Source of the DNA: Umbilicaria muhlenbergii
Lineage: Eukaryota > Ascomycota > Lecanoromycetes > Umbilicariales > Umbilicariaceae
Direction of reading: 5' to 3'
Assembly: GCA_000611775.1 (NCBI GenBank)
Contig: KK106984.1
Span: 2,942,952 to 3,006,951 of the forward strand
DNA length: 64,000 nucleotides
Part shown: one piece after another, positions 1 through 64,000 of the stretch
Numbering within the stretch: position 1 is the stretch's first letter
Layout: each line of letters starts with the position of its first letter
The notes under the pieces: model-generated
What the model was told of the DNA's origin: nothing
Seen by the model: the letters and a program-made list of their open reading frames with translations, nothing else
Database searches by the model: none
Made by a program: the position numbers and the translations under genes

Positions 1-376
1 ACCCAACCCTCTCCCAGGCCGTCAAAACCCCTCCCTAAAATCCGCGGCGACTTCCTCCTCACCTCACCTCCCCTTCCCTTGCCGCCGAACTCGCCCAATT
101 AACTCAACACCATCCTCCAGCTATCCCTGCACCCACGCTACAGAATCCTACAACCTCCCCCTCCGCCGCTTCTCCGGCGCACTCCACCCCTGCCGCCCGC
201 GTCGCTCTGGCCGTCGATATCATGACGATGATGGAACGAACCGATATTATCCCAGTCATCGCCGTCTACGCTACCACCCTCGTCCAGCAAGCAAGAGAGG
301 TTTAGCGCTCACAAAGCCACGTAGCTGGCGGGGTCTTTGTACTAGATACTTTCGGCATTGTAGGGACGGCTGCGAG

Positions 377-1047
377 GTGGGTGTGGGTACTGTGGAGCGG
401 GTCGGGAGGAGGGGGTCGATGTACCTCGAGTCTTTTTTCTCGGGGGCCGTGCTGGGGCTTTCTGCGGGGCTGGCGGCGGTGGAGGAGCGCGAGGAGCGGA
501 AATGGAAGCTTGGGGGGAGGCAGCTGAGGCGGTGGTCGGGTTGTATAGGTGCGTTCTCGCGGGAATGGTGCTGGGTAGGCGGGCGCCTATGCGGCGGAGA
601 TCTGGTGCGGGGGGTTGGGGCGGTTGCTAATGGGTTTGGGGGATTGGGCTGGTCGGCTGATTCCGTTTATTCGGCTTCAGCGTATTGGTTCTTTACTGGT
701 TTGTGGTCGTCGGTAGGTCAGGTGCGGGAATGCTACCCTAGCTATTCCGTGCATGGTCGTGGCTCTGAGGTGGGAAACTTTTTGTCGTTACCGCTTGTCT
801 ATTTCTTCTTCCCGAAGACAAGTGGGAGGTCGTTGGAGGAGATCAAGTTGCGTTTGTGGCGCACTCTCCGGTTGTTTCGGCGAATGAGAAGGGGTTTGAG
901 AGGATGTTAAGGGAGGCAGGCGGGAATGTTGCCGTGGCCAAGAGCAGGATCATGGTGGAGGTGGATGCGCAGGTGGGAGAGAAGGGCTTTGAGAGGGTCG
1001 GGGAGAGAGTGGGGGGCGGGTTCGAAAAGGGGGAGGGTTTGAAGTGA
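377..1047 (+). pseudogene. Decayed transporter-like gene (possible MFS sugar-transporter C-terminus)
   Basis: One frame is open to 910 and carries near its end FFFPKTSGRSLEEI, which resembles the C-terminal signature of fungal MFS sugar transporters (PETxGRSLEEID). The sequence that would follow (DQVAFVAHSP and onward) is in another frame, open to 1047, so a small indel near 838-845 appears to have broken the frame. Upstream (1-376) no single frame gives recognisable transporter helices. The window starts inside this locus, so the 5' part may be missing. The family call rests only on the short C-terminal motif and is weak. It could instead be an unrelated GC-rich open frame. Confidence 0.35.
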
Positions 1048-1386
1048 GGGCTCCCACGAGCGCTATGGCGATGAGTGTATATAAATGGCGACAGTGCGGC
1101 GTGCTTTGTATTTAGTATTCAATTAGCACTCACTCATTGACGTGCAATTGAATGCGTCATGCTAGGTACTTTCTTACTCAGAAGCCCCTCACTTGCATTT
1201 ATGTGTGATAGCGACGCAAGTAAGAAAATCTTCTCCGATCTGCACCGCGAGAAATAATGCATGCCGAGCCCTTAACACAAACTCGAGGCCGCGCTATACC
1301 GATAGTAGCTTGTGGCATCAGGAAATAGACACCACCGAAAAATTATAATATGACTCGAGTGACCACCCTCGCCGGATCCCTTGACC
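1048..1386. other. Intergenic, nothing recognised
   Basis: The stretch lies between the decayed transporter-like gene and the 3' end of the membrane-protein gene. I see no ORF, RNA gene or repeat in it. Confidence 0.5.
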
Positions 1387-2982
1387 TCATTTGCTGCTGC
1401 CATATAGTCTGCCGAAGTCAAGCTTCACTCGCTTTCCCTTTGGATCATCCGAAGATAGACCAATGTGGGCCTCATCGCGCCCGTCATCTTCGCGTACCTG
1501 GTACCTGATCGAAGGCCTCTTCTTCAGCTCAGCTTCAATCTCTTCCTCTGAGTAGCCGCAGGTATGTGGGCCAAGCTCGTTCAGGATCGCTTCAGCCATG
1601 TTTATCGCTGCTCTGTATTTGCCGATTTGTCGACGCTTCCGCCGGAATTCGCTCTTGCGTTCCACGTGCATCCAGATTACGTATGTGCCAATTGTCCACA
1701 AGCCATTGGCGATGATGGCGATTATCGTTAGGTTGAAAGAGAAACCCCATTTGTACCTGTTTGTGGCGGTACATTGGACGTTCTGGGGGTACGCGGCGTA
1801 GGAAAATGGATAGCTGAAGCTGTTGATGGCCAAAAGGGACATATAGGTTTGGTTCTGGCGAGAACATACTTCCGAACCGTAACCGTAAGAAATAAGAGAT
1901 GTGTAACTTTGGTTCAACTCTTTCCAAAGCGTTATGTTGGGTCCAGAGTCAGTGAACGTATTCACTTTCAGGATGGCACGACTAGCATCGTAATCATGGG
2001 TTACAGCGCTATTGACGTGAACAAATGTAATGTTTGAGACGGCGGCGAAATCGTCGCAATCCATGAGCTGACCCCCATCTGCTAATCGAACCCACGTGTG
2101 TAGGGTCGCGGCGTATCCGGTCATAGCACTTAGTAGGGTTGGGTACAAAGCCACCCAGAGAACGCTCAGCGTCAACCAGGCCATTGATATTCGGTGTCTG
2201 ATCTTGCAAGCAGAGGTTGGTCCTCGGAATCCAAGTGCAAGAAGGGAGCCAGTTGAGAAAATTGTAATCGAATCCATGGATGAACATGCGAACAGTTCAT
2301 AGGTGACGGGGTCGCTTTCAAAGACATAGACCACAGATGCTCCGATGACGCGGTAGATAATGTAGCTTAGGACCGCTTGCCCACCTCTTCCAATGACTAC
2401 ATCGAAGGCCACATCAACGATTTTGGCCATCCCAAACGGCATGTTGCCGACAACGATATCGATGTTCACGAACGTATTGAGGAAAGTTGAGCTGCTAGAG
2501 CTGGAGTCCACCTTACCACAAGCTAAGGGAAACGGAGACTTATTGACGTAAGTCCAATGCGAAGTTGAGCTCCCAACACCATAGAGAATGCTGGGCAACA
2601 GCGCCAACGGAGGACCGACTACCGTCAATAGAGCTGCAATAGAAAGTAGCCCGATGTGCAGCTTTTTATAACGTAATTTGGATCTATCAATAGTTCTGGT
2701 TGGTAGGTGTGTGCCAGCCTTGCCGCTCCAGTTCCCGCGCTCTCCGTATCGTGGTGACGGTATACTTGGAATAGGCGCGATGGTGTTCTCAGGAGTAACC
2801 TCATTGGTGGATATCTCAGATGTTTTCAAAGATTCAAGTTCATAAGGGTGCGAGGCCACCATAGGTGTAACATCATCATCTTCATCTGCAGCTCTTTTGA
2901 AAAGTACGCTCTGAGTAAAATGATTGCGGGAGTGTTGGGGTTTAGGGTGGGTAGTAGTTTGATTGCATCTTGAGTTTTGCAT
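1387..2982 (-). CDS. Multi-pass fungal membrane protein, unknown function
   Basis: This is an uninterrupted 531-aa frame. A polar, disordered N-terminus (about residues 1-105) precedes hydrophobic segments near 110-135, 203-222, 266-290 and 412-440. The stretch between the last two segments (about 300-410) carries several N-glycosylation sequons (NIT, NQS, NQT) and Cys residues, so it is probably the extracellular loop. The C-terminus (441-531) is basic and then charged, as expected for a cytoplasmic tail. This architecture is common in hypothetical membrane proteins of Pezizomycotina; I know of no assigned function. The start is the first ATG of the open frame. No intron is needed. Confidence 0.8.
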   Translation of the reverse strand: MQNSRCNQTTTHPKPQHSRNHFTQSVLFKRAADEDDDVTPMVASHPYELESLKTSEISTNEVTPENTIAPIPSIPSPRYGERGNWSGKAGTHLPTRTIDRSKLRYKKLHIGLLSIAALLTVVGPPLALLPSILYGVGSSTSHWTYVNKSPFPLACGKVDSSSSSSTFLNTFVNIDIVVGNMPFGMAKIVDVAFDVVIGRGGQAVLSYIIYRVIGASVVYVFESDPVTYELFACSSMDSITIFSTGSLLALGFRGPTSACKIRHRISMAWLTLSVLWVALYPTLLSAMTGYAATLHTWVRLADGGQLMDCDDFAAVSNITFVHVNSAVTHDYDASRAILKVNTFTDSGPNITLWKELNQSYTSLISYGYGSEVCSRQNQTYMSLLAINSFSYPFSYAAYPQNVQCTATNRYKWGFSFNLTIIAIIANGLWTIGTYVIWMHVERKSEFRRKRRQIGKYRAAINMAEAILNELGPHTCGYSEEEIEAELKKRPSIRYQVREDDGRDEAHIGLSSDDPKGKRVKLDFGRLYGSSK

Positions 2983-3803
2983 TTCTGGATATGATTTTTT
3001 GAAATCGATGATGAGGTTTTACCTTCGAAAACGTGCGCAAGGCCAGAGCAAAGCAGAAAGAATAACAATGCAGCATCGCAGGGAGCGAAGCTACCTAGGT
3101 AGCTAGTGAGAGAGAGGGAATTACTGCGGCGCCAGAGGCGCAGAGGGCACATACTTCTATTGTTAGGCTGTACAGAGCCTTGCGGCTCAGTGCATACAAC
3201 GTTTTATACACCCGTCTGCCGTGCAGAAGCTGCGATATGATGTTGAGTCAGACTACTCCGTAATCAGCTTAAGAACTGTCTTTGAGGGGTCCCTTTGCGC
3301 ATATCATGGACCAGTAAGCCTCGTTCGTGTAGGCAACGACGTAACGTATTGGATCGCATCCTAAAACACTAGGATCATCATGCACGCAGCCAATGATTGG
3401 TGTCAAATCCTTATGCTAACGAGGACGTAGTTAGACTGCACCACCTCCTGACTCTGGCTCGCAAGCCTATAAGATCGGAGGGTGGGGTTGGTAATATTCT
3501 GTAGTGTAACCTTATGCGCGTGAATGTCCTGCTAGCTCGCCATGTTGAAGAGTTTCAGTTGACTTTGTAGTAGATAATCATAGACGGGACGGGCTTTTTG
3601 TCAATTGGATGCCGACGATTGATGTTTTGTCTAGGCAACCGGTTTGAGGTTACAGACCTCGCCTCCAGCTGGTTCTAAGGCCTTGAAATGCTCAATAACT
3701 TTGACGAAATCGTTTAGTGCTATCTATGAACCCCAAAGCCTTCCAAAAGATAAGTGCTGGTCACACGTATATACAACCTACCTTGGCGAGCAGACAAGCC
3801 CCA
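2983..3803. other. Intergenic region upstream of the membrane-protein gene
   Basis: It should contain the promoter of the minus-strand membrane-protein gene and the 3' flank of the methyltransferase gene. No gene, repeat or clear regulatory element was recognised. ORFs in it are short and lack family features. Confidence 0.5.
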
Positions 3804-4928
3804 TCATTTCTGGAAGACCATCACTGCATAGCGAAACGTGCCATTCGCGTAACCTCTCCTCATCGCGCGGAATGCTTGCAGGAACGCGAGGCCGTCTCGG
3901 CCCTGAGAGATTGCGAAAGCCCAGAGCGCAGGCGACTGTACTAGCGACCATGAGATATCCCTGCGAAGGATAGCATCGTGTGAGTCTAGTTCGAAATTCC
4001 GGAAGTGATGGGTGTTGAATGTCTAACTTACCACGTCTTGGACACGTCCTTGCTGATATCAAACGGCTCCGAAAAGACTCTAAGGCCAGCCTGCTTGGCG
4101 TATTCGACGTACTCGGACTGAGTGCACAGAGGCGGAAGCAGCATCCCATCTTCGATCGGCCTGATGTCCGCTTCTATCTGCGCATTAGTCAGGTCCGCCG
4201 CCTTGAACCAATCTGCCACAACGAGCTTCCCACCCTTCTTCAACAACTTCGCCGCGTTGCGAAAGAATAGCGACTTGTCGGGTAGATGGCTCATCGCTTC
4301 AGATATCCATACGTAGTCAAAGGCTGCCTCGTTGGGCGCTGTTGTGAAATAGTCGCCCATCTTCTCTGCGTCCAATTCTATGTAGCGCACGCCGCCATCA
4401 CCCAGTTTGATGAAGCCAGATGCATCAGCCTTTTCTTGGCCCATAGCAGCAGCAGCTTCTCGTGTTATCTTCCCCGCGATCTCGACCTGTCTCCCACTGA
4501 TAGTAACCCCGGTGACCTTGCAACCATGGTTCTTCGCCAGATGCCGCGATGTGCCGCCAATGCCACATCCCACATCAAGCACACTGCTGCCAGCACCCAG
4601 TCCCGATTTTTCCAGTAGCAGGTTTATGAGCTGCACCTGCGCTTCTTCTTTTGTGTCCGAGGCCGAGAGGAAGTAGCCGTGGTGGATGTGCTCGCCCCTG
4701 CTTGTCAGCAGGCGGGCGAGATGAAGTGGAGTGGAAGTGGGGTTACCAGAGGGAGTAGTAGTAGTCGGAGGCTAGTTCGTAGTGGTGTTTGATGCGGTCT
4801 TTGAGCGCGCCGAAGGTGGTGAAGGGTTCGGGGGCGGGGATCTCGTAGTTGTTGCCGACGTCGGCTGATGAGTAGGTGGGATGGATTGGGGAGGGAGCGG
4901 CCTTGTGGGCTGCTGTTGGGGTTGCCAT
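3804..4928 (-). CDS. SAM-dependent class I methyltransferase, three exons
   Basis: Exons are 4928-4747, 4697-4032 and 3960-3804, joined by introns of 49 nt (GTAACC...CAG) and 71 nt (GTAAGT...CAG), giving 334 aa. Both junctions split a TGG codon and restore conserved text: SLW|GEHIHHGY at the first and KTW|DISWS at the second. Motif I (LDVGCGIGG, about residues 101-109) binds S-adenosylmethionine, and ISEAMSHLPD fits the acidic post-motif region. The layout matches the fungal methyltransferases related to sterol C-24 and gamma-tocopherol methyltransferases, many of which act on small secondary metabolites. The substrate cannot be read from the sequence. The gene is divergent from the caleosin gene, sharing a 618-bp upstream region. 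All exons are intact. Confidence 0.9.
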
Positions 4929-5546
4929 GTTCGAGGCGAGCGTGACAGTGGGTTGTTCAAGCGGGGCTATTGGAGACAGGGCATGTCTGGGCGGAGGGCA
5001 ATGGCAACGGCAGTTGGGATATCGTTGATTCTCCGAGTCACTGGCAACTGCCGCGCGTTTGTGTGCTCTTTGTCGTCCGCCGGCCAAGCGACATGGTGGA
5101 AAGCTTATCGTGGGAAACCGTGCTGCCCCCAAGCCAGCGAATCAGCAGCGTCCCGCCGAGCGACGCCGGTGCAGGGGGAAGGAGGCGTTCATGCATTCGA
5201 GAGATGGCATCACCTCGTCAACACCGCCTCGCCAAATTTCTGTTACTGTACCCGTCCGGGTACACAATAACTACCTTACGTAGAATCCTTGTATTTCCCA
5301 TTCAACAGAATCGGTCGAGGGTATCTTGAGTGGACCCAACCTCCTTTCACATGTGAAGGGTCAGGGTGTTACTTCCAATTATGTTCCATCTACATCACCA
5401 TTTCCCATCATGACGTAGCTCTTCAGCCTCAGGGATTACCCACCAAAATGCCAACATCCAGCCCTTGAGCTCTTCAATTCTCTGCTGTGAAAGCAGTAAT
5501 CCTCTCCATCACTCTTCTCGCTCCTTCCAAGCAACAACAATTCCCC
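4929..5546. promoter_or_regulatory. Shared upstream region of divergent methyltransferase and caleosin genes
   Basis: The start codons of the minus-strand methyltransferase and the plus-strand caleosin face each other across 618 bp with no gene between them. The region must hold both promoters. I could not assign specific binding sites. Confidence 0.4.
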
Positions 5547-6302
5547 ATGCCCGGAAGAATGGCCGAGGGCCCCGACCTCGACCCCGACCTCCCTCACGCG
5601 ACCAACACCTCCGCTTACCACCACCACCACCACCAATCCACCACTCCTCAAACCTCCATCCCCTCCAAAGACCTTCTGAACCCCCACCCCTCCCCCACCG
5701 CCCTCCAATCCCACGTCCTCTTCTGGGACCGCGACGCCGACAACATCATCACCCCCCACGACGTCTACACCGGCTTCCGCTCCCTCGGCTTCAGCGTCCC
5801 CTTCTCCCTCGGCTCCCTCCTCATCCCCCTCTTCTTCTCCTACCCGACCCGCCTCGCCCACTCTTGGTTCCCGGACCCGCTCTTCCGCATCTATGTCGAT
5901 AGTATCCACAAGGCGAAACACGGCTCTGACACGGGCATCTACGACAACGATGGCCGCTTCCGCCCGCTGCTGTTTGAGGAGATGTTCGAGAAGTTCGATG
6001 GGAGTCGGGTGGGCGGGTTGAGCTATGAGGAGTTGGGGAGGCTGATTGCGAAGGATCGGTGCGCGGCGGATCCGGCGGGGTGGAGCTTTGCGTTCATGGA
6101 GTGGTGGACTACCTGGTTGTTGCTGCAGAGGGAGGGCAGGGTGTGGAAGGAGGATCTTAGGCAGTGTTATGATGGGAGTCTCTTTTGGCGCATACGCGAG
6201 GAGAGGAGGGGGCCCAAGGGCTGGAGGCAGGGGTATGGGTGGAGGGATTTTGTGAGGAGTTGCGGCTATGGGGGGACGTGGAAGGAATGGAAGGTTGGGT
6301 AG
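5547..6302 (+). CDS. Caleosin / peroxygenase-type lipid-droplet protein
   Basis: The 251-aa frame shows the full caleosin layout. A polar, His-rich N-terminus is followed by a single EF-hand loop (FWDRDADNIITPHD, about residues 59-72) with an invariant-type His just before it (LQSHV). A hydrophobic lipid-associating segment follows (SVPFSLGSLLIPLFFSYP, about 83-100), then the family signatures FRIYVDSIHKAKHGSDTG (about 113-130) and YDGSLFWRI. Caleosins are haem peroxygenases of lipid droplets and ER that bind calcium through the EF-hand and oxidise unsaturated fatty acids. I chose the ATG at 5547; the open frame runs further upstream without an ATG. A second ATG lies four codons on. No intron is needed. 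It is divergent from the methyltransferase gene. Confidence 0.92.
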   Translation: MPGRMAEGPDLDPDLPHATNTSAYHHHHHQSTTPQTSIPSKDLLNPHPSPTALQSHVLFWDRDADNIITPHDVYTGFRSLGFSVPFSLGSLLIPLFFSYPTRLAHSWFPDPLFRIYVDSIHKAKHGSDTGIYDNDGRFRPLLFEEMFEKFDGSRVGGLSYEELGRLIAKDRCAADPAGWSFAFMEWWTTWLLLQREGRVWKEDLRQCYDGSLFWRIREERRGPKGWRQGYGWRDFVRSCGYGGTWKEWKVG

Positions 6303-6794
6303 AGGGGTTGGAATGGGGAGCTTTGACAACGTTGATGAATGTCATCATGCAAAACCAGATCGCAGTGGGCCGCCTACCTGATGCAGAATGTAGCTGTGCC
6401 GGTACACGTACAAAGGATCTGTATACTTGCCACCTGACGAAAGCCAGATCTCTCTATAGCGGCCATTGGCGGCGCTCTCTGGAGGTTATAGGATCAACCC
6501 GGTAGCCTACATCCTCCCTACCGCTGCCTCTCCCGCTCAGGTGCTCTCACGCTACGTGGCACAGGCCGTTGAGGTAGATCAGACTGGACTGACCCCAAGG
6601 TGTTTGATTTTACCTGACCGGCATAATCAGACATAAGCTGTGCATACAAACTTGAGATTATGCACAAAGGATTGGCAGGCAACCTTGCAGTAAAGGAAGT
6701 TGGCAGAGCACCCCGTACGCAAAAGCTGAGTTATGTATGTTATTTTGGGGCACCTCCGTATTGTCTCCGGGAAGGAGATGGTAGAGACATTCTA
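6303..6794. other. Convergent intergenic region
   Basis: The stretch lies between the 3' ends of the caleosin gene (plus) and the Ser/Thr-rich surface-protein gene (minus). No feature recognised. Confidence 0.5.
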
Positions 6795-8119
6795 CTATAT
6801 CTCTACTTGGAGGAGGAGCACACCAATCATGCCAAATAGACCGAGAAGCTTCGTTCCATACCATTTGCCAAGCCCTGAGCTTCTGCCTGTGTTTTGCGTC
6901 GTACCGCTTTTGCTCGACGTTGTCGATGCAGGAACACTCGAAGTTGATGAAGGACCCGTCCCGCTGGTAATTGCCCCTCCGGGTCCAGTTACGCTGGTTT
7001 CTGGGCTAGAAACGCTATTCGAAGCACTGGAGGTGCTAATATCGCTCGCAACCGCCGTGGTTAATACTACAACGGTCGACGGAACCATTGAGGTCGAGGG
7101 AGTCGTTGTAGGTTGCACGGTAGTCGAGGGCGAGGGTGAAGCTTGCGTGGTTATCGAGGATATGGTCGGAAATATCTTGGTGGGAGCGGATGTGGACGTC
7201 GATTCACTGGCAACATTATTTTGTAGGGCCGCATAAGAGGTGGAGTGCGTGTACGAGGTCCTCAGGGGCCCGTTCGCTACCGTTAAGAAAGCAGGAGCTC
7301 CGGAATAGCTGACTGGGATGCAACTGGCGAAGGCTGAGATCGTCGGAAATAGACCCAGGAATGTCTCAGCCTCGGCGGTGCCGAATGGTACGTCGCTGAA
7401 ACTTGAAGTGGGCACGGGCGTCCCGGTATACGGCTCAGGATATGCAGATGTAGGGTACGTAGTCATTGAAGTAAACGGAACAGGTAATCCTGTGCTCGCT
7501 ACTGTGTTCAAAGTTGGTGATGTGGTGCATATGGTTCCGCCTGTGGAATCGGTGGTTTGGTATGGGCCTTGTACGCTCCATGCACCCCACCATATAAGAG
7601 CAGTCGGCGATGTACTGGATGTATTAGTTCCACAAGAGGGTAAAGAGCGAGGGCCGCATACACTACAGTGGTAAAGATGAAATCCCCGGCCGTCGACGTC
7701 GTTACCGGACTACCGTTACCGACAGTGATGGTGAACGACGTCACTGCTGGACGATCATTGGGTAGAATGAGCCCCGTCTCCGCCGACATGGTTTGCGTAC
7801 TTGTGATATTGGTGCTATTGTCGATGGTCACCAAGACTGGAGCTACAACTGTGACATTGTCGTATGAGCCGTCTGGCTGGGTCGATTCGTTCCAGGCTAC
7901 TAGGTAGGGAAAGAATACAATCTGGCAGGTCCCACAGCTTCCGGTTGTATTGCCATCTGCCCTAGGAAAATTCCCGAATAGATCTGAAGGTATAAAAATT
8001 AATCGGAGACGACTGAATAGTAAGTGTGACACTAGGTGGAACTGCTTACCATATTGTGAAGAGGCAGTAACCGAGAATAGCAGAGGCGCGAAGGCGAGAG
8101 AGATGAAAGAAAGCATCAT
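6795..8119 (-). CDS. Secreted Ser/Thr-rich, probably GPI-anchored surface protein
   Basis: Exons are 8119-8050, 7983-7662 and 7614-6795, giving 403 aa. Intron 1 is 66 nt (GTAAGC...CAG). Intron 2 is 47 nt (GTATGC...ACTAAT...CAG), with a textbook branch site. Without intron 2 the two large open frames do not join; with it they do, in phase. The N-terminus is a signal peptide (MMLSFISLAFAPLLFSVTASS). A Cys-containing N-glycosylated region follows, then a long Ser/Thr/Pro-rich stalk. The extreme C-terminus is hydrophobic after a small-residue site (about 15-20 residues ending at the stop), as in GPI-anchored cell-wall proteins. The function is unknown; a cell-wall or adhesin-like role is inference from composition only. 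Confidence 0.82.
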
Positions 8120-8373
8120 GTTGCGTATAATGATATAAAACAGAGGGCGTTCTTTGCCTTTCGAAAATGTTCGGAGGCAATAGAGGAACTCAAGTATTTG
8201 TGCGGTACATGACAGTGAGGGAGGACAAGGGTAGAACAGGCATTATCAGCCACGGCTGGCAGCCATAGGCCAGTTTTCTGCCTCAATCGCAAGGCTGCAC
8301 GATCAAAGAACTGAAGATGACCTATCCGTAACTGCAAGCCTGATGCACCTCAAGCGACGAGGCTTCTTGCATA
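8120..8373. other. Promoter-side flank of the surface-protein gene
   Basis: It lies between the start codon of the minus-strand surface protein and the MITE. No further feature recognised. The MITE thus sits about 260 bp upstream of that gene's start codon. Confidence 0.4.
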
Positions 8374-8381
8374 GGTGAGAC

Positions 8382-8745
8382 CAGTGTTCCTAATAGCCTA
8401 GACCGGGCTAGCCTGTGGGCTAGCCCGGCTAGTTAGACCAGCCTAGACGGCTCCTGTCAGCGGGCTAGACTGAATTGCCAGTGGTCTAGCCGGTCTAGCT
8501 AGCCCTGACAGATTCTCAGAGTGCCTCATGAGGCTGAGGTGTAAGGCTGAAATGTCGCTTCACTTAGTCTATGTAGGCAGATATTTAGTTTAACCTTCTC
8601 TATCAGGCCTAAGGTAGCCTTATACCCCCTGCTGGTCTAACTAGACTGTTATACGGGCTAGCCTAGCCTAGACCGAGCTCTTCACGGGCTAGCCTAGCCT
8701 AGACCGAGGCTCGGTCTAGGCTAGGCTAGGCTATTAGGAACACTG
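8382..8745. mobile_element. hAT-type MITE, 364 bp
   Basis: The left end reads CAGTGTTCCTAATAGCCTAG and the right end is its exact reverse complement. The element is flanked on both sides by the same 8 bp, ggtgagac (8374-8381 and 8746-8753), the target-site duplication length of hAT transposons. The interior has no coding capacity and is built from CTAG/GCTAGCC-rich palindromes, including a strong hairpin around 8690-8730. Unlike the large transposons in this window it keeps its CpGs, so it looks young or protected. Only transposase supplied from elsewhere could move it. Confidence 0.9.
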
Positions 8746-8753
8746 GGTGAGAC

Positions 8754-10189
8754 AGTTTGACAAGAATAACAACTGATCAGCAAGTAGGAAGCCTAACTCC
8801 GCCACTGAAGCTAGCAATTCTCTATTGGAATGAACCTCTCTCCACGCCCCGGCGGGAGACAGAGAAGCAGAAGCAGTGGATGATATAATAGGATTTCACT
8901 ATTTTCTCTCTTTGACCTGGTGGCTGCCCTGAAAGTTCGCCTTGGGTCGCTGCGGCTTGCCATTGTATGCAAGCGGTGTTCGAGTCAGAGTGGACATTCA
9001 TAGGAAACTTTGCAGAGCAGGGTTTCGGAGGCCCAATCGCCTTGTAAGTGGCAGCCATGGCCATCACGACGGTCGTTCGGTAGGCTCAGCCTCGCGCGGC
9101 TGCGCCCTATGGATGATAGATGCGTAAGAAGCAGGAAAGAGGGGAAAGGTTATCTCTTAATTGAAACTGTCTGCGAGCATTATTCGGTTGGTTCTACGTT
9201 GCAGCAAAGGAATCAAAGTTGCCCTCTACTAGAAGATGTTGTCCAAGGATGTGCCTCCACGATAAGGCTAAGGTAGCTTACTCTTGCCAATCCTGGCATA
9301 GCGCTTAGTGGGCGGCGGAGAAAATGTGTTGATGCCGCAACGCAAGCGAGCTGGACGACTGCCGCGGGCATCTGCTTGATGTTGTGGCTGCTGCGTCCAC
9401 TCACTTCCCTCGTCTTCGTTTCAACCATAGCCCATGATCGGCTCAGCATATTGGGACTTGGTTCGAGGTGAACGGGTCTCGGATAGATGAAGCGTGGGCT
9501 CCATGGTCGGACAATCCCACTATGATCGGAGAATAGGCGTCAACGCAGCGGGCCCGCGCATACGGCTTGCTCAACCTTGGAGGACGATAGATCAATGGAA
9601 TAGAACCATGTATCGCTCTCTCGTCATCGCCGGGATGGAAAATCATGCATGTTCTCGACATTGCCTGCCCTGCATGTAGCCTTCGAAGGCGGAAAGGCCT
9701 TGGTCTCATCGTCAGCGCCCTCGGCGGCGGCGATGGCATCTCAAATCAATCAGGCTATTGCGTTCCATGATTCAGAGCTAGCGTTGTTTAAATTTACATG
9801 CGGCTTTGGTGCGCATGCTCTTGTTGCAGATATTGGTTCCGAAGTCATGTCTTGCTTTCAATCCTCTGAGATTTCGATCTTTCCCATATCTCTACCGAAC
9901 GTGGGTCTTGCAGCAATTACTGGAGGGACCAGCGCCAATACAAATCCTTGGACTTTAGTTGACGTCGAGGTTTTGCGTCTGTGCGACAAGATGGACATCT
10001 TTGTGTCTTAGCCGTTGGCCCGCAAAATCCTGTTGCTAGTCTCTCTCTTCTATACAGGGAGTGTTCATGCTGGTAATAGCGCAAATACCACTATGATACC
10101 AGCCTCATTCGTCCTGGCATCAAGTCAGAAATGATAGGATTGATGATACCATGCTACTGCTAACCATTTCATAGGGATGGAAACAATGG
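8754..10189. other. Intergenic region without a supported gene
   Basis: Several ORFs of 60-120 codons occur on both strands (for example 8822-9067 minus and 9649-10011 plus). None shows a conserved motif, signal peptide or sensible splice structure. They may be decayed coding sequence, but I cannot name any. Confidence 0.4.
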
Positions 10190-11192
10190 CTTGTGGTCAC
10201 CCTCTGCTGTCCAGGTTGGAATGCCGCTCCAAGATGTTTGAGCCCTGATCTCCAGCTCCGCACCTACTCCCTGGGTTGTGCTGCCGGAAGGGGTGCACTG
10301 ATCCAAGATTCAAGCACTTGGCCCTACATCTAGAGGCTACGTCGTCAATCAAAATGGATCTTCAACATGGAAAGACCCGGCCTGTCCGTAGATATCGCTC
10401 TACCCTACACCAGCCTCGGTGTGGTCGCAGGCTTCTATTTTTGTTGGCGGAGATAACGGGAACGTGAGCGCTACGTCCAATAATTTATCCCTTAGAAGAA
10501 ACAGCAAAATCAACTCAGTACACTCTGGATCGGACTGTCCTCCGAGAGGCGTGAGCTTTGACAAGCCTCGAACATATGTAATGATATCAAGGGACTAATT
10601 CGAGTTGTATATAGCAGCTATTTGACCGTAAATTACGGCCGCGCCCACTCCTCCATCTCCCACACTGGCTACGCTAACACAGATTTCCATTTTACCACCG
10701 AGCTAGGTCCTTTTCGCTGCCACCCAAAAACATCGGCATAAGTACTGGAGCTCTAGCAGGCATCATAATAGGCACCATCGTCGTCTTCGCCGTCACAGTA
10801 GCCATGATCTACCTCTTCGTCCGGAACGAAGAGCCGCTGCCCGGCAAAAGACCGATTTTGCCGCCGTAGAAGGCTTGATGTATACCGCGCCCAATCCGCC
10901 AGAGATTGACGACAAGCCTGAGCCAGCTGCAGCCGCTACTGTGGCTGCGAAGCCAGAGCTTGAATCTCCTCCCCCGCAACCTTCATCCCGATTATTCGGA
11001 TTGAGAGGCTCACCCAAGCCCTCGCAGCTCTCGCCGGTGGCGAGGCGCCGGCCGAGATGTATTCTCCGCGCTCGTCGGGACGGAGTAGGTCCTGGGACTC
11101 GAGGAGATCGCCCGTGCATGAGCCGTTGGAGATGGAGGTTGGGAGGGCGGAGCTGGGTGCGGGGAAGATTGAGGATCAGGTAGCGGAGAGAT
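10190..11192 (+). pseudogene. Relic of a single-pass Cys/Ser-type membrane protein gene
   Basis: Pieces lie in different frames. About 10,270-10,390 has a Cys-containing stretch (CCRKGCTDP, and in another frame YVVNQNGSSTWKDPACP). At 10,727-10,825 a clean transmembrane helix follows (NIGISTGALAGIIIGTIVVF...), as in fungal Ser-rich surface proteins. At 10,875-11,035 there is an acidic/proline tail (TAPNPPEIDDKPEPA). Another frame from about 11,038 to the TGA at 11,190-11,192 reads like the cytoplasmic end (EMYSPRSSGRSRSWDS). In-frame stops and at least two frame changes separate the pieces. The overall plan resembles the protein at 31,658-33,100, but the relic is too decayed to align by eye. 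Confidence 0.5.
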
Positions 11193-12263
11193 GAGATTGT
11201 CGGACTGGGCATTGCTGACTGAACGTATGTAGCGCTGAGTACCACGTGCCCCATGTTTAGAGCCGTATAAAAGTACGTGACTAAATACTGTCATAGTGTC
11301 TCTAATCGTCCACTGCAATGGCACGCCGGATCGACGTGAGAATGCAAGCTATCGAGGCCGTTGCACCGCAATCTACGATCTTGAGTCCGCAGAAGTTGGG
11401 CCATTGCTTCGAGCGACCTGGGCCAGGCAATCTCTTGGTGAAATTCGCCCCCCGATTGCATTGTCTGGTACTAGTAATTTCTTCAGTGCCGTGAGCTCCC
11501 CATCGGACCACATATTATCTCTGGATTCCTCAAGGTAAGGCAATGCGCATGCCAGTGAACAATGCAAAGCGGCTGCATCCCAAGGATCTCCGAACATTGC
11601 CAAGCCTTAGCCCGGACCGCTGTGGCTTTGTGGCTTTGTTCTAACGTCAAGTGAGCTGGCGGAGTTGGCTTCTGGGGCTCCTTTGTGAGCATCGCTACCT
11701 TACCCTACTCTTAAGGATATGTACGTACGCAATGGGACAGCTACTGCCGTTGTGAAACCATGTTCGTATGGAGATAAAATATGTCCACATCGAGGTAATG
11801 CCTAATCTCCGCAGAACGGCGCGGGTATAAGTCCAATGATGCGAGCATGCAATGTTGATCTACCTGAGCCTGCACCGTGCTCTTACACTCACGCGGAGCA
11901 ACTGACTCAGGGAAAGCTCCAAGCGTGGGGGAGAAAGATTGATCTTTGAAGAGTATTAGCCTCAGGAAGCTGCTGCAAGGCAGAGAAGATGGAGATTTGT
12001 CCAGTCATGCACTGACGTCTCTCAGCCTCAGCACCATGTCCTGATGTCACAGGTTATATTTCAATCGGCGGTCTCTGCTCTTGATTCGTAATTGGAATTA
12101 TTGCAGCTAATTATAACTATTTAACATGATGCTGAACCTTTTCTGCTCATCTAGCCCTAGGTAATGCATTATGACGCCTCATCACTAGGTACCTTATCTT
12201 ATCTTCGCACAGCTTTGGGGGGAATATATAACCCGACATTCACTATTTCTTAATGACGCCCGC
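11193..12263. other. Intergenic, nothing recognised
   Basis: Short ORFs only, in both strands. No repeat, RNA gene or family motif was seen. Confidence 0.45.
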
Positions 12264-14394
12264 TTGCCACTGACATTCAGTCTCGCGTACCCTCATCCTA
12301 GATTAGACGGGAATCTTCAAGTGAGCGATAAACGCAGTCCCGCGTTGTTAACCGCAGATTTTTCACGTGAGTGCGTACGCGTGCTGGTAACCCTTGTACA
12401 TGCCGCGCTCTATGCTAATGTAGAGGACAGGATCAAATCACGAAGCATTCCTCACTACAACACTGAATTTCTTTCTCACCACCTGCATCCCCGTTGCTAC
12501 CAGCGCGCCCTTAGACGACCGGACAGTAAAGCTGCGTTCCATCCTCAAACAATGCCAGTCACAGTGCCACTGTGGTCAACTGTCGGAAATGGCTGGGAAT
12601 GCCTTGCACGCTCTAGGTTGGAGAGAACCTACACCGGCACCTTTACCCTGCGCAACGTACAGGCTTTGGGCTATACAACCGCAGTCTCATCCGTAGAAGG
12701 ACCTTGTGAGTTTCAATTCTAACGATCTCCTCTTTACCAGGCCCTAAAGCTGACTGCTAAGCAAACTTCGCTGCCACGCCTAATTCATCAACCTAGACCG
12801 ACTCAGGACATTGCCTTCGAAAACGGTGATATCACTGATGAGCCGGTGCTCTCCGAGCTGCTCAACCACAAAGTGGACAAACTCGCGAGTAAGATCCCAA
12901 TTGCCCCTGCCTTCGGAGAATTGTCCCCAGATAAGGTCAATGATGCACGCGCCCTTCCTGAGAAGCATGGCTCGCGGTCCTCCCGGCACTTGACCTTATC
13001 ATTCTTCACCATCTATCGGCAAATATTCGCGCTTATACTCACTGTGAACATTGCGGGCCTTGTTACACTTCTTGCAATCCGAGATAATGACTATTCAGTC
13101 GCGACATTAGCAAATGTCGCCGACGCTACCGCTGTCAATGTTATGTTGAATTTATTCAACGGATTGACTAGAGTTCGATTGCTACGAAAAGTGGTGCGAA
13201 TATATAGAGGGGGGATGCCAAGCCACTAAGCAGGCGACAGTGAAAACTCAACATGTTATGGTCGCGGTTCTCATCCGACACGAGCACATCATCAATTTCC
13301 TCTTCATTACTGTCTGCTTTATATCAAAATTCACCCCTCTCTTCGTTCGAAAGAGCATCGCTAAGATCTATCATCTGGGAGGTCTCCATAGAGGCTGTGG
13401 TGTTGCGGCTTTCATCTGGTACATGATGTTCACGATTATAGCAACTGTTCAATTCGCCAAGAGAAATGCACAGCTTACCGAGAAACCGGCGATGGTTGCT
13501 ATCGCATACGTCCTAGTTGCCCTTCTGTTTGGCGTCATCTTGTCTGCACTACCACGACTTCGCCGCAACGCTCATAACCACTTTGAGGCAGTGCATCGCT
13601 TTGCCGGCTGGACTGCTTTGGCTTTCTCCTGGGTACAGATAATGGTAGTTTCCTAGACATTACGGGGACCACAGGAAAGCATATCTGTAAGATACCTCCT
13701 TGCTCAGCGCCCAGCCTTTTGGTTCTTGATGGTTACCACCGGTAGCATTATCTATCCATGGCTGCGGCTGCGCAAGGTCCGGATTCGGCCAGAATACCTT
13801 TCTGGGCATGCGGTACGCTTGCACTTCAACTACGATGTTCCAGGTCTCTGTCTCGCGATACGGGTCACCGACAATCCATTAAAGGAATGGCACGCATTCG
13901 CAACCATTCCTGGACCCAATGGCAATGGGTTTTCCATCATCATGTCGGATGCAGGGGATTGGACAAATCGATTGATACAGCAGCCACCGACTGAGCTCTG
14001 GATCCGTGGCGCTCCTACGACGAGGTTCCTCCGCTGCGCAACGATGTTCAGCCGTATCATTTTGGTCGCGACTGGCTCCGGCATTGGTCCAGCTCTTTCG
14101 CTGCTTGTGGGAAGGCCGGATCAGCATTGTCGAATCCTGTGGTCCACTCGTACTCCCGAAGTGACGTACGGAGAGGAAATCGTTCGCGCCATACATCAAG
14201 CCGACCAATATGCTGTCATTATCGATACCGATACAACTGGACGACCGGACATGGTCGCTTTGACCTACCGACTTTATATGGAATATGAAGCCGAGGCCGT
14301 GTTTGTTATTTCGAACCCTAGGTTGACGCGCAAGGTGGTTTATGGGATGGAGAGTAGGGGCATCCCGGCGTTTGGTTCCATTTGGGATTCTTGA
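12264..14394 (+). pseudogene. TmpA-like membrane flavoprotein (ferric-reductase-like), broken
   Basis: An exon about 12,264-12,692, a 48-nt intron (12,693-12,740, GTAGAA...CTAAC...CAG) and an exon from 12,741 can be joined in phase. The main part matches the fungal TmpA-type integral membrane proteins. Transmembrane helices are at about 13,010-13,080, 13,260-13,330, 13,390-13,450, 13,480-13,550 and 13,600-13,650. A PWLRLRKVRIRPE linker follows, then a FAD-binding barrel and an NAD(P)-binding motif (ATGSGIGPALSLL, near 14,070). TmpA in Aspergillus nidulans takes part in conidiation signalling. Two lesions break the gene: a 108-bp insertion at 13,145-13,252 that brings a stop and shifts the frame, and an in-frame TAG at 13,653-13,655 inside otherwise conserved sequence. 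The first exon is less certain than the rest. Confidence 0.75.
13145..13252. mobile_element. Small insertion with short inverted ends inside the TmpA-like gene
   Basis: The segment begins GTTGAATTT and ends AAACTCAAC, an imperfect 9-bp terminal inverted repeat. It is flanked by atgttat on both sides (13,138-13,144 and 13,253-13,259). Removing it together with one flank copy restores the conserved text VNVMVAVLIRHEH. The combined 115 bp is not a multiple of three and contains an in-frame TAA. It is too short to code. Family unknown. Confidence 0.6.
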
Positions 14395-14486
14395 TCCGGG
14401 GATATATCAAGGTGGAGAAAAATCCAGCTCCTCAGGAAACGCGTCGCAAGAGGGCAGACCTTTCCACAACTGCATGTAATAAGAAA

Positions 14487-14679
14487 TCATTCTGTTCCTC
14501 CAGTCAATACATAAAGAGGTCAGATTAATGTAATACTTTATAATCAGTGTGCGTTCACCTTGCGAGTTGCGCATGGCACACGGCTCAATGTCGTGCTTGC
14601 AGCTAGCGTATGTTTGCCCTTCTCGCACTTGCCAGCAAAGGGAACACACAGATCGACTGTTATCCACGAGATTCGACAT
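14487..14679 (-). CDS. Possible 43-aa Cys-rich microprotein, two exons
   Basis: Exon 1 (14,679-14,559) encodes SVCSLCWQVREGQTYASCKH followed by DIEPC. A 61-nt intron (GTGAAC...CTGAC...GAG) leads to a short exon 14,497-14,487 that ends in TGA. The Cys/His spacing resembles a small zinc-binding knuckle and is similar in style to the ORF at 15,251-15,427. The call rests on composition and a plausible intron only. Confidence 0.33.
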
Positions 14680-15250
14680 TTTAGATTCGCGAAACTTGGT
14701 TGCCGATGCAATGTCGAGGCAGAACTTTATGTTCGGTTGTGCAAGATCCTGCGTAGCTGTTTGCGGCTTTCTTTGTCCTTGTTGCAATGGAAATAGTGTC
14801 TCATTGAGCGTTGCGAATTATCTGTGTTGTTGACACCAACTGGCTTCGCAAGCCGCATGCAGCTTTCTTTATTAAAACCCTGAAGTTGGGCTCCGCTCTC
14901 ACTCTGTCTGATTCCATCTGTTCCTTGATGCAGCTGGACGATTATATGGTTTCGATGGCCTTCTGCTATCGAGGACACGATAGAGGAACCAACCCTTGAC
15001 GTTGCATTTCTAATAGTGTCATTGTTTCTTTGTTATCGCCTTTGTCCACAATGGTAAGGGAACAATGCCTTTGTATACTTTCTTTCACTGTTAACTCCGC
15101 TTTTCTATAATAAGGTCCCTCGGTACAATTTAGATCATCACTTCCCAGTCACCTCTCTAACCCACACCAACAGCCAAATCACAAACTCATTTCGACTAAT
15201 CACCGAAGCTACTCTCTCACTCAGGCCAGCCTCAAAAAGAGCACCCAATC
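14680..15250. other. Upstream region of the 58-aa Cys-rich ORF
   Basis: No gene recognised. A TATA-like TATAATAA lies near 15,106, about 145 bp before the ORF, and the last 100 bp are a C/A-rich leader typical of expressed fungal genes. Confidence 0.4.
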
Positions 15251-15427
15251 ATGGCGCCCAGTCGTCCCAACATGTGGTCCTGCTGCTGCTGCGACTACCA
15301 GAACTACGGCGACACGGTCTACTGTAGACAATGTGGGCACAACACATTGGGCTGCGATGAGTGTTTCTCGTACTTTCGCGCGGTCGGGGCTAAGCTGAGG
15401 GGGTTCTTTTGCGGGCGCGGGAATTGA
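15251..15427 (+). CDS. 58-aa Cys-rich, zinc-knuckle-like microprotein
   Basis: The frame starts MAPSRPNMWSCCCCDYQNYG and contains 11 Cys, with pairs CRQCGH and CDECF spaced as in small fungal W-C-x2-C ... C-x2-C-x-H ... C-x2-C proteins, which are widespread and unstudied. A pyrimidine/CAA-rich leader precedes the ATG. There is no signal peptide, so it is probably intracellular and metal-binding (inference). The ORF is short but its composition is not random. Confidence 0.62.
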   Translation: MAPSRPNMWSCCCCDYQNYGDTVYCRQCGHNTLGCDECFSYFRAVGAKLRGFFCGRGN

Positions 15428-16317
15428 GTAGGTGGTGCATTGAGGGAGTGGAGAAGAAAGGAGATGGTGGCGCTGGAATTGGGGGGTGTATATAGGGGGG
15501 AGGTTTCTTAATATTGTTGCTCCTTGAATATATATATATATGCGGGCATACTTTTGTGAATCACATCAGCTCCCTTTTGAACTGTGACTGTAACGTAGTG
15601 GAGAGCAGTTGTAGGAACAAAATAAGTGGAAATCCCTAGTTGCCATTCCCCTTCATAATTAACACCGAAAATAATGTTTGCAAAAACTTAGTAAAGTTAT
15701 AGAAATCCATGGCTTATGTCGCCTTTCGGTTTAAACAGCCCATAAAACCCGAGATGCTACGTATGTAGATGAGAAGAACTACTGCGTTACTGATTGAACG
15801 CTGAGAGGAAAGCCGACACGGCGGCAGGAAGTAGCTTTGAAACTTCGCTGTGCCATCCTTGGCCGCAGCTAGGAGGTTAGTACTCAGCTGGGCGGCGAAA
15901 GAGTACTGCAACATTAGAGGGCAACTCCCGGAGTTATTGACGCGAGCCACAGCGGCTTAGATCCTGAAGAAACTTCCGAAGCCGGGACAGATAGGGGCAG
16001 CAATATCTAAACCTCTGTGTCAGCGCCATACGATCTTTCGTTGCGAGTTACTCTATATATCATTACTAACTGCATAGATGTAACTGTGATGTTCACTTCT
16101 TTAGTTGTATTTAATAGCGGCAAATATCCCCCGAGTACCCCCTTTTTTTTTTTCTTTCCGGGGAGTACCCCTGAATTAAACCCCGCTGTCACTGCCGCTA
16201 GTTCATGAAGCCTGCACTTGATAAACTCTCATTTCCCTCAACCCTTTCATTTTTCACTAAACTCACCTTCCTACCGTAAACCAAGCTTCTAGAATAACCT
16301 CAGTTGACAGTCACAAT
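15428..16317. other. Intergenic flank of the Gypsy-1 block
   Basis: AT-rich non-coding DNA with a (TA)n run near 15,530 and a poly-T tract near 16,142 between two AGTACCCC motifs. No gene was recognised. Confidence 0.4.
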
Positions 16318-16355
16318 ATGTCTTGCAACCTCAAATGTCTCAATTGCTGTGGGAA
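16318..16355 (+). pseudogene. Possible Cys-rich ORF start cut by the Gypsy-1 LTR
   Basis: An ATG at 16,318 begins MSCNLKCLNCCGN, a Cys pattern like the microprotein at 15,251. The codons run straight into the LTR at 16,356. No matching continuation was seen beyond the other LTR at 31,324. It could be chance. Confidence 0.22.
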
Positions 16356-16658
16356 TGTCAGGGCCACCATATATATAGTACGACAGTACGACACTATGGT
16401 ACGACACTATGGTACGACACTATAGTACGACACTATGGTACGACACTATAGCTTAGATATGATGACTCAGCGCCTAGCGCCTTGGCATCAAGTGAAAACT
16501 CTTTGCAAACAGGTGCAGAAACCTGCTTCCTCAGTGATCAGTTTTGCCACTGAATAAAAGACGTATAACCATTGCATTGACCTCATCATGACTATATTGC
16601 CTATGACACCCTGTTCAAACATCACTATGACACTCTGTTGTACACCTCACCTCTTACA
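16356..16658 (+). repeat. Gypsy-1 5' LTR
   Basis: 303 bp, TGTCAG...CTTACA. Its first 100 bp keep CpGs, including a short tandem array of the unit tacgacactatgg. Its inner end is mutated (CG to TG/CA) relative to the 3' LTR. Confidence 0.88.
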
Positions 16659-18201
16659 TACTGATCACTCAGTACCTTCAGGCGAACGGTCACGTCAGAA
16701 GCAAATAAGACATGATGACATCAACACTTCAATCTCATCAGGTCAGTGAAGCAGTCAATTAAGTTGAATCAGAGCCTTCAATTAACAGGTTTACATTATC
16801 AGCTGTTGACATTCTTGCTTCTGACATTGTCAATGACAATGATGAACATATCAATGCAGGTAACTTTGATGACTTCATTAATGATCTTGAAGCAGTCACT
16901 GCCCACAATCAGGAAGTCATTGAGCATCAGTGACTACAATTATGACACATATGACAAGAAATTGAGTTTGAGGATAATAAAAAAAAGCTTCAGAAGCTCA
17001 ATCAACACCTGTAAGAAGATTCTTTAATTATAATAAACTCAAGGAACAACACAAGTTCATCACATGAATTATGATGTTAAGTTATGACAGACATCACACC
17101 TTCCCCTTTTCAACATCTTATAAAGTCATGAGAGCCTCATCTCTATGCAGGAGGTGTTAAAGTCATGAGATGAAAACTTCAAAAATATCTGAATGAAATC
17201 AATCAGAATCAGGAGTTAATGTCAGAGTAATTCTTTATTGAATAAGATTTCATCATTTAAGCAGGCACCTACCTTGAGAAAATAATCATGAGTGACTGAT
17301 GAAAGTAAAAAGAGCAGCATGATCACATTTAAATCATTTATGACAACTTTTTAAAGATTTTAAAGAAGAACTTATCTTCTGATGAAGATATGAATGAATG
17401 AAATATCATCATCTTCAATGCAGTTGAATCTTATAATCATGATATAATCATCTTTTGATATGATAAATTATCAGAACTTTACTGCTTCCTTTCAGCTTCA
17501 CATAAGGAAATCAGTGAGATGCTCATTTAAGATCACTGATGATCAAGACTTCCTCATCATGTCTTGATTGAATTATGATGTTGAGATTCAACGCAGGTTG
17601 CAAGACAGTCAGTGCAGGAAATTTCAACACATCTTGACATCATCATCAATCATGAACTGTTCTGAAGCTGCTCAGACATCAAAAAGGATCATTAAAGCAA
17701 AACTGACAATAATAACAAAAGTACAACACAGATGTCATATTATGACAGAAAAGAATTTCTCATCAAATAATAAACAACCTGCACTCAATTCACTCAATTC
17801 AGCTGTGAAAGAGGAAACAACTCATGAGGTTTTTATCATGAAAGTGACTGCAATCAGAGTCAGAATCTTAATCATATATTAATCACTGAAGGAGCAATTA
17901 TGATGATGACATGAATATTCACAACCTCCTCATATTGACAAGGAGACTTCATCTCAAGGAATGAAGTGAATGCACAAAGGTCAGCAGATCTCTGCATTAA
18001 ATGTGAAGTCATTAATCACTGAATAAATGATTATATGACTGAATGATCTACAGTCATCTTCACTGCAGTTAATGTGAATAAATGATTCACAGATCACCTT
18101 CAGTTTACTTCATTATTAATTATTGATGATATCTCACGTCTGATATCAGAGCAACTAGAGGTGAAACTGCATATAATGACAATGAGTGATATGATGAGCA
18201 A
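16659..18201 (+). pseudogene. Gypsy-1 gag region, decayed
   Basis: Translation in the sense frame gives a hydrophilic, helix-rich gag-like protein (for example HINAGNFDDFINDLEAV near 16,850) broken by many TGA/TAA stops. Nothing can be read continuously. The gag call comes from position between LTR and pol and from composition. The hAT target site ends this half of the element. Confidence 0.55.
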
Positions 18202-18383
18202 ATCTCCACTATGGTGGCTGTTGAGATGAGACAAGATTAAATTTCTAGTCCCTGTCCTGTCTCAGTCTCATCTCATCTCAGTGATGATTTTTCAGTTTCA
18301 TCCTGATCCTGTTGACAGAATGAGACAGGAATAGTTTTATTGTCTCTGCATCATTAATACATCATGATGACAGTAACTTAAGC

Positions 18384-19057
18384 CTAACCTAAAGAGGCTT
18401 GATACAATATTACATTAAGATAGACATCATTTAAGGAGTCATCAGTTTACATTTCATAATAGATTGTTACATTTGATCATTAGAACCTCTCACTTTCAAA
18501 GAAGAATATCATGTATCCTTCTGCTGCTTCTTGCAGTGCCTTCAACGTGATACGCTGTATCTGAAAGCTCATGTCCTCAGTAGGCATCATTCCAGCCATG
18601 ATCTCATGAACAATTCTACTGAATGAGGCTTTTGAAATGAGGAGATCTGTCAACTTTTGATATCATTTGATTTCACGCAGCGCTTAAACTGTACAATCAT
18701 TGAGATAGATCATTAGAATTGATTGTTACTATGCTGATATAACTTACCACCAGGCCGTGCAGCAGGTTTAAGCATTGTAAGCTTTTCAGTTAAATGTGAA
18801 GTTCCTGCTGCTCTTGCAGTGGCATCAGCTGTTCTTCATGCATGAATATCAATATGATACTGTGCCAGGCGCTGTTGATAATTGGTGATGAGGATGACAG
18901 TGATGGCAGTGATGACTTGTGCGTTGGTTTTCTTCTTCCTAGAATTGGCCTTGGCCTTGGCCTTGGCGTGCGCAGCATGAGCTGAACCAGCTTTTGCTTT
19001 TGCTTTTGCAGCAGTCTTTCCACCAGTTACTGAGGCTTTTCAGGGTGCTTTGATCAT
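18384..19057 (-). pseudogene. Histone H3-like gene relic carried by the hAT element
   Basis: Exon 1 is 19,057-18,748 and exon 2 runs from 18,688, with a 59-nt intron (GTAAGT...TTCTAATGAT...CAG) that joins in phase. Across the junction the protein reads RPGV*ALREIK*YQK, matching the canonical H3 aN-helix RPGTVALREIRRYQK without a gap; the second stop is TGA where H3 has Arg (CGA to TGA). Next come LTDLLISKASFSRIVHEI (helix 1), KALQEAAEGY (helix 2) and NVTIYYEM (VTIMPKDI-like, before helix 3). Spacing between EI and ALQE is 20 residues against 16 in canonical H3, a longer loop 1 as in CenH3-type variants. The N-tail is about 60 residues longer, Lys/Ala-rich, with TGGK. The gene lies on the strand opposite the transposase. 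It is dead here, with about seven in-frame stops. Confidence 0.82.
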
Positions 19058-19079
19058 TATTTGTTTCATTCATGTCATT

Positions 19080-19671
19080 CTGAAATGTTAGAAATGATTG
19101 TTATGTTGAGAATACAGAACCTACATGTTATGAACTGATGATTTATTGTGATAATGAATGATGTTGAGATCATAAAGTGAGTGAAGGTGATTGTGAATAA
19201 TGTTGAGATCACTGAAATGTTAGAAATGATCATTATGTTGAGAATACAGAACCTACATGTTATGAACTGATGATTTATTGTGATAGTGAATGATGTTGAG
19301 ATCATAATAAAGTGAGTGAAGATGATTATGAATGATGTTGAGATCATAAAGTGAGTGAAGGTGATTGTGAATAATGTTGAGATCACTGAAATGTTAGAAA
19401 TGATCATTATGTTGAGAATACAGAACCTACATGTTATGAACTGATGATTTATTGTGATAGTGAATGATGTTGAGATCATAATAAAGTGAGTGAAGATGAT
19501 TATGAATGATGTTGAGATCATAAAGTGAGTGAAGGTGATTGTGAATAATGTTGAGATCACTGAAATGTTAGAAATGATCATTATGTTGAGAATACAGAAC
19601 CTACATGTTATGAACTGATGATTTATTGTGATAGTGAATGATGTTGAGATCATAAAGTGAGTGAAGGTCAT
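19080..19671. repeat. Tandem array, about 174-bp units
   Basis: Units start with ctgaaatgtt at 19,080, 19,212, 19,386 and 19,560. The middle two are 174 bp and nearly identical, the first is 132 bp and the last is partial. Each unit contains sub-repeats of gatgttgagatcataaagtgagtg. The array lies just upstream of the H3-like gene's start and creates a spurious 198-codon minus-strand ORF. Confidence 0.9.
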
Positions 19672-19971
19672 GATGTTATTTCAGTGTCATGTGCTTTTAC
19701 ACTAAGCTTAAAGTGTGCATCAATAAGATCATGTTGACATCACCCTCACCTCAAATTCCTGTCACCCCTCAACTCAATCACTCACATTTTTATAAATTGT
19801 TTATCTCTTGACCTGCAAGCAGTCTTCTCATCAGTCATTGAATGCACATCTTTTACTCATGATATTTCATGTCCTGACCTTTGTGATGAGCCTCATGACT
19901 CTCATGATGCACATTCTAGCCCTTATGATCAGTCAGCTCAGTCTGCTCTACTAAGGATGAGTGTTACCCCT

Positions 19972-20225
19972 GTTGAAGAAGGCTTCATTAGTGAGTTTTA
20001 ACTTCTTTTATTAAAAAAGATGATATAATGATCTGTTGACTAATTATACATGACAGGCCTTGTAGAACTCTCATTATCATCAGCTTAAAAAAGTGATTCT
20101 CAAGCTACCTCTGTTGCAGAAGTCTTCACTAATGAGTTTTAACATTTCTTATTTTAACAAGATGTTATAATGATTTATTGACTGATTATACATGACAGGC
20201 CTTGCTGAATGCTCCTCATCATCAG
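19972..20225. repeat. Two-copy duplication of about 115 bp
   Basis: The segment from gaagaaggcttcattagtga to catgacaggccttg (19,976-20,060) recurs from about 20,117 to 20,206 with only scattered differences. Each copy has a GTGAGT/ATGAGT-like donor, an internal TATAATGAT and a CATGACAG acceptor, so an exon-intron unit seems to have been duplicated. Confidence 0.65.
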
Positions 20226-21809
20226 TGCAAGTGAGTGAGTCCCTCATGATGACATCATCAATGAAAAAACACACTCATACAGCGCAATCTGATGATGAGA
20301 ATGTGCAAACTGAGCAAATTTTAAACTCTTCAACACCCCCTGTTCTTACTACCCCTCATAAGCCGCGCACAAAGCGAATAAAGACTGAAGTGAATAGTGA
20401 TATTAGCAGTTTTCAAATAAAGATCAGTAGGTATTCTAATGATTTATTGTAATGAAATCACTAACCATGCATTCTTAGCGCTCAAAACGCTTAATAGGTA
20501 TACAAAACCTTCAATTTATATTAAAGGTGAAGAAGAAATGTTCATAATGAAAAAGGTTCAAGCAAAAGCGGCTGTCAAGGCAGTAAACAGGACTGTTGAA
20601 GCGCCTATGAAAGACCTCACAGATTTCAGCCTGAAAAAGACTGCTGACTCATACTTCACAACATCTCAGAAGGTGATTGAGGCGCATGAACTTCATCATG
20701 AGAGGATGCAGGATCCTGATGAGGCAGTGTTATTGAGAGCTGATGATCATGATTGAGCTGCTGTCTTTCAAGCTAGGAAAAAGCTAAGGCTTACTGATGC
20801 GTGGAAAGCTGTCAACTCAGCAGATCAAAAGGCTATGAAAGAGAAGTGTCAACTAAATGTTCTGACAGATTGTTTTAATACTGATGAAAGTGATATGTGT
20901 TTTTCTTTCTACATTTTGATTCAGAAATCAACTCACAAATGATAACTGAATTCTTTCAAGTGCAACATGAGCAACAGCTGCATCATGCAGCATATTAAGC
21001 ACAACAGGAAGAGAAATGAGAGCATGCAGAAGTTCTCAGCACAATAAAAACATTAAGAGAAGATCATGAATCTGCATCTGAGTCATTTGTCTTTATGATA
21101 ATATTATAATGATCTCTTGTAATGATCACGCATGCTTATGACTATGCAGGATTCAAAAGATGATGAATATCAGAGAATTGTCACCACCAGACTTGCTGTC
21201 TCTGTGAAGCATTATGAATGAATCACTTGAATTAATGATCTTCAAGACCTAATTGATGCTGAAGATCCTGACTCAGCTGACATCATGAGAAAGTTTCATA
21301 AGCAGATTATGAACTCAGATCATATTGAAGATTCAGAAGAGCAGTCAGTGCAGGTCTTTTACATTTTAACATTTCATTATAATGATACTTATTCAAAACT
21401 GTTTAATTATCTGTACTCTGCTCTGAGACAACAGGTTCTGAAGAAGGACGTTATCATGATTGCTGACTCACAGGTCAAGACAGTTCATACAGAGTCATCT
21501 GAAGCATACTTTAATGAGGATGATCAAATGTCTGATTTCATAATCAAAGAGTCATCTGAAATTCTTAAGGGGGATGATAATGAGGATGATGCTGATCTTC
21601 CCTCAATTACTACAGGCTCTGATGACTTCATTCAGCATCTTGAAGCTGTTTTTGCCCCTGACAACAATAGTATCCTCATAGAGAGTGAGGTAGCTACAGG
21701 ATATGAGGAGGAAGAGCTTAAGAATGAAAATGTGAGTAATGCAAATGCAAGTGATGCAAATGCAGGTGATGCAAATGCAGATGATGCAGATGATGCAGAT
21801 GATGAGTAA
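20192..21809 (+). pseudogene. hAT accessory open region (not transposase), unknown protein
   Basis: Three long segments in this stretch are open despite heavy mutation: 20,192-20,450, 20,440-20,756 and 21,285-21,809. They are separated by intron-like gaps with CAG/TAG acceptors and the shared TCTAATGAT motif. Readable parts are hydrophilic: a PHKPRTKRIKTEV nuclear-signal-like patch, a Lys/Ala-rich helix (MKKVQAKAAVKAVNRTV) and an acidic C-terminus with an Asn-Ala-Asp repeat ending at 21,809. It precedes the BED-finger transposase on the same strand. It may be the transposase N-terminal part or a second gene. I recognise no family. Confidence 0.5.
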
Positions 21810-22400
21810 ATGAATGAATCAGAGTCTGAATCTTAATGAAGTAGACAAGCATTATCTGACATGATCAGACATTTTCAAGGATGTTGACTGTTCAACAAAT
21901 GTTAAAAACATCAATCAGACTGTGTGATTCATCAGGTGACATTGATCATCATAATCATGCATTAAAATTACTTTTTCAGAATAGTCTAGTCTTTAGTTCA
22001 ATGCATGTATGTACTTTCTTAATTAAGTGATTAAAATTCAAGCTCTGCTCAAATAAACTGTTTGATTCAAAGGGCTTTCTGTATTCTCATACCCTTTAAC
22101 ATCATTATTCATCTTAAGACAGCATGACTTCTTCACAATTTACTCTTACTTCTGAAGATGACTGAGCTTCAGCTTCACAGTCAACTTCTGCTGACCTCTT
22201 ATTTATCACTGAACCATCATCAGCATGTCTTTTATGAAACAGAAAGGGTGACTATGTTCTCTGAACCTTTGAGTTTCATGATGAATTCAAAGAGTGGTGA
22301 GAGAGAATGAAATGAGGTCAGGATACACTCAAGAAGATGACAAGATACAAGTCTGTTCTCTGAGATAATACAAAGTGAAAGGCTCTGCTGTGAGCATCAT

Positions 22401-25089
22401 ATCATGAGGCTGCTGAAATTAAAACTGAGAAGCCTGCTGTTATCTGCAAACTTTGTGAGAAAGTTCTGAAACATCTTAATTCTAATGATGCAGGGAGCAA
22501 TGGTATGACAAAGCATATCAGCATCAAAAATTGTGAGGTGAATTGAACAGGGCAGATGACTCTTCCTCAGTTATTACAAAAGGTACTGACTTTTTTAAAC
22601 CTCTGTTATAATGATCTATTCTAATGATATGACTTCAGTTCATCAACTCTGTACTCACTAAGCCCGCGTCTAGCAGATTTACACAAGAAGTCTTTGAGGA
22701 TCAACTTGTTCAAATAATCCTTAACCTCAACATGTCTTTCTGCTCAGTTGAACATCCCTCATTTTTACGCTTGCTTGATTTTCTTCAACCTGGTGTTGAG
22801 GCTCCTCATTGAACCAAGTTCTCTCACCTTGTCAAGAAGTGAGCAAAGAAACTTAAACAAACTGTGTTAATAAAATTAAAATCAAGGATGAAAGTTTCTT
22901 TAACACTTGACTGTTGAACAAGTTCAAATAACCTTGCATTCCTTGGCATCACTGACTACTTCATAGATGATAATTGAGATTATCATGAGGTTCTTCTTGA
23001 GTTCTCCCCTCTTCACGGCAAGCATACAGGGAAGAATATGACAAAGGTGATAATGAATGTGCTTAATAATTATGAGCTCCTGAATAAGCTCCTTGCTATC
23101 ACAGCTGACAATGCCTTAAACAATGAAACACTGCGCATGAAGCTGGCATCACTGCTATGAAAATGAAAGATTCATTGAAATGAAGACATGAATACTGTCA
23201 ACTGCATGACACATATCTTTCAACTATCCGTCAACGCACTACTACACTCACTCAAAGTGTCAGCAAACAATGACAATCCTACAAAGAAGTGAGATGTCAA
23301 AACATTGAGTCAATTAAAAAATGTGCATGAGAAGGATAAAAACTTTGATTTTACATTTCAAAAGGTTTTAGTCTTTCTAATGATATATTATAATGATCAA
23401 TTAACTTTGCGTTCAGGTTCATGCATTAGCCATTGCAGTCAACTCATCATCACAATGACTTGAGAGATATAAAGCCACTCAGATTAATACACTCCCTCAT
23501 TTACAGAAGAGTCTAATTGAAGATGTTGTGACAAGATGAAACAGTTCTTTCTTCATGCTTGAATGAGCATATGAGATGCGTGAGTTCAGCAGAGAATGAA
23601 TAAAAGAGGAGAAGTTTATATGATGAGTTCTGATACTCAGTGACATTGAATGAGAGCAGGTCAGGTATCTCATCAGTTTACTGCAATCATTTCAAAGCTT
23701 TACAGATGCACTGGGAGTGACAGATCAGTTAAGCATTTTTTGCACTTGAATCACTTATAATGAACTTTTCAATCATTTAGAGTGACAGCATCAAGAAGTT
23801 TGAAAGTTTAAACTCAAATGATCTTCTAGTCTGCAGGAGGCTATTGCAGCAGTAAAGAACAAGCTTTCAGCATATTATGAGTGAATGTATGATGAGTGAG
23901 GAGTGTTGTTTGCAGTAAGTGCCTGCCTTGATCCTTCTTCAAAGCTTGATTTGTTCAAGGTAAGCAGTCAACATTTCTAATGATTTATTGTAATGATTTT
24001 AGACTTTATATTTTAATTGCTACTGCAGGGCGCTGAATGAGACTCTGAGGATTATGCACAGTATCAACAAGAGTTCCTTGATTATTATGAAGTGAATTAT
24101 CAAGAACAGGAGACTGTTCAGTATCAGTCATGACAACTCACGTCTTTTAGCATGATGAAGAAATCTCTGAAGAGTGTTCTTCTAGCTTCAAGGAGTTCCA
24201 CGCTTCAGAGATCAAGGAAGATGAAAAATTATCAAGGGAGTGAAGCCTCATGATACTTTAGTGAAATGAAACTAAAGCATGACAACATTCTTCTTCTATG
24301 AAAACAGTTGAAGATCAGTAAGCCTGTCTTATCACAAATGGCAAAGGACATTCTTGCTATATCAGTAGCTGATGTAGGTGTGAAGCGCCTTTTTTTCATG
24401 ACATGAGATGTTGTTATCTATCATCAGAGTCACTTCAACCCAGACACTATATCTGACATCATGATAATCAAAAAATGTGACACTACTCACATTCATGATA
24501 TGATGGCACATGAGGAAGGTATACAACAACATATTTAAAATGATTGATCTCCTCCTGCAGATGAACTCACCCTTAATGATCAAGAATGTGAAACACAGTG
24601 AGTGAATATGAATGATGCTGAGAGTCTTACTCACATTTCTTTATCACATGATGAAGGTGATGCATCAAATGTCAGACATAAAGGTGAAGGAGGATATATG
24701 TCAGCACATAAGAGAGGAAAACAATGAGTCATTGAAGTATTCAAGTATGTTACTTAATGTAATATATTGTTGTCTGTCTAATAAGAAGCAGTGATACTGA
24801 GGAGTTAATGAACATGAATTATGATGTGAATGAGCTGAATGATGATGAGCCTCAAGCATTATCACCTGATGTTAATCATATGAGGTCACTCACAAAGCTA
24901 CAGGATGTTGCTGATGTAACTGAAGACTTAAATGAACTATCAATTCTATCAGGTCAGCATGATAAACCACTAAACTTGAGTTTCATACTCATGAAAACAT
25001 CAATCAGCTCAAGAGCAAGACTAGGATATGTCTTGAGTAACAAGAGGCAGCTGCAAAGAAAACAGTCAAGATTAAAGTCATTAAAATAG
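22401..25089 (+). pseudogene. hAT-superfamily transposase, decayed
   Basis: A BED-type zinc finger (CKLCEKVLKHLNSNDAGSNG, then MTKHISIKNC) is at 22,455-22,545. The catalytic core follows: DN*DYHEVLLEFSPLHGKHT near 22,970 and LLAITADNALNNET near 23,090, the classical hAT TxDNASNN region. The C-terminal dimerisation domain is at 24,300-24,400 (PVLSQMAKDILAISVADVGV, then KRLF). A basic tail ends at 25,089. At least three introns with the shared motif interrupt it (near 22,583, 23,365 and 23,960). Stops are almost all TGA at positions where homologues have Trp or Arg. The gene is dead. Confidence 0.9.
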
Positions 25090-25140
25090 ATTGATAGTCT
25101 AGATCATTATAATGGATCATTACAATGTATTAATTTCCCT

Positions 25141-25354
25141 GTGTCTGAATTAACCTTTCCCCGTGTCTCAAAACCACTGACAGCCATATATAAGAAGTCA
25201 CGTGACCGGGATCCTGTCAGGATCAAGGGACGGGATGGAACAGGACTCTCATCTCAGTCTCAGAGAATGAGACTACTGCTTGATCCTGTATCTCATCTCA
25301 TTCCGTCCCGTCCCTTCATCCTGAACTGGGACTCCCGTCTCAGCGGTCACCCTA
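25141..25354. repeat. CpG-retaining right end of the hAT element
   Basis: The last 200 bp keep CpGs and GC-rich motifs (cgtgaccgggatcc, cccgtcccgtccc), whereas the matching left end (18,210-18,300) has lost them. The end carries sub-repeats of the type gggacgggatgagac, typical of hAT subterminal regions. Confidence 0.75.
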
Positions 25355-25849
25355 ATCTCCACAATATTCATATATTATCAACAACAGCAGTCAGAGTAAT
25401 ACAATCACATGAGACATTATCAATAAGCTGTTCTTATCAACTGAATCCTATGAGGCTCAAGGCAATGCATGAGGTAATGTGATTAAGCTATCAGAGTCTG
25501 TTGTACTGATGATTACAGTGTACAACACTGATGATCAACCTTACTGCTATAGCAATTGTTTTTTTATCACATAAGACAACACATCAGCTCCTTTTGTCCT
25601 CAGGTTATCATTTTTAGTTCATGCAAACTCAAATCACTACTATGATATGAGTAAATTCTTATGAAGAAAGTCAAAACATACTACTGCATGCTGTATATTC
25701 ACTGTCAGTGAAAAGAAGGTGTTGAAGAATGTTTTACATATGAACAACCTCATCATTATTAACTGCTTTATAAGGTCAGTGAATCTAGTGACTGATATAA
25801 AAAAATATACCCTACAGATGAACTTGTTGTGATATGATAAAAAGTATGA

Positions 25850-28800
25850 CAATGTTTATGACAGTTTACCTCCTGAATATCATGACTTCACAGACATATT
25901 TTAAGCAGCTGAGAAGCAGTCTTTATCTGAGAGAGGTTCATATGATCATGTTATTGACTTGAAATAACCCTATGTTTCAGGCATTCATTAATAAGGCTTT
26001 TAATGAGTTCCTTGATATAATCTGTGTGATTTATCTAGATGATATCCTGATCTTCAGCAAAGATGAATTCAAACATGAGAAGCATGTATGACAAGTATTA
26101 ACTGTATTACAACATCATGATCTTCATCTTAAGATCAGCAAATGCTTTTTTAATGCAATGAAAGTGAACTTCCTGAGGTTTAAGATCAATACTAAAGGCA
26201 TATATATGAGTTCAGAAAGGATTCATGCTGTTGAAGAATGATTATCCTCAGAGAATGTTCATGAATTGCAGGTCTTTTTAAGCTTCATTAACTTCTTCTG
26301 AAGGTTTATAAGAGGTTATTCATGAATTGCAGCATCACTGTTAAATCTTCTGAAAACAGGAAAGAATAAAAAAAAGACTGAGGATACATCACTCTCTCCT
26401 CTTTAATCTCAACAGATTATTATTAAAAGAAAGCAGAACAACCTGATCTCATTGTGAAGATTTAATACAAAATATTCAGCATGCAACCTGTAAATCAGAG
26501 GAAAGCTACAACAAGAAAACATCATACCTGCTTTTTTTTCACTCTCAGAAGTCACATTGAAAGTGTTTAATGCCTTAAAGAAGATCTTCATGAGTGCTTC
26601 ATTATTACATTATTTCAATGAAAACAAATTCATGAAGGTTGAAACAGACGCCTCTGAATTTGCAATTAATGAAATCTTGACAAAACACTTCAAGGTCAAC
26701 AGTCAATTGCACTGATTATCAGTTACTTACTACAGTAAGAAGCTGCTAAATACTGAGACTTGATATGATACAAGTGAGCAAGAGCTCCTTGTCATCATGA
26801 AAGTCATGCATCATTAATGACATTACTGTTGAGGTGTTAAGCACCTGATCATCATATTGACTGATCATGTAAACCTTGTTTAATTTATGACTACCTCAAA
26901 CCTCACATGAAGGCAGCTCAAGTGGGCTGAAAAGCTCATTAAGTACAACTTTAAGGTCACATATCAAGAGGACAAGAAGAACTCTGCTGATGATTTATCA
27001 AGATGACCTGATTATGAACTGCTGAAGACTGTCAGTACCTCAACTGTCACTGAAATAATGTGACAGTCCTTTCATTTAGAAAGCAAGGATTATAAGTCAG
27101 TGCAGGAGAAATTATACACACTTGTCACAATAACACTGCAGTCAAGACGCTCAGTACAATAAAGATTACAACAAAAGAATGTCATACCTGTCACAATGAA
27201 TAATATCAGTATGATGAATACTGCAGCTGATGACATGACTGAAACATCAGCAGTTCATGACCTACATGCTCAAGAAGTAAGTCATGATGAATATATCAAT
27301 ATGATGAATACTGAAGCTGATGATATGACTGAAACATCAGCAGTTCATGACTTATATGCTCAAGAAGTAAACTGTGACTGAATGAGAAAGCTTGAGTATG
27401 CAGAACTTGAGCAGCACTCAATTAAGAATAATGCAGCAAGCACTGTAATTATGAATGATGATGCAAGTCATGTTTTTATTAATTTTTAAATTAAAGATAA
27501 CACTCCTTCTGCTGACACTGTTGAAGTGCTTCAGCTCATGTTTACTCACTCACCTTTAAGTGAGGAGATAACAGCTTATATAAGAATGTTTATTAAACAA
27601 CTTGAACATATGATTCATACTGAACAGTCAAAAGACAGTTTGATATGATGAGTATGACAGGGATTAACTACCCCTCTTGAGGATAAAAACAACTTGACTG
27701 AGTCAGAAATGACAAATATGATGACAATACTCTCTGACATAATGAAATGTTGAGAGGAAATTGAGGATGTCATATACTACAACAGTAAAATTTACATTTC
27801 ACAGAACTCTGTCCTTCACAATGCAGTGATTAATCAATTTCATGATGATGTCTTTGCAGGTCATTTCAGAAAGTCAAGAATTATAAAATTAATGCAGTGA
27901 TCTTATGACTGACCTGATGCTGTCAAAGATGTATGATGTTACTGTCATGACTGTGTTAAATGTCAAAAGGTGAAGCCAGCTCATCACAAATCATACAAGT
28001 TATTAAACTCATTGTCAGTCTCAACTGAGTCATGACATACAGTGACAATGAACTTCATTATGAATCTGTCACTGAGCAGCACATATGAAAGTATGACATG
28101 AGATTCAATCCTTATTGTAGTCAATAAGTTGATCAAAATGACTCATTATATTTCAGTACAGAAGACAATGTCAGTTGCTGATTTCATTGAAGTGTTTATT
28201 CAAGACATAATTAAGCATCATGACATGTCAAAAGTCTTAATCACAGACAGAGATAAGTTGTTTACATCAGAGCAGTGAATCAGCTTCTGCTTTTACATGC
28301 AGTGTCATCATAACATGTCAACAGCTTTTCACTCACAAACTGACAGTCAAACAGAGAGGCAGAATCAGTCTCTGAAGATGTATTTACACATATTTATTAA
28401 TGAGCAGTAAGAGAACTGAGTGAAGCTTTTATCTTGTATGAAGTTTTCATACAACAACTTCATATATGCTGCTATGAGAAACAGCCCCTTTCAGCTTAAC
28501 TTAAAGTGAAACCCTCAGATGAGCCTAAGTAAGCTGCTTATACAGCACTCACATGAACAAATAAGACCTTATGCAGATGCACAGCAGCTTCAAGATCAAA
28601 TTGCAACAACTCAAAAGCAATTATGACAGGTTAATGAAACATATGCAAACTATTATAATCAGCGCTGAACGGAGATAACATTCAAAGAAGATGATTTAAT
28701 ATTGATCAATGAAAAGAATGTGTCAATGAACAAGCAGATGAAGAAACTGCATTGAAAAAAACTCAACTCATTCATGATATGATGTGTGATAAGTCAATCA

Positions 28801-29170
28801 TCATATGAACTTGACCTCTCAGAGGATTGAAACATTTATAACATATTCAATGTCACTTTATTGAAGTCATTTCAAGACACATGTCATGTGTTCTCTGCAT
28901 TGACAGGAAAAGACCTACTACTCAACTGAGATGATGAGTGAGAAGTTGAGGCAATTGTGAATAACTGCATTCATGATGACAGGCTTCAATACCTCATCAA
29001 ATGAAAGCTGACAGATCAGGTGTGAGATGATACATGAGAGTTAACACACTTCATTTGCAATGTAAAGACAAAAATGTGAAAATTTCATACTGACAACTCT
29101 GATAAACAGAAATTCAAGTGAGTCTTAAGATGTGACTCTTCAAGATTAATTGAGAAGCTGTCATAAAAGT
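25850..29170 (+). pseudogene. Gypsy-1 pol: truncated RT, RNase H, integrase, chromodomain
   Basis: Readable in order: an RT entry region (HVIDLK at about 25,955), directly followed by FINKAF then [11 protein letters not shown] (about 26,025-26,055), so roughly 80-90 residues of the RT fingers/palm are missing. RNase H follows (VETDASEFAINE at 26,640; TYYSKKLL at 26,725). The integrase zinc region (CHDCVKCQKVK at about 27,945) and catalytic core (MTHYISVQK to TERQNQSLK, 28,138-28,378) come next. A chromodomain-like end (QYLIK*KLTDQV*DDT*EL) lies near 28,988-29,045. Its two invariant Trp positions are TGA. The final domain places the element among chromoviruses. Confidence 0.88.
27211..27380. 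repeat. 90-bp direct duplication inside pol
   Basis: The segment starting atgatgaatactg at 27,211 repeats at 27,301 with a few transitions. It lies in the linker between RNase H and integrase, encodes a polar MMNTxADDMTETSAVHDL unit twice and keeps the frame. Confidence 0.85.
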
Positions 29171-29997
29171 CATGAGCCTTAAGATGTGATCCTTCAAGGT
29201 TGATTGAGAAGCTGTCACAAAAGTCATGAGTCTTAAGAACTGAAAACTTTGTCAACTTTATTAATTTAATCTTCTATGACAGAGCCTGTGCCCTACAATA
29301 AGTATGACAGAGGTTATGACATTATGATGTTATGATAAGATCTTTAATAAGATTACTGCATGAACTACATTATCACAGACATGTCACATTGCAGAGAACA
29401 CTTAAGCACAGAAGCATTTCATTTCAAGTTTAAAGATTAAAATGAACTTGAGATCAACACTTTGCATTCAACTTCTCATCAATGTCATGTCAAGTCATTC
29501 TCATTTATTTACTTGTCTTTCACTGTCTTAAACTCTTCTTCATTACTGTTTAATGAAGCCTCTGACCTCATCTCCTCAACATGTTGATGCTCACAGAGTT
29601 CAATATACTCTTGATGATGATGAGATTGATGAGCATTAAGAATGTGAAGAGCGTGAGCAGTGCTCTTTAATAAGACAGCAAGAGCCTGAATGAGCTTCTT
29701 GAGATTACTGAATTAACACATTTCAACCTCAAGGGAGTCAAGAAACTCATGTTGAGGAGCAGCTGCAGAGGGTGTGAAGAATGTTAATAATGATCAGTAA
29801 AAAGCAGCAGCATGAGGAATTAATCAGCTGTCAGATGTTATACAACAATTAACATGTTAATAATACAACAGTGCAACAGTACAGCAGTATGACAAAATGT
29901 TGTATATATGACAATACAACAAAATGTCATAAGTACAACAAGTACATCATATTCATATTAAATGAAACAAAATGAAAGGGGATTAAAAAAGGTAAAC

Positions 29998-30540
29998 TTA
30001 CAGTGTGTCATCATTCCTCCTGTCATCATAAGCATGTGCATGCAGAACAATAACATCAGAGCTTTTAAAAGTTAAGGCAGTGATGATCAGAGGCTTCATC
30101 ATGCATTGATCATGAGGATTATAAAGTGACATGTAATGAGCACAGGCTGAATTGACCTGTGATATGAAGCACTGATCAACTTTAACTCTTCTGCAAGAGT
30201 CACAGTGAGCAGTACTTGACAGCATGTGACTGAGGTTCTCTTAAATCACATGCTCATGATGATGACCCTGCTGCACACATGCTGGCAGCAAGGTATTATC
30301 ATGACATCACACAGAGCAGGAACTGCTGTTGAAGATGTCAATTAAAAATAAACACTTGATTCTTTTTAAGCATTAAACAGTTAATTTTATCATCCTGTTT
30401 CCTCATCTCTTTCTGAAGGTGTCAATCATCACAGTTTTATTCACTGACTCTGATTCAAAGCCCTCCTCATCACATTGAGCCTGAAGATCAACAGGCTTCC
30501 CTGATGAAGGTGAGTCTTCATCATTGTTCATGATCATGAG
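29998..30540 (-). pseudogene. Antisense Cys-rich ORF at the 3' end of Gypsy-1
   Basis: On the strand opposite pol, an acidic stretch (NNDEDSPSSGKPVDLQAQ) near 30,530-30,470 is followed after stops by a 75-codon open part (30,225-29,998). That part carries CDSCRRVKVDQC and CAHY...HDQC, a two-pair Cys/His arrangement like a zinc knuckle. A similar antisense Cys-pair ORF sits at the same relative place in Gypsy-2. Function unknown. It could be a captured or antisense accessory gene. Confidence 0.5.
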
Positions 30541-31029
30541 TTCAAGAGTTCAATTATTGATCATCTATATATCATGTTAGCATCCATATGATATATGACA
30601 GGAAGTATGACATCACAAGAATGTTAAGCTGTGAGCTGCAAGCTTCATGATGCTCCCTTCATGAGATGAACACCTCTGCAATGAGGATGATGTCATGAAG
30701 TCATCAGGTCACTCAATGAGCTGTGAAAAAGTTGTGAGAAATATGACAACATGTCATAAGAGAGATGATGAAGAAGAAACACAAGAGAAGGGCATTTTGA
30801 ATCTATGATAAACATTTTAATTTTAATGTTTATGTTAGGAAGAAGGGCTTACTGTCAGGTGTGATATCATCACAATTAAGTGAGGGCATGTGATCAGCCT
30901 TACCTTAGCATGATTTCACACCCTCACTCTACATGCTCAATCACTTATCAGGTCATCATGGTGATGTCTATGATGATGAGTTTGAAGTCAATTGACACCA
31001 GGGACAGCGTCATGAGAAGGGGAATGCTG

Positions 31030-31323
31030 TGTCAGAGCCACCATATATAGTAGTATGACAGTATGACAGTATGACAGTATGACAGTACAACAGTACAACA
31101 GTACATCATTATAGCTCACTTATATGATGACTCAGTGAGTAGCGCCTTGGCATCAAGTGAAAACTCTTCACAAGGAGGTTCAGAAACCTGCTTCCTCAGT
31201 GATCAGTTTTGCCACTGAATAGAAGACGTATAACCATTGCATTGGCCCCATCGTGACTATATTGCCTACGACACCTCATTCAAACACCACTACGACGCTC
31301 TGTCGTACACCCCGCCTCTTACA
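31030..31323 (+). repeat. Gypsy-1 3' LTR
   Basis: 294 bp, TGTCAG...CTTACA. Mirror image of the 5' LTR pattern: here the inner (left) part is mutated (tatgacagtatgacag) and the outer right part next to host DNA keeps CpGs (ctacgacgctctgtcg). Confidence 0.88.
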
Positions 31324-31657
31324 ATTAATAGCATGATTCCCCCATTATTCTAGGACCACGCACTTGTTTCAGTATTCATCTTCCTAACATCGCCTTCAAT
31401 TTCTATTTCGGTATTGTTTTAGGTTGCCGTACTACCACATCTTTTGTCAACGTTATTGGCTGACATTAAGGAAACGAAACATGCGCGCAATTTGGGGCCG
31501 TCACCCTGGAACGGCGAAGCACTCTCAGCTATTGCCAATCTGTCAAAGGGTAATTTCTCAAGGGAATACATAACGCCCACGTCGCGACACATGAGCTTGA
31601 CTAGATTTCCCTTCGATTATCTTCTGTTCCACCTGAGTTCAGTGTTTAGAATCGGCG
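31324..31657. other. Short host flank and promoter region
   Basis: The 3' LTR ends 334 bp before the ATG of the membrane-protein gene, so any promoter element of that gene lies here or in the LTR. Nothing specific recognised. Confidence 0.4.
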
Positions 31658-33100
31658 ATGCGGTCTTTCAAGCATGCTGTTATCCTTATTTCGTTCATCA
31701 CCGATATGCGCACACGGGCAATTGAGGTGACTCCTGGTTCTAATTGCTCTTCGTTGTGCATCGATACACTTGGTGCTGACGAGATGAGCCCTTATACGTC
31801 AACAACTAAGAGCTCCATGATTGTTTGCAATGACTGGGAGCTCTCAGGCCCCAACGCGACTGCCACAGGAGAGAAGTGGAAGAGCTGCATAAGCTGTGAG
31901 AGTACTAGTAGTCACTACGACCCTGGCACTGGAGAGAACGATGTATACTGGTTTTTACGTAGGCTACACTATCATCTGATGAAGAGATTCTCGCAGAGTA
32001 GTGAGGACCGCAGCACTGATAGGATGATAGTCAACATGAAGTTCACCATTGACTGGTGTGTACTGGGTTTCCAAGAGAACCCCACAACGACAGCCGCTAT
32101 GCTCGCGTGCGGGACTGCTTGCCAGAGCCTGAATTCATCATTGACTGATAATCTCCTCGATGGAAACATGAATTTGCAGTATCAGTATTGCAGCGTTGAT
32201 AACGGCGCATTCTCAAAGAATGTCGGCTCATGTATACAATGTATATCAAACGTCCCTGCCGCCAAGACATTAGTCAACTGTAAGACCCAGAAGCTAGAGC
32301 TCCACAATGCGATTTGTCCCATGGAATGCGCTGACATCGTTGGATGCTTATTAGACCTAGAAGTGCTGAACTCAAGCTGTCAGCAACAACCGCCAGCTCC
32401 GATACCAGTGAACCTGAATATCGTTCTGTTTCCCACCAGCTCAACGGCTTCCAGTCTTTCTTCTATGTCAGCGGCTTCCACATTGAGCCCATCCACTTCC
32501 TCTGCCACAAGCTCCGCTCTATCTACTTCTTCGATGACTCTCACACGAACGTCAGCTGTCTCCACCGGGTCGACGGCTTCCTCAATCAGCTTGCTTACCT
32601 CTACCACTTTGTCTGTTTCTTTGTTCACTACCAGCTCGGCAACCTCTGCAACAAATTTACCCGCTTCGGCCGCAACAACCCTCGCTTCGTCTATGTCTGG
32701 ACCAGCACGCGGTATAACGGCTGCTCATGGCAGCCAAAACGCTGTCGGTATTAGCGTAGGCGCTGGTATTGGTGGTGCGGCTGCGTTAATGATTCTAGCA
32801 CTGATCATCTTTCTGGTGATTCAACGCCGACGTCAGGTCCCAAAGCGCAGCCCCATAGTCAACGTGGATGATAGCAGCCGGGGAGACCCGGCTACCAGAG
32901 AAAGTGACTTAGACCTGGTTACGCCCTATATATACCAGCCGCCGGTTGAGATGGATGCAAAGCGCGCAGTGAACGAGATAGCTGGCTCACCCATTCATGA
33001 GATGGTCGGCTCGAGCATTATAATAACGGCAAAGTCAGATTACCAAACACCAGAAGACAAGAGACATATCAGCCAGTCAAGGCAAGGAGGGACTACATGA
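31658..33100 (+). CDS. Cys-rich/Ser-rich single-pass surface protein
   Basis: An N-terminal signal peptide (MRSFKHAVILISFIT) leads into a Cys-rich ectodomain (TPGSNCSSLCIDTLG, then FTIDWCVLGFQ and YQYCSVDNGAF). A Ser/Thr stalk, a transmembrane helix (VGISVGAGIGGAAALMILAL, near 32,740-32,815) and an RRR-anchored cytoplasmic tail follow. The family is common in Pezizomycotina and uncharacterised. A 72-nt intron at 31,959-32,030 (GTAGGC...TAG) is probable: removing it gives WFLLNMKFTIDW and deletes an atypical 24-residue insert, though the frame is open either way. The stop is at 33,098-33,100. A Glu/Lys/Asp-rich frame (EKNDMEEGDDIEKGDD) continues from 33,099 to about 33,224, one base off, which may be the original tail lost by a frameshift or reached by splicing. 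Confidence 0.82.
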   Translation: MRSFKHAVILISFITDMRTRAIEVTPGSNCSSLCIDTLGADEMSPYTSTTKSSMIVCNDWELSGPNATATGEKWKSCISCESTSSHYDPGTGENDVYWFLRRLHYHLMKRFSQSSEDRSTDRMIVNMKFTIDWCVLGFQENPTTTAAMLACGTACQSLNSSLTDNLLDGNMNLQYQYCSVDNGAFSKNVGSCIQCISNVPAAKTLVNCKTQKLELHNAICPMECADIVGCLLDLEVLNSSCQQQPPAPIPVNLNIVLFPTSSTASSLSSMSAASTLSPSTSSATSSALSTSSMTLTRTSAVSTGSTASSISLLTSTTLSVSLFTTSSATSATNLPASAATTLASSMSGPARGITAAHGSQNAVGISVGAGIGGAAALMILALIIFLVIQRRRQVPKRSPIVNVDDSSRGDPATRESDLDLVTPYIYQPPVEMDAKRAVNEIAGSPIHEMVGSSIIITAKSDYQTPEDKRHISQSRQGGTT

Positions 33101-33535
33101 GAAGAATGACATGGAGGAAGGGGACGACATAGAGAAGGGAGATGATGCGGAGAAGGAGGATACCGTGGGCAGCAACAGTGACGAAGAGAAGGCCACAGTG
33201 CCAGGTAAAGAGGGTTACCCCTGAGTCAAATAGGCGCAATTGGAACGAGGACGAAGATCTGAATGCGGCGGTCCGGTCCCTTGCATAGGGAACGAGGAGC
33301 TCGACAGTATGTCACCCGTGACGGGATGTATGCGAGTAGCGTGATTGATTAAGACTGTGTCATGACGCGCATTCTCTGCCATTCTTTCGAAAGCTATCTC
33401 ATCTTCCCTTGATTCGATTCACCAAGCTCCGTTGTATTCCGCGCTCCCGAACCCAAACCCACAATGTCGCTCGTCACCAAAGACCTCCCAATTGCGCGTG
33501 TCATATATGAAGGCGTGTTTCGCAGGCCAAATGTC
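33101..33535. other. 3' flank with possible lost coding tail
   Basis: The first 125 bp read as an acidic tail in the neighbouring frame. The rest shows no feature. Confidence 0.35.
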
Positions 33536-33693
33536 TTAAACAGGGCATGTCTGCGATAAATACACATTAGCCAGCCGATTTGTGGAGAGGGACAAGGAGG
33601 GCGTGGGTTCATCACTTTGCCGCATGATTCACACTGCTTCCCTCCGCCGTTGATAGTCGCGCCGCACGAGGGACAGGCTTGGTGACCCATCAT
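33536..33693 (-). CDS. 30-aa zinc-ribbon-like microprotein, two exons
   Basis: Exon 1 (33,693-33,616) gives 26 residues: MMGHQACPSCGATINGGGKQ then CESCGK. A 65-nt intron (GTGATG...CGCAG) leads to a 15-nt exon 33,550-33,536 encoding TCPV and a stop. The result has three CxxC-like pairs or half-pairs (CPSC, CESC, C), a compact metal-binding pattern. Without splicing the frame runs on to 33,394 with low-complexity sequence. The splice call is based on the consensus sites and the sensible C-terminus. Confidence 0.5.
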
Positions 33694-34185
33694 GAATTGA
33701 AGGTTTTGGATGAGGATCGATAACGTGTCTCAGTGAGTTCTGGAAGAGGGCGGATGACGGTTGTCTGGTTCGGGGTTGTGTTAGAAGGCGAGGGTTGATG
33801 GAGCTGTGACGGAGAGGAAGACGCGTGAGACAAGTGGTGTGAGGGATGGGGCTTGTTAGTGCTGACTCTGCCCCGCTTTGATAAGATAAGATAAGATGGG
33901 AAACTGAGGCGCTTGTTATCTGCAATGATTTCGTTCCTTTTTATGCGCTGATTGCCAATAGTGCCATGTTGGTATCATCATGCAGGCGGGTGATCAGACC
34001 ATCTTCTGTCGTCCGATGGATTGGCTACGTCGGCAGGATATGAGCCGTCTCCCGCAATCTTTCCTTTTTATCTCGCCCCCTCTCTTCCTGTTTTTACGGG
34101 TGGCGAGACTACGAAAATTATCAAATTCCGAGTCATTGTGATAACACACTGTAATCCTTCCTCGTGTCTCTTTAACCTCAAGACA
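33694..34185. other. Intergenic region upstream of the P450 gene
   Basis: It contains a short run of gataagataagat near 33,880 (GATA-type motifs in tandem). GATA factors control nitrogen and light responses in fungi, but a role here is only a guess. No gene was seen. Confidence 0.4.
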
Positions 34186-36162
34186 ATGACTGTAGATCAT
34201 CTCTTGATTTCAATTGCTGCGACTGTGCTTGGTGCATGGCTGCTCGCCGGCATCGCGCAGGCCATTGTATCTGTGTACTTCAGCGCCCTATCTCATGTGC
34301 CCGGCCCAAAGCTCGCGGCAGCGACTACGTGGTGGAGGGTGTATGTTGAGATCGTAAAGCAGGTGTCTTGGGTCGACAAACTCCTCGAGTTGCACTCCAT
34401 CTACGGTAACCAGGAACCGTTACACCACATTGATGACGCGCTATTCTACTTGTCAAATTGTAAAGCTGACTCGCAAATTGCACGCAGGTGACGTTGTCAG
34501 AGTTGGCCCAAATGAGGTATGTCACTTCAGACTCCTCATGAGTCGCCTATGGCAAAGCTTTGATTGACTTAGTGGTGTAGCTGCACTTTTCACGTCCCTC
34601 TTCCTACCACGAGCTCTACAACCATAGCTTGCGATGGGATAAGGATGAGAATGTGTACCACAGTTTCGGCGAAGACCATTCGTCCTTTGGCTTTCTAACG
34701 TATCATGAGGCAAAGGAGCGTAAGGACGTGTTGACACCACTGTTTTCAAGGAGGTCCGTGGTCAACATGCAGGGCTTGATTCAAGACAAAGTACGCTGTT
34801 ATCTTTTACCTGTCAGTTCCGCTGAACGAGAAAGTGTGCTGATTAATGCTATAGATTGATCACCTCTGCGAAATTCTCAGGATGAATGATGCGGATGGCA
34901 AGAGCTCGGATCTTTTCTTGGGATTTCGCTGCTTCACTAACGACGTTATCACATCCTTCTGCTTCGCCCGCAGCGTCGACGCCATCAGCGCCCCAGGCTT
35001 CACAGCACCCATCATTGAAGCAATGAATGCTGCGGGACCTTCCTACGTCATTTTCCGGAATTTCCCCTTACTTCGTCGCCTGATCTTCTCCCTTCCGCCT
35101 TGGGTCAGTATCCGCCTTTCGCCTGCAACGGCAGGCGTTTTCCAATTGCGGCAAATGTTGAACACGCAAGTTACTGAGGTCATCGCGAATCCCAAGTTAC
35201 TTGAGGATGCACCACACCCTATCATATATCATGAGTTGCTCAAACCTGGGAAGTACGGCGCAAAAGTACCATCTTTTGTGAGTCTATGCGAGGAAGCACA
35301 GACGCTAGTGTTTGCTGGCAGTGACACTCTGGGAAACGTTCTGATGCTAGGAATGTTCCACCTGCTGGAAAATTCTGCGATGCTCTTCAATGTCAAGGAA
35401 GAAGTACTCCAAGCATGGCCGGTTCTGAGCGAGTGCCCAACATTTGAAAAGCTGGAAAAGCTTCCCTTCTTGGTGACTTTGCCAATAGTCAATATAGAGA
35501 GCAAACGCTGACGGTTTACTTAGACGGCAGTAATCAAGGAATCTTTGCGGATATCCCCAAACGCCTCCAGTCCACTGACGCGCGTGGTCCCGCATGGTGG
35601 TGCAACAATCTCTGGAACTGCCATTCCGGGCGGTGTAAGTATCACCGACATACTCACTATGGCGAGTGTAGCTGACCGCATGGGGTGTACAGACTATAGT
35701 GGGAATGTCCGGCATTTTCGTGCACAATAACGCATCGATTTTCCCCGATGCCTTTACCTTCAACCCGGAGCGCTGGGTGGGACCCGATTCCAAAGACTTG
35801 GATACTTGGTTAATTCCTTTCTCGAGGGGCCCGAGGAGCTGTTTGGGTTCAAAGTAAAGCTGCCGTACTCCCCTTGACTAGGCAACTATAGTAATGGTCA
35901 TTCACTGATACGGAACTTTCTTCATAGCCTAGCTTGGTGTGAGCTCTATATCGCCTTCGCCGCGATGTTCAGAAGGTTTGATATGAAGCTTGATGGTGCT
36001 CGGTATGTCTCATCCCGTCGGCAATGCTTATTTTGAGCTACGAATGGGCAAACTGACGCGGACTTGCGAAACAGAGTGTCTGACTTGACATGGCGCGATT
36101 TTTTCTTGCCAGGTTGGAAAGGAAATCATTTGCAAGCCTTTTGCAAGCCTGTTACAAAATAA
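34186..36162 (+). CDS. Cytochrome P450 monooxygenase, eight exons
   Basis: Exons: 34186-34405, 34488-34516, 34581-34790, 34855-35472, 35524-35634, 35693-35853, 35928-36002, 36075-36162. All seven introns (51-82 nt) have GT..AG ends and keep phase, giving 503 aa. An N-terminal membrane anchor (LLISIAATVLGAWLLAG) is followed by the hinge VPGPKLAAAT. The I-helix oxygen-binding motif AGSDT is near residue 308, the K-helix ExxR (KESLR) near 366, and the haem loop FSRGPRSCLG near 441-450. The Cys of that loop ligates haem, and the enzyme sits on the ER. The overall pattern resembles fungal P450s of the trichodiene-oxygenase-like group, which oxidise secondary metabolites; the substrate is unknown and no biosynthetic core enzyme lies nearby. 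No lesion was seen. Confidence 0.9.
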
Positions 36163-37005
36163 ATGTAAGAGTCTGTTAGGGAGTGTCTCTCCTTCACCAC
36201 GTCTCCTTTTCTGAAAACGAATTGGAATCTTGCGGGTTGGCTGAGGCTGAGAGACAGACTCACTTTTTCTGAAAGAATGTAGCAACAGTCATGAACAGAG
36301 CGGCATTTCCTGCCTAAGTTTTCTTAGGGAGCTGTTGTGAATTTCCAAGTACCGCGCGCGTGAGGTATCCGTTTGCCGCAGCGGGACTTGGTGAAAGTAA
36401 TTCGCACTTCATTGAATTCTCAGTGGAAAACTCATTGGCTAAGCCACACATCGAAAGCATGATTGTGAGTAAGCATAAAAAATGTACTTTGTACTCGAAT
36501 TGCTTCTAGGTATCAGATTATACATTTCCTCATAAGTGTCTCATGCCATTCTCTCATCAATCAAAGGTAAGAAGGTATCGTTCTCTCCTCGGTCCCAAAG
36601 CTTGAGGGTTGTCACTGTTTCGAACCGTAGCTCAGCTTGCGGAACTGCTTGGGTTGAAATTCCCGAGGAAAACAACGAGGACAGCAGCGTAACTGTAATG
36701 TACAGTCAGAGGGTGGAGTTGGTTATCAGACGCGCGTAGATGCTACACAGAGTACTAGATAAGGTATAAAGACAGAAAGTACCTTTTCGGCTTCTGCTGT
36801 ACTTGACTGGAAACTGAAGGAATATAGGATAGGGCAAGGTTCTAATTCTTTGGCTTGAAAGTTGATAATTGTATATCTCTTAATTAGTTTGAAGAGCAAA
36901 CAGGCACATGTTCTTCCGGCTTTCATTCTACATCACAAGCTATCAAAGCCGAAAACATGGGCCAGAAATAAGAACACGTCACGCAAATTGAAAAAAATTA
37001 TAAAC
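36163..37005. other. Intergenic, no supported gene
   Basis: One plus-strand ORF of 67 codons (36,536-36,739) shows no motif. Otherwise non-coding. Confidence 0.45.
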
Positions 37006-38324
37006 TCACGTAGCAGTAGCAGCCAACATCTCATGCCTCTTGGCTTTAGTGCACAAACTCAAGGCCGCGGCGAAAAGCAGTGTAAAGATCATAATGAGGC
37101 AGAGCTTCAAGGTGCTCTGTCCCGGGACAAGGAACAAGACCGCGGACGGCCCAACTAAAAGACCGACAGTCATGAGGACGAGGACTAACCGCACCATCAT
37201 ATCAATGCGGCGTTTGCTGCAGAGGTGTAGATGGTCCTCGTCGGTTCTTTTGGACTGCTCTGCGGAGGTGAAAAGTTTCTGGGCGGTTCGTCAGAAAGCT
37301 TGTTTGGGTTCATCCAGGGGTCAAGAGAACGGGAACAATGGGAGAGAGTTGGATGGTACCTTCATGAGGTTACTGGGGAGACACCAATTCAGGGTATCCT
37401 CAACCACTCCGTCCAGCCAGCCGCATTCTTGACCGTCGGATAAGGCCACAAAATCGTCTTTGTGGGCTAGAAACGTGGACTCCTCCTTGGAAAGTGGCTT
37501 GTGGTCTTGGATCCAGTCCATGAAGCTTTGCACGTTCCTCGAAGTGGGAGCCTTGAGAGAGACGTATATTTGTATTCTGCTTACAAGCTCGTCTCGAATA
37601 AAAGTGAGCATCTCTTCATGCTCTGTGGTCCGGAAGTGTCGGGAGATGGAGGCTTACCATACTCCTTGAGCTTGTCGTCGATTTTCTTGATCAATACCTT
37701 GCGTGAATATACCGGGTCTTTGTCGGTCTCTTCGTCATGCTTTCTTGACCCCAGCGCAAGTTCTCGCTTTTCTGCATCGTCGTCGTCCAAAGTTATCAGA
37801 TCTTTTTCGAGTACGGAAAGCTCGTCCTGACGGTACAGGAGCACCCTGCTTCGGAGAAATCCATATTTTCTGGCTATGATAAAGTTCTCGTCGCTGTTGA
37901 CGAAGGCGGCCAATTGAGGGTATCCTTTGGGATGATCGTCGACTAGTACACGGTTAGAGAGTGGTCGACGTCGTGCGTGGAGGTCATACTTCGTTGGATT
38001 AGTTTTGGACGTCCGTCGATCTTTCGATGCCTCGACGGTATGTGTGGAGAGTTATTCGGCGGGCTAATTCGTTGCCAGTAGCTCGAGACTTTGCATCGAA
38101 GGCTGTCATCCTTGAGATCTGGTCAACTTCGTCAGGACTGCGACCATGCATTTGAGTGGTACATTGACGAGGGGCTGGGTAACCTGACTTTTATCGTTCA
38201 AATCTACATCTTTTTCATCGGCATTGCCCTTCTCACAATCGATGGTATCGTCTGTACCAGTAGGCGAGGTAGGACTCGTCGGTGCTGTTGCAGGTGGGGT
38301 ATCGGGACTCGAGGCGTTAGGCAT
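37006..38324 (-). CDS. DUF6594-like membrane protein, multi-exon
   Basis: Exon 1 starts at 38,324 with a Pro/Thr/Ser-rich, acidic N-terminus. The core exon from 37,942 reads HPKGYPQLAAFVNSDENF, then ARKYGFLRSRVLLYRQDELS, the typical DUF6594 opening (YPxLAAFxxSDxxF, RRFGxLxxRxLLxxQDEL). It ends at 37,658. A 35-nt intron joins exon 37,622-37,360, then an 81-nt intron joins 37,278-37,010. The C-terminus has the expected closely spaced hydrophobic helices (VRLVLVLMTVGLLVGPSAVL and LIMIFTLLFAAALSL). The exon 1 donor was not settled. A final GTGAGT at 37,009 may lead to a short last exon; otherwise the stop is at 37,006. The family is widespread in filamentous fungi and has no known function. Confidence 0.8.
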
Positions 38325-38748
38325 AGTTGTAGCCCTGTGATGAGATCAATCTCTATCGAGGTGCAGTTTGAATACTACTACGAGATTACTGTGACAATGG
38401 GCACCATTTGGGTCTTGTCAGGTCTCCATGGAAAGGCCTGGTTTGTGGTGGCAGCTTTTTGGGTGAGCCCCTCCCCTGTAGGAAGTGTCTAAGCCCCTAA
38501 GCCCCCTCAGCCGCGGCGTAAGCTGCAGGGTTCGGGGGGATGAGGTGTTTGCAGCAAAACGCCCCGAAGCGAGGGTGAAGCGAAGGCGAATCGAAGGGCG
38601 CATCCGACCACCACCACTCGTTCATGGGGGCGTATCTAACTAAGAAACAAGCCAGCTGAGCCCTTCACTTGGAAGTGCGGTGAGATCAATTCAATTGGCT
38701 AGGCCCAAGAAAAGTCCACTATGCCTTATCCCCTATTGCGCTGAAACC
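38325..38748. other. Intergenic between two minus-strand genes
   Basis: It holds a GC-rich block (38,470-38,620). No gene was recognised. Confidence 0.4.
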
Positions 38749-39175
38749 TCAAGGCTCTGATTGCAGATTCTCCTGTAGATACACTTTGCCATCACATTTG
38801 CCATCCCGCGACAGCTCGTACTGCCCATCGCCTAGGACTTTGTGAATCGTGTAAGGCTTGGGATCTACGCCGCGGGCCCCTTTGAGGTAGACATCCTTGC
38901 CAAATTTATAGAGTTCAGGATGCTAGATTTTATATGGTCAGCATACACACCAATTCCGACCACACGGGACGCAGAAGCCTACCTTGGTGTTCAGATCCAA
39001 TGTTTGGTCCTTTAGGTACCTGCTCCGCGTAGCTGGACCATGTGGAAGTGATGGGTGTGCGAACTGGGACAAGATTTCTGCCTGAGAATTCATCAGTGGG
39101 TTGAGAAAGCGTACAGATGGTCAAGTAGACAGAGGAGCTCACCTCCTTGGTGTCGCTCATCATGGAGACACGCAT
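38749..39175 (-). CDS. 101-aa protein with small beta-barrel-like C-terminus, three exons
   Basis: Exons 39,175-39,143, 39,081-38,983 and 38,922-38,749 are joined by introns of 61 nt (GTGAGC...CAG) and 60 nt (GTAGGC...TAG) and stay in frame. The C-terminal part (YKFGKDVYLKGARG, then PYTIHKVLGDGQYELSRDG and GKVYLQENLQ) has the alternating pattern of SH3/Tudor/KOW-like small barrels found in short fungal proteins: a 'FxxGxxVYL ... YxIxxVLxxGxYxLxxxG' design. The N-terminus is polar. No catalytic residues are evident; a binding role is inference. The start could also be the ATG pair four to five codons downstream. A TATATATATA run lies near 39,330, about 155 bp upstream. Confidence 0.75.
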
Positions 39176-39807
39176 TCGAGATGGAGATGGGGGTAATGGT
39201 GGGTTCTTGTAGGGTGTACAATGTCCGCAAGGCTGGAGCAGTACTTATGATGTAGCAATGACTGTTCGATGCTTCGGAACGACACGGCTAGGCTTGGCTT
39301 TTTATCGCCTTGTGAGGGATTTACTGCTGCATATATATATAGCCGGGAACGTCGCCAGTGGTCTGCGCCCGGCGGCGCAATCATCACACAGCCACACCAA
39401 ATACCGAGCTTCAAGTCCTTTTTGATGTCATTGTCTATGCGCCTTGTCGACGCAAATACAGCCAACCTACACTGTGACACCTTTGTACGACAGACCAGGT
39501 CTTGAATGTATAGATAGTATCCTACAGTTCTCCCAGGATTCGTGATCGTATCCCTTGTATATAAATAATCCAGCAGGCGGTGGAGGAAACCCAAGTAGCA
39601 TACTCCCAGTTCAGGGTTTTGGCATGCACCCCGTATAGATGGCCCCCCAGAAACAAATAAGAAGAACTATGTATAGGGAGTGTAATGAACCATGATCATA
39701 CAAAAAAGAATGTCGTCTCAGCAGAAATGCCCACTTCTCAAACCGAGTACAATCCCCCATGATAGGGGATTTGCTAAATTACTGGGTTCTAACGATATTC
39801 ACCATCG
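39176..39807. other. Intergenic region, upstream of the 101-aa gene
   Basis: It contains the promoter side of the 101-aa gene and the 3' flank of the caspase-like gene. ORFs here look like chance. Confidence 0.4.
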
Positions 39808-41554
39808 TTATGACTCTGACGATCGGCCTTTGTGTGATTTCTTTTCTGGCCGAGCTTCCTGCTCAGGTGATTGGCTTCGTGGGCGTTTGCGGCGGTCTCC
39901 ATTCTGAGCCGGTTCTGCTGTGTTACTCGCTACCAGAATGTCTGCTTTGACAGAAGTATCGTCGTCACCCTGTAATGAACGTGGTGATGCCAACTGTTGA
40001 GCCGTGTCATTAGCTTGCTCTAGGGGTAGATCATGCGTTGTATCAACACCGTGAGGGACAAAAGTGGCGACGAAGGTGCCTGGCCCAGGAAGGTCGACTT
40101 TGTACTCGGCCGAGATTTGATTATTAGGAAGGGATATAGCATTTGAGACTGTATCTGGTCGGGTAGGAGGCCAGGTCCCAGACTTCTTCCTTTGATCTCC
40201 AGACCGTCCAGTATCATGGTGGTTGTCGGCGCGAACCGCGCTGCTCCAATCATAGGCTGGTTGATGGTTCTGCTCTAGATGTAACTTCATAAGACTCGGT
40301 GGGACACCAGCTACGTGATCTCCCTTCTTCATAGCGAGCACACGACGGAGCTGACGCCTTGCATAGATTCTCCGGATCAGAGGTCGAAGTTTCTGCGTCT
40401 GGAGGACAAAACGCATGAAGTCTGTGATCTGTTCCTTTGGAGCATACAGATCCTCAAACCTTACTTGATCAACGTGCGGTAAGTATTGAAGTTGTAAGGC
40501 AAGATCATTCATCACAGCACCTTCAGGTTGTGCGTTGAGTTTAAGCGTTAGTTTGAGGTATCTACCTTCTGCTTCAGACTTTGGCTGAGCGTCTTGAATC
40601 TGAGGACGTAACCAAATCTTGCCAAGGCTATGACGAGCTTGGTCGAAAAGTAGAGGTTTAACGATTCGGACGGTATGGTACACTTCACGGTACAGGTGAG
40701 AGGTGGAGAAGCCATTTGGGTTGTCCTTGAGAAGACAGATCATGGCATCGTTGAGTGTTCTCGTGAAGGAGTGTGGTAATTTCGGTGCTGGGCTTATTAC
40801 GTTATGAGCGGCAGAAGTCAAGAGCTCGAACTTGCGCTTTCCGACATGCTCACGTGCGAAAGCTTTCGCGGCGTAACAACAGTCCAGAATGACGAGCTGG
40901 TCACATGCAGGGAGCCGCAGACAGGTGCGAATGTCATTGAAGAAGGCGGTCGGGTCCCCATGACCATCGTTCGCAAATTTGCTAGAGAATATATAGTTCA
41001 GCTTAGTGCTCCAGTTGTGATACTTTGGGCAATACGGCCGCAGTTCATCTATTGGCGGTGCACTTACGCTGCAAGTTTGAATTCCTTTGTTTCCGTGCCT
41101 TCGTATGCGTGTCCACCATAGTATATTATCGCGAGGTTCTCTGGGCTATCATATTCATAACAGAAGTCTGCCAGTCGCTTATGGAGGGCGGTCTCCCAGC
41201 GTTCCGAGGGGATCTCAAAGCATGCCGTCTGGAATTTGAATCCTTCCTCGAACAATTGTCTCAACTTGTCCACCTAATGTCAAGTGTGAGCGTGTAGCCC
41301 TTGTGTAGATCTTCCAATGTACTCACTTCCGTCTCTTTGCATTGCATATCATCGTCCTCCCATGTCAGGAAGAGGGCGCCGACCTGTCTGTATCCTGTCT
41401 TGCCATGACGGTAGTGCCCCTCGATGGTCTTGTCGAAGATGATACGAGCCTCGTCGCGGAGAGTCTCGCTCGCCGATTTGGACCCGTGGTGTTTGTTGGG
41501 CTGAGAAGATTCGTTGAGTGGGTTGAGGGAGATATTCACGGGTAAGGGAGCCAT
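39808..41554 (-). CDS. Caspase-like (peptidase C14-type) protein, three exons
   Basis: Exons 41,554-41,327, 41,273-41,068 and 40,981-39,808, with introns of 53 nt (GTGAGT...TAG) and 86 nt (GTAAGT...TAG), give 535 aa. The N-terminal third has the caspase-fold dyad: IIYYGGHAY (His about residue 131) and QLVILDCCYAAKAF (Cys about 179-180). A conserved fungal segment follows (KRKFELLTSAAH, PKLPHSFTRTLNDAM and GFSTSHLYREVYH). The C-terminal 200 residues are polar, low-complexity and end in a basic KR-rich tract (RRKRPRSQSPE) that could be a nuclear signal. Such proteins are thought to be metacaspase/caspase-like effectors of regulated cell death or NLR pathways; the substrate is unknown. No lesion was seen. 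Confidence 0.87.
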
Positions 41555-42240
41555 CGTGAGTGGTCAGTCCGTTCAGGGGCGATAGGTTGATGACGCTCGC
41601 GAATCGTGGCTGTAGAAGAGGTTGAGAACCGGTCAGGAGTTATGAGACGGCTGCTTACCATATATGCCCTCAGCCTCGCTCCTTCCCAATCCTGCGGTAG
41701 CACATCACTGTGGGGGCTGTGCCCTGCCAGTCCGGCAGGACTTGTCTCGGTGGAGTGTTTAAGAACATATTACAGACGAAACCCGTAACAAGCTAAACAG
41801 CAGTATAACATGGAGCCTTGTCTGACTGTAACTAAGAATAGCAATGTGTTATAGATAAGGAGGACTTATCTGGGGGTGAATTTTGGTGCGTTATTACGCG
41901 AATACGCCGCTAAGGCGATTACGCCCGACAATAAGCCGCTGAGGCAGTAGGTGGTCACTGGCGCCACCACCCCAGCATCACAATTTAATTCTGAGGCGCG
42001 GAACAACTTCGTAGCAATATAATCATCACACTTCATCTTTGGTTCACTTGAATCGGTGCAAAATTGACTGAGTTATGAATTTTTTCCTACATGAAGTATA
42101 TACGCAGTCCTGTAGCCCTACTAGTGAACTGTCGCGCAACGTCAGCATGGCCGCTACAGGTCTAGAAATTTGGATTTAGAAGCTTTATATCAATCAATTG
42201 AAGGCCTCAAAGTATGAATAAGATCAGGTGATAATCAACG
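41555..42240. other. Transition from host DNA to the 42-47 kb repeat block
   Basis: No gene. GC content falls after about 42,000. A CT-rich stretch follows at 42,270-42,500 (runs such as ctcctcctccttcccc). Confidence 0.4.
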
Positions 42241-42636
42241 TTGATATACTACAGACTACCTCAAGTGACTGAGCCTCCTCCTCCTTCCCCCTCCTCCCTT
42301 TACGCCTTCAGCCCCCCCCCCTCTTCTTTGCAGACTTTTAATGATCACCTCTCTCACTCTTCCTTCACTCCTCACCTCAATCTTTCTTTCATGAGTGTCT
42401 TTCACCTCTTCTTTCACTTCCTCATCTCATCTCCTCCTCATCCTCTCCTCATCCTTCCTCCCCCCCCCTCATTTTCTTCTTCTTCACCTTCAAGTCACCT
42501 GAAATTCCACCTCATAACTTGCCTCTGCCAAGTTGCTTGATTGACGTCAGTTTTGTACTGATATCTCATACAAACCTGGCACACTTCCTCCTTCAACAAT
42601 CAAGCTGATTCATCAAGAACAGCATATAAAGTCATC

Positions 42637-42901
42637 TCAGGCCTCTGTCACATCACTGAAGATTCTGACAGCTGACAGGCAATGTTAGTAGCTATAATAA
42701 GCAGGTGAGACTTCTCAAATAGGCAATTCTGAGCCCACTTTTGATATTATAAATAATAATATTTATTATACAGTTGAAGACTGTATATCATATCAAAAGT
42801 GAGCTCAGAATTACCTATTTGAGAAGTCTCACCTGCTTATTATAGCTACTAACATTGCCTGTCAGCTGTCAGAATCTCCAGTGACGTGGTGAAGGCCTGA
42901 G
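42637..42901. repeat. Foldback element with about 110-bp arms
   Basis: The left arm (42,637-42,748) is repeated in reverse complement at 42,789-42,901 with a few mismatches, mainly transitions (for example gagcccacttttgatat against atatcaaaagtgagctc). The spacer is about 40 bp and AT-rich. It has no coding capacity. A single-stranded copy would form one long hairpin. Confidence 0.88.
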
Positions 42902-43048
42902 GTTGAAACAGAGGGTGTTTTTGATATAAGGCTTGAAATGAACTTAATCAGATGACATCTGATATTAAACTTTAAACCCTGTTAATTTTGACTTCTGACT
43001 TCAGAAATGAATTCACTGTATAAAGTTATGTCATGTGCATTAAAACCA

Positions 43049-45656
43049 GCTTAATTGAACAAGAAACAGGCTTAAAATGACTGCAGAAAGTAAAACAGGA
43101 AGAGAGAAAGAAGTTAAAAAGCATGATGAAAGAAAGAGGAGGGGGGATGTGATGAAAGAAGAAGAGGAGGAGCGTGATGAAAGAAAAGAAGAGAGGAAGA
43201 AGCATGATGAAAGAAAGAGAAAATTGCAAAATTCAAAATCACAACTGATCAAACAGAAACTTACAGATATAATAGATCTCAAGCCTCAATGATATAAGAA
43301 GTCATAAAGACCTATTCTAGTAAAGTAAGAGCAGGTGTAAAAGGTGTGTAGGTGAAAGAATGAGTGATTCAGCTGAGTAAGCAGGCTGATCAGCAGATGA
43401 GTTAATCATGAAGATGAGCAGTTCAGCTGTGAAAGGAATCAGCTGTGAAAGTGTTCAGCCAGGTAAGCAGGCCAGCTAACAGATGAGTCAATCATGAAGG
43501 TGAGCAATTCAGCTGTGAAGGAGGTCAGCTGTGAAGGGGTTCAACTGTGAAGGAGGTTCAGCTGTGAAGGGGGTTCAACTGTGAAAGCAAGTCAAGCATG
43601 AAGGTGTTTAACTGTGAAGAAATTCAACTGCAGAGGCGTTCAGCCGCATAAGGAGTTCAGTGATGATGATGAAGGAGGAGGAGATTCCACTGTGAAGACA
43701 GGTTAAATGCAGAGGTGTTTAACTGTGAAAAGATTTAACTGCAGAGGTGTTCAGCCGTGTAGGAGGTTCAGAGGCATTCAGTCACATAAAAGATTCAACA
43801 GCAGCAGTGAAGAGGAAGAGGGTTCTGCTGTGAAGGCAAATCAGCTGCAGAGGAGGTGATTCAACAGTGAAGACAATTCAAGTGAAGAGTCTCATCAGGG
43901 ATGAGGAAGAGAAAGCACAGTGAAGACATAATCACAGTTAAAACACAGTCATCAATAAAAAAAGGCTTTGAATCAAAATAATTCAAAAAATAACAAACTC
44001 AGTGAAAATTTACTTCTCCTAGTTGACGTTCTGCAGCATGTTCAGAGGGTGTATGAGCTCAAGACATGATTAATGAAGAAAGAAAAAAAGAAGGCAGGAT
44101 CATAGCAGTAATAATAATTATAAAAGCAGTCAAAGGCAGTGAAATGCTGATATAAAAACAGCTGAAACTGCTCATTTTAAAATCAATAACAACAGCGCCT
44201 CCAGAAACAGCAACATCATGTGTGAAAAGTATGTATGATCATAGATGGCTATCAACCAATGCAGTTTGTATGAGATTTATATAGAAATTCTATAATTGAA
44301 TGTCAAAAGCACTATTCTGAAACTGCATGCTCATGCATGCACATGCATGATGAGCTTAATTGAACAAGAAACAGGCTCAAAATGACTGTGAAAAGTAAAA
44401 CAGGAAGAGGGGGGGGGGGTTGAAGAATGTGATGAAAGAAAGAGAGAGGGGGGTGTGATGAAAGAAGAGAGGAAGAGCATGATGAAAGAAAAGAGGAAGG
44501 AGAGCGTGATGAAAGAAAGAGGAGGTTGCAAAATTCAAAATCACAACTGATCAAACAGAAACTTACAGATATAATAAACCTCAAGCCTCAGTGATATAAG
44601 AGGTCATAAAGACTTATTCTAGTAAAGTAGAGGCAGGTGCAAAAAGCGTGTAGGTGAAAGAATGAGTGATTCAGCTGAGTAGGCAGGCTGATCAGCAGGT
44701 GAGTCAATCATGAAGGTGAGCAGTTCAGCTGTGAAGGGGATCAGCTGTGAAGGTGTTCAACCAGGTAAGCAGGTCAGTCAGCAGGTGAGTCAGTCATGAA
44801 GATGAACAGTTCAGCTGTGAAGAGGGTCAGCCGTGAAGGGGTTCAGCTGTGAAGGAGGTTCAGCTGTGAAGGAGGTTCAACTGTGAAGGCAGATCAAATG
44901 CAGAGGTGTTTAACTGTGAAGAGGTTCAACTGTGAAGGCGTTCAGCCGTGTAGAGGGTTCAGTGATGACAGTGAAGAGGGAGGAGATTCTGCTGTGAAGG
45001 CAGGTCAGATGTGAAGATGTTTAACTGTGAAGAGGTTTAACTGTGAAGGCGTTCAATCATGTAGGGGGTTCAGAGGCGTTCAGCTGCATAAGGGGTTCAG
45101 TGATGATGATGAAGAGGAAGGGAATTCTGCTGTGAAGGCAGATCAACTGCAGAGGAGGCAGTTCAGCAGTGAAGATGATTCAAATGAAGAGTCTCATCAG
45201 GGATGAGGAAGTGAAAGTGCAGTGAGAACATAATCACAGTTGAAACACAGTCATCAATAAAAAAAGGCTTTGAATCAAAATGATTCAAAAAATAATAAAC
45301 CTGATGAAAATTTACTTCTCCTAGTTAATGTTCTGCAGCACGTTCAGAGGGTGTATGAGCTCAAGACATGATTAATGAAGAAAGAAAGAAAGAAGGCAGG
45401 ATCATAACAGTAATAAGTAATTATAGAAGCAGCCAAAGGCAGTGAAACACTGATATAAAAACAGCTGAAACTGCTCATTTTAAAATCAGTAGCAACAGCG
45501 CCTTCAGAAACAGCAACATCACATGTGAAAAGCATGTATGATCATAGATGACTATCAACCAATGCAGTTTGTATGAGATTTATATAGAAATTTCATAATT
45601 GAATGTCAAAAGTGCTATTCTGAAACTGCATGCTCATGCATGCACATGCATGATGA
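43049..45656. repeat. 1.3-kb unit duplicated in tandem, with internal minisatellite
   Basis: Unit 1 starts gcttaattgaacaagaaac at 43,049 and unit 2 starts with the same sequence at 44,354, a period of 1,305 bp. Both units end near catgcatgcacatgcatgat. Inside each unit a degenerate repeat of about 15-30 bp of the type gttcagctgtgaagg runs for about 500 bp. The block also has purine-rich gatgaaagaaagagagg tracts. All frames are low-complexity; no protein is recognised. The two units differ mainly by transitions. Confidence 0.85.
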
Positions 45657-47160
45657 TGCGCTTGGCGCCTTGTGTAACAAAGAAGTTTATACATGAATTT
45701 TCATCATGTTGCTGCTGACTTCTTTTCTGCTTAGTCAGTCAGCAAGCTCATGCCTCAAGTAATCACAGTGAGTTAATTTTTTTCCTGGCCAGTGAAGAAA
45801 CATGATCAGTACAATCACACACATCACAGTAAAGGCATGAGACGTTCAGGCAAGATGAAGTATATATTGAATTATAATCCCTGATGACAAGAGCCTTGAA
45901 CACATGAAAACATCAAGGGTATATTGCAAGAAATGATAAAACAGTGCACTTGAAACAGGACTCACTGAGTCATTCATGATTAAAATGTCTTCATCAGTGC
46001 AAACCTGCCTCAGCTTTAGCTATTAGAACCCTTTAAACAGCCTGAAAGTCATGAGTGATTCAGACTGATGTGAACATTTGAGAGGGGGTGAAAGGAAACC
46101 TGTCACAAAATTAACTTCCTCATTGATTGTGAAAGGAAAGATGAGGTCAGATCTGAAGCATATAATAATTAAGTGTGCTGTGAAGACTTCCTCAAGTCTT
46201 TCAGGTAGTCTGAAAGTCAATTCAGTGACTTACACCTTGATGAAATCTGAAAAGTCTTCAAGTTTTTAACAACACTGTCTGCTTCATCAGTCCTGTAAGG
46301 TGCCTTGATGATTATCTCATCAATTATAATCTTCTGTCAACTAAATCAGATTCATGCTCTGTTGATGAGCTGTCAAGATGAGCTGTATGTTTTCTTTAAT
46401 CACTCAATTGCTGATTTGAAGCTCACATTTATCTTTCACTCCTGTCACAAGTCCTTCACAGTGTTGATATGAACACTCATTTGATGAGTGAATGAGGCCT
46501 GAGACACTGCAGCAGCAGGATGATGAAGAGGAGTTCAGTTGACCTTCATTGTTGAAGATGATGACAGCTCAGAGAGTGCAGGCATTAAATTTGACTCAAT
46601 TTCTGAAGTGTCACTCACAGACAGTGACAGTGAAGTCAGGACTTGAGAAGGGGGAGGAGAAGAAACCTGATGAGATGAGCAAACATATAAAACAACCTTT
46701 TCTTTCACTTAATCTCACTGATAATTCAATATCTGCCTGATTGCTTCACTCATCTGGCTAAAATCAACATTCTGATTCATCATAAGGGTCTGGCTGAGCA
46801 GGTCTATTCAATCAGTGAGTAAAGACATTACTCATTAAATTTAAACATTCACAGGCTCCTCTTCAGTCTGCTTCATGATCACAACAGCATTAGCAAAGTC
46901 TTTTCATGCTGAATGCTGAAAAATCTCAGTGATGAAGAGGGGATGATCAGGGAATTTAACCTGCAAGATGATGAAATCTTGCAGGAAGATGAGCTGCAGA
47001 GATTTCAGCAGATGAAGAAAGTTCTGAGTGATCAAGTCACTCTCATCAATGCTTTCCTTTTAATAGCTGATGTTTCAGGCTGTATGAAGGTGGAAGTGCT
47101 TCAGTCATGTCTCAACTTTTAATCAGATCAGGCACAGCAGAGCTTCTGATGAAGTCACCT
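45657..47160. mobile_element. Hypermutated transposon debris, class unknown
   Basis: CpG-poor, TGA/TCA-rich sequence like the other transposon blocks. The longest readable piece is 46,913-47,122 (plus), with a helical DDEILQEDELQRFQQMKKVL stretch. No diagnostic domain was found. It ends abruptly at GC-rich host DNA near 47,165. Confidence 0.5.
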
Positions 47161-47267
47161 GCACTCTTTTAACTCTACCCGCCGCCTTCCCTATCCCCTT
47201 CCCCGCCCTCGTTACGAGAGATAGCATCGATGTGGCGCGAGTATAGTAGCTTAATACTGATGTTACC

Positions 47268-47794
47268 ATGTCCCAATCCCAGGTCGTCGAACTCCTGACC
47301 AACCTCGCGTCGGCGGTGGAAAAGAAGGAGCACGGATGTCTCAAATACCACCTGCACCGGCAGATAAAGAACGTGCGCGCCGAGCAGGGGGAAGAGGGCA
47401 GGTTGGGCGAGGAGTTGGTGATGGTGGAGACGTGAGTCTTGTCGTGTGGTGTCGTTGTGCGGACCTGTTCGACCCGGCCTATTATGTCCTGTCCTGTCCT
47501 GCGCTTCCCTCCCACCCCTCCGACCCCCTGCTCACCCACTTCCCCAACACCATCGACATCGCCATCTCCCACCCTCACGCTCACACCTCCCCGCTTTCTC
47601 GTATTCCTGGTGTCCGGAGCTGATATCGAGACCGGCGACATGGCAGATACAAAGACAAAGCCGCCTACGAACAACACAGCAACAGCGACGACTTCAAGAG
47701 CTTGGTGGGGGCGATTCAGAAGGAGGATTTGTTGGCCAAGGGGTTGGAGATTACTTATCTGGAGCCGATTGCCGGGTTTGCGAGTCGTTTGTAG
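47268..47794 (+). CDS. ABM-type (antibiotic biosynthesis monooxygenase-like) small protein
   Basis: Exon 1 is 47,268-47,431 and exon 2 is 47,647-47,794, with a 215-nt intron (GTGAGT...GCAG), giving 103 aa. It reads VVELLTNLASAVEKKEHGCL, then VMVETYKDKAAYEQHSNSDD and EITYLEPIAGFASRL. This is the dimeric alpha/beta-barrel fold of small quinol-monooxygenase-like ABM proteins, in which ExGCLxY and the xETYxDxxAxxxH segment are typical. Oxidation of small aromatic compounds is the usual guess; the substrate is unknown. Homologues often have about 20 residues before VVELL. Here the cccag at about 47,277-47,281 could be an acceptor, and the true first exon may have been lost at the transposon border 100 bp upstream. 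The intron is longer than the others in this window. Confidence 0.75.
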
Positions 47795-48332
47795 GGTGAG
47801 GGTGTGCTGGCAGGGAAGAGAATGGGGGAAGAGAAGGGGATTTCCCCCGGGGTGATGGGGGAGGGGAGCCATGGGGAGGCGGGGAAAGGGGGGGGTGTAT
47901 ATAGGATTTGTGTATAGTGGATTCAATGCGAACATATATCTGCCCACGGTACGGTTGAGTGCTTTGAAGACGGGATTGACGCGAGAGAAGACGGCTGGAT
48001 GCACGCTGCATCAATGGGTTCGATATCCCTCGACTGCAAGGGCTAATATAAGAGTCCCCAGAGCCCCTTAACCATGTCGTCAGTTGACAAAACTACTGAG
48101 ATCAACAGCTTTCAATGAACTCTACATAACATTCCATTTATTCATGAGCTTGCTCATGTTAAATCACCATAGGGGGGTTCAAATCACGTTCGGCCGCTAG
48201 TGGAGCAGATTTTTCCGTTCCGGGGTGGTTTTTTACCTGTTCGAGACTAGACTCGCTATGATCTTGGCACGAAATTCTGCGTACTCGCTGCACGACTAAA
48301 TTCTGCGTACTCACTGCACGACTATAGCTACT
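47795..48332. other. Host/transposon border
   Basis: GC-rich 3' flank of the ABM gene, then AT-rich DNA. A 27-bp direct repeat (aattctgcgtactcgctgca type) occurs twice at about 48,271-48,324, just before the Helitron coding start. Confidence 0.5.
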
Positions 48333-51300
48333 ATGGATTGCCTTTTCTGTAGTTCTTGTAGGCGTTTGAAGCCCGCAGCTGACTTTAGTCACACAGGCTG
48401 TCAGAACCTGAAAACCTGTTCAGCTTGCAGAGCTGTGAGTTTGAGGTCCTCTTCCATGATCTTTCTAATCAGTGTTTTAGAAGGACTCACGCTGACATGT
48501 TCATCAGCATGTTCCTACAGTACAGGATGAGTTGCATTCACTGTCAGTGAAACGCACCTGTATAAGACCGCCGCTCAGTGGATTGAGCCTGAACGTTCAC
48601 TTTAATCGTCTTGAGGTGGAAGCTGAGCAAGATAAACAAACACGTCATGTTGCTGAGGTGAGGGAGAAGAATGCATGAGTTCAACAGTGTGCATGAAATC
48701 AAGGTGATATCCTGACTCTCACATCATCTGAGCAGGCTGAACAGCCTGAGCAGCTTTGTTCTTGATGTCACTGCTCACGGTCACTCAGTCAATATCAATC
48801 ATCACAGCAGGAAAGCTCTGCTGCAGCAATAATCACCTGTCATGAATGTTGAAGGACAATGCATCACATTCATGATAATTCATTTCAAACATCTGTTTGA
48901 AATAATTCTGAACCTGTTCAGATTTCATTCAGTAATCAGTCTACACCTTCTACACCTCCTTGCAGTCAGGCGGCTGTTGTAGCTTCATCATCTTTGCATG
49001 ACTCTGTTATTTTTGAACCTGTTTGAACCTCATTTGATAATCAGTTTACACCTTCTACACCTTCTTGCAGTCAGGCAGCTGCTGCAGCTTCATCATCTTT
49101 GCATGACTCTGCTATTTCAAAGGAATACTGAGGATATATCAGGGATTTCTATCAAAACCTGGCTCAACTACAACAGAATGAATGCATTCAGTGCAATGAA
49201 AAGTGATTTGATATGAAGCTTAATTTCAAACAGATCTGCAAACACTGCATTGCTTGAGAGAGAAGTGAGAAACACTCATTGTTTATGAAACATAATTGCT
49301 TGAATGTTGACTCAGTTCCTGAACACCTGTTTGAATTAACACAAATTGAGGAGCACCTTATTGCTCATTTGCATGTTTATATTCAAGTATGACAGATAAA
49401 AGGGCAGCAGTTTAAGTACAAATCACATGTGATGACATTCATGCAGAACACTTTAAAGGTTTATGATAAGCTTTCACTTTTATCCTCTGAACTTAATGTA
49501 AGTTGTTCAGAACCTGTTCAGGTCATTTAAATTAATATTATAATTAACTTTATTTAAATTTTGCTGTTGAAACCTCCTTCTGGCTGCTTCAACTGAGGCA
49601 TTGAACAGCAGTTCAACTCATCAATGCATGTTTAAAGAAAGGTTGTTTTTGACTGATTGATGTTTTTGTGAGTCAATCACCCTGACTATAAGAATTTAAA
49701 AATTGATGAGGACAAACTGTTGACTCTGCCTGAAGATGACTCTATTACTGATCAGCTGCCTGCATGTGAGGTGAATGAGTCCTCTTTTTCTAATCTGAAT
49801 GATATTCTGAATAGTCAAGACCTTCTGAATGCGGATCTGAATGAGCTTGATGATGAAAATCAATCACTTTAAACTGCTGTGGTGCCTAATTTACTTCCTG
49901 ATCAGATGGAAATGAAATGTCTTCAGCAGGTGTTAACACAAGCTACACACTTTATAAATTTCAATGTGCTTTTCATGACATCTGTTGCAGATGACTCTGT
50001 TTCTGAATGAGATTCAAAATCTGTTTTTTGAATGACATTTCCAGGGCTATTCTCATACAGATGTGATGATTTTTATGAATGAAAAGAGAAGGATATCAAT
50101 CTGAGTGATTGAATTCATCACCTGCTGAAATACAAAGATGACTGATTTGCTCATCATTCTCATTTCCACTATTACGCCTTTAATCACTTATTATGTACAC
50201 AGTTAAAACAGCACTTCAGCTACGTGTGCAAGAAGCTTAATGACAAGAATATCACATTTCAGAATCTGAAGGAGTGAGTTCAAGAGGAGAAAGCAGATTT
50301 GATCAATCATATTATTCATTCAACTGAACAGCTGTGTGAAACTCACTTCTTTTGAGCTGTCAGAGGCTGTGAACTTGAAGTCATGATTTTAAATTTAAAT
50401 GTGCTGCATCTGTTTTTCACAGCAAGTGCTGCTGACCTTCAGTGATTCAACCTGCAGGTTCAAATGCTAGGGTTCAAATGTTATTCTGAACAGACTGAAC
50501 ATGAGCAATACTGAGCTGCATCAGACAATTTGACTCACAACCCTCACATTGCAGTGAAGTACTTAATGTGCTGATTTGAGCTGTTTCTGAAACACATTAT
50601 CTGCAAGGTGTTCAAGGTTCAGGATCACTGATACTGCTATGAGTGACAGGCTCATGAAAGTGATCATGTGCATGACTTTTTTTAACTTGACAGGGCGCCA
50701 GCAGTCTGTACAGATATGAACCTCAATCATGAAACCCTTGCTTAATGATGAAGTGATTGAGTGACTGCTGTGAACCTCAATTTCACATTGCTGTCAAGCA
50801 AGAATTCAGTGAGTTTGTCTATTACTGAACATTCAAACACCTGACTTCATTTGACTGAATGCCTCAACTGCTATCAACATCACAAATGCAGTGAGGGCTA
50901 CTGCTTATGAAAGATAAAGAATGTTGAGGAAAAGTGCTGTCATTTTCACTTTCCTCAGGTGTTCTGAACAGTCATCACAGTCTCTCATGATCAAAACCTG
51001 AAATACTACAAATATCTGGCTGTTCAGAATGACACAATGATGAATGCTCATATTTCAGTATTCACCTTGAGCTGAAATGTCAATACTGATATGTCTCTCT
51101 GTACTAGTATACGTGGGGTGATTTACTACGCCGCAAAATATGTTAGCAAGGTGGAAGTCAAATCTGAATCATACAAGAAGCTGTTCATGAATGCAATTAA
51201 AGAATGAGAATGCAACAAACTGCCTTTTCTATCTGTGGTCATGAGGATTATGAATCAATTGATAGATGAGCGTGATTGATCTGCTCAAGAGGTAGCTCAT

Positions 51301-51668
51301 CATCTTTTAAGGTTACAGCTTGTGAAGTGCACCTGTGATTTTACTACTGTCAATTTTCAGCCACTGGATGAACAGGATACTCTCACTGAGCCTGAAAATG
51401 ATTAATTTCAGAAAAGAGGGCAGTCCTGGCTCAAAAAGTACATGATGTGTATGTCATATACACTCTATTTGAAGGATCAGCTTGAGGATGTGACTCTATT
51501 TGAATTTGTTTGAAATTGAGATGTATTTAACAATATTGTTCAGTGATGCTTTAAAGCCTCAGCAAGAGTTCTACAGATGTTTTCTATGTACAAATCAACT
51601 CTGAATACATCAGGATTTGAAGATTACTGCTGAGTGAAAATGATGCTTCATCATCCTTTTTCTGAACC
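48333..51668 (+). pseudogene. Helitron-type element, N-terminal and Rep regions, decayed
   Basis: A Cys-rich N-terminal motif (CSSCRRLKPAADFSHTGCQN) opens at 48,333. Further on, VPEHLFELTQIEEHLIAH (about 49,320) matches the fungal Helitron 'VPxxLxxLTQxEExLIA' segment. FPGLFSYRCDDF and the following LLKYKDD*FAHHSHFHYYAF (50,040-50,185) match the Helitron_like_N domain. A Rep-like H-x-H motif (ESDHVHDFF*L, near 50,655) and AAKYVSKVEVKSESYKKLF (about 51,130-51,185) follow. TGA stops replace Trp/Arg throughout. The helicase domain is absent: the Gypsy-2 LTR begins at 51,669, and nothing helicase-like follows its other end. Confidence 0.85.
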
Positions 51669-52123
51669 TGTGAGCATTCAGTGTACGGAACTCATCAGGT
51701 GCTAGTTCAGAATAGGAAAGATTATGCTTAACAACAGCACAGCCTTGTGAAGGTAACTTTCACTAGTGAATCAACCTCATAAGAAAGCTCAGTCAATAAA
51801 CATCACTCCTGACACTTCATGAAAGTGATTAAAGGAGTTAACATCATTGATGACACCTCACAGAGGTGTGATTCAGCAATGAACACCTCATGAAGGCAGC
51901 TTCACTGAGGTGACTGCTTCATGAGACCTTCCTCAGGCAGGCTAGCTTCAGAAGAAATATATTATGAGGTCAGAGTGTGTCTCACTTTCTTTCTTAACAA
52001 TAATTCTCTATCTACTAGTAATATCATACTATTGTGAATCATCAACTATAAGCTTAAGTCACTATTGTCACATAGCTTCATAATTCCTTAGTTAAGATAT
52101 TACCTCACGGTAGTACGCTTACA
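51669..52123 (+). repeat. Gypsy-2 5' LTR
   Basis: 455 bp. Identical in length to the 3' LTR; the differences seen by eye are all transitions. Confidence 0.92.
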
Positions 52124-52279
52124 GACTTTAAGTATGTGAGAGAGAATCTGAGATTCCTCTCATTTAATTTAAAAAACTAAAGAGCTCTTCAAATCAGAGG
52201 CCTCTGAAGACACCTGAACTAAAACCTCTGAAAGGGGTGATTGCTAAAGAAATTGCTGTCACAGAAGACATGAGCAACT

Positions 52280-55200
52280 TTCATGTCTGAGTTAAAGTAA
52301 AAGGTCACTTAGTCAGACTGTTAATCAACAGTGACTGTACAGGGAATTTCTTGAATTCATGATTCACAAAAATAAACAGGATAAAAATTCAGAAAAAGCA
52401 GAATCCTTATTCACTTCAAGGATTTAATGAAACTCTTATGAAACACAACAATAAACTTATGAATGAAGAAATGATCCTGATATTCATTCAGTTGAGTCAA
52501 CACTGAGAAAAAATCAGTTTCAACATTATGAAGCAGTCAGGAAGTGACATAGTTCTAAGCATACCTTGACTCTGAGCAGTCAATCCCATGATTGATTGAG
52601 CTGAAAATGAAATATACTTCATTAAAGGCAGTATCTTTATGAAGTTATATTCAGTCCTACACTCATCTGAAGGAGTGGAAGTCTTCACTATGACAGCAGA
52701 AGAGATGCATGAGAAGTTAAAGAATCCTGACACAAAGATACTGTGAACTAGATGAGTCAATGATGACTGAGACCTTATTATCAAGTTATTTATCCCTAAA
52801 GAATACAAAGACTTTGAAGAACTGTTTACAGCAGTAAAGAAACAAAACGCCTTGCTGAAACATCAAGAATAAGATCATGAAATCAAGATCATGAAAGGTT
52901 GCAAACTGATGAAGCAACTCATATACTCATTGTCACCTCAGAAGTTAAATGCATTGTGAGAATATTTAAAGAAGAACTTATGAAAAGGATTCATTTAAAA
53001 ATCTCAGTCTTCAGCTGAATATCTGATATTGTTTGTCCCAAAATCTAACAGATCATTGAGGTTGTGTGTTGACTACAAGACATTAAACAACATAATAATA
53101 AAGAATAGTTACTCACTGCTGCTCATGTTAAAACTGCAGGACAGATTTCAGAGAATGTAATGATTCATGAAGTTCAACATTTCAGGGGCATTCAACCAGA
53201 TATGAATAAAAGAAGATGATGAATGAAAAACAGCATTTCAAACACACTCAGGGCTGTATGAATACTTAGTAATGTCATTTAAATGAATCAACGCCCCCGC
53301 AACCTTTCAGGCTTTTATCAACAATATTTTGTGACAGTATTTAAACTAGTTCATGATCATCTACCTTGATGACATACTGATGTACTCAAAAATGAAAGAG
53401 TAACACATTAAACATGTTCAGAAAGTCCTGCAAGTGTTAAAGAACATCAACTTGCAAGTTAAGCCTGAGAAAAATCTTTTTCATGTCAAGGAAGTTCAAT
53501 TCCTCAGATTTATCATCACATCAGAAGATCTACAGATGAACCTGAAAAAAATCAGTTTCATGATCAAATGATCAGTTTTAATAAATGTTAAGGAAGTACA
53601 ATCCTTCCTAGGCTTTGCAAACTTCTATAGAAAGTTTATTGAGAAATATTTTAAAATTGCAGCACCTCTAACAGAGTTGATGAAGAAAGACTGAAAGTTT
53701 ATTTAATTTACTGAAGCACAGAAATCCTTCAAAGAGCTGAAGAAGCACTTCACATCATAATTAATTCTCATGAGTTTCAACCCTGAGAAGCCTATTACAC
53801 TTGAGATGAACATGTCAGATAAAGCTATAGAAGCATGCATTAATTAATTAAATAATAAAAGATGTCTGCAATCAGTAGCTTATTACTCATGAAAGCTTTT
53901 AAGTGCTGAATAAAGTTATGAGATACATAACAAGAAGCTGTTAACTATTGTTGATGCATTCAAGCAATGATGTGTATATCTTGAAGGATCAAAGCATGAG
54001 GTTTAAGTGTATTCAGATCATAAGAATTTATTATACTTTACAACAATGAAGGTCCTGAACTGAAGACAAGTTCATTGATCAGAAGAATTGTCACAGTACA
54101 ACTTCAAGATTCATTGTACAGTAAGGCTGAAATGGCTGAGAAGTACTGAGACTGTGATATAATATACTCTGTCAGCCTTACTGTACCCACCTGAGTACAG
54201 GGTGAGAATTAAGGTTAGAGTTTTCATCATTGACAGCACTATTTAAAAGGATTCACTCATTCAGTTGAGGTGCTATCAGATCATTTGAGCTTGTGAAGCT
54301 TTATAACTACTCATAAGCTCTCATGAAGACAGGTTTGATGAGTGTTGACTTTATCAGCCTATGATTTTGTTATCACCTACTGAAAGAGAAATCTGAATTT
54401 TGTTAACAGCCCTTCATGAAGACCTGATCATCAACATGAAGTAAAACAAGAGGATCAGACTGAGAATGCTTTAATGTTGCAACAAATGCTGTTCCTGACA
54501 GTAGCTCTGATTTCAGTTGAGTTTAAAGATGACTTATTAACTCAGGAGGTACATCTTCATGAGGTATTAATTATGAGCACAATGAGTCCCTGGCAGTGAA
54601 ACTAATGAAAACAGGCCTCTGAGGCTGTTTTGAATGAAGAACCTTATGAAGAGGTTGATGTCTCTCTCATTAAAATGTTACCTGAATTCTTGTGAATTGA
54701 TCCCCTCATGAAGCATATGCTGAAACAGATCACTGCTCATGAAGTTAATTCAAGAATGTCAGGTTCTCACTCACTCTGATCATGAATGAATGATCTTTTA
54801 TACTTTGACTCAGTGCTTTATATACCTCATGCAGAGTCATTATGACTTGGGATTATTAAGAAGCATCATGATGAGTCACTTGCAGATCACCTCATGACAG
54901 AGAAAATCTTTACTTTAATACATGCAAAGTACTACTGGCTGAACATGCAGAAGCAAATTCAGAAATACTGTAATTCTTGTCTTGTCTGTCAGGGAGTCAG
55001 AGTCATTCATGAAAGATAATCTGAATTATTACAGCTCATATTTATCCTGAAGGAACTCTGAGAGATACTCACTTTAAACTTCATAACTGACCTTTCAGAG
55101 AGTCATGCTTATGAGGGTGTGTACAATGCCATACTGATGATGACATGTAAATTCTCAAAGATGACACATTATATTTCAGTCAGAAAGGACTGAACTGCTG

Positions 55201-56200
55201 ATCAACTCATGAAGGCCTTTGTGAGAGAGATTGTTAAGCTGCATGAAGTCACTTAAGCTTTAATTTCAGATCATGAATCTGTTTTTACCTTATGACTCTG
55301 AGTCAACTTGATGTTCATGTTGAAGATTAACTGTTGATTGAGCACTGCCTTTCATCTGCAAACTGATGAGCAGACTGAACAGCAGAATAACATGCTGAAA
55401 CAGTACCTGTGAAGTTATGTTAATTATCAACAGGACAATTGAGCCTCACTTTTAACATTAATTGAGTTCATGTACAACATGAGCTTACACTCTTTTATTG
55501 AAAAAGCATCATTTGAGGTCATCTATGACTTCATATTTAGATCAGATATGCTCACTGCAAAGGAACTCATGAAGTACTCTGCAGTTAAGGGAATTATCAC
55601 TGAAGCTGAGCAGCTTGTGAAGTGTCTTCATAAGATTCAGATAAAAGTCTGCAGAGCTTTTGTGAAGTCTCAAGAGTATCAAGTTAAGCACTACAATCAG
55701 TCTCATCTTGATGTGACTTATAAAGTCAGACAGTTAGTCTGATTAAAGGTCAAGAACATAACTCTGAAGTGATTCTCATGAAAGCTGAATTGACAGCATT
55801 ATGAACTCTTTCAGATTGTAAAGAAGATTAAGAACATTACTTATCAACTGAAACTACTGAAGGAACTTTATATTCATGATGTGTTTCATGTTAACCTGCT
55901 TCATGATCATAAACTGCAGGCAGGTGAGAATACATCAGAGCTTGAATCACTTCACCTTACAGAGGACTCAGCTGAAAGGGAGTGAAAGATTGAGATTATA
56001 ACAACCTCATGAATTGTGATCAGCTCTGAGGATAAACCTGTTTTACAACATCACATTGTGTGAAAGAAATCCTCAGAGATTACTTAAGAGCTTGCAGATA
56101 ACATCTGCAACTTCAAGAAATTAATTAAGAAGTTTCATGAGAACTTTCCTGAGACTTCATGAGTCATAATCAATGCTGATACATGTTCATGAGGAAACTG
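52280..56200 (+). pseudogene. Gypsy-2 pol: protease, RT, RNase H, integrase
   Basis: A retroviral-type protease-like start (RLLINSDCTGNF, 52,315) is followed by a complete RT: LRLCVDYKTLNNI at about 53,060, MIIYLDDILMYS at about 53,355 and [15 protein letters not shown] at about 53,608. RNase H is at 53,780-54,110. The integrase zinc region (YWLNMQKQIQKYCNSCLVCQ, near 54,930), core (LNFITDLSES near 55,075; MTHYISVRK near 55,160) and end (VKHYNQSHLDVTYKVRQLV at 55,690) follow, then a C-terminal stretch ending VFHVNLLH. Many TGA/TAA stops. Unlike Gypsy-1 the RT core is complete. Confidence 0.88.
54116..54186. repeat. 71-bp inverted-repeat insertion in Gypsy-2
   Basis: GTACAGTAAGGCTGA at the left is exactly reverse-complemented at the right. 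Both ends abut TA (ttgTA|CAGTAAGG ... CCTTACTG|TAC), consistent with a TA target duplication of Tc1/mariner type. It lies where RNase H passes into the linker and interrupts conserved sequence. Confidence 0.6.
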
Positions 56201-56579
56201 AGCAAAGAGCTAAGTTCTCTTCTGCTCATCAGAGCATTAAGTTATCAGAGGATTGAAAATGAAATCACTTCACAAAGCTTGAAGACTCATGAAGGAATGA
56301 GTCACATTAACTTCAACTTGTTGAGGCTTATTAATCTTTAACATCATAAAGAGGTCTGACTCAGAGTTAAAGTCCTGTGAGAGGTAATCCTCACAGGAGC
56401 TGATATTTACCTCTGAAAGAGCTTGAACATCTTAATCATCATCAGTTTGTCACAGTGATATTTTCCTTCAGTGAAGCTCATGAGTCTTCACCTTTGCAGA
56501 GGTGTTGAGCTTAAGCAGTGATCACAGCAGCTTTGTGAGTCTTGCTCACTTGATGTTTCTTCTGCTTGTGCGCCTTGCA

Positions 56580-56935
56580 CGCCTCCTTGTGACCCTCAGG
56601 GTCAGGGTTGACTGAGGGCAGAGATGAGAGTGAAGGTGAACTCAGTTCTCATGAGGAAGATGATGAGGTCAAGGATGATGAAGATGAAGCTGTGAACAGT
56701 TAGCAAAAGCGCTTCATGAAAACATATTGTAAAGTTATATAAAGGAAGATGCAGGCCTTGCTGATGTGCTGATGACACTTCACACACTTGACAGCATGAG
56801 GGGAGAGGAAATAATCCTCAAAATGATTGAGGTCATAATCTGCAGTGACAGTAACACATGACTCACAGGTCTGAGGAGGGATGTCTTCAATCTTCACAAT
56901 TATTATCATGAAGGTCAGTCATGAAGTGTTCTCAT
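56580..56935 (-). pseudogene. Antisense Cys-pair ORF at the 3' end of Gypsy-2
   Basis: On the strand opposite pol, CESCVTVTADYDLNHF and VKCVKCHQHISKAC form two Cys pairs plus His, a zinc-knuckle-like pattern. A Ser/acidic stretch and a Lys-rich end (KEACKAHKQKKHQ) follow at lower coordinates. Placement matches the antisense ORF of Gypsy-1. Function unknown. Confidence 0.45.
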
Positions 56936-57199
56936 GAAGGATGATCACAAAAGTCATTTATAAATCACCTCATGATCTTGTTCACAATCAGTGAGCTGAA
57001 CAAGCTGCTGTGAAATGACACAGTCATGAAGCTGAGCCTCTTCATGAAGGGCTACCTCATGAAAGGTTGATTGCAAGGGGCTGAGTCAGAGGCCTGCATG
57101 AACAGAGGAAACAAATGAGAATCACAGATGATTTGCCTGAGGATGTTGATGATGTGACTGATGTGAAGCATGATGAGCTGTACTGCTGTTAGCAAAAAG

Positions 57200-57258
57200 G
57201 CATCATGAAGGCAAGCATCATGAAGACAAGCATCATGAAGACAAGCATCATGAGGGCA
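57200..57258. repeat. 17-18 bp short tandem repeat (gcatcatgaagacaa)
   Basis: Four units of gcatcatgaagacaa type in a row. On the minus strand they encode repeated HDACL. Non-functional simple repeat inside Gypsy-2. Confidence 0.8.
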
Positions 57259-57703
57259 AAACATCACAAGAGACATTATAAGAATCATGATCATGAACTT
57301 ACCTGATGAGGAGTGAAAGGTTGAAGTTGTGAAGATTGTTAACAGTGAAAATTCTGACCTTATGATCTGCGCAGGTCATTCATGAGGCTTGACAAAGTGA
57401 ATCTGAATGACCTCATGAACAGCTGAACAGGCTCACAAATGAGCAACAATCATCATGAACATTGAGGCAGTGTATAAATCAGTCATAACTTCATAAACAT
57501 CTTGTGAAGGGAGACTCTTTTTTCCACTGAGTTTTAATGAGCTCTACAACATATTTTTTTTATGATTTTAATTTTTTTTTCTGATCTACAGGGTCATTTT
57601 TTTAACTGTTATCAGTGCATTGTGAAGCACTTCTCAGTGAAGGCTTGCAACTGTGAACATCATCATACTCATGAAGACATGAGCCTTTAAAGGGGGGGGG
57701 CAA

Positions 57704-58158
57704 TGTGAGCATTCAGTGTATGAAACTCACCAGGTGCTAGTTCAGAATAGGAAAGATTATGCTTAACAACAGCATGACCTTATGAAGGTAACTTTCACTA
57801 ATGAATCAACCTCATGAGGGAGCTCAGTCAATAAACATCACTCTCAGCACTTCATGAAAGTGATTAAAGAAGTTGACATCATTGATGACACCTCATGAAG
57901 GTGTGATTCAACAATGAACACCTCATGAAGGCAGCTTCACTGAGGTGACTGCTTCATGAGATCTTTCTCAGGCAGGTTAGCTTTGAAAGAGATATATTAT
58001 GAGGTCAGAGCGTGTCTCACTTTCTTTCTTAATAATAATTCTCTACCTACTAGCAATATCATACTATTGTGAACCATCAACTATAAGCTTAAGTCACTAT
58101 TGTCACATAGCTTCATAATTCCTTAGTTAAGATATTACCTCACGGTAGTACGCTTACA
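57704..58158 (+). repeat. Gypsy-2 3' LTR
   Basis: 455 bp, TGTGAGC...CTTACA, preceded by the purine tract. It is mutated at sites different from the 5' LTR. Confidence 0.92.
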
Positions 58159-59700
58159 CATCAATAATACATACACTCATAATTAATCATACTATTACAA
58201 GGTGTAAACCTGACAATCATTAATAAACATCAGTGAATCAGAAAGCTTTAATAATCTGAATGATTCTTTAACTGTGAGTTGAGGAGAATTAAGTTCAGGG
58301 GTGCTTGTGATTCTTTATTCAAGGTATGTTATCACATCAGCTTATTTAATGACTTTTTTCTTCAATTTCTTGTTCTTATTCTTCATTTTTTCAAAGTCTG
58401 CTTGTAGTTCTTCATGTGCCTTTATAACAGTGTTGATTTCATTCAAAGACTGCTCATGATCAGTGATTAATTGTCAGAGAGCAGTCATTGCTTCAGAGGA
58501 TTATTCTTGTAAGAGATTAATTAAAATCTCTGCAGTTGAGGTGATCAAGATCTGATTAATCAGGTTTTCATTCAGAGTGAATTGTTCATCATTCACAGAA
58601 GTCAACAAAGACTCTTTAATTTATGAGTAAACTTCATTATCAGCTCCTCTGATCATCATGATTAATTTTTAATTTAAGTTTTAATTCTGATTCTGATTCT
58701 GATTCTGATGTGTTGACTGTCTGACTTCAGTGTTAATTTGATTCAGAATTCATTCAGGATGCCTTGCAGCAGGAGATAAAAAATGAAATTAAAATAATGT
58801 CAAGATTATGCAGATTATGAATTAATGCATGTGTTTTAACAGCTGACATTTAGCTACAGAGAAGAATTCTAATCTAAGGAGCAAAAGGAAGAAAAAGCAT
58901 GAAGATTAAAATCTTTATATACATGTTAAGCTCACTAATTTAATCACTACTAACTCATTGAGTCATTCAGATCATTCAGTTCAGTTTAATGTTCAAGTGT
59001 AAATCTGACAAAGCTTAAACAAAGAAAGAAAACTCACTGATGTAATAAATACTCAGAGGTGAAATGAACATTTTTGCTTACAATTAAGAATTATAAAGAA
59101 GATTTGAAGAGAATTTTTCAATTACAATTAAAGGTAAAAAATGACACACAATTGATTTTACAGGTTTTATGCTGAGAACAGTTTACCTTTATTGTGATGA
59201 AACCCTTCAGCCTTTCACAGTTATGATTCAATTCACTTCTTTACACAATGCTCAACTGATTGATCACATTTTTATTCATTATGTCATTGATCTTGCTGAC
59301 ATCTTTATTACCTGCTTAATGAACCTTCATACCTCTCTGGTTCAATCATTCATTGATAGGTTCATCATGAATCACAGACATTAACTGATTATGTAATGCA
59401 CTCTGCATCATCACTTTTTATTCATGATGTTAATCATTACCTGAGGCAGTTCTTGATTATTTCACTTCACCTACGTGGCTGGCCTTCACAAGGCCTCACT
59501 GCATATGAATCACAGGCTCAGCCTTACCACATCATGAGCCAGTAGATTTCAAGGGCTTATCCTTAGAAATGAAGCACGTGCATAGGAAAGAATGTATCAA
59601 GAGGGCTTGAAGAGTCTTAATAGGGGAGGACGTGATTTCTATTGCTTTATGAATGTGTACTAGCGTCTCAGAGTGATAAAAGCCGCTCTGAGAATAGAAG
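58159..59700. mobile_element. Transposon debris with a minus-strand gag-like fragment
   Basis: On the minus strand, 58,665-58,340 reads as a coiled-coil-like gag N-terminus (NEVYS*IKESLLTSVNDEQF ... AHEELQADFEKMKNKNKK). This suggests a third, oppositely oriented retroelement fragment. The rest (58,700-59,700) is AT-rich, with one 71-codon ORF at 59,169 that I do not recognise. Confidence 0.5.
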
Positions 59701-60089
59701 CTCACTTATGAACTGGCTCTGATTACGCTCCTATGAGCATTTAGTTAGATTTTCCGCTTCACAGCACACACAATACACATTATCAACCACATCTTGCGAG
59801 GAGATGAATCAGCAGTGTTAAGAGACAAAGGCGTAAGGAAGGCAGGTAGAGGCCATGAAGAAATTGTTGTAAAGTTACTTGAACTATAACGCGCTCTAAT
59901 ACGTCCTGATCTGGAAGATGAAATATTGTGCCCTTGATTTTGAGAGATACACATTGTAGACTTAGCCATGTCTGACGCTTCTGAAGTAAAGACTATTTTT
60001 TCGTTCAAGCAAGTAAGAACGGATATTATATACTGCACACAATTAATCTGACGCCAGTAACATGATAAGCGCCCTCACCTGCCATAATT
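59701..60089. other. Host-like flank, no supported gene
   Basis: CpGs reappear near 59,750. A minus-strand ORF (60,038-59,745, 97 codons) has no recognisable feature. Confidence 0.4.
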
Positions 60090-60138
60090 GTGCCACACAC
60101 TAATAATTAATAAGCGAACGATTATTAGTGTGTGGCAC
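60090..60138. repeat. Perfect 18-bp inverted repeat with 13-nt loop
   Basis: GTGCCACACACTAATAAT is followed by 13 bp and then its exact reverse complement. No poly-T follows, so a terminator is unlikely. It may be the remnant of a miniature transposon. Confidence 0.75.
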
Positions 60139-60197
60139 GATTAACGCCGTGCCAGTCAAAACAATTCTGAAACTCAGACCTGAGCTATCTCAATGAT

Positions 60198-60405
60198 TAT
60201 TAGAGAGATTTCGCAACCCTTGCTCAGGTCATTGAGCATAATTTCGGCCGTGCACGATGTATTTTACTAAAATCGAATATTTCATCGGGTACAGAGTACT
60301 GTAATTGATTCTACACATACTAAGAACTCTGTCTTCTCTTTAATCCGCACAGTCAGAAATATGCTTGATGACCTGAGCAGAGGTTGCGAAATCCCTCTAA
60401 TCTAG
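60198..60405. repeat. Foldback of about 44-bp arms
   Basis: Left arm tattagagagatttcgcaac ... gcata (60,198-60,242) and right arm tatgcttgatgacctgagca ... taatct (60,359-60,403) are reverse complements with about five mismatches. The spacer is about 115 bp. Non-coding. Confidence 0.75.
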
Positions 60406-61026
60406 GAAGTAAAGGTCAAAAATTCTGATCCTAGTATATGCAATGCGAATCCCTGACAAACTAAGAAAGCCGATAAGTAGCTTTATGATAAATAAATCAC
60501 AAGTCTTCATCACTGTCAGTGAGAAGAGTATCACAGGTCATTTATATTAAACAAACTTGAAGTAATCTACTCTTCAATCAGTAGGATTTTGACCCCTGCA
60601 CACGGGCCCGCCTAACCTTGAGATAACATTAGAGAGCTAAGTTAGTCCGCTGAATTGCTGCGGCGGTGAGCTTAAATGTGATAACATATAATATTATACA
60701 ATTAAATAGAAGTTGATATGTACCTGCTATGTTAAAATGCTTAGATGCCAATTAAGATGATTTTCAGAAGAATAAAAGCATAGTCACGGTTTCAAACAGT
60801 GATGTTGTTCACTTACATTTTGAGACACGGCCGATTTAGGTAAAAGAGTGTTTCATGTAGTAGCTTTGATGTTGCCAGATTTCTAGCCGGCGTCCTTTGG
60901 TTTTGGATTTTTTGTTTCCTAAAAACTGTACTCAAAAGTCAACAAGCCAAAACAAGGATTGTGAACTTGCCTGAAACGCCTTCCTTCCTTTACTCCTCCT
61001 CCGGAACCTCTCCTCTACGACCCTCC
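60406..61026. other. Intergenic, nothing recognised
   Basis: AT-rich with scattered CpGs. No ORF above background. Confidence 0.4.
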
Positions 61027-61842
61027 TTAGTCGTAGCGGCGTGACCGACGGTGGCGCCTGGACCCTTTGGACGACTCGTACTTTCTGTTGGAGAAGGGAT
61101 CGGAGGTTGGGCCAAAAGAGTACCTGCTGGGTGTGGACGGGTACAGGTCTGGATCGTCGGGGTTGGAGTAGAGGAAGGATGAGCGGCGAGGCCTGGGAGG
61201 CGCGTCTTGACCGAGGATGCTTCGAGTGAAGGTGGATTGGAGGTCTATCCCCAACCCGAAGTCGGAGGACGAGTCGCGGGTTGAGTCTCTCCTGGAGGAG
61301 AACGGGCTGGAGTCGTACCTGCTGCTGTTGAGCTCCGCGTCGTACTTAGAGGTCAAGTACTTGCCTTGGTACTTGCTGGGCCAGTCATCGTCGTCCCTCC
61401 TGCTGGAAGAAGAAGAGAACGGGTCGTCGTACCTGCTGGAAGACGACCGACGGCTGGCTCTGCTCGACGAGACCGGAGGATCGTCCCTGATGGAGGAGTA
61501 TGGGGTCTCGTAGCTGCTGGGAGCGTCGAAACTGCTGGACGAGAACGGGTCGTCGTACCTGCTGGAAGACGACCGACGGCTGGCTCTGCTCGACGAGACC
61601 GGAGGGTCGTCTCTGATGGAGGAGTACGGGGTCTCGTAGCTGCTGGGTGCGTACGCGGCCTCGTCCCTGCTGGACGAAGTGTTGTACCTGTGCGAAGAGA
61701 AAGGATCGTCGTACCTGGACGTCGATCGGTCGGAGTACTTGTACGGATCCTCGAACTCGCTGGAAAATCCCATGTAGGGGTCGTCATACTTGCTTGGGTC
61801 GTCGAAGTCGTCGTACCGCGAGTACGAGGAGCGTCTGGGCAT
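61027..61842 (-). CDS. Ser/Arg/Asp/Tyr-rich disordered protein with internal duplication
   Basis: The 271-aa frame starts MPRRSSYSRYDDFDDPSKYD and is dominated by repeated SxRYDDPFSS motifs. A 42-residue unit (SYETPYSSIRDDPPVSSSRA and onward) is present twice in tandem; at DNA level the period is 126 bp (61,415 and 61,541 starts) with very few differences, so the duplication is recent. The C-terminus ends in a basic run (GSRRHRRSRRYD). No domain or membrane segment. The pattern suggests an intrinsically disordered, phosphorylatable protein; a nuclear or condensate role is inference. The opposite strand is also open over much of this length, but it lacks a plausible composition. Confidence 0.65.
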   Translation of the reverse strand: MPRRSSYSRYDDFDDPSKYDDPYMGFSSEFEDPYKYSDRSTSRYDDPFSSHRYNTSSSRDEAAYAPSSYETPYSSIRDDPPVSSSRASRRSSSSRYDDPFSSSSFDAPSSYETPYSSIRDDPPVSSSRASRRSSSSRYDDPFSSSSSRRDDDDWPSKYQGKYLTSKYDAELNSSRYDSSPFSSRRDSTRDSSSDFGLGIDLQSTFTRSILGQDAPPRPRRSSFLYSNPDDPDLYPSTPSRYSFGPTSDPFSNRKYESSKGSRRHRRSRRYD

Positions 61843-62847
61843 GACTGCGAAGATGAGTGTCCTGGACTTGGCTTCTTTGATCTGAAGTTGGAGTCAGTGA
61901 AGTTTTGAACCTGTGAAACTGGTGTGAAGAGCTCCGAGTGGATGTCTTTCCAACCATGAGGTTCTCTGGTTATTTATATCTAGAGAGAATAAACAATGTT
62001 CACACTAGACAAAGAAAAATCTTTAAAGACAATGTCATTGTTCAGTCTGCGCTGCCTTCCTGGAACCAAGAGTGCTCTTTTTGTGGCTTGAACGAGACAA
62101 GGAAGTGGCAGGTTACAAGGAAGACAATGTCATTGTTGACATTTTACTGGTATTGTACAAAGAATTGTCTGCCACTGTTTGTTTGTTGCATGGTTCCAAT
62201 AATCATGATGTTGTTGTTCACCCTGCGTGGCCGCTTGTGAACACAAAGAGAATACACCAAACACGATTACTCTTCCTGTGCTAATGACCAATGAGGAGCA
62301 ACAGCTGTGATATTCACTCATGCATGATACAATGATTCTAACACCCTCCCTCATGACCAGCAAATCAAATGTGACAGCTGAGCAGATGTAGTAGTAGTAG
62401 TAGTCACCTCATCACATAAAACTTTCATGATTGTTATTACAAATAAACTCAGTATTCCTGAGGCTTCTGAGGTCCCTAGACCTCATTATGACACATTTCA
62501 AAAGACTGCTATTCATACGCTGCACCATGGGTTGGGTTTGGGTTGGGGTTTTTTTGATTCGGTCACACTGAGTTGGATTTGGGTTGGGTAACTCACTGGG
62601 TAACTCAGTTCAAGTTCACGTATGACTCATCCAAATAGCTTTCAAAGCAACTGCCACAAGGGCTTTCAAACGGCTTCCGAACGGCTTTCAAAACGGCTTC
62701 CAAAATAGCCTCAACGACGGTCTTGAAAGACGGCCTTTCAAAACGGTCTCAGGAAACGACCCTCAGATAAGTTCTCTTTATCATACAGGTACTCCGTCGG
62801 TTCAAAGGAGATGAAGATATAACACTTCAGTCTGTCTACAAGTCCAC
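61843..62847. other. Intergenic with simple repeats
   Basis: It holds a (gta)n run near 62,388, a G/T-rich stretch (gggttgggtttgggttgggg) at 62,528-62,600, and a degenerate 20-bp tandem repeat (ggctttcaaaacggcttcca type) at 62,640-62,760. No gene was recognised. Confidence 0.5.
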
Positions 62848-62848
62848 C

Positions 62849-63765
62849 ATGGCATTTATCTTTCTTGGAAATCCGCATGGAGGAAGTGAGTTAGCATCAT
62901 TTGCAGAAACCGTCAGACGGGTTGTGTCCGCCGTAGGTTTCAACATCAATACCGCAATGTCCGTACGCTTCAGTTGAACAGTATTGAGTTAGAGCTCTCC
63001 TGGGAAGAGCTCATTAAAGCAATGGCGTAGTGGTCCTCTCCAAGTACGGACTTTTCAAGAAGCTCTTGAAGTCACGAGGTTAAAAGGGTTCAATGAGAAG
63101 GTCCTACCCAACTCTATTCTACTCAAATTCAATGCTGAATAGGTTGCTGATGCAAGTGACAGGTCGTTCCTGTTTTCTTATCCTCACTTGATGATCCCCG
63201 AGAGCGCGCCGAGCACATTGATGCGAATCACATGAATATGTGTCGTTTCTATACCAAGGACGGCACAGGCTACCAACAAGTCTGTGGTGAACTTTGTCTG
63301 CTGATTGCAGACATATTAATGGAGCGTGAAGAAGAGCAAGTTCATGAAAAGAAGAGGCAAGCAGACTTACTAAGGCAGAAAGAAAGTTAGCATCACAGCA
63401 TTGAACCTTCTTCATTAGGATTCGAGCTGAGTCTTTTCAAATAGCGTAATCATATCTTCTCGCTGAAGATGAGAAAGGTGAAACTGCCCTTGATAGCCCT
63501 TTTCGACCTTGTTAACCTGTTTTTCTAGCTTGTCTTCAGTCTCTATCATTCCCAGAGATGGATGCTCGTAGACACAATATTAAAGTCGCTCTTCAGAATA
63601 CCTGTGGTTGGCTGTTCAAAATCCCCATTATTGCAATTGGTATCATATAAAGGTCTCGATGAACATCACGGGCTGATCTGGACCAAGGGCAAGCCCGGTG
63701 CTGGGAAACCAACGTTGATGAAGCAGGCCCTCAACGTACTAAAAAGCAAGCACCGTTTGTTGTAA
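62849..63765 (+). pseudogene. NLR relic: lipase-like N-terminal domain plus NACHT P-loop
   Basis: The first piece, from the ATG at 62,849, reads MAFIFLGNPHGGSELASFAE. This is the alpha/beta-hydrolase-like segment (FLGTPHRGS) that opens many fungal STAND/NLR proteins. After frameshifts come VRTFQEALEVTRLKGF, the HMNMCRFYTKDGTGYQQVCG stretch (ANHxxMCRFxxxxDPGYxxV in relatives) and EMDARRHNIKVALQNTCGWL. Then HGLIWTKGKPGAGKPTLMKQ gives a Walker A whose usual Ser/Thr after GK is Pro. At least three frame changes and several stops are present. Everything after the P-loop is missing or beyond recognition by 63,765. In living relatives the protein senses non-self and triggers cell death. Confidence 0.8.
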
Positions 63766-64000
63766 TGGAACGATATAGAGACCAAATAAATGTATTGTAT
63801 CTGCCTAAATATCGCCCAAATGATATAAATGAACGTGAGGAAGAAAGCAGAAACTCGAGGCTTTTGAGCCGTTAATATACATGTTAAGGAGCTTTTCGCT
63901 AAGCCAAAACATACGTACACTCATGACGTGACTGCTTCTCTTGCTAGAAACCCCTGCCCTAAACCCCTGCCCCAATGACGTCTGCTCAGCGGTGAATCAG
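63766..64000. other. Window end, nothing recognised
   Basis: AT-rich; no continuation of the NACHT domain can be read. Confidence 0.4.

Follow-up and report, generated by a model that had tools for sequence, protein, structure and literature searches.

A histone H3-like gene in three families of hAT transposons of Umbilicaria muhlenbergii, probably resident and under selection

A relic of a histone H3-like gene (H3L) lies inside a hAT transposon of the lichen fungus Umbilicaria muhlenbergii, and the question raised by this locus is whether such a gene is a passenger taken from the host or a gene of the transposon itself. The initial annotation, made for the window (the whole analyzed stretch of 64,000 nucleotides, C4:2942952-3006951), considered a histone-carrying transposon to be new. 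In kind it is not, as hATs with H3-like genes were published for plant-pathogenic fungi, Pyrenophora in 2013 and Mycosphaerellaceae in 2019, and in the available parts of both articles they are read as captures of host genes. The published cases of H3 in hATs have been understood as accidental captures that then died. What is new here is evidence for H3L as a resident gene, not a recent capture, which comes from a search of the whole genome (34.8 Mb, 7 contigs). The product of a host gene at window 1387-3018 (minus strand) has its best match with a species name in Lasallia pustulata (Umbilicariales, Lecanoromycetes), at 57% identity, and one further record reaches 68%; the host is thus most likely a lichen former close to Lasallia.

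The hAT element of the window belongs to a family designated F1 and has the following features (F2 and F4 are related families described below).

18202..18209, unstranded: target-site duplication, left copy ATCTCCAC, perfect 8 bp
18210..25354, plus strand: hAT element F1, 7,145 bp, with ends TATGGTGGCTGTTGAGA... and ...CAGCGGTCACCCTA
20186..21809, plus strand: "central ORF", open frames between H3L and the transposase
22394..22546, plus strand: BED-type zinc-finger-like stretch of the F1 transposase (PF02892, 20.2 bits, just under the cut-off of 20.6)
22693..23974, plus strand: F1 hAT transposase blocks, broken by stops and collinear with the F2 and F4 transposases
24245..24472, plus strand: hAT C-terminal dimerisation domain with 3 stops (PF05699, 28.6 bits, cut-off 21.4)
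25355..25362, unstranded: target-site duplication, right copy ATCTCCAC, perfect 8 bp

These features bear out the earlier description of a 7.1-kb hAT with a perfect target duplication. The 8-bp duplications, the terminal inverted repeats (TATGGTGGCTGTTGAGA / TAGGGTGACCGCTGAGA) and the C-terminal dimerisation domain (C4:2967196-2967423 in contig coordinates) fit the hAT superfamily; PF05699 is also above the cut-off in an F2 element (C2:6629898-6630134). Two pieces of the central ORF were scanned without a Pfam match, and tblastn of this ORF against F2 and F4 gave no match at E <= 1.

The window element is nested within another repeat (window 16353-18203 and 25363-25824). The loci L026 and L021 carry the same neighbouring repeat without F1, joined over the insertion point, but they are paralogous sites and not the empty site of the window element, because their target bases differ from ATCTCCAC.

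The H3L gene occupies the minus strand of the left part of the element, with exon 1 read first.

18748..19057, minus strand: H3L exon 1, opening at the ATG at 19057, with a long basic N-terminal tail and two in-frame stops
18689..18747, minus strand: H3L intron 1, in phase 1 of codon 45 (H3 numbering), with the intron motif at 18696-18715
18494..18688, minus strand: H3L exon 2, with helix alpha-N, helix 1, long loop 1, helix 2 and two in-frame stops
18480..18493, minus strand: start of H3L intron 2 and deletion point

The initial annotation had recognized an H3-like relic here, and indeed exon 2 (18662-18480, minus strand) matches the Histone domain PF00125 with 31.4 bits against the curated cut-off of 26.4. 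The window copy is a relic both by its stop codons and by a deletion of its last exon: some 190 bp have been lost between 18480 and 18486, and with them the last part of intron 2 together with exon 3, which encodes loop 2 and helix 3. This segment is kept in 16 of the 17 other aligned rows, the seventeenth (L022) reading N there. Consequently, the VTI segment before helix 3 that had been reported for the window is absent from this copy; it is real for the F1 family, where copies with exon 3 retain the H3 landmarks of loop 2 and helix 3 (IH.KRITI..KD).

Comparison with the host H3 confirmed that loop 1 of F1 H3L is 4 residues longer and that its N-terminal tail, rich in lysine, is longer by about 60 residues. 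This tail starts differently and does not contain the canonical ARTKQTARKS. The F1 row is 42% identical to the host H3 row, and a near-complete read of the copy L011 (X at stops) matched H3 and the centromeric Cnp1 in PDB with E from 1e-19 to 7e-21. A chance match to a histone is ruled out by the PF00125 scores above the cut-off, by the PDB matches and by the existence of a genome-wide family.

The initial annotation had also noted an intron motif common to H3L and the transposase. The motif TAATGATNTATNNNAATGAT has 7 matches in the window against 0.05 expected, all of them inside F1, in agreement with that claim.

18696-18715 and 25103-25122, minus strand: motif TAATGATNTATNNNAATGAT
20437-20456, 21107-21126, 22609-22628, 23378-23397 and 23978-23997, plus strand: motif TAATGATNTATNNNAATGAT

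The matches lie mostly in apparent introns of F1 genes, and the motif is perhaps a doubled branch site. Just upstream of H3L, at window 19075-19680, there is a tandem repeat of about 174 bp, whose copy number varies among elements.

The body of H3L is present at 16 further places in the genome. Nine full-length F1 elements were checked at both ends, and 8 of them have the 8-bp duplication, perfect in 5 (the window copy, L009, L011, L014 and L015), with 7 of 8 bases matching in L020 and 6 of 8 in L010 and L012; in the ninth, L018, the right end was not found, leaving the duplication unseen. The flanking DNA differs from one copy to another. Thus, H3L is borne by the element, as had been proposed: many copies carry it between the same ends and within their own duplications. 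The same observations rule out a one-off insertion of the host H3, and the 42% identity rules out a close relationship to the host gene. Three short F1 copies with perfect duplications, in L022, L025 and L026, have no H3L.

The initial annotation had suggested looking for an intact frame in other copies. They do keep exon 3, but every F1 frame that was read is broken, with 2 to 6 in-frame stops in each of the 18 H3L rows (the window among them, and each row counted over the part present). Moreover, L018 has a 7-nt insertion in H3L, and the rows L019, L022, L023 and L024 are incomplete or partly masked. In L017 the H3L-bearing stretch is tandemly duplicated, 1,804 bp apart (C2:1639345 and C2:1641149). 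In L026 two ends of short F1 derivatives, a right one at 2222 and a left one at 4732, face each other over a stretch of about 2.5 kb, which is flanked by the same 8 bp GGGCTGAG, as if an element and its flank had been tandemly duplicated.

F1 is not the only family with H3L. The PF00125 scan of the genome yielded 44 matches, including 13 from F1 and 16 from a second family, F2; the matches outside hATs are canonical H3 (L028), centromeric H3 (CenH3, L029), and H2A-type and related histone-fold proteins (L030-L034, assigned by reading). A third family, F4, was found via a marginal match at C1:3988019 and comprises at least 35 places. F3, at C1:2171830, is a single decayed H3L relative with a frame change in mid-gene; no transposase in the right layout was found nearby, leaving its link to hATs unproven. 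The F2 locus L027 (C2:6619500-6629400) contains a pair of type-A and a pair of type-B H3L genes, four in all; four matches are also found at C3:3464613-3470153, and three in each of two clusters on C5. The domain matches of type A have no stops in all seven cases, those of type B at least one in all nine. The ends of F2 and F4 elements were searched for and not found.

The transposases of F1, F2 and F4 are about 31-39% identical to each other; those of F1 and F2 align in three collinear blocks, as do those of F1 and F4. An F1 transposase stretch used as a query matched at least 63 places in the genome. All three families share one head-to-head layout of H3L and transposase: a divergent transposase lies within 7 kb of at least 44 of the 67 H3L domain matches (at least 11 of 16 in F1, 11 of 16 in F2 and 22 of 35 in F4, these being lower bounds taken from lists of best candidates), and 23 of the 67 have none within this distance. 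A convergent or same-strand transposase is found within 7 kb of none of the 67. Within 15 kb, at least 13 matches of F1, 16 of F2 and 27 of F4 have a divergent transposase, and F4 also has two convergent and seven same-strand cases. Among random loci, a divergent transposase is expected within 7 kb for 0.7% and within 15 kb for 1.3% (1.2% in a run with fewer draws). That three families keep this layout, and that the orientation never departs from it within 7 kb, counts against repeated passive capture (transduplication), in which hATs would have taken the host H3 several times and carried it unused.

Within this genome H3L seems to be restricted to a single clade of hATs, because transposase matches of less than 30% identity have no paired H3L, except for the one at C1:5900845, which itself belongs to F2. 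F2 relatives are found near a contig end (C5:12190-27628 and C1:5900845-5902678); the H3L matches at C5:14048 and C1:5902499 score equally, perhaps due to a recent duplication. A hAT transposase at C2:146648 (to 148345), whose frame is open over 785 codons and which has no paired H3L, is possibly recent or domesticated.

The introns carry information about the origin of H3L. Intron 1 interrupts codon 45 in phase 1, and the host H3 has an intron of equal phase in codon 44; such a near coincidence is what capture of an H3 gene would lead one to expect. F1, F2A, F2B and F4 agree in the codon and the phase of intron 2 (in F3 the donor is present and the acceptor eroded), while the host H3 and CenH3 both read straight through this site, so that the shared second intron, missing from host genes, speaks against repeated capture. 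The position of intron 1 near the host H3 intron, together with the shared intron 2, is consistent with the H3Ls descending from an H3 gene that had introns, and with a common ancestor of theirs that would have lived after the gain of intron 2.

For the constraint tests only transversions were counted, because decay produces transitions. Between F1 and F3, codon position 1 has 11 transversions, position 2 has 6 and position 3 has 26, and 28 of these 43 are non-synonymous against 36.8 in random expectation (P 0.0002, the strongest of the constraint tests). Non-synonymous transversions are also rarer than random in all six pairs formed by F1, F4, F2A and F2B (P 0.0003, 0.0005, 0.0010, 0.0032, 0.015 and 0.048), though these pairs are not independent of each other and the compared blocks were chosen by protein alignment, a choice that favours constraint. 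In the two wrong frames, the F1-F4 comparison yielded P 0.56 and 0.996. Pairs internal to F2 show weak or no constraint (A1-A2, P 0.06 or 0.01 depending on the direction; B1-B2, P 0.20).

Within F1, the H3L frame has 149 variable sites with transitions only and 4 others (14 of the 18 rows), and the former are spread evenly over codon positions (47, 60 and 42). The F1 transposase behaves likewise, 300 of its 321 variable columns in 10 copies being transitions. The preferred contexts are CG and CC, not CA, and the classical signature of RIP (CpA preference) was not found among the transitions of these 10 copies; RIP proper is likely behind the F1 transitions. The picture that emerges from the substitutions is of an H3L frame under purifying selection from family to family and without constraint once a copy is dead, F1 copies decaying by transitions. 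Such amino-acid constraint is a further argument against passive capture.

We consider it rather probable that in this lichen fungus H3L resides in a hAT clade as one of its own genes and has been under selection there. It would then have evolved mainly as a transposon gene, translated by active elements. The ESTs published for H3L of Pyrenophora are among the arguments for this reading. H3-type histones act as H3-H4 pairs. Since its loop 2 and helix 3 landmarks are kept, H3L could plausibly enter nucleosomes, pairing with the host H4 through a histone fold of H3 type, and by its presence there might help the element. With the ARTKQTARKS start replaced, chromatin containing H3L would lack the ordinary H3 tail, and silencing dependent on K9 methylation may take hold less well on new copies. 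Such use of H3L against silencing is the function that we would prefer, yet it is a guess, and even with the rest granted we would call it doubtful, or a little better than that. Equally tentative words suit the wider proposal of a counter-defence, according to which H3L is an ancient histone of the hAT clade that predates the split of several Pezizomycotina classes, is selected, and shields the element from heterochromatin and RIP.

If H3L is indeed resident and selected, a transposon has a nucleosome subunit among its own gene products, and a histone joins the tools of genome parasites. The possible gains would be chromatin opened for transcription, new copies spared H3K9 methylation, or DNA marked for transposition.

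Passive capture, being the published view for Pyrenophora and Mycosphaerellaceae, deserves comparison with the present case, in so far as the available parts of the articles allow it. The hAT of Pyrenophora tritici-repentis (Manning et al. 2013, PMC3538342) is 5.6 kb long and comprises a transposase, a central ORF and an H3-like gene; there are 26 nearly identical H3L copies, the gene has ESTs and tail insertions and is described as neither H3 nor CenH3, and the arrangement is read as transduplication. Compared by description, F1 resembles it in having terminal repeats, a transposase, a central ORF and H3L, and differs in its length of 7.1 kb, broken copies, H3L introns shown, and the presence of three families in one genome. 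No Pyrenophora H3L was found among 65 matches of one search, nor among the 120 matches listed out of 4,576 in another. For Pseudocercospora fijiensis and five other Mycosphaerellaceae, Dhillon et al. 2019 (PMC6710886) report a hAT of 9.5 kb that carries the H3-like gene once or twice, with 8-bp duplications and inactivated copies; the accessible text reports no introns and infers that a transcript was captured, in a single event about 100 Mya. The second H3-like copy of P. fijiensis is reported to have an insertion of 16 residues. F1 is similar in its 8-bp duplications, H3-like gene aboard and dead copies, while the present H3L has two introns, up to four H3L genes occur per element (F2), and the transitions have no CpA preference.

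As far as available descriptions go, the elements also resemble plant Pack-MULEs, DNA transposons with host-derived coding sequence, from which they differ in that their layout, which includes a transposase, seems autonomous and that the extra gene is the same in all three families. No report of H3L-bearing hATs in lichen fungi, or of several such families per genome, was found in the literature searched, which consisted mostly of papers outside subscription journals. A transposon survey of Umbilicaria pustulata, in its available part, lists one hAT element and mentions histone only in a reference.

Three trees bear on the number of origins. The first (51 rows) was built before F3 and F4 were added. 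The second (41 rows) includes both but drops the long-branch rows P0027, P0021, P0036 and P0057, as well as H3 rows P0001, P0002, P0099 and P0123, CenH3 rows P0008, P0012 and P0018, and F1_L010; the third and widest restores all dropped rows except F1_L010. In the 41-row tree, with the long-branch rows out, all eleven H3Ls are on one side of a branch (96/95), closer to one another than to the host H3, contrary to what repeated capture predicts. F1, F3 and F4 group together both there (93/91) and in the widest tree (99/100). In the 51-row tree (97/93) and the widest tree (82/92), F2 is joined by proteins from Talaromyces (Eurotiomycetes), Geoglossum (Geoglossomycetes) and Watsoniomyces (Lichinomycetes); in the 41-row tree they come together only within the wider H3L group. 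In the widest tree the H3Ls are not one clade, F1+F3+F4 and F2 with the others forming separate groups, as passive capture would have it, though one clade is not rejected (p 0.294). A single origin of the H3Ls is thus favoured by the shared introns and one tree (41 rows), and not proven. Overall, we regard repeated passive capture as rather unlikely.

Alternatively, H3L could be a host chromatin-variant gene taken up by hATs in several lineages, with a host copy persisting, perhaps in Talaromyces; the constraint could then have acted on the host-resident gene instead. Intact H3L-like proteins are indeed annotated in Talaromyces, Geoglossum and Watsoniomyces. Yet among the PF00125 matches of this genome outside the hAT families there is no intact host H3L, and the only H3L apart from hATs is the solitary, decayed F3, which makes this origin improbable.

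The third possibility is derivation from CenH3, perhaps with targeting to centromeric chromatin, at which the initial annotation had hinted. The H3Ls share the histone fold, the helix order and, in copies keeping exon 3, a KRVTI-type loop 2 with canonical H3 and CenH3; they differ from both by the longer tail (in F1) and its other start, a loop 1 of 0 to +4 or more residues, and the extra intron. The hint at CenH3 is backed by the loop 1 length of F1 (+4, as in the host CenH3), by the CenH3-like STDLL...FSR of F1, by the best PDB match of L011 (fission-yeast Cnp1 with 77.9 bits, the highest-scoring H3 reaching 74.4) and by an AU test on the 41-row tree that does not reject H3L and CenH3 together (p 0.235), but the CenH3 clade excludes H3L in all three trees (98/95, 99/93 and 97/86; bootstrap 97-99%), loop 1 is of canonical length in F2A (and +2 in F2B), and the intron near codon 44 of H3, present in H3L, is missing from the host CenH3, so we hold this derivation to be very improbable. 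As placed in these trees, H3L appears to be neither canonical H3 nor CenH3.

In the 51-row tree, F1 joined algal rows on long branches, among them a Haematococcus protein with a long-branch warning. The string LAAIHGKRITI of F1 H3L recurs in P0027 and P0049, divergent H3-like proteins of the green alga Haematococcus lacustris. Finally, P0092 of Clonostachys rhizophaga contains two divergent H3 domains in one chain, which is reminiscent of the F2 element with several H3L genes.
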